In this document: piece by piece, positions 1 through 47,737 of the stretch
How the letters are laid out: each line of letters opens with the position of its first letter
How positions within the stretch are numbered: position 1 is the first letter of the stretch
Origin: Ameyamaea chiangmaiensis
GTDB lineage: Bacteria; Pseudomonadota; Alphaproteobacteria; Acetobacterales; Acetobacteraceae
DNA: 47,737 bases
Assembly (NCBI RefSeq): GCF_013376175.1
Contig: NZ_JABXXR010000009.1
Span: 1-47,737, forward strand
Reading direction: 5' to 3'
The notes under the pieces: model-generated
Told to the model about the DNA's origin: nothing
Seen by the model: only the letters and a program-made list of their open reading frames with translations
The model's database searches: none
Position numbers and translations under genes: made by a program

Positions 1-236
1 CCCAGCGCGTCGGTCGCCGCTCGTGCAAGCCGCGCGCCATCCCGGGTCGGCCGCACGCCGCGCCCGTCCGGTTCCAGCAATGTCAGGTTCAATTCGGCGG
101 CCAGCTTGGACACCCGGCGGCTGACCGCCCCATGCGTCAGGGCCAGTTCCACAGCAGCCGCCCGCACCGAGCCCAGGCGGACCACCGCCGCGAAGGCGCG
201 CAGATCGTCCAACGACGGGATATCGGATCGCTTCAT
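1..236 (-). CDS. LysR-family transcriptional regulator, N-terminal part
   Basis: Reading the minus strand from an ATG at 236 gives about 78 residues that run off the window edge. The segment has the LysR winged helix-turn-helix pattern: LDDLRAFAAVVRLGSVRAAA followed by LTHGAVSRRVSKLAAEL. LysR proteins are DNA-binding activators that usually sit divergent from the genes they control, as here with the pdxA-type gene at 312. Two 14-bp direct repeats lie between the two starts and may be its binding sites. The effector domain lies outside the window, so the ligand cannot be guessed. Confidence 0.85.
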   Translation of the reverse strand, partial: MKRSDIPSLDDLRAFAAVVRLGSVRAAAVELALTHGAVSRRVSKLAAELNLTLLEPDGRGVRPTRDGARLARAATDAL

Positions 237-237
237 T

Positions 238-274
238 GGTCAGTTTTTATCACCAAAATAGGTCAGTTCATATC
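238..274. promoter_or_regulatory. Direct repeats in the LysR/pdxA divergent region
   Basis: GGTCAGTTTTTATC (238-251) and GGTCAGTTCATATC (261-274) match at 12 of 14 bases and are 23 bp apart, about two helical turns. They lie just upstream of the LysR start and before the divergent catabolic-type operon. Binding by the LysR product is inference. Confidence 0.45.
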
Positions 275-311
275 GATTTTCCTCCGGCACCGTTCCGCTA
301 TTCTCACCATC

Positions 312-1316
312 ATGACCGCACCATCCTCCTGCCACACCCGGCCGCTGGCCATCACGATGGGCGATCCCGCCGGGATCGGGCCGGAAATCGTGGCCCGGAT
401 GTTCCTGCGGCGACCGGCGCAACGGCGGTGGATCGTCGTCGGCGATCCGCTGGTGATGCGCCACGCACTGGCCGCACTTGATCCGGCGGCGCGCGTGCGC
501 CGGATCCCAACATCGGCGGAAGCCCGGTTCGATGACGGGGAGCTGAATGTCCTGGTGTCATCAGAAGGCGTTTCCCTGCCGCCCATAGGCCGGATCAGCG
601 CCGAAAGCGGCCGCGCCGCCTATGCGGCAATCATTGCCGCCATCCGGCTGGCAAAAACCGGTGCCGTCCGGGGCATCGTCACCGCGCCGATCCACAAGGA
701 AGCCCTCGCCGCCGCCGGCCTGCGTTACCCCGGCCACACCGAAATCCTCGCCGAGCAGGCCGGTGGCGCAGGTGTCGCCATGATGCTGGCGAATGAGGAC
801 ATCCGCGTCGTGCTGGTGACCACCCATTGCTCGCTGCGGGATGCGATCCGACGCGCCGATCAATCCGCGCAGATGGCGGCGATCCGCCTCGCCCACGCGG
901 GCGCGCGGGCACTAGGCATCGAACGTCCGCGCGTAGCCGTGGCGGGTCTCAACCCCCATGCCGGGGAAGGCGGCCTGTTCGGCGGCGAGGAAGCCCTTAT
1001 CATCGCGCCCGCCATCGCTCAGGCCCGGCGGGAGGGCATCGATGCATCCGGCCCCTGGCCCGGCGACACGGTGTTCATGCAGGCGCGCGAGAGGCGCTTC
1101 GACGTCGTGGTGGCGCAGTACCATGATCAGGGGCTGATCCCGGTGAAATATATGGGCCTGGCGCAGGGCGTGAACATCACGCTCGGCCTGCCCTTCGTGC
1201 GCACCAGTCCCGACCACGGTACCGCCTTCGATATCGCGGGACGCGGCGTCGCCGATCCGTCCAGCCTGGAGACGGCATTCGATTACGCCCTTCGCCTCAC
1301 CGGAGCCGCGACATGA
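312..1316 (+). CDS. PdxA-family 4-phosphate hydroxy-acid dehydrogenase (PdxA2-like)
   Basis: The 334-residue protein has the PdxA signature MGDPAGIGPEI near the N-terminus. It keeps the three metal-ligand histidine motifs GHTE, NPHAGEGG and YHDQG, and the C-terminal TSPDHGTAFDIAG. PdxA oxidises 4-phosphohydroxy-L-threonine in vitamin B6 synthesis. PdxA2 paralogues act on 4-phospho-threonate or 4-phospho-erythronate in sugar-acid catabolism. A LysR gene, a TIM-barrel gene and a cupin gene as neighbours, with no pyridoxine genes, favour the catabolic role, but no DUF1537 kinase is visible. The ATG at 312 is chosen because the family begins just before MGDPAGIG. Its stop overlaps the next start by 4 bp. 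Confidence 0.85.
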   Translation: MTAPSSCHTRPLAITMGDPAGIGPEIVARMFLRRPAQRRWIVVGDPLVMRHALAALDPAARVRRIPTSAEARFDDGELNVLVSSEGVSLPPIGRISAESGRAAYAAIIAAIRLAKTGAVRGIVTAPIHKEALAAAGLRYPGHTEILAEQAGGAGVAMMLANEDIRVVLVTTHCSLRDAIRRADQSAQMAAIRLAHAGARALGIERPRVAVAGLNPHAGEGGLFGGEEALIIAPAIAQARREGIDASGPWPGDTVFMQARERRFDVVVAQYHDQGLIPVKYMGLAQGVNITLGLPFVRTSPDHGTAFDIAGRGVADPSSLETAFDYALRLTGAAT

Positions 1317-1993
1317 TCCGACCCGATTTCATTTTCATGCTGACCCGCAACGACCGGACGGTGGAGAATGCGGCCGATCTGGTCGAAACCGCCCGAACCG
1401 CGGGGGTCCGCCATATCGGGTTCAAGGATATCGGCCTGCCGTTTCCGGCCCTCCAGGCGCTGGCGGCCACGATCCGGCAGGCCGGGGCGAAGATTTATCT
1501 GGAAGTCGTCTCGCTCGATCGCGAGAGCGAGCTGCGCTCGGTGCGGGCCGGCATCGCACTGGGTGTCGATTATCTGCTGGGCGGGACGCATGTCGATGAC
1601 GTGTTGCCGCTGCTGGACGGCACGACGATCCGCTATTACCCTTTTCCCGGCCGAATCAGCGGTCATCCCAGCATCCTTGAGGGAACCGAAGCCGAAATCG
1701 TGCGCAGCGCCGTCGATCTTGCCTCTCGGCCCGGCGTGCATGGACTGGATCTGCTGGCCTATCGGTTCGCTGGGGACGTGCCGAACCTGATGCGACGGGT
1801 CTGCGAAGCCGTGGCGGACAAGCCCGTCATCGTCGCCGGCTCGCTCGACCGGACGGAACGGATTCGGGCCGCCGCGTCGGCAGGGGCCGCCGGTTTCACG
1901 GTCGGCACGGCGCTGCTCGACGGCGCGTTTCCGGCGCCGCCGGATCTTTCGGACCAGATCGCCCATGCCCAGACTATCCTGTCCCAGATCTGA
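1313..1993 (+). CDS. HisA-like TIM-barrel protein
   Basis: 226 residues, translationally coupled to the upstream gene by an ATGA overlap. The fold pattern is a phosphate-binding beta/alpha barrel. There are strand-like segments (FIFMLTRND, HIGFKDIG, IYLEVVSLD), a GVDYLLGGTHVDDVLPLL segment, and a C-terminal PVIVAGSLD followed by GFTVGTALLDG, which resembles the phosphate-binding end of HisA/HisF-type enzymes. No histidine genes are nearby, so a role in isomerising or cleaving a phosphorylated intermediate made by the PdxA-like enzyme is inferred. The exact reaction is unknown. Confidence 0.6.
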   Translation: MIRPDFIFMLTRNDRTVENAADLVETARTAGVRHIGFKDIGLPFPALQALAATIRQAGAKIYLEVVSLDRESELRSVRAGIALGVDYLLGGTHVDDVLPLLDGTTIRYYPFPGRISGHPSILEGTEAEIVRSAVDLASRPGVHGLDLLAYRFAGDVPNLMRRVCEAVADKPVIVAGSLDRTERIRAAASAGAAGFTVGTALLDGAFPAPPDLSDQIAHAQTILSQI

Positions 1994-2007
1994 TGGAGAA
2001 CCTTCTG

Positions 2008-2370
2008 ATGGAAAAGATAAACCTGGCGCAGGCCTTTGCGACATTTTCCGATTACTGGAGCCCCCGCGTGGCGGGTGAGATCAACACCTCCCAAATCAAG
2101 CTAGCAAAATTCAAGGGCACGTTCGACTGGCACCATCACGAGCATGAGGATGAATTGTTCCTGGTCGTCTCCGGGATCTTGCGCATGCATTTCCGGGATC
2201 GCGACATCGACATCGAAGCCGGCGAATTCATCATCGTGCCACATGGGGTGGAGCATTGCCCCGAGGCCCTCGGCGATGAATGCCATGTTGTCCTCCTGGA
2301 GCCGAACACGACCCTCAACACGGGTAATGTGACCAACGACCGGACTGTGCCCACGCTATCCCGGATATAG
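2008..2370 (+). CDS. Cupin-domain protein
   Basis: 120 residues forming one small cupin barrel. Motif 1 is WHHHEHEDELFLVVSG and motif 2 runs from EAGEFIIVPHGVEHCPEA, giving the usual His/Glu metal ligands. An earlier in-frame ATG at 1993 overlaps the preceding stop, but GGAGAA at 1995-2000 sits eight bases before the ATG at 2008, so that start is preferred. It ends the LysR-associated operon. Small cupins of this type often act as isomerases or epimerases, or sequester reactive intermediates. The substrate is unknown. Confidence 0.75.
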   Translation: MEKINLAQAFATFSDYWSPRVAGEINTSQIKLAKFKGTFDWHHHEHEDELFLVVSGILRMHFRDRDIDIEAGEFIIVPHGVEHCPEALGDECHVVLLEPNTTLNTGNVTNDRTVPTLSRI

Positions 2371-2428
2371 CTGGGAAAGGGGCGGTCAGTAGTGTTCGGC
2401 CATCTTCGCGCATGCCCAATGCGACGAC

Positions 2429-4183
2429 CTACAATCCGAGTCCACGCTTGCGGCCGAGATTCCAGTCGACACTGCCTCCCGGCGACATCGTGCCGCTAAC
2501 ATGGCGGCCGAGCTTCTGCTCCAGCGCCGGACGCCACGGCACGAGCTGGAAGCCCAGCCCGTCATCGACCATCGCGAAGCGGCCGGAGGACAGATCGACC
2601 CGCTGGCGATAGACCCCCGAGACGATCTCGCCCTCCCGCGCGGGCCGGTGCTCCAGCCCGGTCTGCGCCGCCAATCTGGCAACCGCCTGATCAAGATCGC
2701 GCTGACGCAGGGTGCCGATCAGATCAGGTGCGAACACCACCCGTTCGCCCTGCCGCCGGGCCAGCCCCTCGGACGCCAGATGGTCGATCCGCCGCGCCAT
2801 CGCCGCGCGGACCTCCGCGCCGAAGCCCGCATTGGCCAGTGCCGGCTCTTTTGCGAGTAACTGGCGATCTAGCCAGGTTGCACCGGGTGCCGTCACCTGC
2901 TCGGCCAGCGTGAAGTCCGAGCGCGTCGCCAGTGACAGGCACTGCGTGCCTTTGGCATCCTCCCAACTCCGGGTCTCGACAATCGCACCGGTCCTGGCAT
3001 CGCCGGTCAACTCCAGATCGGGGAAGCGGACATGATGCGTCCGCCCGTCGGTGCCGGCTATGACCACGTAGCCGGAGCCTTTCAGTTCGTCATCCAGCCC
3101 GCGCTCGACCAGCCGGCCAATGACGGGATCGGCCAGCGTCTCGCCGTGGATCGCGAAACCCGCGACATCGGGTTCCACCCCGCCGCCGACCATCGCGCGG
3201 TGCATGGTCTTGATGATGTCGCCCCGGATGGAAAGATCGCGCAGCGTCGCCTCCAGCCCCGGCTTGAGAGCCCAGCGCGCTACCCCGACTCGTTCGGCCA
3301 GGCCAAGCCCTTCCAGCTTGGTCGCCCGGCCAACCAGCAGGCGCCGCAGTTGCGGGTCTTCGGCACCCGCGCCCGGCCGCAGATCGACGATGCCGCCCCC
3401 TTGGTCGCTGATGTCCTGCAGCGCGCGATCGAGGCTGGTCCAGCGGTCGGCGCCGATCTCCCTCTCCAGGGCGGTGCGGATGTCCTGTTCGCTGCGCGGG
3501 CCCAGCTCCAGCGTCACCCGTTCGGCGGCGCGGTTGTGCATGCCCTGACTTATATAAGCGCGGCTGATCACCAGATCCTTGCCGTCATCGGCCACGCCGC
3601 GCACCAGGATGTGGACATGCGGGTTGTCGGTGTTCCAGTGGTCGACCCCGACCCAGTCCAGCTTGGTGCCCAGGTCGCGCTCCATGTCCTGCATCAGTTC
3701 ACGCGCGAAACCCCGCAGATCCTCCATCCGCGCCGCGTCCTCGGGCGAGACGATGAAGCGGAAATGATGCCGGTCGTCGGAGCAGCGCTCCGCGAAGGCC
3801 TTGCTGTCCGCTTCGTCGGAACCGGCATCGAACAGATGGGCCCTGGCGCCGTCGCGGGTCACGCCCTCGCGCCTGAGATAGGCGATGTGCCGGGCGAGCG
3901 GCGCCGACCGGAAGCGCGTGCCCTGCTGACGAACAACGCGCGCCTTGACCACGACCCGACGGGCGTTGCCGCGCAGCCGCATGGATAGTGCTGCACGTCG
4001 GCCCCGCCCGAAACGGGAACCACCGCCGCCTCCCCTGCCCTTCGCGCCGAACCGGGTGCCGGTATGACCGGCCCTTTTCGCGGCACGCATGACCTCACCG
4101 ACGAAGGACTTCGGTCGCGCGCCCTGGTTGCCATGCTGGATGCGTCCGGGCCGGACAGTCAGGCTGTCATCGCGCGTCGCCAT
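2429..4183 (-). CDS. Relaxase/mobilisation nuclease with DUF3363 region (copy 1)
   Basis: 584 residues. The N-terminal third has a basic Gly/Arg-rich leader, then VVVKARVVRQ and the HUH-type motif around residues 182-191 (DHWNTDNPHVH), typical of VirD2-like relaxases that nick oriT and pilot the strand. The remainder matches the DUF3363 C-terminal region and ends in RKRGLGL. The start at 4183 is chosen for the GGAG in front of MATRDD; a longer reading adds 37 atypical residues. It lies downstream of a lytic transglycosylase and a TraF-like peptidase, as in mobilisation modules. It is about 120 residues shorter than the second relaxase (31026-33137), mainly through missing residues in the C-terminal half. 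Confidence 0.88.
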   Translation of the reverse strand: MATRDDSLTVRPGRIQHGNQGARPKSFVGEVMRAAKRAGHTGTRFGAKGRGGGGGSRFGRGRRAALSMRLRGNARRVVVKARVVRQQGTRFRSAPLARHIAYLRREGVTRDGARAHLFDAGSDEADSKAFAERCSDDRHHFRFIVSPEDAARMEDLRGFARELMQDMERDLGTKLDWVGVDHWNTDNPHVHILVRGVADDGKDLVISRAYISQGMHNRAAERVTLELGPRSEQDIRTALEREIGADRWTSLDRALQDISDQGGGIVDLRPGAGAEDPQLRRLLVGRATKLEGLGLAERVGVARWALKPGLEATLRDLSIRGDIIKTMHRAMVGGGVEPDVAGFAIHGETLADPVIGRLVERGLDDELKGSGYVVIAGTDGRTHHVRFPDLELTGDARTGAIVETRSWEDAKGTQCLSLATRSDFTLAEQVTAPGATWLDRQLLAKEPALANAGFGAEVRAAMARRIDHLASEGLARRQGERVVFAPDLIGTLRQRDLDQAVARLAAQTGLEHRPAREGEIVSGVYRQRVDLSSGRFAMVDDGLGFQLVPWRPALEQKLGRHVSGTMSPGGSVDWNLGRKRGLGL

Positions 4184-4429
4184 GGCCCGCTCTCCGCTGC
4201 GATGTGCGCCTGACGGCGCCCGGATCGTTGAAAAGATTAGGGAAATTGTCCGAAGAGCCGCAGGCGCTGCATCGTGAGAGGACAAATTCCCCAATCAAAC
4301 CAACCACATGCGGCCCCGAACGGGCGCTGCTTTTACCTTGCCGTCCTTCCTTCCGTTGCCTGCCTCCCCCCGGCACCCCATCCCCAAGGCACCCGTAGGC
4401 CGCCAGCGCCCGATGGACCGGAACGGGGG

Positions 4430-5134
4430 TCATCGACGTGCTTCCCCATGCCCTGAGGCGATGAACAGACCGGCCGATTGCGGGGCAAGCGCCGTCCAGT
4501 CAGTCGGGCGGGGACCGGATGAACGTGCCGGATCGTGCGGGCTTTCGACAGGCCGGGACGCCTCGCCCGTGCGCAGGAATGAGGCCGGAAAGAGGGAGGA
4601 AACCTGCCACAATGGTACAGCCGAAGCACTGACAGCGATGTCATCGGCAGGCGGAAGAGCCAGCTGCGCGCTGACCGATGCGACGTAATTCCGCGTCTCG
4701 ACAGGAAGCGGCCGACCGGTCGCGAGATGTTCGTCATAGCGCGCGGGACCGGCATTATAGGCAGCAAGAAAACCGGCCTCGCCGTAGCGGTCCCGCATCC
4801 AGCGCAGATAGGTCGCCCCCGCCAGAATGTTGTCGTGCGGATCGAAGGGATCGTCGCCGAGGCCGAGCGACGTGTGCAGGCTGGCCCATGTTCCGGGCAT
4901 CACCTGCATGAGCCCCATAGCACCCGCCGACGACACGGCATGCGCATCGCCCCTACTCTCGGCGTGCAGGACGGCAGCAATCCATGCGGCCGGAATCCGC
5001 GCGCGCGTGGCGGCTTCCGCGATCATGTCGGCGTAGGGATCAGCGGCCGCGACATGCCCCGGTATCGTCAATGAAACGACGGTCGGAAGCACGATACAGA
5101 GCAGACGGAGCGCCGCCTTACCGCCGGTCATCAC
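4430..5134 (-). CDS. Lytic transglycosylase (VirB1/SLT-type)
   Basis: 234 residues with an N-terminal signal peptide (hydrophobic segment ending in HVAAA) and an SLT domain. The catalytic Glu lies in AVLHAESRGDAHAVSSAGAMG, followed by GLMQVMPGTW and FLAAYNAGP, the standard lysozyme-like motifs. Such enzymes open peptidoglycan locally for conjugation machinery. The start overlaps the 3' end of the DUF736 gene by 17 bp; a second Met lies one codon in. No trb or virB channel genes remain nearby, so it may serve a mating channel provided in trans. Confidence 0.88.
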   Translation of the reverse strand: MMTGGKAALRLLCIVLPTVVSLTIPGHVAAADPYADMIAEAATRARIPAAWIAAVLHAESRGDAHAVSSAGAMGLMQVMPGTWASLHTSLGLGDDPFDPHDNILAGATYLRWMRDRYGEAGFLAAYNAGPARYDEHLATGRPLPVETRNYVASVSAQLALPPADDIAVSASAVPLWQVSSLFPASFLRTGEASRPVESPHDPARSSGPRPTDWTALAPQSAGLFIASGHGEARR

Positions 5135-5456
5135 GCTTCACCGGGCGGCTCCAGACCAGATGAAAGGCACGCCCCTGACGATCGGACTGGAACAGGTTGG
5201 CGCGGATCGGCTGCGCCAGCATGGGGTCATCGAGAACGAGCGAGAGATAGGTGCCCGCCTTCTCGCCGGTGCGTTTCCACCCCGCGCCGACCTCCGGTCC
5301 GGCATCGGCGTCACCAAGATGGATGCGATAGTCGGGCGCATGCTCGGCGTCCGACGATGTCGCCGGCACGATCGTCAGTTCAACGTCGAGGGCGAGCGTG
5401 CGCAGGCGACCGGCAAAGCCGTCAGCCGTGCGCGTGAAAGTACCGATCTGGGCCAT
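5118..5456 (-). CDS. DUF736 family protein (copy 1)
   Basis: 112 residues beginning MAQIGTFTRTADGFAGRLRTL, the typical DUF736 opening, and ending near HLVWSRP, the typical close. A second DUF736 gene lies at 12619-12945. The family is common on alphaproteobacterial plasmids and integrative elements and has no established activity. This copy lies between the TraF-like peptidase (1-bp gap) and the transglycosylase (17-bp overlap), so it is co-transcribed with transfer genes. The start at 5456 is set by the conserved MAQIGTF; an upstream extension looks non-coding. Confidence 0.85.
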   Translation of the reverse strand: MAQIGTFTRTADGFAGRLRTLALDVELTIVPATSSDAEHAPDYRIHLGDADAGPEVGAGWKRTGEKAGTYLSLVLDDPMLAQPIRANLFQSDRQGRAFHLVWSRPVKRDDRR

Positions 5457-5457
5457 G

Positions 5458-6000
5458 TCAGCCTCGTTTCTGGTTGGGGTTGAGAGACATCGGTGACGCC
5501 ATGAGCCACAGTGGCTGGGCGCGGCCGAGCACTGCATCGACCGGCAGGACGCCGAAATAGCGGCCGTCGAGACTGGTCGGGACTGCCGGGTTCATGACGA
5601 AAATCTGCCCGGGCAGGACGTGCCGGCATCCCTGCCAGACCGGCAGCGGACGGCCGCGATGATCGCGGGCCAACGCATCGCCAAGCACCGTGCCATCGAC
5701 CGAAACGACGGTGCCGATCCGGCAGACCAATTGCCCCGGCAGTGCCGCAACCGGCTTGAGCAGTGGCACACCGAGCGGCAGATAGCCGCCGTGCGCCAGC
5801 ATCGTGGCAATGTCGGAGGGTGGCCGGATCGCGATCAGGTCGCCGACATGCAATGAGCGGGCCGATTGCAGGCGATACAGCCCGACCGGCGTGCTGGCGG
5901 TGGCATTCCAGATCAGGCGGGGCGCCGGATGGATCGCCAATGACGTGCCGGCACCGAGGACTGCGAAATACGTGGTGAAGAACCAGCCGAAGCGCGTCAT
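5458..6000 (-). CDS. TraF-like S26 family signal peptidase
   Basis: 180 residues. An N-terminal membrane segment (FGWFFTTYFAVLGAGTSLA) is followed by NATASTPVGLYR, which holds the catalytic Ser of the type I peptidase fold, and then GVPLLKPVAALPGQ with the general-base Lys. FVMNPAVPTSLDGRYFG near the end matches the conserved C-terminal box of TraF. In conjugation systems TraF matures the pilin subunit. Its start overlaps the DUF2840 stop by 4 bp (ATGA). No pilin gene is present in the window. Confidence 0.88.
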   Translation of the reverse strand: MTRFGWFFTTYFAVLGAGTSLAIHPAPRLIWNATASTPVGLYRLQSARSLHVGDLIAIRPPSDIATMLAHGGYLPLGVPLLKPVAALPGQLVCRIGTVVSVDGTVLGDALARDHRGRPLPVWQGCRHVLPGQIFVMNPAVPTSLDGRYFGVLPVDAVLGRAQPLWLMASPMSLNPNQKRG

Positions 6001-6461
6001 GATACCGCCCTCCGGCGCAACCAGGCATCATGGCGGTCGCGCGTGTAGGGGCGTGGTGCCTGCCCGGCGAGCATCCGATTGTGCAGATGCCGCCAATGCT
6101 CGGGGGCCACGTCGACTGGGTCGATACCGGTCGCCTCGATGCGATCGATCACTTCGAGCACCAGCCGGACCTTCGGCCAGCCGCTCTGGCGCAGCAGGCT
6201 TTCACCACCAGGGCGCACGAACGGCACCGTCTGATACGGCTCGCCGGGACGGGTAACGCGCACGATGTCGATGCAGGACACCACCGTGCCGTAATCGTTC
6301 GCTGCCCAGCGCAGGAAGGCGAACACGGCGTCCGGAGGAAAGCTCAGTATCCGTCGGCGACGATCAAGAATCTGCTCATGGGCGACTGGACCAAAGCGGA
6401 TCCAGTGCTCGATGCGCTTCTCGATCCAGGTCAGTTCGACATGAGCGAGGGTGTCGTTCAT
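5997..6461 (-). CDS. DUF2840 domain protein (copy 1)
   Basis: 154 residues starting VELTWIEKRIEHWIRFG and containing VFAFLRWAANDYGTVVS and DPVDVAPEHWRHLHNRMLAG, the DUF2840 landmarks. Function is unknown; it is routinely found between partition-type genes and traF on alphaproteobacterial elements. It overlaps both neighbours by 4 bp. A paralogue at 33893-34369 keeps the same landmarks, so the gene was present in two mobilisation modules. Confidence 0.85.
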   Translation of the reverse strand: MNDTLAHVELTWIEKRIEHWIRFGPVAHEQILDRRRRILSFPPDAVFAFLRWAANDYGTVVSCIDIVRVTRPGEPYQTVPFVRPGGESLLRQSGWPKVRLVLEVIDRIEATGIDPVDVAPEHWRHLHNRMLAGQAPRPYTRDRHDAWLRRRAVS

Positions 6462-6700
6462 GGCACATCTCCAGAGGTATCGGGGAACTCGCGGGCCAGC
6501 AGCACGCGCAGCATGTCGGCGACCGTGATGCCGCGCTGGAACGCCGCGACCTTGAGGCGGGCGCGGAGCGCCGGCGTAACGTCGATGGTCAGCCGGGCGG
6601 TAAAACGGTTGGGGGTCGCAGGCTTCTCCGGCGCCCTGACCCAGCGCTCAGGATCGGCGGGACGCGCGGCGAAACCGGGCGGCGTGCGACGTTCCGTCAT
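6458..6700 (-). CDS. Small ribbon-helix-helix-like protein
   Basis: 80 residues. The C-terminal half (RFTARLTIDVTPALRARLKVAAFQRGITVADMLRVLLAREF) has the strand-helix-helix pattern of CopG/ParG-type ribbon-helix-helix DNA-binding proteins; the N-terminal part is Pro-rich and probably flexible. ATGA overlaps join it to the methyltransferase upstream and DUF2840 downstream. Lying in a parA operon that has no adjacent ParB, it could be the centromere-binding partner of ParA. This is inference. Confidence 0.7.
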   Translation of the reverse strand: MTERRTPPGFAARPADPERWVRAPEKPATPNRFTARLTIDVTPALRARLKVAAFQRGITVADMLRVLLAREFPDTSGDVP

Positions 6701-7440
6701 GGCGAAATTCCTTCACCGAGCGGCAGCACGGACGCGATACGGTCACGCGCCTTCTGCGCCATGACAGGATCGATCTCGCAGCCGACATAGCGCCGGCCAG
6801 CCAATCGGCAGGCGACACCGGCCGCACCCGATCCGGCGAACCAGTCACCCACCAGACCGCCCGGCGGGCAGCTCGTACGGATCAGGATCTCCAGCAGGGC
6901 CACCGGCTTCTCGGTGGGATGGATGGCGCGGCCATGCGCATTGCGGACCGGAATCACGGAACGCATCAGGCGCGGGCCGCCATCCTCGCTGACGTAATGG
7001 CCGGCATCGATCTGCCCCATATGCGGCGGCCGGTGTTTCCGCCGGACCGTGCGCGCCCGAGCGTCGGGCGTGGTCGGGACCGAGTTGTAAACGGCACGCC
7101 AGGGCGTATCGTCGCGATAGAACTGGACGAGCAATTCATGCACGCGGCGGAAACGGTCGGCATGGAAGCTGGAACCGTTCTGCTTCTCCCAGACCAGTTC
7201 CTGGGCATATTTCCAGCCCGCATTCCGGAATGCGGCGCTGGATGCAAGAAAGCTCCGCAGTGAACCGAACACCCAGAGCGAGCCACTCGGTTTCAGGGCG
7301 GCGAGCGCCTTGCCCGGCCAGTCCGGCACGCATCGGTCCCATGCGAGCGACGTATCGCCATAGGGGGGATCGACCAGGATCATGTCGTAGGGGCCGTGCC
7401 AGGGCATCAGGAGCGCGCTGTCGCCGGTCAGGAGGGTCAT
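6697..7440 (-). CDS. Site-specific DNA methyltransferase (N6-adenine/N4-cytosine type)
   Basis: 247 residues. The catalytic motif DPPY is at residues 24-27 (YDMILVDPPYGDTSLAWD). The SAM-binding motif FAGSGAAGVAC comes late, after HPTEKPVALLEILI, so the order is that of beta-class enzymes. No restriction endonuclease is adjacent: it is an orphan enzyme inside a replication/partition/mobilisation operon, overlapping parA upstream and the RHH gene downstream by 4 bp each. A role in protecting the element or marking replication state is inference. The target sequence cannot be read from the gene. Confidence 0.9.
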   Translation of the reverse strand: MTLLTGDSALLMPWHGPYDMILVDPPYGDTSLAWDRCVPDWPGKALAALKPSGSLWVFGSLRSFLASSAAFRNAGWKYAQELVWEKQNGSSFHADRFRRVHELLVQFYRDDTPWRAVYNSVPTTPDARARTVRRKHRPPHMGQIDAGHYVSEDGGPRLMRSVIPVRNAHGRAIHPTEKPVALLEILIRTSCPPGGLVGDWFAGSGAAGVACRLAGRRYVGCEIDPVMAQKARDRIASVLPLGEGISP

Positions 7441-8075
7441 GGCACCAGTCCCCCGATCTCGGCCGTCAGGGCGGCGATTTCGCGGGCTGCGATCCCGTGC
7501 GGGCGCAGGTCGCAGACCAGGCGGCCGGTGCGCGCGGCGTCGGCGAAAGCAATCCGCTGGCCGATCCGCGCCGCTAGAGCGGCAGGCTCATGCCCCACCA
7601 GCGCGAGCCGCGTTTCGCGGGCAATGACCGTGCGTGCGGCGCAGCGGTTGAGTACGAAACGGGCCAGCAGGCCGGGACGGAAGAAGCGCGCGTCCTCCAG
7701 CAACCGCAGCATCTCGGCCGAGGCCCAGCCGTCGAATGGCGAGGGCTGGGCCGGAATCAGCACCAAGTCGGCAGCCAGCAGGGCGGAGCGCAGCAGTGCT
7801 GCCACCCGAGGCGGACCGTCGATGACGACGTGGTCCACCCCCTGCGCCAGTTCCGGCGCTTCGTGGTGGAGTGTGTCGCGTGCCAGCCCGATCACGCCGA
7901 ACAGCCGGGGCAGTCCTTCCCGCGCGCGCTGCGCCGACCAGTCCAGCGCCGAGCCCTGCGGGTCGGCGTCGATGACCGTCACGCGCTGGCCTTCCCGAGC
8001 CCATTGGCCTGCGAGATGCAGCGCCAGCGTCGTCTTGCCGACGCCGCCCTTCTGGTTGAGGAAGGCCACGATCAT
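7437..8075 (-). CDS. parA: ParA-family partition ATPase
   Basis: 212 residues. The deviant Walker A KGGVGKTT is at residues 9-16, followed by VIDADPQGSALDW and the switch segment HVVIDGPPR. This is a short, ParA type Ib-like protein without an N-terminal HTH. The ATG at 8075 overlaps the repA stop (ATGA) and follows a GGAGAGG sequence, so it is preferred over an upstream alternative. ParA moves plasmid copies by dynamic DNA-bound ATPase gradients with a centromere-binding partner. Candidates here are the RHH protein at 6458-6700 or the ParB at 22150-24207. Confidence 0.92.
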   Translation of the reverse strand: MIVAFLNQKGGVGKTTLALHLAGQWAREGQRVTVIDADPQGSALDWSAQRAREGLPRLFGVIGLARDTLHHEAPELAQGVDHVVIDGPPRVAALLRSALLAADLVLIPAQPSPFDGWASAEMLRLLEDARFFRPGLLARFVLNRCAARTVIARETRLALVGHEPAALAARIGQRIAFADAARTGRLVCDLRPHGIAAREIAALTAEIGGLVP

Positions 8076-9127
8076 GGCCCCTCTCCGGGGGTTTTCCACG
8101 GATCGGCAGGGGGGCCAACATTCTTAAAGTTAGACTCTTTTAAGTTAGATTCTAAGTTAAGGGTGTCATAACCGCTTGATTCGATGTCGTGATTCGGCGT
8201 TTTCCGCAAACGATAGCACGGATGCCGTGGCAGTGATGGCACGGATAAATCCACAACTGATAGCACGGATGAATTCACAAGTTGTCCACGGGTGCCTGTG
8301 GATAATTTGACAGGCGCGAAGGCCAGCGTGTCATTGCCATTGCGGTCAGGGCGCACCGACAGCCGATAGCCGGGAAAGGGCTGCCGCTTCGCCATCTCAC
8401 GCAGTTCGAAGGCAAAGCGGCGATACGGGGAAAGGCTGGCGGATTTTTCGTAAAGATGACGCAGGCCGAAGGCCCAGCCCGCGCGCTGGCGACCGCCATG
8501 CTTGCGCACGATGCGATAAAGCCAGCGCTCCAGACCGCCTGTGAGGCCAAAGTAGGCCGGGTCAATGGTCAGCACGAGCGCGTCATCGAGAACCGCCTGG
8601 TAGAACCAGTCGGGCAGGATCAGTTCGATCACGCGGGTGCGCCCTTCCCGCGCGGTGTGCCGCTTCCATTCGTTGATCCAGGAAAAACGGTGCAGTTGCC
8701 CCTTCCCGGTCTGCCGGAGCGACGTCTTGATCGTGGTGGATTGCAGTCGATCGAACGCCGCTTCCAGCCGCTCATAATCCCGCGCGCTGTCGCCCCGGCC
8801 GATGAAGGTCAGGATCTCGCGCGGGCTGGCCACCATCAGGCGCGACGTGCGCCGACCGGCGTCGCGAGCGGCAACGAGATGGCTGGCGGCCCAGATCAGC
8901 ACGTCGGCGTCCCAGATCGTGGCCATGCCATGTTCGGCTGACGCCTCGACCCGGATGGTGACGTCCGGGGTCCGGTAATCGATCGGGACCATACGAGGGG
9001 ATTTGGCGAGGCTGAAGAATGGGAACGCCATCAGATCCTGCGCGTCACGAGGGGCGAAATCTCCCGCAATCGCATGGAAGAGTTCCAGTTGCTCGCGCTC
9101 GGAGCGCACTCTGCCCGTCGGGGACAT
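8072..9127 (-). CDS. repA: Plasmid replication initiator protein A
   Basis: 351 residues matching the RPA-type plasmid initiator family: RSEREQLELFHAIAGDFAPR, then MAFPFFSLAKSPR, GRGDSARDYERLEAAFDRLQ, FSWINEW and LTGGLERWLYRIVRKHGG. It binds iterons and starts replication from oriV. The start overlaps the upstream HTH gene stop by 1 bp (TGATG) and the stop overlaps parA. The last 80 or so codons are unusual: they contain three iteron-like repeats, a DnaA box and AT-rich direct repeats, so the coding 3' end probably doubles as the origin. Confidence 0.9.
   Translation of the reverse strand: MSPTGRVRSEREQLELFHAIAGDFAPRDAQDLMAFPFFSLAKSPRMVPIDYRTPDVTIRVEASAEHGMATIWDADVLIWAASHLVAARDAGRRTSRLMVASPREILTFIGRGDSARDYERLEAAFDRLQSTTIKTSLRQTGKGQLHRFSWINEWKRHTAREGRTRVIELILPDWFYQAVLDDALVLTIDPAYFGLTGGLERWLYRIVRKHGGRQRAGWAFGLRHLYEKSASLSPYRRFAFELREMAKRQPFPGYRLSVRPDRNGNDTLAFAPVKLSTGTRGQLVNSSVLSVVDLSVPSLPRHPCYRLRKTPNHDIESSGYDTLNLESNLKESNFKNVGPPADPWKTPGEGP
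8120..8306. other. Candidate plasmid replication origin (oriV) inside repA
   Basis: Three iteron-like repeats lie at 8212-8224 (GATAGCACGGATG), 8235-8247 (GATGGCACGGATA) and 8259-8271 (GATAGCACGGATG), spaced 23 and 24 bp. A perfect DnaA box (TGTGGATAA, 8297-8305) and a near match (TTGTCCACG, 8282-8290) follow. On the other side, 8125-8160 holds AT-rich repeats of AAGTTAGA or AAGTTA type that could be the unwinding region. All of it lies in the repA coding sequence. Confidence 0.6.
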
Positions 9128-9420
9128 CAGCGTCGGTTCCCGCGTGAAGTCGCCGGTGTCGGCGGGATCAGCGGGCTTTGCCGCGCGGCCGCCGACACCG
9201 TGCCGGCGGTGGTGTCAGAGGTATGGGCGCGTGCCCCGCTCTCGACCCAGGCCTGCAGTTCATCGACCCGATAGACCACGCGGCCACCGAGCTTCGAGTA
9301 GCGCGGGCCGGTGCCGTAGATCCGGTGTTTTTCCAGAGTGCGAATGGAAAGCCCGACGAAGCGCGAAGCGTCGGGCGTGCGCAGATAGCGCGGCGGCAGA
9401 TCGCTGTAATTGGCGGACAT
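9127..9420 (-). CDS. Helix-turn-helix (AlpA/MerR-like) DNA-binding protein
   Basis: 97 residues. The central YLRTPDASRFVGLSIRTLEKHRIYGTGPRYSKLGGRVVYR is the excisionase/AlpA-type winged HTH seen before plasmid repA genes. The ATG at 9420 is preceded by GGAG; a longer reading adds 13 residues without support. First gene of the operon leading into repA (TGATG overlap), so it probably regulates replication and transfer gene expression. A 15-bp hairpin about 90 bp upstream may be its operator or an RNA element. Confidence 0.85.
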   Translation of the reverse strand: MSANYSDLPPRYLRTPDASRFVGLSIRTLEKHRIYGTGPRYSKLGGRVVYRVDELQAWVESGARAHTSDTTAGTVSAAARQSPLIPPTPATSRGNRR

Positions 9421-9506
9421 GAGAAGGCTCCGTGATCGCTGTCTGGGGCCGCGGGACAAATGCGGCCAGCAGGGATCAGCGTGGCGGAGCGGGCATGTTC
9501 GGAACT

Positions 9507-9540
9507 AGGACCGATCTCACCACGGGGTGAGATCGGTTCT
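9507..9540. repeat. 15-bp inverted repeat upstream of the rep operon
   Basis: AGGACCGATCTCACC (9507-9521) faces GGTGAGATCGGTTCT (9526-9540) around the 4-nt loop ACGG, with a single G/T mismatch. It lies between the divergent HTH-repA operon and the NYN-type gene and is not followed by a T run on either strand. It is more likely an operator, a replication or transfer site, or an RNA structure than a terminator. Confidence 0.6.
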
Positions 9541-9611
9541 TGACAGGCAAAGGCGCTATGTCGACTCTCAATCTCGGCTCGCGCATCCAAACGGAAGGCA
9601 ATTCTGTAACA

Positions 9612-10406
9612 ATGCAAAAATCAGAAAAATTGGCATTCGAGATTGACCTGACCGAGGCGATGCACGGCAAGATTATCGTGGACGGTTATCACCTACGTAG
9701 CGGATATCACCGGTGCCACAAGGAATGGCCTAGCGCAGCTAAAGTAGGAAAGGTAATCGCCAGTATTTCCAGCGAGATAAGTTCATGGCTCCATAACAAC
9801 ACGCAGCATAGCCTGTTTTCTACGCAGACATCCTATTGCGATGCGATTCTGTCTGTTCCTGACGAAGTAAAAATCAAAAAATGGCAGAAGGAAAAGGAGA
9901 TTGAGCGAAATTCACTTTTCAAAGAGCTAGATTGTAAAAATATTTCCACTGATCGGCGTACAGAACTTCTTCAAGCGCTGCCGCTCACAACCTTGGAATT
10001 CGATATTGAGCGCTATATTCAGGCGCGCACAATTTTTCTTAAAGAATCGTCTAACGAATTTGAAATAGAAAAAATTCTAAACCTTGAGATTAAAGACGGA
10101 GACTGGATACGCCTCCCACCACGCCAAACCAATGTTGATACGCAGATCGCAACTGAAATGATGGCGTGTTTGAACGATGGTTTTCCTTGCCATTTTATCG
10201 TTCTGGTATCGAACGACGGGGGCTTTTCTTACACGATGAAAAAGATGCGCGAATGCGAATTTAATGGACTCATTCTCAATGTTAAATTCGGACAAAGTAA
10301 CCGTGAATATGGTTACTATTCCACAGCATTAAGAGACGAAGCAGACAAAAGTTTTTATTTCGACACGAACAACTCCCTTACGGAAGTAAGCAAAAAACCT
10401 TCATAA
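9612..10406 (+). CDS. NYN/PIN-like nuclease-type protein, AT-rich cargo
   Basis: 264 residues from the ATG at 9612; in-frame starts at 9540 and 9558 are possible. Three acidic positions match the NYN (LabA-like) layout: GKIIVDGYHL (Asp24), NVDTQIATEMM (Asp176) and FIVLVSNDGGFSYTMKKMRE (Asp202), with a hydrophobic strand before the last. NYN proteins are metal-dependent RNases. A long Lys/Glu-rich helical insert separates the first motif from the rest. The DNA is visibly more AT-rich than both flanks, implying transfer. The gene sits alone in a gap between backbone operons; a defence or toxin role is inference. Confidence 0.6.
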   Translation: MQKSEKLAFEIDLTEAMHGKIIVDGYHLRSGYHRCHKEWPSAAKVGKVIASISSEISSWLHNNTQHSLFSTQTSYCDAILSVPDEVKIKKWQKEKEIERNSLFKELDCKNISTDRRTELLQALPLTTLEFDIERYIQARTIFLKESSNEFEIEKILNLEIKDGDWIRLPPRQTNVDTQIATEMMACLNDGFPCHFIVLVSNDGGFSYTMKKMRECEFNGLILNVKFGQSNREYGYYSTALRDEADKSFYFDTNNSLTEVSKKPS

Positions 10407-10463
10407 AATCGACACTTATTCCCATGTCGGAAACACCCCAATTGACACGGCTAACCGCATTTG

Positions 10464-10489
10464 CCCGGAATTGAAGTAAGTGTTCCGGG
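10464..10489. terminator. Terminator-like inverted repeat between convergent genes
   Basis: CCCGGAA (10464-10470) pairs with TTCCGGG (10483-10489) across a 12-nt loop, between the convergent NYN-type and DUF2285 genes. There is no T run, so the assignment is weak. Confidence 0.35.
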
Positions 10490-10494
10490 GCACT

Positions 10495-11260
10495 TCATCG
10501 CCCCCGAAACGGATGCAGCAGGAGGCGTCTATAGCCACCCGCGGTCAGCCGCCGCGCGAAACGCACCAGCCGTTTCATGCGGAAATGCAGATCGTGCGAG
10601 AGCCAGTCCCGTGCGGAAACCTTCTGACCGAAAAGGACGAACGCGATCTCATGCTGCGTCGCCCCGGCGTCCAACCCATCGAGCGTACGGAGCGCCAGGA
10701 TCAGCCGAGTGACCCGATCTGGCGACAGGGTCGCGGGATCGGGTCCGGAGCGCCGGCCCACCAGCGCGCGCCAGAGCCGCAACGCGGCCTGGACGCGCAC
10801 CTCAAACAGGGCGTCGAGCGGCAGGACGACGGAGAGGGCTTCGATCCCCGACGTCACCAGATGCAGGCGCAGAACGACGCCTGGGCGCTCGAGCAGGAGT
10901 TCACCAACCTGGCCCGCCGGCAATCCGATAAAAACAGAGGTGAACGGCGGGTGATCCGGCTCAGCCAGACCGGTCGGCGCTTCCATCAGCGCGATCACGC
11001 TCGGCAGCACCGCGGCACTCCACAAGGCAGTACGCGGGTTCAGCGCAGTGCGCACACTTTCGAAATCGCAACCCCCAGCGCCGGGCGAAGGCCTCGGCAT
11101 CCGGCTGCATCAGGGCACCCCGGCGCAACGCGCGCTGAAGAGTGGCACGCTCACGGATAAAGTCCCGATTGCGACTGACAAACTGCAAGGCAAAGGCAGG
11201 GGCGTCGAGCGACCGCAGGCCCTCGTACGCGCCCGCCGACCGCCAGTTGGCGCGGCTCAT
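10495..11260 (-). pseudogene. DUF6499-DUF2285 protein, apparently frameshifted
   Basis: Reading from the ATG at 11260, the first part (MSRANWRSAGAYEGLRSLDA through FARRWGLRF) is the DUF6499-type N-terminus. Family-like sequence then continues in the next frame (TALNPRTALWSAAVLP through DWLSHDLHFRMKRLVRFARR), the DUF2285 C-terminus. The switch lies near 11060, around CGATTTCGAAAG, and needs one base to be skipped. Either the gene is a recent pseudogene, the base is a sequence error, or a programmed shift occurs. Intact relatives are small proteins of unknown function on alphaproteobacterial mobile elements, encoded beside XRE regulators as here. Confidence 0.65.
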
Positions 11261-11392
11261 GGCGTCGTCTCCGATGCGTAACGGGTGGGAACAGGGCAAG
11301 CACTTGCTGGCGAGAGTATGCCAGACCATCCCGCTGCCCGCTACGCCCCGGTCCTGCAACAGGTCTTGCGGATCACGCAACGATCCAGGGTG

Positions 11393-11671
11393 TCAGTGGG
11401 GCGCGCCGCCGCGCAGCAGATGCTGGTAGCCATGCTCGGTCATCCAGTGCGCCCGCGCCAGATGGCTGTGCCAGCAGCGGTGGACACCCTCGGGATCGGC
11501 CGCCGGGTCGCGGTGGAGCACGATCCGGGCGAGCTCGCGCCAGTCGGCACCGTCGGCCTCGGCGTCCAGCAGACGCAGATAGGTGATGAGGTGCTGTTCG
11601 TCGTAGCCGGTGAGACAGGACGCTTCCGGGGCGCTGTCGGCGACGGGCGGGTCGAGCGGGGGCTTCTGCAT
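11393..11671 (-). CDS. Small DUF2285-associated protein
   Basis: 92 residues with the pattern TGYDEQHLITYLRLLDAEADGADWRELARIVLHRDP, then HSHLARAHWMTEHGYQHLL. Short proteins of this type accompany DUF2285 genes on plasmids and integrative elements. It is the middle gene of a minus-strand operon, 11 bp after the XRE regulator and before the frameshifted DUF6499/DUF2285 gene. The acidic, Trp-rich helical composition suggests a protein-protein or HTH-like fold; function unknown. Confidence 0.7.
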   Translation of the reverse strand: MQKPPLDPPVADSAPEASCLTGYDEQHLITYLRLLDAEADGADWRELARIVLHRDPAADPEGVHRCWHSHLARAHWMTEHGYQHLLRGGAPH

Positions 11672-11682
11672 GGTGGGGCCAA

Positions 11683-11967
11683 TCAGGTCGGAGAACGAAC
11701 GCGACGCACCCTAGCCTGCCGCGCTTCATTACCGGAAGTCTCGTGAAGAAACATGACGCCGCGTCCTTGTCCGGACTCGATGAACAGGATGCCCGCCGCC
11801 TCCAGCGCACGGCGGACCTGGTCGGTCGTGCCCTCATGGACGCCGAGACCGCGTTCGGATTCAAGGCGCTTCAGCGCGGTCAGTGCTACGAGGGCTTTTT
11901 CAGCGAGCATCTCCTGTGTCCAGTTCAGAAGTGCCCGTGCCGCCCTAACCTGTCGGCCAGTGATCAT
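11683..11967 (-). CDS. XRE-family HTH regulator
   Basis: 94 residues. ITGRQVRAARALLNWTQEMLAEKALVALTALKRLE is a Cro/CI-type HTH; the next segment (TTDQVRRALEAAGILFIESGQGRGV) matches small plasmid regulators of this class. It is first in an operon with two DUF2285-type genes. A perfect 17-bp palindrome lies 42-58 bp upstream of its start, and nearly the same palindrome precedes parB at 24207, so one factor, perhaps this one, may control both operons. Confidence 0.85.
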   Translation of the reverse strand: MITGRQVRAARALLNWTQEMLAEKALVALTALKRLESERGLGVHEGTTDQVRRALEAAGILFIESGQGRGVMFLHETSGNEARQARVRRVRSPT

Positions 11968-12008
11968 CCATGATCACATCCGACACGCGGAGCATGCACA
12001 CCAGAAAT

Positions 12009-12025
12009 ACGACTATAATAGTCGT
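12009..12025. promoter_or_regulatory. 17-bp palindrome ACGACTATAATAGTCGT (operator or parS-like site)
   Basis: Perfect odd palindrome with 8-bp arms around a central A, located upstream of the XRE operon. The same core with central T (GCGACTATTATAGTCGC) is at 24403-24419 upstream of parB, 12.4 kb away. Such exact sharing implies a common binding protein. Whether that is the XRE protein or ParB cannot be told from sequence. Confidence 0.65.
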
Positions 12026-12115
12026 GTTAGAGAGATTCAACATCGTTCTTTCAGGATGATGGCCAAGTGGAACCGGCGTCTGGATGTCCGAAGGTACGGG
12101 CGACCATACGAAAAG

Positions 12116-12136
12116 CCCCCCGTTCTATGCGGGGGG
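12116..12136 (-). terminator. Intrinsic terminator of the 50-residue ORF
   Basis: CCCCCC (12116-12121) and GGGGGG (12131-12136) form a stem. On the minus strand it is followed by CTTTTCG, the expected T-run side. The stop codon of the small gene (12125-12127) lies in the loop. Confidence 0.65.
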
Positions 12137-12277
12137 TGTCTCATCGTAGCGGTCCGCCGCGAATTGCGCGCATGCCTGCTTCAGTTCGCGCTCGATCTGT
12201 GCCCGCTCGCGGCGGCTGAGTGCGTAGCTGGTGAGTTCGGCGCGCAGCATCTGGATCTGGTCGTGTAGCGTGGTCAT
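12125..12277 (-). CDS. Small helical protein (50 aa), unknown
   Basis: MTTLHDQIQMLRAELTSYAL followed by SRRERAQIERELKQACAQ and a short tail ending DETPPA. The ATG at 12277 follows AGGAGCAGGACG, a good Shine-Dalgarno at proper distance, and the gene ends in a terminator, both of which support expression. The sequence predicts two amphipathic helices with Glu/Arg heptad-like spacing. No family recognised. It is the only gene between the XRE operon and the DUF736 gene. Confidence 0.6.
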   Translation of the reverse strand: MTTLHDQIQMLRAELTSYALSRRERAQIERELKQACAQFAADRYDETPPA

Positions 12278-12580
12278 CGTCCTGCTCCTTTCGTTTCTCG
12301 AAGACAGGCCGTTGCCTCATGCACGCGTGAACCGGGTCAGGGATCGCCGCCGGCGACCGCGCCAGCGGCGCGCGGGGGAGCCGATTTTGTCTGGTGTGCT
12401 CGCAGGGGCGCCGGGCAAAATTGGGGGGACCGCGCGTCCTTGAGGCGGTTCACGCCGGGCATGGTACAATGGGAAGACTGAGGGAAGCCCTATTCCCGTT
12501 TCTTGCCCGCACACCGGCGGATCGGGCACGGCGCAACCGTTGCGGGCCCGCCCGCCAGTTCCCGATCGGTCATGCGAAGG

Positions 12581-12605
12581 CCCCGCCCGGACCGGCCGGG
12601 CGGGG
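12581..12605 (-). terminator. GC-rich hairpin after DUF736 copy 2
   Basis: CCCCGCCCGG (12581-12590) and CCGGGCGGGG (12596-12605) form a 10-bp stem with a 5-nt loop just beyond the stop of the DUF736 gene at 12619. No T run follows; termination is likely but not certain. The rest of 12278-12618 holds no convincing gene. Confidence 0.5.
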
Positions 12606-12618
12606 GATCGCTGGCACT

Positions 12619-12945
12619 TCAGTCGCCGTTGCGGCGACCGTTGGGGCGGGACCAGATCAGGCTGTAGGTCTCGCCGTCCTCGTCGTTGAAGAGATTGGCG
12701 AAGATCGGGGCGTTGAAGCTCGGATCATCCAGCTTGAGGCCCAGATAGCTGCGTCCCTCGTTGGACTGCTTGGACCAGGCCGCCCCGATCTCGGCCCTGT
12801 TGACGAACACCCTGTGGCTGGGGGCGTTCTCGCTCTGGCGTCCGGTGTCGGGAACGATACGGACATTGCGGACCTGAACCGAGAGGGTGACGATTTCGCC
12901 GACATATTCGTTGCCGGTCTTCCTGAAGGTGCCGATGGTGGCCAT
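12619..12945 (-). CDS. DUF736 family protein (copy 2)
   Basis: 108 residues: MATIGTFRKTGNEYVGEIVTL through LGLKLDDPSFNAPIFANLF and YSLIWSRP, full-length for DUF736. ACGGAG lies before the ATG at 12945. This copy stands alone with its own leader and terminator-like hairpin, unlike copy 1 in the transfer operon. The two copies keep the same opening and closing motifs but differ widely between, so they are old paralogues from different modules, not a recent duplication. Function unknown. Confidence 0.88.
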   Translation of the reverse strand: MATIGTFRKTGNEYVGEIVTLSVQVRNVRIVPDTGRQSENAPSHRVFVNRAEIGAAWSKQSNEGRSYLGLKLDDPSFNAPIFANLFNDEDGETYSLIWSRPNGRRNGD

Positions 12946-13546
12946 GATACTGCTCCGTGATCTCTGTTATCGAGCCCGCACCATTGCGGCCTCGATGGCG
13001 ATCGGACAGACGGAGGCGACCGGCGGCGCATCCCACAGGGACCGAAGCGCAACGGAGGACGGCGGGACGGAATTTTCTTGGTGCGCGAGGAATGACGGCG
13101 CAGCCGGCAGGGGAGGAAAATTATGGCCCGCTGTTGCGCCATAGCCGATCGAGGCGAAGCCGCCCTCCGGCTAGATCAGCCATTTTCAGAGGCCGTATGC
13201 GTGCGCGGCCCGACAGAGCGCACGTCACGGAGGACATGATGCCCCCTCGGCGTGCAGGATCCGGCAGGGAAAAAGCCAGGCATCGTCACCGGGCCGTTCC
13301 GGCCATGACCATGACCCGTTCTCGTGGGCGCGTGCCCTGCGGGCACACTGCGTCGGCCACTGTTTTTGTCAACGCGCGCAGAACAGGAAAATGGTCCTGA
13401 GCCGGCAGCCCCGCGAGAGGGACCATCAGGGGCGGATGCACGTTGCGCCAGACTTTATCGCCACACCCCGCCTTTCTCATGACGAAAGGACGCGCATCTC
13501 CACGAAGTGCCTGATCCAGGCCTGCCTCCGGTTGCCGCGCAGGCCG
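12946..13546. other. Long leader/intergenic region without a convincing gene
   Basis: No reading frame here has family features or a good start. One exact 16-bp match (AGGCGAAGCCGCCCTC, 13152-13167) recurs at 18421-18436 upstream of the DUF932 gene. Otherwise nothing identifiable. Confidence 0.4.
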
Positions 13547-13987
13547 TCAGACCCGCGCGATGCTTCCGTCGGCTGGTCCGGGTGGGGCCATGCCGGTAAA
13601 GCGGACGACCGCCGTGATGCCGACCGCAATCGCGCCGATCACCGAAAAGAAGAGCTGCCAGACGGCGGACGGCATCATCATCTGGGCAAGGCCGTGCGTG
13701 GCGCTAAAGCCGGCGATGATGGCGGGCACCGTATAGAGCAGGACGATCAGTCCTCGCAGCCAGATCCATGGCGCGCAGGCGAGTGCAATCTGGCCGAGCG
13801 TGAAAGTCGCAATGCCCGCCATGACGCCCACGATCAGGGCGCCGATCACGCCGGCACCGGTATGAAACGCCCAGAGCCCGGCATACAGGCCGCCGGCAAA
13901 CGGCAAGGCGAAGACCGCGAGCGTGAACATGAGCCAGCAGAAAAATCCGATGCCGGCGACGATCAGGAACGGTGCGAAGATCACCAT
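13547..13987 (-). CDS. Four-helix inner-membrane protein, unknown
   Basis: 146 residues with four hydrophobic stretches: MVIFAPFLIVAGIGFFCWLM, VIGALIVGVMAGIATFTLGQ, WLRGLIVLLYTVPAIIAGF and WQLFFSVIGAIAVGITAVVR. The start at 13987 follows GGGAG; an upstream reading adds 25 unlikely residues. No enzymatic motif seen. Small membrane proteins of this type occur in alphaproteobacterial plasmid backbones between DUF736 and DUF2493 genes; function unknown. It is divergent from the small gene at 14152. Confidence 0.65.
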   Translation of the reverse strand: MVIFAPFLIVAGIGFFCWLMFTLAVFALPFAGGLYAGLWAFHTGAGVIGALIVGVMAGIATFTLGQIALACAPWIWLRGLIVLLYTVPAIIAGFSATHGLAQMMMPSAVWQLFFSVIGAIAVGITAVVRFTGMAPPGPADGSIARV

Positions 13988-14151
13988 GGTGGCGGCTCCC
14001 GTGAAGATGACATGATCTGACGGTCGCGCCTGCCACCACCACCACGGCGCAACCCGCATCATAGCGAAAACGATGTGTCGACGGAACGAGAATCGTACTG
14101 GCGTCCGGCACGCGGACGTGCATCGTTATCGTCTCTCAGGGAGAAGACGTC

Positions 14152-14361
14152 ATGGCGGAAATCACGGGGCGCGAACTGCATCTGGTCAAAAAGGCGCTCG
14201 CCATAGCGGTGCTGGCGATCGAACGGCAACCAGGGCCGTTTCAATCCTATTCGGACATGCAGGACATGAAGGGCCTGCTCGACCTTCTGGTGCCCGGCGA
14301 TACCGAACTGGCCTTCTATGCCCGTTCCGCGCGGATCGCGGTCACGGGCAATCCGGGCTAA
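14152..14361 (+). CDS. Small conserved-type protein (69 aa), unknown
   Basis: MAEITGRELHLVKKALAIAV, then LAIERQPGPFQSYSDMQDMKGLLDLLVPGDTELAFYAR. AGGGAGAA lies ahead of the ATG at correct spacing. The composition is that of a soluble helical protein. It is the only plus-strand gene in this block, converging on DUF2493 with a 9-bp gap. No function can be assigned. Confidence 0.65.
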   Translation: MAEITGRELHLVKKALAIAVLAIERQPGPFQSYSDMQDMKGLLDLLVPGDTELAFYARSARIAVTGNPG

Positions 14362-14370
14362 AGACGGCGC

Positions 14371-15300
14371 TCACGCGCCGCCGCCGAACCGCAGGACCGG
14401 GATACCGAGGCGCTTCGCCTTATCGGCCAGGTTCTCCTGAATGCCGGTTCCGGGAAAGACGATGACGCCGATTGGCATGGTGTCGAGCAGCGCATCGTTG
14501 CGGCGGAAGGGCGCTGCCTTGGCATGCTTCGTCCAGTCCGGCTTGAAGGCGATCTGCACGATCTCGCGGTGATCGGCCCAGCGTGAGGCGATGAATTCGG
14601 CGCCTTTGGGCGAGCCGCCGTGCAACAGCACCATGTCGGGATGCTTGGCCCGGACCTTGTCGAGCCGATCCCAGATCAGGATATGATCGTCGAAATCGAG
14701 ACCGCCGGTCACGACCACCTTGGGGCCGGGCGGGACCAGTAATTCGCCCTCGGCGCGGCGTCGGGCATTCAGGAAATCGCGGCTGTCGATCATGGAGGCC
14801 GTCATGGTCCGGCGTGAGACCAGCGAGCCGGCCTTCGGACGCCACGCGCTCAGGGTCAGGCGTTCGAACTGCTCCTGCGCCTCGTCGCGGAAGATTTCGT
14901 AGGCGTTGCGGCGCTCGATCAGGGTCAGCCCTTCGGCGATCAGCCGCTCCAGTTCCACCGAGCGGATCTCGCTGCCGTCCTGCTCCTGCTGACTGCGTTT
15001 TTGCGCCACCTCGTTGCGGTCAAGCTCGCGTTCGACCTGGCCGACCATGCGATGGAAGATGTTGACCGTGGACCAGAGCAGGGTTTCGAGGTCGGGTTCC
15101 AGCCGTGTGTCGGTCAGGGTCGCGGCAATGGCGTCGAAGATGTCGGCCACAGCACCCCCGATGCGCGGCGCTTCGGGCAGCGGCCTCGGGTCCGGCTCGT
15201 CCTCGAAGGGACGGTAGCCATACATCTGGAGTTCCGCCAGCACATGGGCGGTCGGGGATGCGGCATGGTCGGGTTCGAAGTCGTCTGTCACGTGGGTCAT
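14371..15300 (-). CDS. DUF2493 (SLOG-like Rossmann) protein
   Basis: 309 residues. The C-terminal third (KVVVTGGLDFDDHILIWDRL, MVLLHGGSPKGAEFIASRWADHR, then VIVFPGTG) is the DUF2493 domain, a nucleotide-binding fold of the SLOG superfamily; the N-terminal two thirds are helical with an ERRNAYEIFRDEAQEQF segment. SLOG domains bind nucleotide-like ligands or process them. The gene is a regular member of plasmid backbones with toprim, DUF932 and ParB genes, as here. Its exact role is unknown. Confidence 0.85.
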   Translation of the reverse strand: MTHVTDDFEPDHAASPTAHVLAELQMYGYRPFEDEPDPRPLPEAPRIGGAVADIFDAIAATLTDTRLEPDLETLLWSTVNIFHRMVGQVERELDRNEVAQKRSQQEQDGSEIRSVELERLIAEGLTLIERRNAYEIFRDEAQEQFERLTLSAWRPKAGSLVSRRTMTASMIDSRDFLNARRRAEGELLVPPGPKVVVTGGLDFDDHILIWDRLDKVRAKHPDMVLLHGGSPKGAEFIASRWADHREIVQIAFKPDWTKHAKAAPFRRNDALLDTMPIGVIVFPGTGIQENLADKAKRLGIPVLRFGGGA

Positions 15301-15431
15301 GGGGCTGTCCTCCGGGATACCGGCCGCGCCCTTCGCGACCTTTCCGGGGGCGGATAGCGGCAGACCAGGGACGGGCCGGAACCGCGCGCTCGCGCGCGGC
15401 CGCAGCGCAGCGAAGGATGGCAGGGGCGCCA

Positions 15432-15490
15432 GCTATTTTGCCTCGCGATGTAAAGCGCCCCCCCCCCCAAGGGGCGCGACGGAAAATAGC
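15432..15490. repeat. Imperfect long inverted repeat with an 11-C tract
   Basis: GCTATTTT (15432-15439) through GCGCCCC (15455-15461) faces GGGGCGC (15471-15477) and AAAATAGC (15483-15490), giving a long dyad with a bulge. A run of 11 C residues occupies 15458-15468. It lies in the 328-bp gap between DUF2493 and toprim genes, which otherwise holds no gene. It could be a transfer or single-strand origin, an RNA structure, or a slippage-prone tract. Confidence 0.5.
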
Positions 15491-15628
15491 CGGCCCCCGC
15501 CATTGAAGGCCCGGCCCGGCTGACGCCCGCTCCCCTCCAGAAAGGCCGGGGCGCGGACCTGTCGCACGGGAGGCCGAACAGACCCGCCGAAAGAAGAACG
15601 GAACCGCCCGCCCCTCTTTCCGGCCCGC

Positions 15629-16675
15629 TCAGGTGCCGGCGGCCTCCAGAAAGCGGGCCACGTCCGCTGGCGCGAGTTGGGGATGCAGGATCGCCCGCAG
15701 CGCCCCGCGTCCGAGGGCACGGAGATCATCGTTGAAATCGCCCAGCCGCGGCGACAGACCGATCATCTCGATCCCGGCGTCATTTGCGCGGGCGTGCAGC
15801 GTCGCCAGCGCCTGATCCCCGGCCGGGTCGTCATCGCGCAGCACGTAGAGACGGCGCAGCGTGGGCGGAAAGATCAGGGCAGCGAGATGTGCCGAGGACA
15901 GGCAGGCGGCCAGCGGCAGGTCGGGCAGAACCTGCCGCAGCGACAGCACCGTCTCGATGCCTTCCCCGGCGGCGAGCACATCGGTTACGACCCCGAAGCG
16001 CACGGCATGGCCGAGCAGGCCCCCCAGAGCACGACGCGGATGATCGACCGCCGCCTTGCCGCGCCCTTCCGCCGCCAGCCAGGTGCGATGCACCCCAGTC
16101 AGAGTGCCGTCGAGGTCGGTGACGGCGGCGATCATCGCGGGCCAGGTCTCGGTCGGACTGTCCTCGTCCGGGCGGTAAAAGCAGTGCGGATGGAAGCGCA
16201 GGGCTCCGGCTCCGTGCAAAAGCGTAATGTCGCGTCTACGGAGATACGCTTCTACGGACGTGCCCGCGATCGGCCCGGACATGGCCCAGAGCCGACGCGC
16301 GGCTTCGGAAGAACTGGCAGATCCGCGTTCCTGAACCGGGCGCTCCCGCGACGACGGTACTGGATCGGGGCGAGGGAGGCTGAAGAAGGCACGCGCCTCG
16401 TCGGCCACGTCGCGGAAGTCCACCAGGCCGAGGCTTTCGCGGATCACGTCGAGCAGGTCGCCATGCTCGCCCGACTGTGCGTCGGTCCACTTGCCGGCCC
16501 TGCCATTGGCGGTGTCGTGCAGCCGGACGAACAGCGACCGGCCGGGCGCATTCCGCACGTCACCGACCAGCCAGTAATTGCCGTGACGGCGACCGGCGGA
16601 AAGATACCGCCGGCACACCGCCTCCGCATTTTCCGCCAGACGACGGGCGAGATCGCCCGCATCATGCGAGGCCAT
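15629..16675 (-). CDS. Toprim-domain (primase-like) protein
   Basis: 348 residues. The N-terminal region (YWLVGDVRNAPGRSLFVRL, then GRAGKWTDAQSGEHGDLLDVI) resembles the DUF7146 part of plasmid primase-like proteins. The toprim core follows, with VLAAGEGIETVLSLRQ providing the Glu and LYVLRDDDPAGDQA providing the acidic DxD. Toprim proteins of this class act in plasmid DNA replication or repair. No zinc finger or helicase part is present. The start overlaps the upstream stop by one base (TAATG), so the two genes are coupled. Confidence 0.85.
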   Translation of the reverse strand: MASHDAGDLARRLAENAEAVCRRYLSAGRRHGNYWLVGDVRNAPGRSLFVRLHDTANGRAGKWTDAQSGEHGDLLDVIRESLGLVDFRDVADEARAFFSLPRPDPVPSSRERPVQERGSASSSEAARRLWAMSGPIAGTSVEAYLRRRDITLLHGAGALRFHPHCFYRPDEDSPTETWPAMIAAVTDLDGTLTGVHRTWLAAEGRGKAAVDHPRRALGGLLGHAVRFGVVTDVLAAGEGIETVLSLRQVLPDLPLAACLSSAHLAALIFPPTLRRLYVLRDDDPAGDQALATLHARANDAGIEMIGLSPRLGDFNDDLRALGRGALRAILHPQLAPADVARFLEAAGT

Positions 16676-17103
16676 TACCCCTGCCCTCCTGTGTCTGGAT
16701 TGCCTCCGTCAATGGCGATCGCCAGCCAGCGATCGGTGGTCATCCATGAAATCGTCTTGCGCCTGCCAAGGTCAAGCAGATGCGCGCCGCCGCTGAACGC
16801 GCCGATCCGGGGATGGGACGCCGTATTGGCCCACTGGAATCCCCATCGGCCCCGCAACCGGAATGCCCGTGCGCAACGTAGCACGAATTCCACAACCTGA
16901 TGCGGATCGCCGGTCGTCTCATCGTGCATCCAGAGTTTCGTGCCGCCATACTCAGGCACGATCGACAGAATAAAACCGTCAGACGGCGGGTCTTCCGCCG
17001 CCAGTTCGTCCATGAACGCGTTGTAGAGGTCGAGCGCCTTTGCGGCATTGTCCACTGTGCCCACGTCGAGAACGCAGGAAAAATGCGTGAAGAAATCGGC
17101 CAT
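16675..17103 (-). CDS. Unknown protein coupled to the toprim gene
   Basis: 142 residues starting MADFFTHFSCVLDVGTVDNA and including FILSIVPEYGGTKLWMHDETTGDP and VLRCARAFRLRGRWGFQWANT. It has no signal or membrane segment and no motif I recognise. The YGGTKLWMHD segment and the coupling to the toprim gene suggest a conserved plasmid-backbone protein acting in DNA metabolism. It follows the terminator of DUF932 and so has its own promoter. Confidence 0.7.
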   Translation of the reverse strand: MADFFTHFSCVLDVGTVDNAAKALDLYNAFMDELAAEDPPSDGFILSIVPEYGGTKLWMHDETTGDPHQVVEFVLRCARAFRLRGRWGFQWANTASHPRIGAFSGGAHLLDLGRRKTISWMTTDRWLAIAIDGGNPDTGGQG

Positions 17104-17126
17104 CGGAAGAACTCCCGAAACGAAAA

Positions 17127-17148
17127 AGCCCGGCTCAGTGGCCGGGCT
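17127..17148 (-). terminator. Intrinsic terminator after DUF932
   Basis: AGCCCGGC (17127-17134) and GCCGGGCT (17141-17148) pair across a 6-nt loop. On the minus strand the stem is followed by TTTTT. It terminates the DUF932 transcript. Confidence 0.85.
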
Positions 17149-17186
17149 CGTAAAAACGTCTTTAAGGAAAGACAGAGAAGCGGCTT

Positions 17187-18383
17187 TCAGGAAGCACGCT
17201 CCATCAGCCTGCGGGCCTTCTCTTCCAGATCCAGCCGCGTGTCCTGATTGGCCTTTGTCCGCGCCAGTGCCGTGATCCCCTGCACGAAATCGAACACGCT
17301 CTCCGGCTTGCGTCCCTCCTCGTGCAGCACGGTTTCGATGATCTTCGTAGTTTCCGGTTTCGAGAACCCGCGACGACGCAGGAAGATTTCACGATCCTCG
17401 TCACTCTTCGCCACCAGCGCCTTGCGCGAGGCCTGAATGCCGGAGACGAACGAGGCCGGGCTGGCGGTGGCGAAATTCCGGAGCGCCGGTGTCGCCTGAT
17501 GCACGAAACGCGATGCGGCGAACTTGCTATGCCGGATCGTGATCTGTTCGAAATTTTCCACGCCCCACAACATGCGATTCTGGCACACTCCGCGCAGATA
17601 GAAGGAGGCGATGCCGAGGCTCTTGCTACCGACCTCGCTGTTCCAGGCATAGAAACCCCGGAAATAGAGATCGGGTTCGCCGTTGGGCAGACGGCCGGCT
17701 TCAATGGGATGCGTATCGTCCACAAGGAACAGGAAGACATCGCGATCCGATGCGTAGAGCGTCGTGGTTTCCCTGGTGATGTCGACATAGGGATTGTGGG
17801 TCATGGTGGCCCAGTCGATGACACCCGGCACCTTCCAGTTGGTATCACCCGTGCCATCCCCGGCGATCTTGCGTACCGCGCCGACCAGTTCATGGTCCCA
17901 GATGCGGCCGTAATCGGGACCGGTCACGGCGCGCAGTTCCACTCGACCGTCTTCGGTTTCCAGCGTTTTGACCAGTTCGGCGCGGTGCGACAGCAGCCCG
18001 TGCTGCAGGTTGATCGCCGCCAAGGGAGCCGGAAGATTGCGCAGGTACGACGACGGGGCACCAACCAGACTGCACATCTGGCCGAACGACCAGTGGGTGG
18101 GGGCGATCGGCTCGTTCTGTCCCGGCACGGTGAGCGTCAGGCGCTCGGCATTGTCGCGGCTCGCCTCCACGCGAATGGCCCGGCTTTCCACGGTGCGGGC
18201 CGAGGCCCGGTCTGCCCGCGCCAGCGTGGCGGCATGCAGGTCGGACAGCGACAGGTACCGCTCATCATCCGGGCGCGAGAACCACTCGGACGAGACGCGG
18301 GCATTGCGGTCGCCACGGGAGGGGTCGATCCGGAAGCCGCCGGACGCGGCATCACGGGACGCAGGGGACAGGATGGTGGTCAT
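17187..18383 (-). CDS. DUF932 (phage/plasmid-like) protein
   Basis: 398 residues, family landmarks APTHWSFGQMCSLVGAPSSYLRNLP, GLLSHRAEL, VTGPDYGRIWDHELV, RDVFLFLVDDTHPIE, FYAWNSEVGSKSLGIASFYLRGVCQNRMLWGVEN. The ATG at 18383 follows GGAGAG; an upstream reading adds 42 unlikely residues. DUF932 proteins are widespread on phages and plasmids with unproven function, sometimes linked to recombination or anti-defence. Part of the minus-strand backbone with toprim and ParB genes, here separated from ParB by cargo. Confidence 0.88.
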   Translation of the reverse strand: MTTILSPASRDAASGGFRIDPSRGDRNARVSSEWFSRPDDERYLSLSDLHAATLARADRASARTVESRAIRVEASRDNAERLTLTVPGQNEPIAPTHWSFGQMCSLVGAPSSYLRNLPAPLAAINLQHGLLSHRAELVKTLETEDGRVELRAVTGPDYGRIWDHELVGAVRKIAGDGTGDTNWKVPGVIDWATMTHNPYVDITRETTTLYASDRDVFLFLVDDTHPIEAGRLPNGEPDLYFRGFYAWNSEVGSKSLGIASFYLRGVCQNRMLWGVENFEQITIRHSKFAASRFVHQATPALRNFATASPASFVSGIQASRKALVAKSDEDREIFLRRRGFSKPETTKIIETVLHEEGRKPESVFDFVQGITALARTKANQDTRLDLEEKARRLMERAS

Positions 18384-18637
18384 GGAAAACTCTCCTCTGA
18401 TGCCGGTTATTCGGCAGCACAGGCGAAGCCGCCCTCTTCCTCTGATCACCACTTCCCACGCGGGATCCCATCCAACCCCAGAAACACCCAGCCTCTCATC
18501 CCGGAACACGGCGTTCCCCTCGCCTACCAGAAATCACGACAGCAATGGGTGGGGGGAAAACCGAGCAGTCCGCTTTCCGAGTGGAACCACTCAGAAGCAG
18601 ACGTTTCCGCTCGCTTCAGGCGGTTCACCTCTTCAGT

Positions 18638-19918
18638 CTATGCTGGAGGCGAGTCGGCGGCCGGGGCCGAGTTCGGATTGGGGATTAGCCTTATCACCGT
18701 AGGGCCTTCGAGAGGTTCCCTGCTATCGAAAGCGTATGGCCGCCAACTCCCAACATTTCCGTAATGCTGGAAAACATCGTCAAAGACCGGACTTCCAATA
18801 AAATCTGGCTCTTTCACATCCCTGTCAGAGAAAGGAAGATGGAAAACGAATAGAAAACAACCTAGCCGAAATTCACCCACGATGTGCGGGAGCGGCGACT
18901 TCTCGTCCTTTCGGATGTAGACCGTCAGTTGTGCAGACGAATTTGGCGGAAGCGGTACGATTGCAGCCTGCACTGGTAGAAGAGCGCGGACTGGAGACGG
19001 CACTACTCCGTTACGCACCCAATCTATAGTCCGAGTGAGGTGGGCCAAGTTGTCCTCGGGAATGATCGAAAGCACAAACTTCGCTAATGTGCGGTAACAG
19101 CGTTCCGGTATGATGGGCAAATCACCAGCCAAATCAATCGTGATCACGCCGTCTTCGTTACGAAGCTTCTCTGTCGGCACGGCGACAACCATTTTCTCGC
19201 CATCGTTGAGGATGGTACCTCCATGACTTACTATGCGAAGGTTTCCGGCGCGGCCAGTAATTCCAAGGAAAGCACGCTGGATTTTGAGAAATTCAAGAAG
19301 GTGCGGCTCCAACTCATTGCCGAAGAACTCGTTGCAATCGTCACACTCGTCTGCGAGTATCAAGTGAATGTTCCCGAGTGCGCGCGAGATTGCATGCGCT
19401 TGTTTCACGAACTTGGCCCCATCCGCCTTGGAACGTCGACAGAACCGACAAGTGCGCCGCTCAATCTGTGCGTTGCCGACCTGCGTGCGCCGATCAGTAC
19501 GCGCTACACAGCAATTATATTTGCTCAAAAGCCCACCAAACAACTGCCCATGTTTGGTGATGTCCTCCTCCTTCACCGTACCATTCGACCACCCGACCAA
19601 CATCTCGAAGACGATAGTCTGCTCCGATGTCCACTCCCTCGCCGGAACGATAACAAATCCCTCGCCGTCGGCGAGCCCGCCAATTAGCTTAATGAACGCA
19701 CCAAGCTGCGGGGCTTGTGCGCGCCGCTCGGCACAAAAGTTAGCGATGGCGGTTTTCAGCACTGGGGTGGCACGCTGGACCGCCTCGGTGTTTATTTGGC
19801 CATCCTTGACCGTCCCAAAGATACCGAAGAACGCTACGACGTCGGACTCGCCACAGGCGTGAAAATCTAAGCGGTGGTGTCGATCCTTCGTGAAGATGTC
19901 GACCGAAAATAAGGGCAT
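18638..19918 (-). CDS. HNH endonuclease-type protein (HNH_5-like)
   Basis: 426 residues. The central zinc/nuclease pattern is CRFC (157-160), KQAHAISRALGN (His175) and DECDDCNEFFGNELEPHLLEFL (Cys192, Cys195, Asn196), matching the HNH_5 layout in which an N-terminal CxxC, a His and a CxxCN knuckle form the metal site. The flanking 150-residue N-terminal and 200-residue C-terminal regions have no recognised domain. GAGGAG precedes the ATG at 19918. The gene is inserted between the DUF932 and ParB genes of the backbone, a usual cargo position; a defence nuclease role is inference. Confidence 0.7.
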   Translation of the reverse strand: MPLFSVDIFTKDRHHRLDFHACGESDVVAFFGIFGTVKDGQINTEAVQRATPVLKTAIANFCAERRAQAPQLGAFIKLIGGLADGEGFVIVPAREWTSEQTIVFEMLVGWSNGTVKEEDITKHGQLFGGLLSKYNCCVARTDRRTQVGNAQIERRTCRFCRRSKADGAKFVKQAHAISRALGNIHLILADECDDCNEFFGNELEPHLLEFLKIQRAFLGITGRAGNLRIVSHGGTILNDGEKMVVAVPTEKLRNEDGVITIDLAGDLPIIPERCYRTLAKFVLSIIPEDNLAHLTRTIDWVRNGVVPSPVRALLPVQAAIVPLPPNSSAQLTVYIRKDEKSPLPHIVGEFRLGCFLFVFHLPFSDRDVKEPDFIGSPVFDDVFQHYGNVGSWRPYAFDSREPLEGPTVIRLIPNPNSAPAADSPPA

Positions 19919-20436
19919 TACGCGATACTCCTCGAAATGTGTACATTTGGAGCACGGTCGTCAGGGCTCAAGAGATACTTAGCTATCGGCTGCGACAGGT
20001 CGACCTCACCAATCCGCATCGACGATAGCCTCGCACTCATGATCGGCGAGATGCGCTCCTAGACCCACAGGCCGTCAACAAAGTCTTTGGAGGTGCCCCC
20101 CGAGATCAGCGCAGATCGACTTTCGCCCGCCGTACGGTCATGTCAGCTTTCGGGAAGTGCGAAACTCGCCTACAAGGTCGGAGAAGAGGCGACTACCGCC
20201 TGTCCGCTTAAGCAAGTGGAGCAAACAGGCGGCTTGGAGAGAGAACTGAATGGCGGCTCCGTGAAAGGAATACTCGGAAGCGGGCGCTACCACCTATCCC
20301 CGCGTGGTTCAGAGCACGTATCTGACAGCCCCAAGGACAATGAGACGAATTTAAGTTCTATATACTTAAGTAAAACGTCTGCATGGATGCCAATTCTGCT
20401 CTAATGAACGTCCTTTCGTGAATCATGAGCAGCCTT
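19919..20436. other. Intergenic region; no supported gene
   Basis: A 105-residue plus-strand reading frame (20087-20404) has no start signal, domain or composition of a real protein. One dyad (TTAAGT, 7-nt gap, ACTTAA, 20351-20369) lies in an AT-rich patch and may be a promoter or binding site. The remainder looks like decayed coding DNA. Confidence 0.4.
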
Positions 20437-20994
20437 TTACCATATAGCCCTCCTAGAAGAGGGATAAGCTTTTTCATACTCATCATCTGAGAGTAGGTGA
20501 TCAGCACGAAAGCTAGGATCGAGCGCAAACTGAAATACTGGAGCGATCGATATGCTACCGTCTAGATGGTATGTCGGACCGTCCAAGACGGAGTTAAAGA
20601 AAATTCTTTTGCGACGTTCGCTCTTAAATCCGGGAGACGACCAATATTGATGCGCAAAAGTAAGAAAATCATCCTCTCCGATATCAAGAGGTAAACTAAC
20701 AATGGTCCACTTTATCCGGTCCGGCTGCCGCCACTTATCGCTCATTAATGCCGTATAGCGCTCAGCGGTCGCGATAATTGTCGACACTTGAATGCACATA
20801 CCTGCACACCATCGAAGTAGATGCTCGAACGATAGTGGAGTTTTGCCTGTTTCGATCTTCGTCCAGGCGCTGGGGGTCATACTGCACATATCAGCGACCT
20901 GAGCCTGCGTCTGATCACGCTCTATGCGTACCGCGCGCAGTAGAACGAGGCAGATGTTGGTGAATGAGGCGGTCTTAGTTTCTAAAGCCTCCAC
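20437..20994 (-). CDS. XRE-type HTH protein with C-terminal unknown region
   Basis: 185 residues from a GTG start at 20994, preceded by AGGAG. The N-terminal part (LLRAVRIERDQTQAQVADMCSMTPSAWTKIETGKTPLSFEHLLRWC) is a Cro/CI-type HTH. The remaining 110 residues (ending YEKAYPSSRRAIW) are not recognised. DNA is AT-richer than the backbone. Dyads at 21038-21084 just upstream of the start probably hold its operator. It may regulate the HNH gene or the unknown gene at 21282. Confidence 0.75.
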   Translation of the reverse strand: MEALETKTASFTNICLVLLRAVRIERDQTQAQVADMCSMTPSAWTKIETGKTPLSFEHLLRWCAGMCIQVSTIIATAERYTALMSDKWRQPDRIKWTIVSLPLDIGEDDFLTFAHQYWSSPGFKSERRKRIFFNSVLDGPTYHLDGSISIAPVFQFALDPSFRADHLLSDDEYEKAYPSSRRAIW

Positions 20995-21037
20995 GAGACT
21001 CTCCTCGCTCTATTCGTGAGTAAGGAGCACTATCAAG

Positions 21038-21084
21038 TTCCCAATAGGAATGTCAAGATTCTTTTTTGGAACTCCCAAAGGTTC
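21038..21084. promoter_or_regulatory. Paired dyads upstream of the XRE gene
   Basis: TTCC-CAATA-GGAA (21038-21050) and GAAC-TCCCAAAG-GTTC (21069-21084) share a TCCCAA(T)AGG core and lie 45-90 bp before the GTG start, within AT-rich DNA. They fit an autoregulatory operator pair; binding is inferred. Confidence 0.4.
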
Positions 21085-21281
21085 TCATTTATGAAAGCGA
21101 AACCTGCACACGGCCTAGATTGCGGGAAGGGAAAGGCCTGATTTTTAGAGCATCTTTATAGCTTGAGGAAAACGTGTATGCCGATGTCCGCTCCCGTTGA
21201 AAAGGGAAGTCGTTTCTTGTGGCTGGCATGAAGGCGATAACCGAATTACAATGAAGGACGCGGGACGGAGATCGTCCCCGC

Positions 21282-22055
21282 GTGGCAAAGCCAGACTGGC
21301 AACTCGCACCGAGCTGGTTCATTGTTTCTGTGATGAATCCGTTTCGTTCGCCCGACACCGACCTTCCCCTGTCGCATGCCCTCATCCTGAAGACCGCGCT
21401 GCTGACGATCGGCTATATTGAGGAGAACGGCCCGATCGGCCTTACGCCCGCCAAGGCGCTCAAGCGCTATTTTGTCGCGTGGGCCGCCGAGGCATTTGAC
21501 TGGCCAGCCTATACGGTCGAATACCTCTACGCCGTCAACAAAGTCCTGAATGAGCATGATTTCCCGCCGCTGGTGATCCTGCATGAGGTTCTGCTCAGCG
21601 CGAAGCTCGCACGGCATTTCAAGGGCACCCTGCGGCTGACCGACCTAGCGAGACAACTCAAATCAGAGCCTGCCCGGCTCTGGATACTGTTGACAACCCA
21701 CCTCCTGTTTGTCGTCGACCACAGTCCTTACACCCGAAGCGATGAGCCGCTGTTCGGCAACTGGGATATCTTTCTCAACGTCATCAATATCGAGGCCCAG
21801 GCTGCCGTCACAGAAGAGCGGCTATGCGCGGTTCTCTACGGGGGTGAAGAGGAGGATATCCGTCACCGGGATTTCAAGCTGACCGCCAGTCTTTACGTCC
21901 ATGTCCTGCGTCCGCTGTGCTGGGCAGGACTGCTCAACGAGCACCGAACCGGCACCGGCCTCAACAGGCGAGATTTCTATACCAAAACAGCATTGTGGAC
22001 AGCAGCCCTCAAACTCGAAACAGATCGACACCTGCAGCCTATGACCCGTCACTGA
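21282..22055 (+). CDS. Unknown soluble protein
   Basis: 257 residues from a GTG at 21282 (GGAG 11 bases upstream), or 240 from the ATG at 21333. The sequence is helical: LSHALILKTALLTIGYIEEN, ALKRYFVAWAAEAFDWPAYTVEYLYAV, LTDLARQLKSEPARLWILLTTHLLF and NWDIFLNVINIEAQAAVTEERL. Two Leu-rich blocks and a wHTH-like LTDLARQLKSEPARLW segment are visible, but I recognise no family. Its GC content resembles the backbone, unlike the adjacent XRE gene. It is convergent with parB. Confidence 0.6.
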   Translation: MAKPDWQLAPSWFIVSVMNPFRSPDTDLPLSHALILKTALLTIGYIEENGPIGLTPAKALKRYFVAWAAEAFDWPAYTVEYLYAVNKVLNEHDFPPLVILHEVLLSAKLARHFKGTLRLTDLARQLKSEPARLWILLTTHLLFVVDHSPYTRSDEPLFGNWDIFLNVINIEAQAAVTEERLCAVLYGGEEEDIRHRDFKLTASLYVHVLRPLCWAGLLNEHRTGTGLNRRDFYTKTALWTAALKLETDRHLQPMTRH

Positions 22056-22100
22056 CCATCGTCGACAGCCATTCGGACGCGCCATCGCTCCCATATAAAA

Positions 22101-22127
22101 GGCGGCTTCCGGAGACCGGAAGCCGCC
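22101..22127 (-). terminator. Terminator after parB
   Basis: GGCGGCTTCCGG (22101-22112) and CCGGAAGCCGCC (22116-22127), a perfect 12-bp stem with loop AGA. On the minus strand it is followed by TTTTATAT. It ends the parB transcript and may also stop the plus-strand gene ending at 22055. Confidence 0.85.
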
Positions 22128-22149
22128 CATATCAGTCAATGGACAGATG

Positions 22150-24207
22150 TTACTCAGCCGCAACCGCGTCCAGGCTGTCGGGCATGTCAGCTGCTCCTAC
22201 CTCTCCTTCACTCCGCCCTGCCACGTTCCTTGTGCGCAGCGCCTCTGGCAACCAGCCCGAACCGTCCAGAAGCCGCTCGGCAGCCTGCGCCATGTCGCCC
22301 TTCTTCATATGGGCGATGCGGTCGGCGGCCTCGTTACCCCGCGCCTCGCGCACGGCTTCGAGGATGCGCGCCTTGGTGACGCGGCCGAGATAGTTCTCCA
22401 CCGTCGGCTGCCAGCCCGCTTCGGCTAGATCGAGCCTCAGCGCGGCGGCAAGCCGGTCGGCGCGGGCCAGCCGCTCCCTGACGCTACGCGCCAGAGACGG
22501 ACCATGGGACGATTCATGCAGCGCGTTGATCCCGAAGGACAGGCAATGCGCCAGCAGAGCCAAGCGACTGGTGTCGTCCAGCCGGTCGAGCCACTGCCAG
22601 AGTGCATCCTCGTCCTCCGGTAGATCGTGCTTCCAGCCCTCGTTGCGCTGGCGCAGCGCGTGGGCGGGAAGGCTGCCCTGCATGTCGGGGGAATGGACCT
22701 GCAGCGGGATCTCCCGGACATAAGCTTCCAGGCAGTCCACGCCCGAGACCTGCCAGTAGACGTCACGCACCAGCGTGTGGAGCAGTTCGGTCAGCGCGAT
22801 GTGCGGATTGCCAGCAAACGCATCGCGCAGCGCCAGCGTGCGCCAGGCCGTCAGTTCCGTCAGCAGGCGATCGGACAGCGGCTTCAGTCCGTCTTCCTCC
22901 TCGGGCTCGGCGTCCGGACCACTTTCCCGCAGGCCCCCTTCGCCATCGTCACCCACGCTGTGATAGACGACCGCATCATCATCACTCTCGGGAGCACCGT
23001 GGCCGTCCTCGGGCTCCGCCGGCACATCTTCCGGCCGGACGAAACCCCGTTCGACCAGCAGCGTGCCGTCCGTATCCAGGCTGACGAAGGCACCAGCCCG
23101 CGCCGTGTCCACCGGATCGAAGGATACCGGGCGTTCCTCCAGCGCCTCGATGGCCAGCTCGATCTCACCAAGGCGCGCGTCGATTTCCTCCGGGAACTCA
23201 TCGGCCTGCGCGTATTCCGCCTCGATCGTTTCCTGCTCGCTGTGCAGCGCAGTCAGACGGGCGGTTTCTTCGTCCGAAAGCGCAACAGGCGTGCCCTCGA
23301 TCTCCACGAAGTCCCGCGTGTGTCCCCACGGGAAAGACAGTGCCGTTTCGACCCATTTCCAGCCCTCGGCACGGATATCCTCTGCGGCTGACGACAGCTT
23401 TTCCATGACCAACCGGTCGAGCATGGTCGGATCCTGCAGCCAGCCGCCATCGTCTGCTTCGAACAAGTCGCGCATGACGGGACCGCCGGCAGCAAGATAG
23501 GCATCCAGCCCGACGAAACGCACGCGGCGATCCGATGCCCGGACGGTTTTCTCGGTCAACATGCGGCGGATCAGATAGGGCTCGCGGTTATGGCTCTGGG
23601 CAATAATCTCCCAGACCTGTTCCTGACGGGCGTGATCGTCGCTGATGGAAAATGCCATCAACTGATCCAGCTTCATGCCGTCCTGCTCGTAGATCTCGAG
23701 CAGTTTGTCGGACACGGTCATCAGCCGCAGACGCTGCTTCACCACGGCTGGCACGACGAAGAACGCGGCGGCGATCTCTTCCTCGGACATGCCTTTCCCC
23801 AGCATGTCGCGAAAGGCGCGAAACTGATCCAGCGGATGCAGCGCCACGCGCTGGACGTTTTCGGCCAGGGAATCATCCTCGGCAAGAATGGCCGATCCGG
23901 CCTCGCGCACGACGCAGGGCACCGGGGCGGTCTTCGCCAGCTTCTTCTGCTTCACCAGCAGTTCGAGCGCACGGAAGCGGCGGCCACCGGCAGGCACCTC
24001 ATAGGTGCCGGTTTCTGCCCCCTCCCCGTTCAGGACGGGGCGGACGTGCAGGCTCTGCAGCAACCCGCGACGTTCGATATCGCGGGCCAGTTCCTCGATC
24101 GACAGGCCGGCCTTCACGCGCCGCACGTTGGACTGCGACAGCACCAGTTTGTTGAAGGGGATATCACGGGACGCATTGAGAGCGATTTTCTGGATGGCGC
24201 TCGCCAT
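22150..24207 (-). CDS. Large ParB/Spo0J-type nucleoid-binding protein
   Basis: 685 residues, more than twice the usual ParB length. The N-terminal third is canonical: IPFNKLVLSQSNVRRVKAGLSIEELA, then YEVPAGGRRFRALELL (the CTP-binding GGRR box), SLAENVQRVALHPLDQFRAF and the HTH segment MSEEEIAAAFFVVPAVVKQRL. The middle has a highly acidic linker, and the C-terminal half is helical and unrecognised. ParB binds parS and spreads with CTP. The usual ParA partner gene is 15 kb away, in the repA operon. The 17-bp palindrome and half sites upstream are candidate binding sites. Confidence 0.88.
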   Translation of the reverse strand: MASAIQKIALNASRDIPFNKLVLSQSNVRRVKAGLSIEELARDIERRGLLQSLHVRPVLNGEGAETGTYEVPAGGRRFRALELLVKQKKLAKTAPVPCVVREAGSAILAEDDSLAENVQRVALHPLDQFRAFRDMLGKGMSEEEIAAAFFVVPAVVKQRLRLMTVSDKLLEIYEQDGMKLDQLMAFSISDDHARQEQVWEIIAQSHNREPYLIRRMLTEKTVRASDRRVRFVGLDAYLAAGGPVMRDLFEADDGGWLQDPTMLDRLVMEKLSSAAEDIRAEGWKWVETALSFPWGHTRDFVEIEGTPVALSDEETARLTALHSEQETIEAEYAQADEFPEEIDARLGEIELAIEALEERPVSFDPVDTARAGAFVSLDTDGTLLVERGFVRPEDVPAEPEDGHGAPESDDDAVVYHSVGDDGEGGLRESGPDAEPEEEDGLKPLSDRLLTELTAWRTLALRDAFAGNPHIALTELLHTLVRDVYWQVSGVDCLEAYVREIPLQVHSPDMQGSLPAHALRQRNEGWKHDLPEDEDALWQWLDRLDDTSRLALLAHCLSFGINALHESSHGPSLARSVRERLARADRLAAALRLDLAEAGWQPTVENYLGRVTKARILEAVREARGNEAADRIAHMKKGDMAQAAERLLDGSGWLPEALRTRNVAGRSEGEVGAADMPDSLDAVAAE

Positions 24208-24402
24208 GGCGGGACACTCCGTGACGGACGGGCGGAAGCCTCTCTCCCACCCCTGAATCCGTCACGAAAACCCCACCTCCCTCTTCCTCTCTTCCGGCCC
24301 CACCAGACGCCGGATCGCCTCCACGGAACCGCGTAGAGACGGCTTTACGGAACGCAGGTCCGTGCCAGCCAACCTGCGAGTCGATGCACACTGCGATAAA
24401 TG

Positions 24403-24475
24403 GCGACTATTATAGTCGCGACATCACCAATTTGTGATAGTGCCGACGGCGATAGCCGCGCGTGTTCGCGACTAT
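24403..24475. promoter_or_regulatory. Palindrome GCGACTATTATAGTCGC plus half site, upstream of parB
   Basis: A perfect 17-bp palindrome (24403-24419) matches the one at 12009-12025 except for its end and central bases. A half site GCGACTAT recurs at 24468-24475, and GCGATAGCCGC nearby is a degenerate copy. The cluster lies about 200 bp before the parB start and 125-200 bp before the recombinase helper gene. It may be an operator or a parS-like centromere. Confidence 0.6.
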
Positions 24476-24599
24476 CCCGAAGCCCTCTTCTTATGACCCA
24501 TCCCTTTGTTTCCGTGTATTTTTCTGTTCACGCCCATCCCGTCCGACATCCACAGTGCCCTCAGAGCCAGGTACAGGTCCATGCAGAAAGGACGGGAAG

Positions 24600-24794
24600 A
24601 TGGCACCCCAACGCGATACGATAGCTGGCAAGCTGCGGCTCGTTCTCGACGCCCCGGACGCCAACGTGACACCATTGCGCAGTGGAGCCGATCCGCGGCT
24701 GGTCAGTCTGGTCCGGCTTCTGGCCCGTCAGGCCGCACGGGATTTCGTCAACGCTGAAGTGGAGGCCACGAGGCGACGCGATCTCCAGGATTAG
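24600..24794 (+). CDS. Small recombinase-associated protein (helper 1)
   Basis: 64 residues; the C-terminal part DPRLVSLVRLLARQAARDF is a basic amphipathic helix. AAGGACGGGAAG precedes the ATG. It lies 12 bp before serine recombinase 1. The second recombinase is also preceded by a small protein (44840-45088) with the related segment ILARMLGRQIAREEFERRL, the shared pattern being L(A/G)RQ(A/I)AR followed by an acidic residue and Phe. A partner or directionality role for the recombinase is inferred from this. Confidence 0.65.
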   Translation: MAPQRDTIAGKLRLVLDAPDANVTPLRSGADPRLVSLVRLLARQAARDFVNAEVEATRRRDLQD

Positions 24795-24806
24795 GGAGAT
24801 GGGATT

Positions 24807-26477
24807 GTGAAAGTCGCGCTCTACGCCCGCTATTCGTCCGAAAACCAGCGTGATGCCTCGATCGAGGATCAGTTGCGCCTCTGCCGGCTTCACGCCGAAA
24901 AGCAGGGCTGGACGATCGTCGACAGCTACACGGACCGAGCGATCTCGGGTGCCTCCCTGCTCCGCCCCGGCATTCAGGAACTGATCCAGGATGCCACGCG
25001 CGGCCGCTTCACGATCGTGCTGGCTGAAGCCATGGACCGGTTGTCGCGCGACCAGGAAGATATCGCCGGCCTGTTCAAACGGATGACCTTCTCCGGTGTG
25101 CGGATCATCACCCTGTCCGAAGGCGACGTCACACACCTGCATATCGGCCTCAAGGGCACCATGAACGCCCTGTTCCTCAAGGATCTCGCCGAGAAGGTCC
25201 GGCGAGGGCTGCGTGGCCGGGTCGAGGACGGCAAGTCCGGCGGCGGCAATTCCTATGGCTATGACGTGGTGCGCCAGTTCGATGCGAAAGGCGAGCGCAT
25301 CCGGGGCGACCGGACCATCAATGAGGAGGAGGCCCGCACGGTCAGACGGATCTTCACCGATTACACGCGCGGCAAATCCTCGCGCACGATCGCGATGGAA
25401 CTGAACCGGGATGGCGTTCCAGGCCCGCAGGGACGCGAATGGGGCCCATCCACCATTCACGGCAATCGGGAACGCGGCACCGGCATCCTCAACAACGAGA
25501 TGTATATCGGCCGTCTGGTTTGGAACCGGCTGCGCTATCTAAAGGATCCCGATACCGGCAAGCGCGTGTCACGCCTCAATCCTGAATCCGACTGGGTGAT
25601 CCAGGACGTACCGGAACTGCGGATCGTCGAGCAGGATCTGTGGGATGCTGTAAAGGCCCGCCAAGCCGAAACAACCTTCAGCCAGCCGGAACGGGGAAAC
25701 GAGGCCCTCAGTGAGCGTCGGCGTCCCCGCCATCTCTTTGCCGGTCTGATCCGCTGCGGCTGTTGTGGCGGTGGTTACAGCATGATCTCGAAAGACCTGC
25801 TCGGCTGTTCGACGGCCCGCAACAAGGGCACCTGCGACAACCGCCTGAATATTCGTCGCGATGCATTGGAGGCCTCGGTCCTGAGCGGGCTGCGCACGCA
25901 TCTGATGGAACCCGACCTGTTCAAGGAATTCTGCAACGAGTTTACCCGCGAGGTGAACCGACTGCGCATGGAGCACGGTGCGGACCTCGCGGCGCGTCGT
26001 AACGAACTCGTCAGGGTCGAAAAGCAGATCAGGGGAATCATCACGGCCATCAAGGACGGCATGTACCAATCCTCCATGAAGGCGGAAATGGAATCCCTCG
26101 AAGCTCGTAAGACTGAGCTGATGCATCTTCTGACAGATGCAGAGGAACCGCCTCCCCTTCTCCATCCGAACATGGCGGAGATTTATCAGCAGCGGATCGC
26201 GTCTCTCTATGAAAGCCTTCAGGCCGAGGAGACGAAGACGGAGGCGGCCGAGCGCCTGCGCACACTCGTCTCGCAGATCACGCTTCAGCCGGCCGACGGC
26301 GAACTGGCGATCATCCTGCGCGGCGACCTGGCGGTGATCCTGCGGTTCGCGGCGCACAAGAAAAACGCCACGGTCCATCCGGACAGTGGCGTTCTTGATA
26401 CGTTCGTATCGCAAATATCGTTGGTTGCGGGGACACGGTCTGGCCGATACCGACATTCCCTCCACATTGCCGTCTAA
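24807..26477 (+). CDS. Large serine recombinase 1
   Basis: 556 residues. Catalytic domain with the nucleophile Ser10 (KVALYARYSSENQ), then DQLRLC, ISGASLLRPGIQ and EAMDRLSRDQEDI. Recombinase domain: GKSGGGNSYGYDVV, TGILNNEMYIGRLVWNRLRY. Zinc ribbon: RCGCCGGGYS then CSTARNKGTCDN. Coiled coil at the C-terminus (ARRNELVRVEKQIRGIITAI). Such enzymes insert and excise elements. The reading frame continues through a hairpin (26364-26393) and a tRNA-3'-end-like 11-bp sequence (26425-26435), implying that the attachment site lies inside its 3' end. The helper gene lies 12 bp upstream. Confidence 0.93.
   Translation: MKVALYARYSSENQRDASIEDQLRLCRLHAEKQGWTIVDSYTDRAISGASLLRPGIQELIQDATRGRFTIVLAEAMDRLSRDQEDIAGLFKRMTFSGVRIITLSEGDVTHLHIGLKGTMNALFLKDLAEKVRRGLRGRVEDGKSGGGNSYGYDVVRQFDAKGERIRGDRTINEEEARTVRRIFTDYTRGKSSRTIAMELNRDGVPGPQGREWGPSTIHGNRERGTGILNNEMYIGRLVWNRLRYLKDPDTGKRVSRLNPESDWVIQDVPELRIVEQDLWDAVKARQAETTFSQPERGNEALSERRRPRHLFAGLIRCGCCGGGYSMISKDLLGCSTARNKGTCDNRLNIRRDALEASVLSGLRTHLMEPDLFKEFCNEFTREVNRLRMEHGADLAARRNELVRVEKQIRGIITAIKDGMYQSSMKAEMESLEARKTELMHLLTDAEEPPPLLHPNMAEIYQQRIASLYESLQAEETKTEAAERLRTLVSQITLQPADGELAIILRGDLAVILRFAAHKKNATVHPDSGVLDTFVSQISLVAGTRSGRYRHSLHIAV
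26364..26393 (-). terminator. Hairpin inside the 3' end of recombinase 1
   Basis: AACGCCAC (26364-26371) and GTGGCGTT (26386-26393) with an inner GTCC/GGAC stem. On the minus strand it is followed by TTTTCTTG, so it would stop antisense transcription entering from downstream. The second recombinase has an equivalent hairpin at 47441-47470. Confidence 0.6.
26425..26435. other. Candidate attachment core TTGCGGGGACA (copy 1)
   Basis: The 11-bp sequence recurs exactly at 47483-47493, in both cases in the 3' end of a serine recombinase gene downstream of a hairpin. Reverse-complemented it reads TGTCCCCGCAA, like the 3' acceptor end of tRNA genes, a usual integration target. No intact tRNA is present here. 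Confidence 0.5.
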
Positions 26478-26585
26478 GCTGGACTTAAGCAGTTTTGAGC
26501 GATGAATCGGATGTGAAGACGCATAGGATTCCTGTGCATCTTGGGGCGGGCGAGACACTGCTGCGAAGAAAGCAAGATATGACCA

Positions 26586-26738
26586 ATGGAGGGAGAAGGC
26601 GGCAACAATGTTGGGTTCAGCGGGATAGCCTCGTGGCTGGCACGGTTCCGGACGGCCTTCACGACGCCGACATGGCGTCGGGTTCTTGTGCTGGCATCCG
26701 GTGCGATCGTGTCGCCGGGACGGCACTTAACCGCCAAA
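26586..26738 (+). pseudogene. Transposase N-terminal remnant
   Basis: About 50 residues from the ATG at 26586, ending before the VOC gene. The segment GIASWLARFRTAFTTPTWRRVLVLASGAIVSPGRHLTA resembles the opening of DDE transposases of IS701-like elements (WL..F...FT.PTW...LVL..G....PG). The rest of the transposase is missing, so it is a truncated IS fragment marking a rearrangement between recombinase 1 and the VOC/MarR pair. Family assignment is from memory of the motif. Confidence 0.5.
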
Positions 26739-26740
26739 GT

Positions 26741-27109
26741 TCAGCGTTGCGCAGTGTGGAACGTGATGGCGTAGCCATCGGGATCGCTGGCCACAAAGAA
26801 TCTGCCGAACGGGCCATCGCGCAACTCGGTCAGCACCTTCCCGCCACGCTGGACGACCAAGTCGTGGAACGTATCTGCGTCGTCGCAGGCAACCCACAGC
26901 ACCATGCCAGTTCCCAAGGGACCATTCTCGGGCAGAGGTCGCAGCGGTTCTCGCAGTGCCAGCGCAATGGGCTTGGTGGTGAAGACAACGGCACCGGGCG
27001 TATTTCGGTCCCCTGCTGTGAAACCGAACACGTCCCTGTAGAACGCGGCGGACACGGCGAGGTCGCGAACCTGCAGAGCGATGAAGGATGGTCCGATTGG
27101 AATTGCCAT
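26741..27109 (-). CDS. VOC-family (glyoxalase/bleomycin-resistance-like) protein
   Basis: 122 residues with two beta-alpha-beta-beta-beta units: FIALQVRDLAVSAAFYRDVFGF, LWVACDDADTFHDLVVQRGGKV and FFVASDPDGYAITFHTAQR. The last Glu/His positions of the metal site are partly replaced (FHTA), so catalytic class is uncertain. An upstream ATG at 27127 is also possible. It is divergent from a MarR gene with two 13-bp repeats between, so probably repressed by it. The substrate may be a small toxic electrophile or antibiotic; unproven. Confidence 0.8.
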   Translation of the reverse strand: MAIPIGPSFIALQVRDLAVSAAFYRDVFGFTAGDRNTPGAVVFTTKPIALALREPLRPLPENGPLGTGMVLWVACDDADTFHDLVVQRGGKVLTELRDGPFGRFFVASDPDGYAITFHTAQR

Positions 27110-27130
27110 TGTTGTGCGTTCCAGCATATT

Positions 27131-27163
27131 ATCAGGTTCCTTATATTTATATCAGGCTCCTTA
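27131..27163. promoter_or_regulatory. Operator repeats for the VOC/MarR pair
   Basis: ATCAGGTTCCTTA (27131-27143) and ATCAGGCTCCTTA (27151-27163) are direct repeats 20 bp apart, each with an AGG-CCT-like core. They fill the short divergent gap between the two starts. MarR binding is inferred. Confidence 0.5.
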
Positions 27164-27164
27164 C

Positions 27165-27614
27165 ATGTCAATGCGTAAAATGAATCCGTCGAGCGGAGAG
27201 GCCTGGATCGGTTACAGTCTGAAAATCACTCAACATCGTCTGCGCCAACGGTTGGAGGCAGAACTGACCGGGATTGGTGTCTCCGCGTCTCAGAATGCGG
27301 TTCTGCTCGCCATAAGCAATAATCCGCAAATCTCGAATGCTTCTTTGGCGCGAGCTGCCTTCGTGACACCGCAATCCATGCAGGGCATGCTTGTCACGCT
27401 GGAGCGAGACGGGTTCATCGTGCGCACGCCGCATCCCGAACATGGGCGGATCATCATGACGGAGCTGACCGAAAAGGGCAAAGCAGCGGCACAGGCTGGC
27501 ATAATCGCGGCCGAGACTGTCGAGCGGCAGATGCTCATCGGCTTGACCGACGACGAAGCCAGACTGCTGGGTGATCTGCTGCGGCGCTGCGCTGACGCGC
27601 TTGAGGCGGCCTGA
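27165..27614 (+). CDS. MarR-family transcriptional regulator
   Basis: 149 residues. The winged HTH reads LAISNNPQISNASLARAAFVTPQSMQGMLVTLERDGFIVR, then the wing HPEHGRIIMTELTEKG. Starts at 27165, 27171 and 27180 are in frame; none has a strong Shine-Dalgarno. It is divergent from the VOC gene and separated by two direct repeats. MarR proteins release DNA on binding phenolics, antibiotics or oxidants. The EVE-type pseudogene begins 4 bp after its stop, so the two were likely co-transcribed. Confidence 0.88.
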   Translation: MSMRKMNPSSGEAWIGYSLKITQHRLRQRLEAELTGIGVSASQNAVLLAISNNPQISNASLARAAFVTPQSMQGMLVTLERDGFIVRTPHPEHGRIIMTELTEKGKAAAQAGIIAAETVERQMLIGLTDDEARLLGDLLRRCADALEAA

Positions 27615-27618
27615 CATC

Positions 27619-28135
27619 ATGTCGTTCTGGATGGGTGTCGCATCGGCACAGCATGCGCGCGGCGGACGTGATGGTGGTTTTGCACAACTTGGGCACGGCA
27701 AACATATCGCGGTGAAGTCTCTCCGGAAGGGCGACTGGATCGTCTACTACTCCCCCCCTGTCTGTTGGTGATGTGCGAAAGTGGGCGGTGGAAGGGAGCC
27801 CGTCCCCCCCGAGGGTCTGGAGCCCGTTTGGGAGCATGGGTGAAGGGGAGACGGTTCAGGCATTCACAACCATCGGCCGCGTGACGTCGGACGCCCCTTA
27901 TCGAGCCGAACAGGCGATGAACTTCCATCCATATCGGGTTGACGTGGATTATCTGAAGAACGCTCAGCCCGCTCCGATCAAACCTCTGCTGGACAGGCTC
28001 CGGCTGACCCGCAATCAGGGAACCAACTGGGGTATCGCGATGCGCGGACCGAAACGCCGCCTGGACGAGATAGACATACGGCTGATCGCGGAAGCGATGG
28101 GCGTCCTCGCGGAGTTCGAACATTTGCAGGGCTAA
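27619..28135 (+). pseudogene. EVE-domain protein, disrupted
   Basis: The N-terminal part (FWMGVASAQHARGGRDGGFAQLGHGKHIAV through KGDWIVYYSPP) stops at 27771 in one frame. The rest (GEGETVQAFTTIGRV through RPGPKRR-type segment IRLIAEAMG) continues in another frame from about 27836. About 85 bp of unrelated sequence lies between the two halves where the family needs roughly ten residues. EVE domains bind modified bases and often guard restriction systems. The insert and frame change make this copy inactive unless it is a sequence error. Confidence 0.7.
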
Positions 28136-28336
28136 CATTTGCTGAGAGCGGGAGGATGCTCCATGCTGGCAATGGCTTTCGGGGAGTTGGAAACTCGTAG
28201 TTGCTGGTCGCAATGATGGCGACTTCTACCCATCTGCTTCTTTCGTCAGGCCTGGCACCCAACTTCAGGAGAGAAGGAGGGCACGATGGATTTCACGCAA
28301 AACGTCGCGACGCTTTTCCTTGTCTCCGCTCCCGGT

Positions 28337-28789
28337 TCAGAGGGCCTTGATCGACGTTGCAAGTGCGTCTCCGGTCCGGGTGAGGAAGCGCATGATGAGC
28401 TCGAATTCGCTCTCACTGTAACCTTCCAGTTCCTGCCTCATCATGCCGCCCAGTTCCCGATAGAGCGTAGATGCCTGTTCTGAAATGGAACCGCTCGTCT
28501 TCAGCAGAACCCGGCGCTTATCGGATAGGTCACGCGCGCGCTCGACCAAACCCTGTGTCTCCATCTTTTCGATCAGCCCGGACACGGTTCCGAGTTGCAA
28601 CCCTGCCTCCTGTGCCAGTGTCGTCATTGGCAACGGCCCCAGAAGCGCGATCAGCCGCAGGCATTTGAATTCGGTCGCCGTCAGGCCGAGGCGTTCAGCC
28701 ACTTTTTGATGGAACAGCACGAGACGGGCCGCAAAAAGCTGGATCGTCGGGACATAACGCGTAAAGCGGTCGCTTGACTTATCGGGCAT
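28337..28789 (-). CDS. MarR-family regulator of the FAD monooxygenase
   Basis: 150 residues: an N-terminal helix (RYVPTIQLFAARLVLFHQKV), the HTH (ATEFKCLRLIALLGPLPMTTLAQEAGLQLGTVSGLIEKMETQG), the wing with KRRVLL and a C-terminal dimer helix. It is divergent from the FAD monooxygenase; two copies of a TTAG-N5-CTAA palindrome lie between them. This is a standard single-gene repressor arrangement. The inducer is unknown; aromatic acids are common for the class. Confidence 0.88.
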   Translation of the reverse strand: MPDKSSDRFTRYVPTIQLFAARLVLFHQKVAERLGLTATEFKCLRLIALLGPLPMTTLAQEAGLQLGTVSGLIEKMETQGLVERARDLSDKRRVLLKTSGSISEQASTLYRELGGMMRQELEGYSESEFELIMRFLTRTGDALATSIKAL

Positions 28790-28793
28790 TATG

Positions 28794-28829
28794 GTTAGAT
28801 ATCCTAAGTATATTGTTAGATATTCTAAG
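28794..28829. promoter_or_regulatory. MarR operator pair
   Basis: GTTAGATATCCTAAG (28794-28808) and GTTAGATATTCTAAG (28815-28829), 21 bp apart, each a TTAG-N5-CTAA dyad, differing at one base. They cover the divergent promoter region of the MarR and monooxygenase genes. Confidence 0.65.
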
Positions 28830-28843
28830 GAATCGTGCGCGCC

Positions 28844-30427
28844 ATGTCGATCCCCTCATCCTGCACCGTCCTCATCGTCGGTGGCGGCATCGTCGGCCTG
28901 ACGGCTGCCGCCTTTCTTGCGAAACACGGCGTAGACGCCGTGCTCGTCGAACGGCGCTCATCACCGTCGAAACGTCTGCGTGCGAAGTTTTTCTATCCGC
29001 GAACAATCGAACTCTATCGCTCGCTCGGCATCGAGCCGGAGATCGCAACGCCTTCCGGCATGCTGACCGATGCCGCGATCGTCCACTCCCTGGCAGGAGA
29101 GGAAATCCGCCGCTGGACGCTTCCGGCCATTGAAGGGACGGCGGCTTCGCCCTGCGTGGCCTCGTCCATCAAGCAGCAGGATCTGGAGTGCATCGTGCGG
29201 GACACGGCACAGCGTCTGGGGGCGCGTCTCTTCTTCGATCATGCGCTGACGGCGCTCGACCCGTACCCTGATGGCGCGATCGCGACCGTCAGGTCCGGCG
29301 ACGGGACCGAGACCACACTCCACGCCGATTACGCGATCGGATGCGACGGCAACAAGAGCATGGTGCGCGATCGTCTCGGTATCCGGACCGAAGGGCTGGG
29401 TGATCTCGTCCATTCCATGAGCATCACGCTCCGCTGCGACATTCGGGACGCCCTGTGCGGGCGGCCTCTCAGCTTTGCATGGGTGCGGCAGGCCGGGATC
29501 AATGCTTTCCTGTCATGGAGCACCGATCTCACCTCGGTCGTGCTGAGCGTCGAGTATAACCCGATGGACGCGGACGATGCTGCGCGCTTCACGCCGGAAA
29601 ACTGCCGGTCGCTTGCGGCCTCCTGCCTTGGAATGCCGCCGGATCGGATCGAGGTGGTCGATATCCATCCCTGGTGTCTGTCGTCGTGGTATGCAGACAG
29701 CTTTCGGAAAGGTCGGGTCTTTCTGGCTGGTGACGCCATTCACAGCACGCCGCCGCTTGGCGGGTTCGGCGCCAATACCGGCATTCACGATGCCCATAAC
29801 CTTGCGTTAAAGCTCGTCTCCGTGATCAGGCACGGCGCGCCGGACTCGCTGCTCGATCTTTATGAGGTGGAGCGGGGGCCGGTCGTGCGGCTGGCTGTCG
29901 CCCAGGCCACGGCCCGACTGGCGCAGCGTTCGGACGTCCGGCTTCCCCTTGAGGCGCTTCAGCCGGTTCTGGACGAGGAAACGATCAGCATGGGGTATCG
30001 CTATCCGATCCTGCCCCACGCCGGGAACGTGCCCAACCCGATCGCCGTGCCTCTGCGCAACCTTCATGCCGAGCCGGGAACACGCGCGCCGCATATCTGG
30101 CTGCATCGGGACGGCGTGCGTCTCTCCAGCCTCGACCTGTTCGGCGACGGGCTTGTGCTGCTGGCGGGGACAGATGCGGCCGACTGGTGCCGGGAGGCGG
30201 AGGCTTTATGCCAGCAGCACGAAATTCCAATGTCCAGTCATGTTGTGGGGTGTGACGTGAAGGATCCCGACGCCCTGTTTCTGGCGGCCTACGGGATTTC
30301 CGCAAGCGGAGTCGTTCTTGTCCGGTCCGACGGGTTCGTCCTGTGGAAGGCCGTGCGGACAACGACTTTCTCTGAAGAAGATTTGCTGACTGTTCTCGTC
30401 AATACACGGGAAGTGCGCAGCGAATAA
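28844..30427 (+). CDS. FAD-dependent aromatic-ring hydroxylase-like monooxygenase
   Basis: 527 residues. FAD-binding GGGIVG at 13-18, the DG motif CDGNKSMVRDRLG near 166, and GRVFLAGDAIHSTPPLGGFGANTGIHDAHNLALKL near 290-320. A C-terminal thioredoxin-like domain is present as in phenol hydroxylases and related two-domain enzymes. AAGGAA lies 11 bases before the ATG at 28844; a GTG at 28835 is less likely. Controlled by the divergent MarR gene. A role in detoxification or aromatic/antibiotic hydroxylation fits; substrate unknown. Confidence 0.88.
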   Translation: MSIPSSCTVLIVGGGIVGLTAAAFLAKHGVDAVLVERRSSPSKRLRAKFFYPRTIELYRSLGIEPEIATPSGMLTDAAIVHSLAGEEIRRWTLPAIEGTAASPCVASSIKQQDLECIVRDTAQRLGARLFFDHALTALDPYPDGAIATVRSGDGTETTLHADYAIGCDGNKSMVRDRLGIRTEGLGDLVHSMSITLRCDIRDALCGRPLSFAWVRQAGINAFLSWSTDLTSVVLSVEYNPMDADDAARFTPENCRSLAASCLGMPPDRIEVVDIHPWCLSSWYADSFRKGRVFLAGDAIHSTPPLGGFGANTGIHDAHNLALKLVSVIRHGAPDSLLDLYEVERGPVVRLAVAQATARLAQRSDVRLPLEALQPVLDEETISMGYRYPILPHAGNVPNPIAVPLRNLHAEPGTRAPHIWLHRDGVRLSSLDLFGDGLVLLAGTDAADWCREAEALCQQHEIPMSSHVVGCDVKDPDALFLAAYGISASGVVLVRSDGFVLWKAVRTTTFSEEDLLTVLVNTREVRSE

Positions 30428-30428
30428 C

Positions 30429-30863
30429 CTATGTTCCCATATGTGCCTCTTTCTGTCCTGCGACATCCCGCACACGTTCATTGAGAAACCGCTGCCCCCT
30501 CGCCAGCCGCCGGACCAGCACCTCGTTGAACCGGGCATACATCTCCGCACCCCGATCCCTGGCGACTTCGTTCTCGTTGGCGGGGATGGGGATCTGGTGC
30601 GTCATCCAGCTCCGGGCATAGAGAGCGAATGCCTCCCCCAGCACGGCGACGGCCTCGTCCACATCGTCGATCCGTCGTCCAAGCCGGTCCAGACGCTTGG
30701 ACAGCGCAGCATCCCGGCGTTCATCGTCCTCGCCGGAGACCAGCGACAGCACCGCCGCCTCGATCACCGCCGATTTCGACACCTTCCGGCGCTCCGCCAG
30801 CGCCTCGACCTGCTTGAGCAGGCCCGGCTCGAAATACACGTTCATCCGCTGCCGTCTGGTCAT
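30429..30863 (-). CDS. CopG/RHH-type transfer-associated protein
   Basis: 144 residues. The N-terminal part MTRRQRMNVYFEPGLLKQVEALAERRKVSKSAVIEAAVLSLV is a ribbon-helix-helix; the C-terminal part is helical (LSKRLDRLGRRIDDVDEAVAVLGEAFALYARSWM). GGGGAA precedes the ATG at 30863. In alphaproteobacterial conjugation modules this gene sits between traG and trbB; here it follows the relaxase directly and no traG or trb gene remains, so the module is reduced. Its stop abuts that of the monooxygenase. Confidence 0.8.
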   Translation of the reverse strand: MTRRQRMNVYFEPGLLKQVEALAERRKVSKSAVIEAAVLSLVSGEDDERRDAALSKRLDRLGRRIDDVDEAVAVLGEAFALYARSWMTHQIPIPANENEVARDRGAEMYARFNEVLVRRLARGQRFLNERVRDVAGQKEAHMGT

Positions 30864-31025
30864 CGCCGTTCCCCTGGTTTGGAGGTGTGATGACAGATTG
30901 AGCTGAAAATTCCCTGACGCAAGCCCTTGTTCGATTGGCATGGTACCGGGGCGTAGCCTGGCGTAAAATTGGCGGCTTTTGTCGGTGTTTGTCTGCATTC
31001 CGCAACGACTCGTAGGGGTACCGCA

Positions 31026-33137
31026 CTACAAGCCAAGCCCCCTGCCCCGACCCAGTTCCCACGAGATTCCGCCATGCTCGTCCATGGAGATGGTCATCTC
31101 CTTCTGGCGCTGTTTTCCGATCTCCGGTCGCCAGGGCACCAGCGAGAATTCATGTCCGCTTTCCAGCACCGCAAACCGCCCGCTGGCCAGATCGACCGGA
31201 CCTTTCAGCGTGCCCTGGATGGTCTCGAAGCGATCAAGCGGCCGCCACAACTTTTCCCGCTTGGCAGCCATGGCCTGTCCGACCCGTTCCACCTCCCGCG
31301 CTTCCAGCGCCGCCAGCAGATTCTTCCGGTAGCGGACCATGCCCTCCGAGGTCAGGCTGGCATCCCCACGGTCGAGCAGCGCTTTTTGCCGTCTGGCCAG
31401 GGCGTCGCCGACTTCGCCCCCGAACCCGGCCTCCACCCGGTCGCCCTCCCGACCGACTCCGGCCACCAGACGCCGGTCAAGCCAGGTCGCGCCATCGGAG
31501 CCGATCTGCGCCTCCAGATCGAAAGCCGACAGCAGCCGCACCGTCGCCTTCGGGGCACGGGCGGCGTCATAGGCGATGGAGCGTTGCTGGAAATCTTCCG
31601 GGATGCGCCAGCGGGCGGCGTCTAGCCGCTCCACGATCCCCGCCCGGCGTAGCGCCTCCAGGCGGCGGACATGCCCCTTGATCAGATCTTCCGGCGTGCC
31701 CTTGAGGCTCCAGCGGTCGAGTTGCATCCGCTCCAAGTGGGCCGAGGGGTGATAGATCCCGTCCCCCGTATGGGCGAGGATCGCCCGGTCGGACGGGCGC
31801 GGTTTGTCGGGCACCGGGGCGGCACAGATCTCCACGATCGCATTCCTGGGGATGTCCTCCATCTGGGCGGGATCGAAGCCGCGAAGGTGATGAACCCGTC
31901 CGTCGAGGCCATCGACCACGAGCGACAGTTTTTCCCCGAGTTCGTCGGTCAGATGTCTATCCACCAGCCGCCCGGTCACTGGTTTCTCGGGCACCTCGCC
32001 GTGAAAGCGGAAATGCGCCGGGTCGCGTGTCGGCGCTGTTCCCTTGTCGCGCGCCTTCAGGGCGCGGTGCATCTGCTTCGTGATGTCGTCCCGTTCGCCC
32101 AGATTGCGCAGACGCTCTTCCAGCCGGTCATCGAGCGTCCATCCGCCCGGCGCTGTCGGACTGGCCAGTCCCATGCGCTCCAGCTTCGCCAGACGTGACA
32201 GGCGCAGCCGTCGGTCCACCAGATCAGAAGTCGGTGTGTCGCTGCCGGGGCGCATGTCGAGATGGTTTTCTGTTGCCTGATCCAGCAGGGCACGGTCGAT
32301 GCTGGTGAAGCGGTCACGGTCGATCTCGGTTTCCAGCTTCTGCCGCTGCTCGATCTCGGATACCGGACCGAGGTCCAGCGTCACGAATTCGGAGGCGCGT
32401 TCGCGGAGGCCGTGCGTGATGTAGCCGCCATCGATGACGAGGTCCTTGCCCTGGTCATCGCGACCGTTGATCACGACATGGACATGAGGATGCGCGGTGT
32501 TGAAATGGTTCACCGCCACCCAGTCCAGCCGTGTGCCGAGATCGGCTTCCATCTGCGTCATCAGCTCGCGCGTGAAGTCCGTCAGATCCTCCAGCCGGTC
32601 GGCGTCTTCCGGCGAGACGATGAAGCGGAACTGATGCCGATCCCCCACCCCGCGTTCGAGGAAGGCTTTCGCGTCGGCGCGGTCGGTCTCCGCGCCATAC
32701 AGCACGCCACGCTCGCCGTCACGGGACGTGCCGTCACGCTGGATATAGCGCAGGTGGGCGGCGGCTCCCCCTCCCTTCCCGGCCTGACGCACCACACGCG
32801 CCTTCACGGTCACACGCCGGGCACCGGATAGCTGATGCCGCCAGCCAGCGATCCCGCGCGCCCGGACGAAGGACGCGCCACGCCCGCGACCCACCCCACG
32901 GGTGGAACCGGAACGCGACGTGCTCCCCGCACGCGAAGACGCAACAGACTCAGAAGAAAAGCGGCGGCCACTGCCGCCGCCCGACCCGCTGCCGCCCCTC
33001 TTTCCGGGGGACAGGGATTGCCGCCGAACCTGTGTGCGGATGCTCGCCAGAAAGTCGGTGCGACCGCGCTCCGGGCCGCCCTCCGCGCGGAGGCGTCCAA
33101 CTCTGGGACGGAACGCGGTGTCATCATCCTGCGCCAT
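31026..33137 (-). CDS. Relaxase/mobilisation nuclease with DUF3363 region (copy 2)
   Basis: 703 residues. A long Ser/Gly/Arg-rich leader (residues 40-95) precedes RRVTVKARVVRQ and the HUH motif VAVNHFNTAHPHVHVVINGRDDQGKDLVI (His211, His216-220). The full DUF3363 region follows, ending in RGRGLGL. This appears the complete form compared with copy 1, which lacks part of the C-terminal half. It nicks oriT to start transfer. DUF2840 lies 755 bp upstream, with the traF, DUF736 and transglycosylase genes of the usual order missing between. Confidence 0.9.
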   Translation of the reverse strand: MAQDDDTAFRPRVGRLRAEGGPERGRTDFLASIRTQVRRQSLSPGKRGGSGSGGGSGRRFSSESVASSRAGSTSRSGSTRGVGRGRGASFVRARGIAGWRHQLSGARRVTVKARVVRQAGKGGGAAAHLRYIQRDGTSRDGERGVLYGAETDRADAKAFLERGVGDRHQFRFIVSPEDADRLEDLTDFTRELMTQMEADLGTRLDWVAVNHFNTAHPHVHVVINGRDDQGKDLVIDGGYITHGLRERASEFVTLDLGPVSEIEQRQKLETEIDRDRFTSIDRALLDQATENHLDMRPGSDTPTSDLVDRRLRLSRLAKLERMGLASPTAPGGWTLDDRLEERLRNLGERDDITKQMHRALKARDKGTAPTRDPAHFRFHGEVPEKPVTGRLVDRHLTDELGEKLSLVVDGLDGRVHHLRGFDPAQMEDIPRNAIVEICAAPVPDKPRPSDRAILAHTGDGIYHPSAHLERMQLDRWSLKGTPEDLIKGHVRRLEALRRAGIVERLDAARWRIPEDFQQRSIAYDAARAPKATVRLLSAFDLEAQIGSDGATWLDRRLVAGVGREGDRVEAGFGGEVGDALARRQKALLDRGDASLTSEGMVRYRKNLLAALEAREVERVGQAMAAKREKLWRPLDRFETIQGTLKGPVDLASGRFAVLESGHEFSLVPWRPEIGKQRQKEMTISMDEHGGISWELGRGRGLGL

Positions 33138-33892
33138 GGGCCAGACCTCGCGAAAACAGGGCTTTTCGGGGGGCAGTGCCGTCAGAAACGGCCGGAAACC
33201 CTCGCTCCTGAAAAGTGACGGCTCAGACGCCAGAAATCCAGAGTGCCACTCAAACTTTCCCTAACCCCATGTGCAGACAGAGAAAACCGCAGGGCTGGGC
33301 CGGCCAGAGTGCCGGTTCCTTTAATCTTGCCCTCACGTTTTTTCTTCTTTTCGGCCTCTGAATTCGACTTTTCCGAATCTGACACCCCCTTTGCAGCCTG
33401 ACCGGGGTGACTGGCAAAACCTACCACAAACTGCCTCCCGACACCACGCGAACAGGACGACAAAACGCTGCGCCTCGACCTGTCTTCGATGTCTCTTATG
33501 GCGTGCCGAACACACGTCAAAATCATGCGTCGGACGCGATCGAAAGTGACATCCATACATGACATGAAACCGTCAAACTGATGATACTCCCGATGACGAT
33601 GCCCCATCAGTCAGCGTGCATTCGGGCCGCCCTTCCATCGCACGCAGATGGTGTTCTGGATGCGGGAAAACTCGTGTCACTAAACGTCGGATTGTGCGCC
33701 GCAATGGTGTCCAAAGCAGCACCAAAGACGACACGAAAGAGACGCGGCGGCGTAGCCGACGCCTTCCGCTCGCGGCGTGAAGCGCCGCGTTGTCCCGGCA
33801 CAAAACGGACGCGACAGGTGGATGGTAAAGCGGCCGGAAACAGAGGAAAAAGGCACGGGAAAACATCAGTCGGCCAACGGCGGGTAGCACGC
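33138..33892. other. Gap upstream of relaxase 2; possible oriT, deleted transfer genes
   Basis: No convincing gene. In the first module the equivalent interval holds a TraF peptidase, DUF736 and a transglycosylase; here they are absent. A GC-rich hairpin (CGCGGCG, 5-nt loop, CGCCGCG around 33775-33795) and an AT-rich patch (33340-33390) are visible. An origin of transfer would be expected upstream of the relaxase but I cannot identify a nic site. Confidence 0.35.
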
Positions 33893-34369
33893 TTACTGCA
33901 ACGCGCGACGACGCAGCCATGCCCGATGGCGTGTCTTCGTGTAGGTGTCGGGCTGTTGTCGCGCCTCCAGTCGATGGTGCAGGTGACGCCAGTAATCAGG
34001 ACTGACCTCTATCGGGTCGATGTCCTGCGCCTCGACCGCGTCGATCGCTTCCAGCACACGCTGGACGCGCGGCCATGAATTCTGGTGCAGCAATACCTCG
34101 CCGCCGGGCCGCACGCATAGGACGGTCTGGTAGTCTTCGCCGGAGCCGACCGTGCGCACGATGTCGATGTGCGATTCAACTGTGCCATACTCGTTGGAGG
34201 CCCAGCGCACGAAGGCGAACACGCTGCCAGGGGCGAAGCTCAGAAGGCGCCGTTGACGGTCCAGAATGGTGTCCGTGACCGGCCGGCCGAAGCGCAGCCA
34301 GCGTTGCACCTGCTTCTCGATCCACGTCAGTTCGACCGTCGTGATCAGCGCGAGCGGATTATCGGTCAT
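33893..34369 (-). CDS. DUF2840 domain protein (copy 2)
   Basis: 158 residues with VELTWIEKQVQRWLRFG, VFAFVRWASNEYGTVES and DPIEVSPDYWRHLHHRLEAR, the same landmarks as copy 1 at 5997-6461. The two differ at many positions, so they come from separate modules. Here the upstream RHH/parA genes and the downstream traF are gone, leaving DUF2840 isolated. Function unknown. Confidence 0.83.
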   Translation of the reverse strand: MTDNPLALITTVELTWIEKQVQRWLRFGRPVTDTILDRQRRLLSFAPGSVFAFVRWASNEYGTVESHIDIVRTVGSGEDYQTVLCVRPGGEVLLHQNSWPRVQRVLEAIDAVEAQDIDPIEVSPDYWRHLHHRLEARQQPDTYTKTRHRAWLRRRALQ

Positions 34370-34667
34370 CGCGTCTGTTTTATCTTCATGGCCTACTCGT
34401 GCGCCAAAACGGGCATTGTCGACAATCTCGGCTACGAAAGCACCCCCGAGTTTACGACCATGTTCCGTAAGGCTCTATAAATCTCGCCGGACCACCACCT
34501 GACGGAACGCCACAGGTATCTTTGACAGTCGTTTGAATCGAAGCATGAAGAACAAAAGATCAGGAACCTCATCCATAGATTGTCAACCTTGTGTCGGTTT
34601 CACGAAGGGGAAATCTCTCCGTTTTGATACTGGGATGGGGTAAAAATCATGAACATGCGGCCAGTTG
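34370..34667. other. Intergenic region, nothing identified
   Basis: The 298 bp between DUF2840 copy 2 and the TetR stop have no reading frame with start signal or domain, and no hairpin of note. Confidence 0.4.
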
Positions 34668-35267
34668 TCACATCTGGGAAGACGGCTTATCGCGGCACAC
34701 CAAGGGCAGGAAGATGTCGTCGACGATCTCACGGATCGTGTCGTCAGAGAGCGGCTGGAACGTCATCAGCATCTCGTGCCGGGCCAGATCGAGCGGAAGC
34801 GATGCGATCCGGGGGGTAAGACGGGCCGGATCGATCTCGCCCCGTTCGATGGCCCGTCCAAGGACGGCATGAAACTGACTGCCATCTACGATGCGCGCCC
34901 GTATATCGGCAAAGCTCGATCGTTCGGCGACAAGATCCTTCTGCATGTCGAAGAACAGTTGCAGATCCCGGGACCCGGCGCGATCCGACATGCAGCGGAG
35001 AAGAACACAAAGTTCCTCCCGCAGACTGCCCATATCCGGAATGACGATGTTCGCCCGCGCGAATTGCTGGGCGAGTGCGGCCGTCGCGAGCGCCGTGCGG
35101 CTCGTCCAACGGCGATGCAGCACCGGGCGGCTGGTTCCCGCGCGCCGGGCGACATTCTCCATCGTCAGGCCCTCGTAACCACGTTCCATTACTTCGGCCC
35201 AGGCGGCCTCAAGGATCGCCTCTTCCAGCGCCGCCCCGCGCCGCCGCGTTCGTCCCCGAACTCTCAT
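34668..35267 (-). CDS. TetR-family repressor
   Basis: 199 residues. HTH: AILEAAWAEVMERGYEGLTMENVARRAGTSRPVLHRRWTSRTAL, the TetR signature. The C-terminal helical domain (LCVLLRCMSDRAGSRDLQLFFDMQKDL) is of the AcrR/TetR_C type. It is divergent from the FAD monooxygenase at 35358, and two 21-bp dyads of the same sequence type lie between, so it probably represses both. The inducer is unknown. Confidence 0.9.
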   Translation of the reverse strand: MRVRGRTRRRGAALEEAILEAAWAEVMERGYEGLTMENVARRAGTSRPVLHRRWTSRTALATAALAQQFARANIVIPDMGSLREELCVLLRCMSDRAGSRDLQLFFDMQKDLVAERSSFADIRARIVDGSQFHAVLGRAIERGEIDPARLTPRIASLPLDLARHEMLMTFQPLSDDTIREIVDDIFLPLVCRDKPSSQM

Positions 35268-35277
35268 GACACTCCGT

Positions 35278-35341
35278 TAAGATGCATTGCGAATCTTATT
35301 GCTTCTCTTCGCGTCCCCTATAAGATGCGAGAGGAATCTTA
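35278..35341. promoter_or_regulatory. Two 21-bp TetR-type operator dyads
   Basis: TAAGATGC-N5-GAATCTTA at 35278-35298 and again at 35321-35341, with identical arms and differing centres, 43 bp apart. One overlaps the TetR start region, the other ends 16 bp before the monooxygenase ATG. A TetR dimer site pair is the simplest reading. Confidence 0.7.
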
Positions 35342-35357
35342 TCTATGAGTGGATATC

Positions 35358-36593
35358 ATGAGCACGCCAACGATTCCAGCCCGCCGCCGGTCCGTCCTCA
35401 TCTCCGGCGCCAGCATCGCAGGTCCGGCGCTCACCTTCTGGCTCGACCGTCATGGCTTCGACGTCACGGTGGTCGAGCGGGCGCCGACGATCCGCACCGG
35501 CGGATACCCGATCGACGTTCGCGGCACGGCGATCGACGTGGTGGAGCGGATGGGTCTGCTGCTGCAGATCCGTGCCGCCCATATCGCCTCCCGCGCGATG
35601 ACTTTCGTTGACCGAACGGGGCAGGTCATCGGCAGCGTGCCGATCTACGAGGCGATGGGCAGCGACACCGAGCGCGATGTCGAACTGCCGCGCGGCACCC
35701 TGGCGACATTACTGCATGACGCGACACGAAACGGCGGCGTGGGCTATCGTTACAACGATTCGATCGACACGCTGCATGACGATGGTGAAGGCGTCGATAT
35801 CGGGTTCGCCAGCGGTCGGCAGGCACGATACGATATCGTCATCGGCGCGGACGGGCTGCACTCGCGAACGCGCCGTCTGGTCTTCGGCCCCGAGGAGCCG
35901 TTCAACCATTCCCTCGGTTTCTGCTTCAATCTCTTTTCTATGCCCAACGACAAAGGCCTGTCGCATGGCGGGATCGTTCATGCCGAACCAGGACGGACGG
36001 CCGGTATCTGGGCGGTGCAGGACAGCCCAAGGGTTTTCGGTTTTCTTGCTTTTGCGACGGACGAAGCGTCGGTTTCCGCCATCCGGGACGCGGAGGAGCA
36101 GATCCGGCGTACGCGGACCGCCTTTGCCGGCATGGGCTGGGAGGTTCCGCATCTGCTTGATGCGATGGCGCAGGCCGACGATCTGTATTTCGATTCCGTC
36201 AGCCAGATCCGGATGCCGCGCTGGTCGAAAGGGCGCGTGGCGCTGGTCGGCGATGCCGCATTCGCGCCGTCTTTCCGGTCAGGACAGGGCACCAGCCTGG
36301 CGCTTGTGGGCGCGTATGTGCTGGCAGGCGAACTGGCCACCCATGACAACCCGGAAGATGCATTTGCCGCCTATGAACGTCTCACGCGGCCCTTTGTCGA
36401 GGCGAACCAGGCGCTGGCGACCGATGGCAACGGGGCGTTTTTCCTGCCTAGGACGCAGAAAGATATCGAGATGCGCGACCGTATCCTCGCCGAAATCGCG
36501 CGGAACGGGACAGCCAGCATGTTCGACGACACTAAACGGGCGGTACATAGCGCATTGCGTCTGCCGGACTACGCGTCAGCTTCGCTACGGTAA
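35358..36593 (+). CDS. FAD-dependent monooxygenase (TetX/aromatic hydroxylase-like)
   Basis: 411 residues. FAD-binding GASIAGPALTFWL at 17-29 (a GxSxxG variant), the DG motif IGADGLHSRTRRLVFG and the GD motif RVALVGDAAFAPSFRSGQGTSLALVGAYVLAGEL near 295-325. It is similar in layout to flavin monooxygenases that inactivate antibiotics or oxidise small aromatics. The ATG at 35358 is preferred to a GTG at 35349. It is likely repressed by the divergent TetR gene. The 3' end overlaps the convergent MmyB-type regulator by 25 bp. Confidence 0.88.
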   Translation: MSTPTIPARRRSVLISGASIAGPALTFWLDRHGFDVTVVERAPTIRTGGYPIDVRGTAIDVVERMGLLLQIRAAHIASRAMTFVDRTGQVIGSVPIYEAMGSDTERDVELPRGTLATLLHDATRNGGVGYRYNDSIDTLHDDGEGVDIGFASGRQARYDIVIGADGLHSRTRRLVFGPEEPFNHSLGFCFNLFSMPNDKGLSHGGIVHAEPGRTAGIWAVQDSPRVFGFLAFATDEASVSAIRDAEEQIRRTRTAFAGMGWEVPHLLDAMAQADDLYFDSVSQIRMPRWSKGRVALVGDAAFAPSFRSGQGTSLALVGAYVLAGELATHDNPEDAFAAYERLTRPFVEANQALATDGNGAFFLPRTQKDIEMRDRILAEIARNGTASMFDDTKRAVHSALRLPDYASASLR

Positions 36594-37417
36594 GACAGGA
36601 CGGTTCTGAGCTTTTCGGCGTCTGCCGGCGTTGCCGGGTTGTAGACGACCAGGGTCAGATCCGGCCGACCATCAACCGAGAACGTCGAATGTTCGAAGGC
36701 GAAGGAGCCGAGGACCGGATGGTCGATGTGTTTGACGATGTCGACCGGTGCCTCGGTGACGCTGTTCTCATGCCACATCGTGTGAAATTCGGGGCTGAGC
36801 CGGCAGAGTTCGGTCACCAGGGGGGTAACCTCGTCCGCCGCGCCAGCGCGCGTCGTCTCGATGCGAAAGACGCCAACTACGTAGCGTGCCATGCTTTCCC
36901 AGTCAGGCTGCATGGCGCGGGAGCGCGGGTCAAGAAAGATGATCCGCAGGATGTTGCGTTCCGTTGGCGGCAGGGCGCCGTAATCCCCCAGCATGATGGT
37001 CGCCGCCCGGTTCCAGGCCGGCACATCCCAGGTCGCGGTCCGGATTAGCGCCGGACTGGGATCCAGCGCGTCGAGCACGCGTTGAAGGCGCGGCGTGACC
37101 GTGCCGCCCTTGCGATACCGCGCATCAGGTGGGCGGCCGAGGCCGAGCAAAAAAAGATGCTCACGCTCGACGTCGGTCAGCATGAGGGCGCGGGCAATCC
37201 TATCCAGCACGTCTGCTGACGGAGCACCACCACGCCCCTGTTCCAGCCAGGTGTACCAGGTCGGGCTGATATTGGCCCTCTGCGCGACCTCCTCACGCCG
37301 CAGGCCGGGCGTGCGGCGGCGGTCTGACGGAAAGCCGAAGGCAGTCGGATCAAGCTTTGCGCGACGGTCCTTCAGCCAGGTGCCGAGCCGCTTCTCGACG
37401 TGCTGGTGCTCGCTCAT
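36569..37417 (-). CDS. XRE-type regulator with MmyB-like ligand-binding domain
   Basis: 282 residues. N-terminal HTH: TPGLRREEVAQRANISPTWYTWLEQGRG, then the MmyB-like domain beginning ALDPSPALIRTATWDVPAWNRAA and ending TLVVYNPATPADAEKLR. Proteins of this group often control adjacent SDR-type reductase genes, and here two SDR genes lie divergently upstream. The 3' end overlaps the monooxygenase gene by 25 bp on the other strand, so transcription of each may affect the other. Confidence 0.9.
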   Translation of the reverse strand: MSEHQHVEKRLGTWLKDRRAKLDPTAFGFPSDRRRTPGLRREEVAQRANISPTWYTWLEQGRGGAPSADVLDRIARALMLTDVEREHLFLLGLGRPPDARYRKGGTVTPRLQRVLDALDPSPALIRTATWDVPAWNRAATIMLGDYGALPPTERNILRIIFLDPRSRAMQPDWESMARYVVGVFRIETTRAGAADEVTPLVTELCRLSPEFHTMWHENSVTEAPVDIVKHIDHPVLGSFAFEHSTFSVDGRPDLTLVVYNPATPADAEKLRTVLSYRSEADA

Positions 37418-37427
37418 CCTGTTAGTC

Positions 37428-37444
37428 TTTATAATACGATAAAG
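37428..37444. promoter_or_regulatory. Dyad between MmyB-type regulator and SDR genes
   Basis: CTTTAT (37428-37433) and ATAAAG (37439-37444) form a dyad in the divergent gap, and a further CTTTAC follows at 37451. It is probably the operator of the XRE/MmyB regulator or overlaps its promoter. Confidence 0.45.
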
Positions 37445-37511
37445 TCACTACTTTACCAGAATAAGGCATGGACCGAGATTTGTCGTCATCAGAAAGCGGG
37501 AGACTTCGCTC

Positions 37512-38399
37512 ATGCGTGTATTCGTCACCGGCGCCACCGGATTCATCGGCATGCCGACCGTAAGGGAACTGATCGCCGCCGGCCATGAGGTGCTCGGCCT
37601 GGCACGTTCGGCGGAAGGGGCTCAATCGCTCGCCGCCGTCGGCGCGGAGGTACTGCACGGGTCGATCCAGGAGTCCGAGATCCTTCAAAAAGGTGCATCA
37701 ACGTCGGACGCCGTCATTCACCTGGCCTTTATCCATGACTGGTCGAATTTCACGGCGAGTTGCGAAACGGATCGTCGTGCCATCGAAGCGATCGGGTCCG
37801 CGCTTGCCGGTTCCGATAAACCATTCCTGGCCACGGGAGGACTGGCGGGACTGGCGCCACCTGGCCAGGTGGCGACCGAAAAGGATGTGATTCCGCCGGA
37901 TTTTCCGTTCCCGCGCGTGTCCGAGCAGACGACGCTGGCGCTGATCCCGCAGGGTATCCGCGCTTCGGTGGTGCGTCTGCCGCAAGTCCATGACCGAGCC
38001 AAGCAGGGGCTTATCACGCCGCTGATCGAGACGTTCCGCCAGAACGGCACCTGTGCCTATGTGGGCGATGGAAGCAATCTCTGGCCGGCGGCGCATGTGC
38101 TTGATGTCGCCCGTCTTTACAGGCTGGCCATCGAAAAGGGGGCAACGGGCGCCGCCTGGCATGCGGTGGCCGAAGAGGGTGTGGCGATGCGCGATATCGT
38201 CGAGACGCTCGGCCGCCGTCTGGATCTGCCGGTCCGCTCCATCGCGCCGGACGAAGCGGCCGCCTTTTTCGGGCAGTTCGCGATGTTCGCGGGCTTCGAC
38301 ATGCGTGCCTCCAGCGCACTGACGCGCCAGGCATTGGGATGGGAAGCTGTGGGTCCGGGACTGATTACCGATCTTGAACAGCTTGAAGTCGGCGACTGA
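37512..38399 (+). CDS. NAD(P)-binding SDR-family (atypical) oxidoreductase
   Basis: 295 residues. The Rossmann motif is MRVFVTGATGFIGMPTVREL at the N-terminus. The remainder resembles extended/atypical SDR proteins such as NAD-dependent epimerase-like reductases (IHLAFIHDW, LATGGLAG, VVRLPQVHD, AHVLDVARLYRLAIEKG). The canonical YxxxK pair is not obvious, so it may have altered chemistry. GGGAG lies 9 bases before the ATG. It forms an operon with the next SDR gene and is controlled by the divergent MmyB-type regulator. Confidence 0.85.
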   Translation: MRVFVTGATGFIGMPTVRELIAAGHEVLGLARSAEGAQSLAAVGAEVLHGSIQESEILQKGASTSDAVIHLAFIHDWSNFTASCETDRRAIEAIGSALAGSDKPFLATGGLAGLAPPGQVATEKDVIPPDFPFPRVSEQTTLALIPQGIRASVVRLPQVHDRAKQGLITPLIETFRQNGTCAYVGDGSNLWPAAHVLDVARLYRLAIEKGATGAAWHAVAEEGVAMRDIVETLGRRLDLPVRSIAPDEAAAFFGQFAMFAGFDMRASSALTRQALGWEAVGPGLITDLEQLEVGD

Positions 38400-38424
38400 T
38401 GCCTACGGAGAAGGACGAGGGTTT

Positions 38425-39450
38425 ATGACCGAAACGGGAACGGTGCTGGTGACGGGCGGTTCAGGTTATGTCGGTGCGCGCTGCATCATCTCACTCCTGG
38501 AACGCGGCTACATTGTCCGGGCAACGGTTCGGGATATCCGCCGGGAACCCGAGGTCCGCGCCATGGTCGCCAAGGAAATCGATCCCGGCGACCGCCTGAG
38601 TGTCTGCGCCGCCGACCTGACCGCCGACGCAGGCTGGGACGCGGCGGCCGAGGGCGTGCGCTACGTCCTTCATGTCGCCTCACCCGTGCTGGTGCGTGCG
38701 CCGAAAGACCCGGACGTTCTGATCAGACCGGCCCGCGACGGTGCAGCCCGGGTGCTGCGGGCCGCGATCAGGGCGGGTGCGGAGCGCGTGGTGATGACGT
38801 CCTCCGTGGCGGCGGCAAGCCGCAGGGTCGGCGGCCCGGACTGCGAATACGACGAGACCGTGTGGACCGATCCTGATGCCCCCGGTGTGGACGCCTATAC
38901 GCGCTCGAAGACGATCGCCGAGCGCACGGCCTGGGAGATCATCGGCGCGGAGGGCGGGGCGACCACGCTGGCCGTCGTCAATCCGTCGGTCATTCTGGGA
39001 CCGGTGCTCGGACGCGACTTTTCCCCGTCCATCGGGCTCGTCCAGCGGTTGCTGGCGGGCAAGGTGCCGGGCCTGCCACGGCTCGGCTTCGAATTCGTTG
39101 ATGTGCGCGATCTTGCTGATCTGCATCTTCGGGCCATGACCAACCCGGCGGCGGCGGGTCAGAGATTCATCGGCGCGGGCGAATTTGCATGGATGGCGGA
39201 CATTGCCAGAGTCCTGAAAGCTGCGCTTGGGCCGGAGGCAGCCAAGGTTCCGACGCGCGCCTTACCGGATTTCGTGCTGCGCCTTGTGGGCCTCTTCGAT
39301 CGCGATCTCGGTGCGATGAACGGCTATCTGGGGCACAGATATACCTATTCCTCGGCGAAGGCGCAGTCCGTCCTCGGCTGGAAGGCCCGGCCGCTGGAAG
39401 AAACGGTCGTCGATTGCGGTCGTAGCCTGATCACGATCGGAGCCGTTTGA
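38425..39450 (+). CDS. SDR-family aldehyde/ketone reductase (DFR-like)
   Basis: 341 residues. NADPH-binding VLVTGGSGYVGARCIISLLERGYIVRATVRD, then VLHVASPVLVRAPKDPD, RVVMTSSVAAASRR and the catalytic YTRSKTIAERTAWE (Tyr-x-x-x-Lys). This layout matches dihydroflavonol-4-reductase-like bacterial aldehyde reductases. The ATG at 38425 follows AAGGACGAGGG; an upstream reading overlapping the previous gene is less likely. The 25-bp gap from the previous gene indicates an operon. It probably reduces a carbonyl formed or met in the same pathway. Confidence 0.88.
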   Translation: MTETGTVLVTGGSGYVGARCIISLLERGYIVRATVRDIRREPEVRAMVAKEIDPGDRLSVCAADLTADAGWDAAAEGVRYVLHVASPVLVRAPKDPDVLIRPARDGAARVLRAAIRAGAERVVMTSSVAAASRRVGGPDCEYDETVWTDPDAPGVDAYTRSKTIAERTAWEIIGAEGGATTLAVVNPSVILGPVLGRDFSPSIGLVQRLLAGKVPGLPRLGFEFVDVRDLADLHLRAMTNPAAAGQRFIGAGEFAWMADIARVLKAALGPEAAKVPTRALPDFVLRLVGLFDRDLGAMNGYLGHRYTYSSAKAQSVLGWKARPLEETVVDCGRSLITIGAV

Positions 39451-39586
39451 GGCCCTGTCACGATACACGCTCATACCCGGATCAGACAATCAATGCAGTC
39501 TTCTTCCACCTCTTGCTGGCGCTATTTACCCAGCCCATATTCCTGCCGTCGTCCGACACTGCTTAACAGACACGGAGGATTCCAAA

Positions 39587-40159
39587 ATGCATTTTTCTCG
39601 TATGATTCAGGCCGGCGCCTTTGTTGCTACACTGGCCTGCTGCGCGGCTGCACTGCCTGCGCAGGCTCAAGATGCGTTGCGCGTCGTTGACGCACGGGGA
39701 CACCAGGTCGGTATCCTGGTCCCGGTCCAGGGCATCGCGACGACAGCGGCAATGCCCGATATCGACATGTTCGAGGCCGTTGATCGCATGATGGCACGCA
39801 ATATGGCTCTCATGGAGGCGGCCGATCGGACATTGGCCTCGCAGTTGGACGGCGTCCTGCGCGCCGTTCCGGCTGTTGGTCACGACCTCCCGAAGCAGAG
39901 CATGTCCTGGCAGCGTTTCGAAACGGTCAGCACCGGTGGACCCACCGCCTGTATGCAGACGATCACGATCACATCGAACGGTCAGGCGGCGCCAATCGTT
40001 CATGTGTCACGCACCGGAAGCAAGTCCTGTGCGACGCTCCCCGCGCCGATGGCAGTTGACAATCTCGGAGATCAAAAGACTGGTTCCAAGGCTCTCACCC
40101 CCGCCGTCGAGATGCGGACGGAAGTCCCGACGAACGGACACGCTGGAAGCGCTCTATAA
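39587..40159 (+). CDS. Secreted/periplasmic protein, unknown
   Basis: 190 residues with a signal peptide (MIQAGAFVATLACCAAALPAQAQ). The mature part has two Cys (CMQTITITSNG and SKSCATLPAP), suggesting a disulphide, and no domain I recognise. ACGGAGG precedes the ATG. It stands alone between the SDR operon and the heat-shock leader. A weak inverted repeat (40166-40192) follows it. Confidence 0.7.
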   Translation: MHFSRMIQAGAFVATLACCAAALPAQAQDALRVVDARGHQVGILVPVQGIATTAAMPDIDMFEAVDRMMARNMALMEAADRTLASQLDGVLRAVPAVGHDLPKQSMSWQRFETVSTGGPTACMQTITITSNGQAAPIVHVSRTGSKSCATLPAPMAVDNLGDQKTGSKALTPAVEMRTEVPTNGHAGSAL

Positions 40160-40350
40160 GCCAGGTGGTGGCCCAAAAATCCCAGGCCACCATCATAGAA
40201 GGAAAATATATTGATTTTCTGCGATCATCGCCATGATGGTTAACGAAAATCAACAAAACCCATGTAATTTTTGCCCGCAACACCGCCACAGAAAATAAAT
40301 ACAAACATAAATAATAAAATTATTCATGAAAAAGAATCTGCATTTCGTGC

Positions 40351-40383
40351 CCTCTTGACGAGGCAAGCATCTCTTCCAATCTT
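40351..40383 (+). promoter_or_regulatory. Sigma32-like promoter of the micropeptide operon
   Basis: -35-like CCTCTTGACG (40351-40360) and -10-like CCAATCTT (40376-40383) separated by 15 bp. The hsp20 promoter (43825-43856) has the same -35 (CCTCTTGACA) and CCCAGATT. The predicted transcript starts at about 40390, where the first leader hairpin begins. Confidence 0.6.
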
Positions 40384-40389
40384 GCTTTC

Positions 40390-40467
40390 GCCGGACGCCA
40401 TCGGGTCCGGCATAGGCTCCCTGAGCCGGACAACTGGAATCCATGTTGCTTTAATCGGAGGATGTGG
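40390..40467 (+). promoter_or_regulatory. ROSE-type RNA thermometer (micropeptide leader)
   Basis: Three hairpins in a 78-nt leader: GCCGGAC/GTCCGGC (40390-40411), GGCTC/GAGCC (40415-40427), and the last one, CCATGTTGCTTT (40441-40452) pairing with GGAGGATGTGG (40457-40467). In the last hairpin the ribosome site GGAGG is paired, the G of TTGCT is bulged and the loop is AATC. This is the ROSE signature and is nearly identical to the hsp20 leader at 43743-43819. Confidence 0.7.
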
Positions 40468-40566
40468 ATGTCGACACTGAAAGGACTTTATTCCCGCTAT
40501 CGCCGCTCCTTGCGCACAGCCGCCCGGAGATGGCGCAACCGACTGGAGGGAGGCGTATCATGGTAA
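40468..40566 (+). CDS. Basic 32-residue peptide under heat-shock leader
   Basis: MSTLKGLYSRYRRSLRTAAR then RWRNRLEGGVSW. Very basic (ten Lys/Arg) and predicted as an amphipathic helix. It starts 6 nt after GGAGG of the ROSE-type hairpin, so translation should be temperature dependent. The stop overlaps the next gene's start region (ATGGTAA), coupling the two. No family recognised. Too short for standard gene callers; the matched promoter and thermometer are the evidence that it is real. Confidence 0.55.
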   Translation: MSTLKGLYSRYRRSLRTAARRWRNRLEGGVSW

Positions 40567-40829
40567 CGCGCCCCCTTTTCGGAGACGATCCGCTAGCTCC
40601 GCGTGTCCTCTCCGTGCTCCGCCGCCTGGGTCATGACGGACGTGGCGTGACGCTAACATCTCTGGTGGCCCATACCGGTATACCGGGGATCAGACTTCGC
40701 TCCACGCTGGAACGCCTGGTCCAGGCGGGCGCGGTCGCCCCTGCCGGGTGTGATCCCCTGGCTTCTGATCTCGCGTTCCGTCTCCCCATGCGGGCAAGAG
40801 CCGCACCGCCAGTTCCGGTCGCGGCGTAA
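40560..40829 (+). CDS. Small winged-helix-like protein
   Basis: 89 residues: LAPRVLSVLRRLGHDGRGVTLTSLVAHTGIPGIRLRSTLERLVQAGAVAPAG is a winged HTH of the MarR/DnaD-like compact type; the tail is Pro/Ala-rich. GGAGG lies before the ATG, which overlaps the micropeptide stop by 7 bp. It is therefore expected to be co-expressed under heat control. A terminator at 40919-40944 ends the operon. Confidence 0.6.
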   Translation: MVTRPLFGDDPLAPRVLSVLRRLGHDGRGVTLTSLVAHTGIPGIRLRSTLERLVQAGAVAPAGCDPLASDLAFRLPMRARAAPPVPVAA

Positions 40830-40918
40830 GGCACTGACCGCGCCGGGTAGATCAGAAACGCCTTCTCCGAGCGGAAACGCCGTCTTTTCTGGAACGACCG
40901 CACGAATGAGAGGGTGGA

Positions 40919-40944
40919 GCGGGGCCTTCCATCGGAGGCCCCGC
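40919..40944 (+). terminator. Terminator after the micropeptide operon
   Basis: GCGGGGCCT (40919-40927) and AGGCCCCGC (40936-40944), a 9-bp stem with an 8-nt loop, followed by GTCTCT. It separates the heat-leader operon from the STN gene. Confidence 0.65.
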
Positions 40945-40983
40945 GTCTCTGAAGGTGAGGTCGAAAGCAGAGAGAACAGGGAG

Positions 40984-41538
40984 ATGTCGAGTTTTATCCA
41001 TTTTCTCAACCTGAAGGCGCTTCAGGACTATTGGAATAACCATCCCTCCTTGCCCCGTTCACTTGTGACGATGGGGCCAGTTTGGTCGCATTCCGCCGGA
41101 GAGACGGAGCGAGCGGAACAGACGGCCAAGCAACCTTGGCGCCTTCGGCAGAGGGAGAGACCACACGTCGCTGTCGGTCTCGTCCTCATGCTGCTGGTCG
41201 GAATGGCCTCGCCGACATCAGCTCATGCGCCGCATGATGTGCTGTCGTGCGAGACAGAAAAGCAGCCGGTGAACATTCCATCCATGCCACTGGCCCGCGC
41301 CATCGAGATGTTGGGCCGGCAGACCGGGTGCCCGGTCCTTGTCGACCCGCCCCTTATGGACGGCCGGACCTCGGCAGCCGTCAAGGGCACCTATACGCCT
41401 CAGGGCGCCCTCCTCCATCTGTTCGGGTCCGTGCATGTCGACGTCACCGCCACTGTTTCGGGCTTGAGCGTCAGCCCTCTGGATGCGACGGCTCTGACAT
41501 CGGGCGACACGCGCGCCAGCCTGAGGACTGCATCATGA
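40984..41538 (+). CDS. STN-domain exported protein
   Basis: 184 residues. A hydrophobic segment (HVAVGLVLMLLVGMASPTSAHA) acts as signal or membrane anchor after a long basic N-terminus. The mature part (VNIPSMPLARAIEMLGRQTGCPVLVDPPLMDGRTSAAVKGTYTPQGALLHLF) is an STN (secretin and TonB N-terminus) domain. STN is normally the signalling front of TonB receptors or secretins, but no barrel or channel follows here. The stop overlaps the next gene by 4 bp. The N-terminal start is uncertain. Confidence 0.7.
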   Translation: MSSFIHFLNLKALQDYWNNHPSLPRSLVTMGPVWSHSAGETERAEQTAKQPWRLRQRERPHVAVGLVLMLLVGMASPTSAHAPHDVLSCETEKQPVNIPSMPLARAIEMLGRQTGCPVLVDPPLMDGRTSAAVKGTYTPQGALLHLFGSVHVDVTATVSGLSVSPLDATALTSGDTRASLRTAS

Positions 41539-41912
41539 CTCTTCACACGGACAGGCCGAACAGAATTATGTCGCTTCCGACCGTTCAGATCGGCACAGAA
41601 CTGGCGGTCCTGCTGGCCGACTATCTTGGCGACGAGGAAAGAGATCGGGGATATGACGGCCTCATGCGTCGGGCGGCTGACCACCGGGTTTACGATCGGG
41701 TTTCTCGCTGGAGAACCGCGTCAGCCCCGGAAGCAACGACCGTCGCCGTGGTCCGAAAACTCCTGCCTGTCGCTGACCGCGCGCACATGGCCAAGGCCCT
41801 GGGCTGGTCGTTGGGAGACCTCGAAAACCAGCTGACATCGGCCTTGCCAAAGGCCGTGCGAGATCATGCCAGAACATTGTCCTGTCGTCTGCCACGCTGG
41901 CACCGGCTCTGA
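41535..41912 (+). CDS. Unknown protein coupled to STN gene
   Basis: 125 residues, ATGA-coupled to the STN gene. It contains IGTELAVLLADYLGDEERDRGYDGLMRRAADHRVYDRV and ALGWSLGDLENQLTSALPKAVRDHAR, predicted helical, no signal peptide. I recognise no family. The coupling suggests it acts with the STN protein, perhaps as a cytoplasmic partner; this is inference. Confidence 0.55.
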   Translation: MTLHTDRPNRIMSLPTVQIGTELAVLLADYLGDEERDRGYDGLMRRAADHRVYDRVSRWRTASAPEATTVAVVRKLLPVADRAHMAKALGWSLGDLENQLTSALPKAVRDHARTLSCRLPRWHRL

Positions 41913-41957
41913 CCCGGATGTGCGCCGGAACGACCACGTGTCTTTCCGCAGACTGTT

Positions 41958-42152
41958 TCAGTCCGCATGTGGGTCCGCATCCACATCCGAGGGATCGAGC
42001 GGTTCGACCAGTCCTTCCTTGTCCGGATCGATTGGTGGCTCCTCTTCGTCAGGTGCAAGCGCCGGATGCGGGCGCTGCTCCTTCTCCCGAGAAGGAAGCG
42101 GAGGCGGTTCGAACGGGCGGTGAGCGCCCGTGATCCGTAACGTGTCCTGCAT
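41958..42152 (-). CDS. Small Pro/acidic-rich protein (64 aa)
   Basis: MQDTLRITGAHRPFEPPPLP, then a charged stretch ending DPSDVDADPHAD. GGAG sits 9 bases before the ATG at 42152; a start at 42167 lacks a site. The high Pro/Asp/Glu content suggests an unstructured protein. It is divergent from the PsiE-like gene. The rest of 41913-42233 holds nothing else. Confidence 0.5.
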   Translation of the reverse strand: MQDTLRITGAHRPFEPPPLPSREKEQRPHPALAPDEEEPPIDPDKEGLVEPLDPSDVDADPHAD

Positions 42153-42233
42153 GGGGACATTCTCCATCGCTAAAAGAAAAACCAGACCCAGGACGTGGGA
42201 ACTATAACGCAATTCATAGATGGGAAAACGGCT

Positions 42234-42791
42234 ATGGAAGACCTCTCCATGAAACGTTCCTGGCAGAGCAGGGACTGGTCCCGCCTCATCAAGCTGTTCA
42301 GGGGCCTGACATTCTACGAGCGTTTTGAACAGGCGATCATTCTGACCCTGATTGCGCTCATCATGCTGGTAACCGCCATCGCGACGATTCATCTGATCGG
42401 CGCGGTATGGCATCTGGTCGTCGATGTCGGGATCGATCCGATCAACCAGACGATCTTCCAGGCGATTTTTGGCGCGATCTTTACTGTTATCATCGCTCTT
42501 GAGTTCAAACACTCCCTGCTGGTCGTTCTTGCCCAGCATGAGAACGTTATCCGGGTGAGAACCATCGTCCTGATCGCCCTCCTGGCGATTGCCCGCAAAT
42601 TCATCCTGCTGGATCTGCATGATGTGACTGCCATGGAACTGTTCGCTCTCTCGGCGGCTGTTCTGGCTCTGGGCATCGTCTACTGGCTGGTTCGCGAGCA
42701 GGATGCGCGTGTCGCGCGCGACGCCAGGGAACAGGCGCCTCTCGAAGATAATCCTGCGGCCCGCTGTGAGCCTGAACGGTCTTCATCCTGA
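42234..42791 (+). CDS. PsiE-family membrane protein
   Basis: 185 residues with four membrane segments: FEQAIILTLIALIMLVTAIATIHLIGAVWHLV, INQTIFQAIFGAIFTVIIALEFKHSLLVVL, RTIVLIALLAIARKFILL and LFALSAAVLALGIVYWLV. The ALEFKHSLL and IARKFILLD segments are typical of PsiE (phosphate-starvation-inducible E). GGGAAA precedes the ATG at 42234. No pho box is seen. It is found among stress genes here (Hsp20 is next), so a stress-related role is plausible. Confidence 0.85.
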   Translation: MEDLSMKRSWQSRDWSRLIKLFRGLTFYERFEQAIILTLIALIMLVTAIATIHLIGAVWHLVVDVGIDPINQTIFQAIFGAIFTVIIALEFKHSLLVVLAQHENVIRVRTIVLIALLAIARKFILLDLHDVTAMELFALSAAVLALGIVYWLVREQDARVARDAREQAPLEDNPAARCEPERSSS

Positions 42792-42840
42792 AGAATCGAG
42801 GTAAAGGCGGTCTCTAACGCCGCCTTTACTCAAAGCCCCA

Positions 42841-43191
42841 TTACGTCCCGTGCGATGAGGGCGTGTTCTTCGTCGTCTCTGGCCCTGACGGCGCCAGATG
42901 ATCTGTGTCGATGGGCCGGAACGGCGGAATGGGTTGTCCGGGATAATAGACCGGCCCCTTGTAATTCTGATCCAACTGGCTTGCGTTCAAGCTGTCGACC
43001 AGCATATCACCTGTGCCGTCTTCGTAATGAGTGCGAGCTCCGGTTTTGGGGATTGTGGACGTTCCCTCAGTCGCCCTCGCATCGAACGATGTTGCAGCCG
43101 CCCGTGCAAGATCAGCAGCATGTGCGTCCGACTGGCCCAGTAGAGACAAGCCCAGAGCAGCGCACGGCAGAAATATTTTCATCCTCTTCAT
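42841..43191 (-). CDS. Small exported protein, unknown
   Basis: 116 residues from the ATG at 43191 (118 from 43197; AAAGG spacing favours the former). A signal peptide (FLPCAALGLSLLGQSDAHA) is followed by a polar, repeat-free mature part with YEDGTGDMLVDSLNASQLDQNYKGPVYYPGQPIPPF. No recognised domain. It lies downstream of hsp20 and its terminator hairpin. Confidence 0.65.
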   Translation of the reverse strand: MKRMKIFLPCAALGLSLLGQSDAHAADLARAAATSFDARATEGTSTIPKTGARTHYEDGTGDMLVDSLNASQLDQNYKGPVYYPGQPIPPFRPIDTDHLAPSGPETTKNTPSSHGT

Positions 43192-43209
43192 GCTCATGAC
43201 CTTTCGAGA

Positions 43210-43243
43210 CTCTCCCCCGGCCGGATGAATGGCCGGGGGAGAG
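43210..43243 (-). terminator. Hairpin terminator after hsp20
   Basis: CTCTCCCCCGGCC (43210-43222) and GGCCGGGGGAGAG (43231-43243), a perfect 13-bp stem with an 8-nt loop, between the hsp20 stop (43258) and the next start. No T run, but the stem is very stable. Confidence 0.7.
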
Positions 43244-43257
43244 GTTTCGTCACGCCA

Positions 43258-43740
43258 TCAGGCTGCCTCTTTCCGCGCCTCGATCTGGGGCACGGCTTCC
43301 TCCGCGCGTGTCGTAGAGGACGTAATCGCGATACGACGCGGCTTCATCGCTTCGGGTATCTCACGTTTCAGGGTAATGGACAGAAGTCCGTTCTCGAAGT
43401 GCGCATCGGTGACTTTCATATGCTCGGCCAGATCGAAGCGGCGTTCGAATTCTCTGCCCGCAATACCCCGATGGAGATATTCGGCGGCGCTTTGCGGCTC
43501 CGGTGCCTTTCGTCCTGTCACGACAAGAGTATTGCGCTCCTGGGTGATCGCTAGGTCGTTCTCGGCAAGTCCGGCAACCGCCATGTCGATGCGGTAATCA
43601 TCCTCACCGGTCTTGATGATATCGTAAGGTGGCCAGTTATCGGCCGTCGGAATTCGACCGGCGAGATCAACGGCATTGAGCATTCTGTCAAAGCCCACGC
43701 TCGAACGGAACAGGGGAGCAAAATCAACGGTGGCTCTCAT
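43258..43740 (-). CDS. Small heat-shock protein (Hsp20/IbpA type)
   Basis: 160 residues. Alpha-crystallin domain: WPPYDIIKTGEDDYRIDMAVAGLAENDLAITQERNTLVVTG, RGIAGREFERRFDLAEHMKV, and the C-terminal strand FENGLLSITLKREIPE followed by the KPRRIAI (IxI) motif. It holds unfolding proteins. The ATG at 43740 is 8 nt after AGGAGG; an alternative at 43746 is too close. The leader has a sigma32-like promoter and a ROSE-type thermometer. IbpA-type genes are the classic ROSE-controlled family in alphaproteobacteria. Confidence 0.93.
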   Translation of the reverse strand: MRATVDFAPLFRSSVGFDRMLNAVDLAGRIPTADNWPPYDIIKTGEDDYRIDMAVAGLAENDLAITQERNTLVVTGRKAPEPQSAAEYLHRGIAGREFERRFDLAEHMKVTDAHFENGLLSITLKREIPEAMKPRRIAITSSTTRAEEAVPQIEARKEAA

Positions 43741-43742
43741 AG

Positions 43743-43819
43743 CCATATCCTCCTTTGAGCAACATGGACACAAGATCAAAACTGATAGTTCTGTCTGCCG
43801 ACCCCTTCGGCGGTCGGCA
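43743..43819 (-). promoter_or_regulatory. ROSE-type RNA thermometer (hsp20 leader)
   Basis: On the minus strand: first hairpin TGCCGACC/GGTCGGCA (43796-43819), a short AACT/AGTT hairpin, then CCATGTTGCTC (43757-43767) pairing with GAGGATATGG (43743-43752). The Shine-Dalgarno is closed, the G of TTGCT is bulged and the loop is AAAG. This is the ROSE layout; leader length to the ATG is 79 nt. Confidence 0.8.
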
Positions 43820-43824
43820 AATTC

Positions 43825-43856
43825 AATCTGGGAACTCCATGCATGGTGTCAAGAGG
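43825..43856 (-). promoter_or_regulatory. Sigma32-like promoter of hsp20
   Basis: Minus strand: CCTCTTGACA (43847-43856), 14-bp spacer, CCCAGATT (43825-43832). This matches a heat-shock sigma factor pattern, and the same -35 sequence precedes the micropeptide operon at 40351. Confidence 0.65.
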
Positions 43857-44004
43857 CATCAAAAATGCAGAAGGGCAGGTTTGGGCGTCCTCTATCGTTC
43901 GCGTCTTCATTGCCTGCGCGTCTTCGCGAGTGAGACGGACCGATGCCCATTTCACGAGCATCATGCTATAAAGCATCATCGCGTGTTCAGAGTGGACCAG
44001 AACA

Positions 44005-44319
44005 ATGCCTGATAGCGTCAGATGGAAGTTTCTGGCCGTGGCTTTCGCCGCGACCATGCTGAGTGCGGCTCCGGCGGAGGCCAGGCCGTGGATTTATGCT
44101 GGACCACCAGTTGTCGTTCCACCACCAGTCGTGGTCGCGCCGCCACCTCCGCCTGTCGTGATTGCACCACCTCCCGTCACGATCATTCGCCCCCCACCAC
44201 CGGTGCCACCCTACGAAATGGTGCCCCTGCCACGCCGAGGCTATGTCTGGGAGCCGGGCCGCTGGTTCTGGACTCCGCGCGGCTACATCTGGCGAAGAGG
44301 CTGGTGGCGGCGCTGGTGA
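44005..44319 (+). CDS. Small exported Pro-rich protein with YxWxPG-type end
   Basis: 104 residues: signal peptide (FLAVAFAATMLSAAPAEA), a Pro/Val repeat region (VVVPPPVVVAPPPPPVVIAP), then a Trp-rich C-terminus GYVWEPGRWFWTPRGYIWRRGWW. The Trp/Gly repeat type is common in exported alphaproteobacterial proteins of unknown role, probably cell-surface associated. It is separate from hsp20, with no shared leader. Confidence 0.7.
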   Translation: MPDSVRWKFLAVAFAATMLSAAPAEARPWIYAGPPVVVPPPVVVAPPPPPVVIAPPPVTIIRPPPPVPPYEMVPLPRRGYVWEPGRWFWTPRGYIWRRGWWRRW

Positions 44320-44839
44320 ACTCTGCCGTCTGTGATGCCGCGACGACCCGGCGAACTCTTGCATGCTTTCCGGAATGAAGAGCCTCGCGTAACGGAGAGG
44401 AACATCTACCAACGCGAGCGACCGCATCGCATGCAAGTTGGGCCACGCCCAGCACGGCGCTCGGCTTACCTGGTCTTCAGGCGGCGTTTTGGGGCAGGAA
44501 AACGAAGGGGTTTGCCTGCCCCGTCACGATCCGGCCCCATGGCAAAAGCAGGTGTAGCAACGCCGTGAATTATGCGGCGCCCAACGGAAGAGTCTGTGCT
44601 TCTGACGCCTCACCTCATTCACAAAAATATCAGAATAATTAATAGTTATTCATCATATCACCGAACGTTCTCCTTTTGTCGTACGCCGGATTACGCCCGG
44701 ATACGCCAGAGTACGCACACGTCGACAATTGCCGACACCAGTACTATTGTCTCACCTCCAAAGTACAATGTGCTCACCTTGAGGTATTCGTTTTTTATGC
44801 CCCATGATCTGGTTCTCTCCAGACGGAAAGGGCAGGACG
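44320..44839. other. Intergenic region with a short tandem repeat
   Basis: No gene is convincing; two frames at 44332-44571 lack start signals and domains. At 44682-44721 TACGCC-type units begin every 10 bp (TACGCCGGAT, TACGCCCGGA, TACGCCAGAG, TACGCACACG), upstream of the second recombinase helper gene, in otherwise AT-rich DNA. Confidence 0.45.
44682..44721. repeat. Four 10-bp tandem repeats (TACGCCNGRN)
   Basis: Unit starts at 44682, 44692, 44702 and 44712, a one-turn spacing that puts each copy on the same DNA face. The last copy is degenerate. Possible binding array for a small DNA-binding protein such as a recombination directionality factor. Confidence 0.5.
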
Positions 44840-45088
44840 ATGACGGACAAGGACCGCAGGACGAAGGCCGGGCCGATCGCGCCGGCCAACGATAATAATC
44901 CACCGGGAACCGTGTCCGATCCGGCGATGAAAGCGCGGATGGACGAACTGGTGTTCATCCTCGCCAGGATGCTGGGACGCCAGATCGCCCGCGAGGAATT
45001 CGAACGGCGGCTGGGTCAGATGGACGCCGCCAACGACAACGATCCGTCGAACCGGAGTACACCAAGTCGAGAGGAACCGGATGAGTGA
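44840..45088 (+). CDS. Small recombinase-associated protein (helper 2)
   Basis: 82 residues: an Asn/Asp/Pro-rich start (AGPIAPANDNNPPG), the helix MKARMDELVFILARMLGRQIAREEFERRLGQ and an acidic tail. The LGRQIAREEF segment corresponds to LARQAARDF in helper 1 (24600-24794), which precedes recombinase 1. Here the toxin-antitoxin pair lies between helper and recombinase. The 10-bp repeats lie 119-158 bp upstream. A recombination accessory role is inferred. Confidence 0.65.
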   Translation: MTDKDRRTKAGPIAPANDNNPPGTVSDPAMKARMDELVFILARMLGRQIAREEFERRLGQMDAANDNDPSNRSTPSREEPDE

Positions 45089-45150
45089 GGCGTGTCCCGA
45101 CCAGGGCGTAACTTCAGGCACGTCGGGATCACCTGTTTTGCGCTTCCTTT

Positions 45151-45172
45151 ATTCGTACGAATGTATTACATT
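45151..45172. promoter_or_regulatory. Overlapping palindromes before the toxin-antitoxin operon
   Basis: ATTCGTACGAAT (45151-45162), perfect 12-bp palindrome, overlaps AATGTA-T-TACATT (45160-45172). They lie 24-45 bp before the antitoxin ATG, as expected for an autoregulatory operator of a RelB-type antitoxin. Confidence 0.55.
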
Positions 45173-45195
45173 TGTCATGCAATCAGGAGGAAGCC

Positions 45196-45459
45196 ATGTC
45201 CGCCGTGACGTTCCGCGTCGATGACGCCCTCAAATCCGCCGCTGTCGCAAAACTCTCCGCGCACGGCCTTTCTCTCTCCGATGTCCTGCGCGATACGCTG
45301 GCTTATATCGCAGAGACCGGCCAACCGCCGGTCAAGCGGCGGCTTGTGACCGACGAGGATGCAAGGCTGATCGAAATCGTCCGCGAACGCCTCGCCAATC
45401 CCGCCCCCCGCCACCGCATGACGCTGGCGGACTTGAAGGCCCGCCATCCGGATGACTGA
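45196..45459 (+). CDS. RelB/DinJ-type antitoxin
   Basis: 87 residues. The N-terminal strand-helix-helix (AVTFRVDDALKSAAVAKLSAHGLSLSDVLRDTLAYIAETGQPP) is the RHH DNA-binding part and the C-terminal part binds the toxin. AGGAGG precedes the ATG. It overlaps the toxin start by 8 bp (ATGACTGA). Upstream palindromes are likely autoregulatory sites. Confidence 0.88.
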   Translation: MSAVTFRVDDALKSAAVAKLSAHGLSLSDVLRDTLAYIAETGQPPVKRRLVTDEDARLIEIVRERLANPAPRHRMTLADLKARHPDD

Positions 45460-45796
45460 ATACGCGATCGAGTTCGACGATCGCGCTCTCCGCGAGTGGG
45501 ATGGGCTGGACGGCAGCATTCGCAGGAAGTTCGAGAAGAAACTCGAAAAACTGATTCTGAACCCGTATTCTCCCGGTAACGAACTGCACGGCGATCTCGC
45601 CGGATTCTACAAGATCAAACTGCGCCAGGACGGCTACCGCCTCGTCTATCAGATTGTGGAACAGCGGATCGTCATCTTCATCATTGCAGTAGGACGCCGT
45701 GAAGATAATGAAATCTACATGGCGGCAACCGGGCGCGTCCCGGAGACGCCAGCCGATCGGACAAAGCCATCCAGCGGTAAACGTCGCATAAGGTAA
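45452..45796 (+). CDS. RelE/ParE-type toxin
   Basis: 114 residues: YAIEFDDRALREWDGLDGSIRRKFEKKLEKLILNP, ELHGDLAGFYKIKLRQDGYRLVYQI and IFIIAVGRREDNEIY, all RelE-superfamily features. RelE toxins cut mRNA at the ribosome. The basic C-terminal extension (KPSSGKRRIR) is longer than usual. The pair sits between helper 2 and recombinase 2 and would stabilise the element. Confidence 0.88.
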   Translation: MTEYAIEFDDRALREWDGLDGSIRRKFEKKLEKLILNPYSPGNELHGDLAGFYKIKLRQDGYRLVYQIVEQRIVIFIIAVGRREDNEIYMAATGRVPETPADRTKPSSGKRRIR

Positions 45797-45828
45797 ACCG
45801 TACGAAATCATTTGCCAGGAGTTTCGCC

Positions 45829-47598
45829 ATGACCCGTGTCGCGCTCTATGCCCGCTATTCCTCGGACAACCAGCGGGCGGCCTCGATCGAGGACCAGTTC
45901 CGCCTCTGTGAGGAACGCGCCACGCGCGAGGGCTGGCAGGTGGTGGATTACTACCGTGACGCTGCGATCTCCGGGGCCAGCATGATCCTGCGCCCCGGCA
46001 TCCAGACCCTGCTGCGCGATGCTCAGGCCGGGCAGTTCGACATCGTGCTGGCCGAAGCGCTGGACCGGGTCTCCCGCGATCAGGCCGATGTCACCACCCT
46101 GTTCAAGCGGCTGCAATTCGCAGGAGTAACCATCGTCACCCTGGCGGAAGGCGAAATCAGCGAACTGCATGTCGGCCTCAAAGGAACGATGAACGCGCTG
46201 TTCCTCAAGGATCTGGCGATGAAGACCCATCGCGGCCTGCGGGGCCGGGTCGAGGCCGGCAAGTCCGGCGGCGGCCTGTGCTACGGCTATCGTGTCGTGC
46301 ATCAGATGGACGCGCGGGGGGAGTTGATCCGGGGCGAGCGCGAGGTTGATCCCGTTCAGGCGGAGATCGTGCGCCGCATCTTCCGTGAGTTCGCGTCCGG
46401 ACGCAGCGCGCTTGCCATCGCTGGACGCCTGAATGATGAAAACATCCCCAGTCCTACCGGCGGCAAGTGGAACAACACCACCCTGCGCGGCAACGCCCTG
46501 CGTGGGACTGGCATCCTCAATAACGAATTGTATATCGGACGACTGGTCTGGAACCGGCTGCGCTACCTGAAAGACCCTCAGACCGGCAAACGTGTCTCGC
46601 GGCTAAATCCACAGTCAGAATGGATCATCACCAACGTTCCCGAGTTGCGGATCATGGATGATGACCTGTGGCAGGCCGTCCGAGTGAGACAAGCACGGAT
46701 CGCCGAGAAGAGCGCGAACATCAGCGCGGGTATCCGGGCGTCGATCAACAAGCTGAATGGCCAGCGCCGCCCGAAATCCCTGCTGTCGGGACTGGTATTC
46801 TGTGGCGTGTGCGGCGGCCCCTGCTCGATCCGGGGTGGTGACCGCTTCGCCTGCTCCACCCACATGGACAACCGCTCCTGCACCAACAAGACGACGATCC
46901 GCCGCCCGGAACTCGAAGACCGGGTGCTGTCCGGTCTGAAAGACCGGCTGATGACGCCGGAAGCCGCCGCCGAGGCCATGCGCGCCTATGTCGAGGAAAC
47001 CAACCGCGCCAATCATGAGCGCCGCGGCAGCACGGCGGGCTGGCAGGCGGAACTGACGAAGCTGCGCAAGGGGCTGAAACAGATGCTCCAGGTCATCGAG
47101 GATGGCGGCTACACGCGCGGCATGGTCGAGCGCATGCGCGAAATGGAAGCCCGCGAGGATGAACTGGTCGCCCTGCTCACCGCCCAGTCGCAGGACGTGC
47201 CGGATATCCATCCCAATGTCGCGGCGATCTTTAAACAGAAAGTCGAACGCCTGACCGAAACGCTGAACCATCCCGAGGACCGGCAGGAGGCATCCGAGGC
47301 CATCCGTGCGCTGATCGAAAAGATCGTTGTCACACCGGGCAAGGTTCGGGGCGAGATGCACGCCACGCTGCATGGCGAGCTTGGCACGCTATTGGATTTC
47401 GCTGCTTCCCGTAGTCACGGAAAACTAGCCCAAAAGAAAAACACTCCCGAAGCCGGAGCTTCGGGAGTGTCGTCATGGGATATTGCGGGGACAGGATTGC
47501 TTCTCAAGTTGCGACAATCGCCAGGTGAGAACAAAGCGGGTTTAGATAATTGTTTTGAAAAGATCTTTTCTGCCCTAGCTTCAATACCGTTCACTTAA
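45829..47598 (+). CDS. Large serine recombinase 2
   Basis: 589 residues. Ser11 in RVALYARYSSDNQ, then EALDRVSRDQADVTTLFKRL, GKSGGGLCYGYRVV, GTGILNNELYIGRLVWNRLRYL; zinc ribbon VFCGVCGGPC and FACSTHMDNRSCTN; C-terminal coiled coil (ELTKLRKGLKQMLQVIEDG). It is clearly homologous to recombinase 1 but divergent throughout. The frame continues through a perfect 13-bp hairpin (47441-47470) and the TTGCGGGGACA core (47483-47493) into an atypical tail ending SIPFT. An IS6-type terminal repeat begins 29 bp after its stop. Confidence 0.93.
   Translation: MTRVALYARYSSDNQRAASIEDQFRLCEERATREGWQVVDYYRDAAISGASMILRPGIQTLLRDAQAGQFDIVLAEALDRVSRDQADVTTLFKRLQFAGVTIVTLAEGEISELHVGLKGTMNALFLKDLAMKTHRGLRGRVEAGKSGGGLCYGYRVVHQMDARGELIRGEREVDPVQAEIVRRIFREFASGRSALAIAGRLNDENIPSPTGGKWNNTTLRGNALRGTGILNNELYIGRLVWNRLRYLKDPQTGKRVSRLNPQSEWIITNVPELRIMDDDLWQAVRVRQARIAEKSANISAGIRASINKLNGQRRPKSLLSGLVFCGVCGGPCSIRGGDRFACSTHMDNRSCTNKTTIRRPELEDRVLSGLKDRLMTPEAAAEAMRAYVEETNRANHERRGSTAGWQAELTKLRKGLKQMLQVIEDGGYTRGMVERMREMEAREDELVALLTAQSQDVPDIHPNVAAIFKQKVERLTETLNHPEDRQEASEAIRALIEKIVVTPGKVRGEMHATLHGELGTLLDFAASRSHGKLAQKKNTPEAGASGVSSWDIAGTGLLLKLRQSPGENKAGLDNCFEKIFSALASIPFT
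47441..47470 (-). terminator. Hairpin inside the 3' end of recombinase 2
   Basis: ACACTCCCGAAGC (47441-47453) and GCTTCGGGAGTGT (47458-47470), 13-bp stem, loop CGGA. The minus-strand side is followed by TTTTTCTTTTG, so it would stop antisense transcription. It corresponds to the hairpin at 26364-26393 of recombinase 1. Confidence 0.65.
47483..47493. other. Candidate attachment core TTGCGGGGACA (copy 2)
   Basis: Exact copy of 26425-26435. The sequence goes on GGATT and later TTGCGAC, echoing the TpsiC-arm end of tRNA genes read in reverse. It is a likely att core of the element carrying recombinase 2. Confidence 0.5.
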
Positions 47599-47626
47599 TG
47601 ATATGGATTGCGTTACGAAGGTCGAT

Positions 47627-47737
47627 GGCTCTGTTGCAAATTCTCGAATAAGCGGCAGGGCCCCGGAGATTTCGGGCGTTCAGAATGTGTAAACTCCGAA
47701 CTGCCTTTCGATCAGACGCACTTCTCCCACGACGCCC
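47627..47737 (-). mobile_element. Partial IS6-family insertion sequence (right end)
   Basis: GGCTCTGTTGCAAA (47627-47640) is an IS6-type terminal inverted repeat. On the minus strand a coding end GVVGEVRLIERQFGVYTF stops at 47680, consistent with a transposase C-terminus running in from beyond the window. The element was inserted close to the 3' end of recombinase 2. The remainder lies outside the window. Confidence 0.7.

Follow-up and report, generated by a model that had tools for sequence, protein, structure and literature searches.

The ROSE element of Alphaproteobacteria, in its full form, is described as invariably tied to small heat-shock genes (PMC4166951). ROSE-like elements are nevertheless known on other targets, namely ABC transporter genes (PMC11342760) and rhlA and lasI of Pseudomonas (PMC13104619); these elements are short, divergent or degenerate, and control transporter, surfactant and signal-synthase genes. 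Among described heat-stress cassettes, the closest is tLST, the locus of heat resistance, with its dna-hsp20-clpG core, a psiE-like orf14 and an htpX-like orf15 (PMC8290217).

Here we analyse a 47,737-nt stretch of Ameyamaea chiangmaiensis DNA (hereafter the window), in which one ROSE element precedes hsp20 and a ROSE-type leader precedes an operon encoding a micropeptide and a predicted winged-helix protein. With the Bradyrhizobium hspA type of ROSE (RF00435), the operon leader shares three stem-loops, the first (SL1) at the predicted transcript start, a UUGCU motif with a bulged G facing the Shine-Dalgarno (SD) sequence, and a CTTGA -35 element about 36 nt 5' of SL1. It differs in scoring below the Rfam cut-off, in the weakness of the lower SD stem (the part that, in hsp20, encloses the start codon) and in its target, which includes no chaperone. 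A ROSE-type SD hairpin on non-chaperone genes is also what it has in common with the ABC transporter, rhlA and lasI elements; unlike these, it keeps the full alphaproteobacterial architecture, precedes a peptide and putative regulator pair and sits in a heat-stress cassette.

That cassette resembles tLST in being mobile and in combining a small DNA-binding-type protein with Hsp20 and PsiE. Unlike tLST it has ROSE elements as control and lacks ClpG: when its main genes (39.6-44.3 kb) were scanned with Pfam, HSP20 and PsiE were found and no Clp ATPase. Furthermore, Dna of tLST is MerR-like, whereas the window protein is predicted to be a MarR/SmtB-like winged helix. No report of a conserved micropeptide/regulator target of ROSE was found in the open-licence literature. 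The original prediction had held that the non-chaperone target appears new; no description of the micropeptide/winged-helix target was found in that literature, but non-chaperone ROSE-like thermometers as such were already known.

Layout of the locus

The two leaders lie in opposite orientation with 3.3 kb between them. The features are as follows.

40354..40382, forward strand: sigma32 (RpoH)-like promoter of the micropeptide operon, CTTGAC-N16-CCAATCT, proposed from sequence
40391..40476, forward strand: ROSE-type leader of the micropeptide operon (RF00435 35.5 bits, covariation, hairpin folds)
40390-40411, 40415-40427 and 40440-40468, forward strand: stems SL1, SL2 and SL3 of this leader
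40446-40450, forward strand: anti-SD UUGCU in SL3, with the bulged G at 40448; the SD GGAGG lies at 40457-40461
40468..40566, forward strand: unannotated basic micropeptide of 32 aa, MSTLKGLYSRYRRSLRTAARRWRNRLEGGVSW, ATG at 40468 (conserved start, frame and length; codon pattern)
40560..40829, forward strand: predicted winged-helix (HTH) protein of 89 aa (Pfam, AlphaFold2, Foldseek)
40919..40944, forward strand: strong hairpin GCGGGGCC...GGCCCCGC, 3' of the HTH gene, also predicted in relatives
42234..42791, forward strand: psiE-family membrane protein gene (PF06146, E 2.5e-28)
43258..43740, reverse strand: hsp20, IbpA-like small heat-shock protein of 160 aa, ATG at 43740 (PF00011, E 7.7e-18)
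43734..43817, reverse strand: ROSE element of hsp20 (RF00435 65.4 bits, over the cut-off)
43825..43853, reverse strand: sigma32 (RpoH)-like promoter of hsp20, CTTGAC-N16-CCAGATT, proposed from sequence

An IbpA-like NCBIfam model also matches the hsp20 product, under that model's cut-off. Both leaders were found where the original prediction had placed them, each with a CTTGAC -35 and a CC-A-T type -10 element. In the predicted fold of both last hairpins CCATGTTGCT pairs with GGAGGAT, with a single bulged G and a loop of 4 nt, and the predicted leaders, 78 and 79 nt long, agree with the -10 positions.

Relationship of the operon leader to ROSE

The hsp20 leader, matched by RF00435 (gathering score 45 bits), gave the sole match in the window that exceeded a gathering score. 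The proposal that both genes carry a ROSE element is thus borne out at the level of the Rfam model for hsp20, while the operon leader was matched under the cut-off; because the curated score is not reached, we label it only 'ROSE-type'. Its match ranks second in the genome, with E 0.0016, and the alignment covers the model from the first to the last position with the SD pairing in register. The next matches in the same genome are weak (20.5 and 18.9 bits) and lie near frames resembling further hsp20 copies.

As a control for weak matches, RF00435 was searched against 385 genomes across the class (E ≤ 0.01, own genome excluded). Outside the family, 24 of 26 ROSE matches were located immediately 5' of hsp20, as were 21 of the 23 matches under the gathering score in other families. 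Since the search is blind to the downstream gene, yet most matches adjoin hsp20, those of around 35 bits are mostly real. In the reciprocal direction, a covariance model built from 19 distinct operon leaders alone (R1) recovered the hsp20 ROSE of its own genome (E 2.3e-4). Across 397 Acetobacteraceae genomes R1 detected 18 operon leaders, and its other matches (E ≤ 0.01), so far as compared, coincide with RF00435 ROSE positions. The U(U/C)GCU motif that a ROSE element carries opposite the SD reads UUGCU in all 19 distinct leaders, and the bulged G is likewise invariant. A ROSE element has two to four stem-loops with the SD in the last, and the operon leader has three in consensus. A ROSE element also controls a small heat-shock gene, whereas the first genes here encode the micropeptide and the winged-helix protein. 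We conclude from these comparisons that the resemblance of the operon leader to ROSE exceeds chance.

Folding of the leaders

Imposed on the 19 operon leaders, the three-stem structure left 97.0% of pair cells paired, against 95.2% in shuffles (none of 500 as high) and only 25-51% when the structure was slid along the sequences. In SL1, compensatory changes have turned C-G into U-A in three sequences and G-C into A-U in seven; SL2 also has such changes, and single breaks in SL1 or SL2 occur in a few species. SL3 is 100% paired, its changes (U-G to U-A, U-G to C-G) staying within the pairing rules, and gives little covariation because it is near-invariant, as SD and anti-SD must be. In the minimum-energy structure of the window's operon leader folded alone SL1 and SL2 differ; the consensus of its relatives supports both stems.

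The two leaders had been described as the same device. They do share an architecture, but the SD hairpin of the operon leader is the weaker of the two (-10.5 against -15.2 kcal/mol for hsp20 at 37 °C), and the lower stem covering the hsp20 start codon is largely absent from it. Together with the sub-threshold Rfam score and the breaks in SL1 and SL2 in a few species, the weaker hairpin would suit a decayed or repurposed ROSE, transcribed by RpoH but acting as a constitutive weak leader and no longer as a thermometer. Such decay is improbable given that SL3 is intact in 19 of 19 distinct leaders, that SL1 is kept by compensatory changes and that the SD hairpins of the A. pasteurianus and Roseomonas versions (-16.3 kcal/mol) are as stable as that of hsp20. 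The operon leader is likely a ROSE-type element with a conserved function.

For the operon leader alone, the predicted accessibility of the SD was 0.14 at 30 °C and increased to 0.30 at 42 °C. When a transcript of 231 nt was folded, the SD was predicted to pair with other partners, with no temperature change. As the rise is small and seen for the leader alone, folding neither proves nor excludes thermosensing. Folding is equally undecisive for the hsp20 leader. Weighing all of the evidence, we regard ROSE-type identity and heat-gated translation of the operon as probable.

Promoters and transcription

The -35/-10 pattern common to the two promoters gave two matches against 0.29 expected. The pattern was chosen after the sites had been seen, and so the promoter pair alone constitutes weak evidence; a stricter pattern, tried first, matched the hsp20 site only. 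Among 56 fetched Acetobacteraceae ROSE matches, 50 have TTGA 35-39 nt 5' of the first ROSE stem, and of the other six, three are hsp20 leaders for which the script chose a later TTGA. A conserved counterpart, CTTGAA-N16-CTATCT, precedes the Roseomonas operon. Scans for sigma70-type promoters and for terminators gave results at chance level.

Judged by what characterises alphaproteobacterial heat-shock promoters in general, the CTTGAC-N16-CCA sites are putative RpoH promoters. The prediction of sigma32-like promoters on both genes is supported by sequence and by the family-typical spacing, which fits RpoH transcription with a start at SL1. RNA-seq of Gluconobacter oxydans 621H shows that an hsp20 ROSE leader of equal length is transcribed (PMC5756330 Table 2), with reads beginning 5 nt inside the Rfam match and no primary start called (PMC5756330). 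Our search found no expression data for the micropeptide operon.

The micropeptide and the winged-helix protein

The start, frame and length of the micropeptide are conserved among relatives, and its net charge is +8 in the window and +7 to +10 across versions. Variable columns are distributed 3/6/13 by codon position in the acetic acid bacteria (A. pasteurianus left out). Between the micropeptide frame of the window and that of Ga. takamatsuzukensis (L128) there are nine synonymous and two nonsynonymous changes. Identity of the peptide is 94% with L128 and 84% with L129, whilst adjoining reading frames of 190 and 184 aa are only about 55% identical there. In two of four versions the helical moment was above nearly all shuffles. 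Judged from the pattern of substitutions among relatives, the frame is under coding constraint, a signal drawn from few substitutions. The plasmid records examined, whose gene tables are incomplete, do not annotate the micropeptide.

A competing start at GTG 40464, producing a 121-aa HTH protein with an N-terminal extension, was rejected: this frame is interrupted in L012 and L128, and its changes are mostly nonsynonymous, which counts against an extended HTH.

The 89-aa protein gave weak Pfam matches to MarR and HTH_IclR. Its AlphaFold2 prediction (H-H-H-E-E, pLDDT 75.8) was weakly matched by Foldseek to MarR/SmtB/PefI-like folds (E about 0.01, best E 5.5e-3), and the model has the winged-helix fold of MarR/SmtB-type regulators. 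A search for homologues elsewhere in the class returned nothing beyond weak generic winged-helix matches. Downstream, the hairpin at 40919..40944 probably marks the 3' end of the two-gene unit; counterparts with different bases are predicted in A. pasteurianus (L022) and L128.

In acetic acid bacteria the HTH start overlaps the micropeptide stop, and the HTH gene has an SD of its own, GGAGG, which lies within the micropeptide frame 6 nt 5' of the HTH start. Such an arrangement raises the possibility that the peptide is a mere leader ORF, 32 codons translated to open the start of the HTH gene as the true target. The Roseomonas loci bear on this in both directions, as the peptide there is hardly alignable while the HTH protein is 41-45% identical, yet the length, charge and MS start of the peptide are retained. 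Its better conservation than the adjoining genes in L128 and L129, with mostly synonymous changes in L128, argues against a mere leader, and we hold this explanation to be possible but not the one to expect.

Distribution and origin

In genome contigs, the winged-helix family was found in the Acetobacteraceae only: acetic acid bacteria (Gluconobacter, Acetobacter, Gluconacetobacter, Komagataeibacter, Novacetimonas, Asaia, Acidomonas and Nguyenibacter) account for 27 loci and Roseomonas for two. A scripted pattern recovered a ROSE leader and micropeptide at all winged-helix loci but one, and at the exception (L125) the micropeptide is present by tblastn. At the level of sequence, then, the order ROSE, micropeptide, winged-helix gene is conserved as far as Roseomonas. 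Usually psiE and hsp20 accompany the unit in a cassette, which occurs on plasmids as well as on other contigs; some A. pasteurianus plasmids (L023) keep ROSE, micropeptide, HTH and psiE, with no hsp20 detected nearby. In Roseomonas the surrounding island contains M48-protease-like, Hsp20, thioredoxin-like, glycogen-debranching, DnaJ, CbpM-like and DegP-like genes (the M48-protease and thioredoxin labels were assigned by eye), and is reminiscent of tLST islands, as seen in its M48-protease-like, thioredoxin-like, DnaJ/CbpM-like and DegP-like members (PMC8290217).

Overall, 73 RF00435 matches were obtained in 43 Acetobacteraceae genomes: 47 directly on hsp20 (one, at a contig end, judged from the leader alone) and 14 on the micropeptide operon. 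The other 12 precede different genes, among them several that encode small membrane-type proteins heading stress operons or are short frames a few hundred nt 5' of hsp20.

The shared -35 element, architecture and cassette had suggested that the operon leader arose by recent duplication of the adjacent hsp20 ROSE. The two leaders of the window, however, share only 56% identity, as much as unrelated ROSE elements do. A tree of 53 ROSE elements places the operon leaders, those of Roseomonas included, in a single group (support 0.77), separate from the hsp20 ROSE of the cassette; those of the acetic acid bacteria alone group with support 0.96. Support is modest, the tree resting on about 90 sites. 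Recent duplication is thus largely refuted and, in our estimate, very improbable; the best explanation of the sequences is that the operon leader is an old relative of hsp20 ROSE elements and not its neighbour's copy.

A model for the operon and its significance

Sequence comparison establishes homology, a conserved structure, a coding frame and a conserved gene order, from which the following model may be drawn. RpoH would transcribe the micropeptide operon, the transcript beginning at SL1. At normal temperature SL3 would conceal the SD of the micropeptide; heat would open SL3 and permit translation of the 32-aa basic peptide. The overlapping winged-helix protein would be translated next, aided by coupling and by its own SD, and this protein, perhaps with the peptide, would probably tune transcription of the heat-stress cassette or of the host. 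Since the pairing of ROSE with the micropeptide and winged-helix genes is conserved to Roseomonas, heat probably induces a regulator module besides a chaperone. That this heat-gated module acts as a regulator is plausible, although we put it forward tentatively; its target and the role of the peptide are the most speculative parts of the model. The broadest version, in which the ROSE of a mobile cassette gates a micropeptide-winged-helix pair whose product resets cassette or host transcription, as part of a broader group of small proteins gated by ROSE in some Acetobacteraceae, is doubtful.

The analysis names an unannotated micropeptide gene that is checkable in existing heat-shock data. If true, a conserved peptide and regulator target would mean that the ROSE class gates regulation, beyond chaperone supply, and would offer a first handle on the control of plasmid-borne heat cassettes in vinegar and kombucha bacteria.

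ROSE elements upstream of other genes

Several matches to the ROSE thermometer model (RF00435; cut-off, 45 bits) precede neither hsp20 nor the micropeptide operon. Elements with other downstream genes were found at the following loci.

L064 (G329:C59:393-483): ROSE and short first frame upstream of an NDUS4 (PF04800) protein gene
L149 (G488:C75:42797-42874): ROSE and short first frame upstream of an NDUS4 (PF04800) protein gene
L060 (about 3008-3400): ROSE upstream of a small protein
L061 (about 1326-1720): ROSE upstream of a small protein
L068 (G261:C3:43191-43257): ROSE upstream of a small protein
L057 (about 7730-11104): ROSE-headed operon; 49.0 bits, above cut-off
L058 (about 3070-6447): ROSE-headed operon; 52.5 bits, above cut-off

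The two NDUS4 arrangements belong to different alphaproteobacterial families, and the first frames after the L149 element are of 22 and 41 aa. The small proteins behind the L060, L061 and L068 elements (102 and 60 aa) carry a hydrophobic segment at the C-terminal end; at L068, a further ROSE element with hsp20 lies about 300 nt downstream. Within the Roseomonas islands (L057, L058), the first gene encodes an 81-aa protein with a single hydrophobic stretch and is followed by genes for DnaJ, a CbpM-like protein and a DegP-like protease.

The genome of the window itself holds two weak RF00435 matches, L003 and L004 (20.5 and 18.9 bits), whose downstream frames have starts similar to other Hsp20 proteins. 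These are possibly degenerate ROSE elements.

Integrity and possible 3′ boundary of the micropeptide operon

At L013 (G241:C111:20657-20807), the leader and peptide start are retained and the peptide frame departs beyond codon 11, near a contig end, probably having been broken by an insertion. Behind the winged-helix (HTH) gene of the window, a strong hairpin without a T-run is predicted (40919-40944), as is one in A. pasteurianus (L022) and Ga. takamatsuzukensis (L128). The window hairpin may represent a processing site or the boundary of the two-gene unit.
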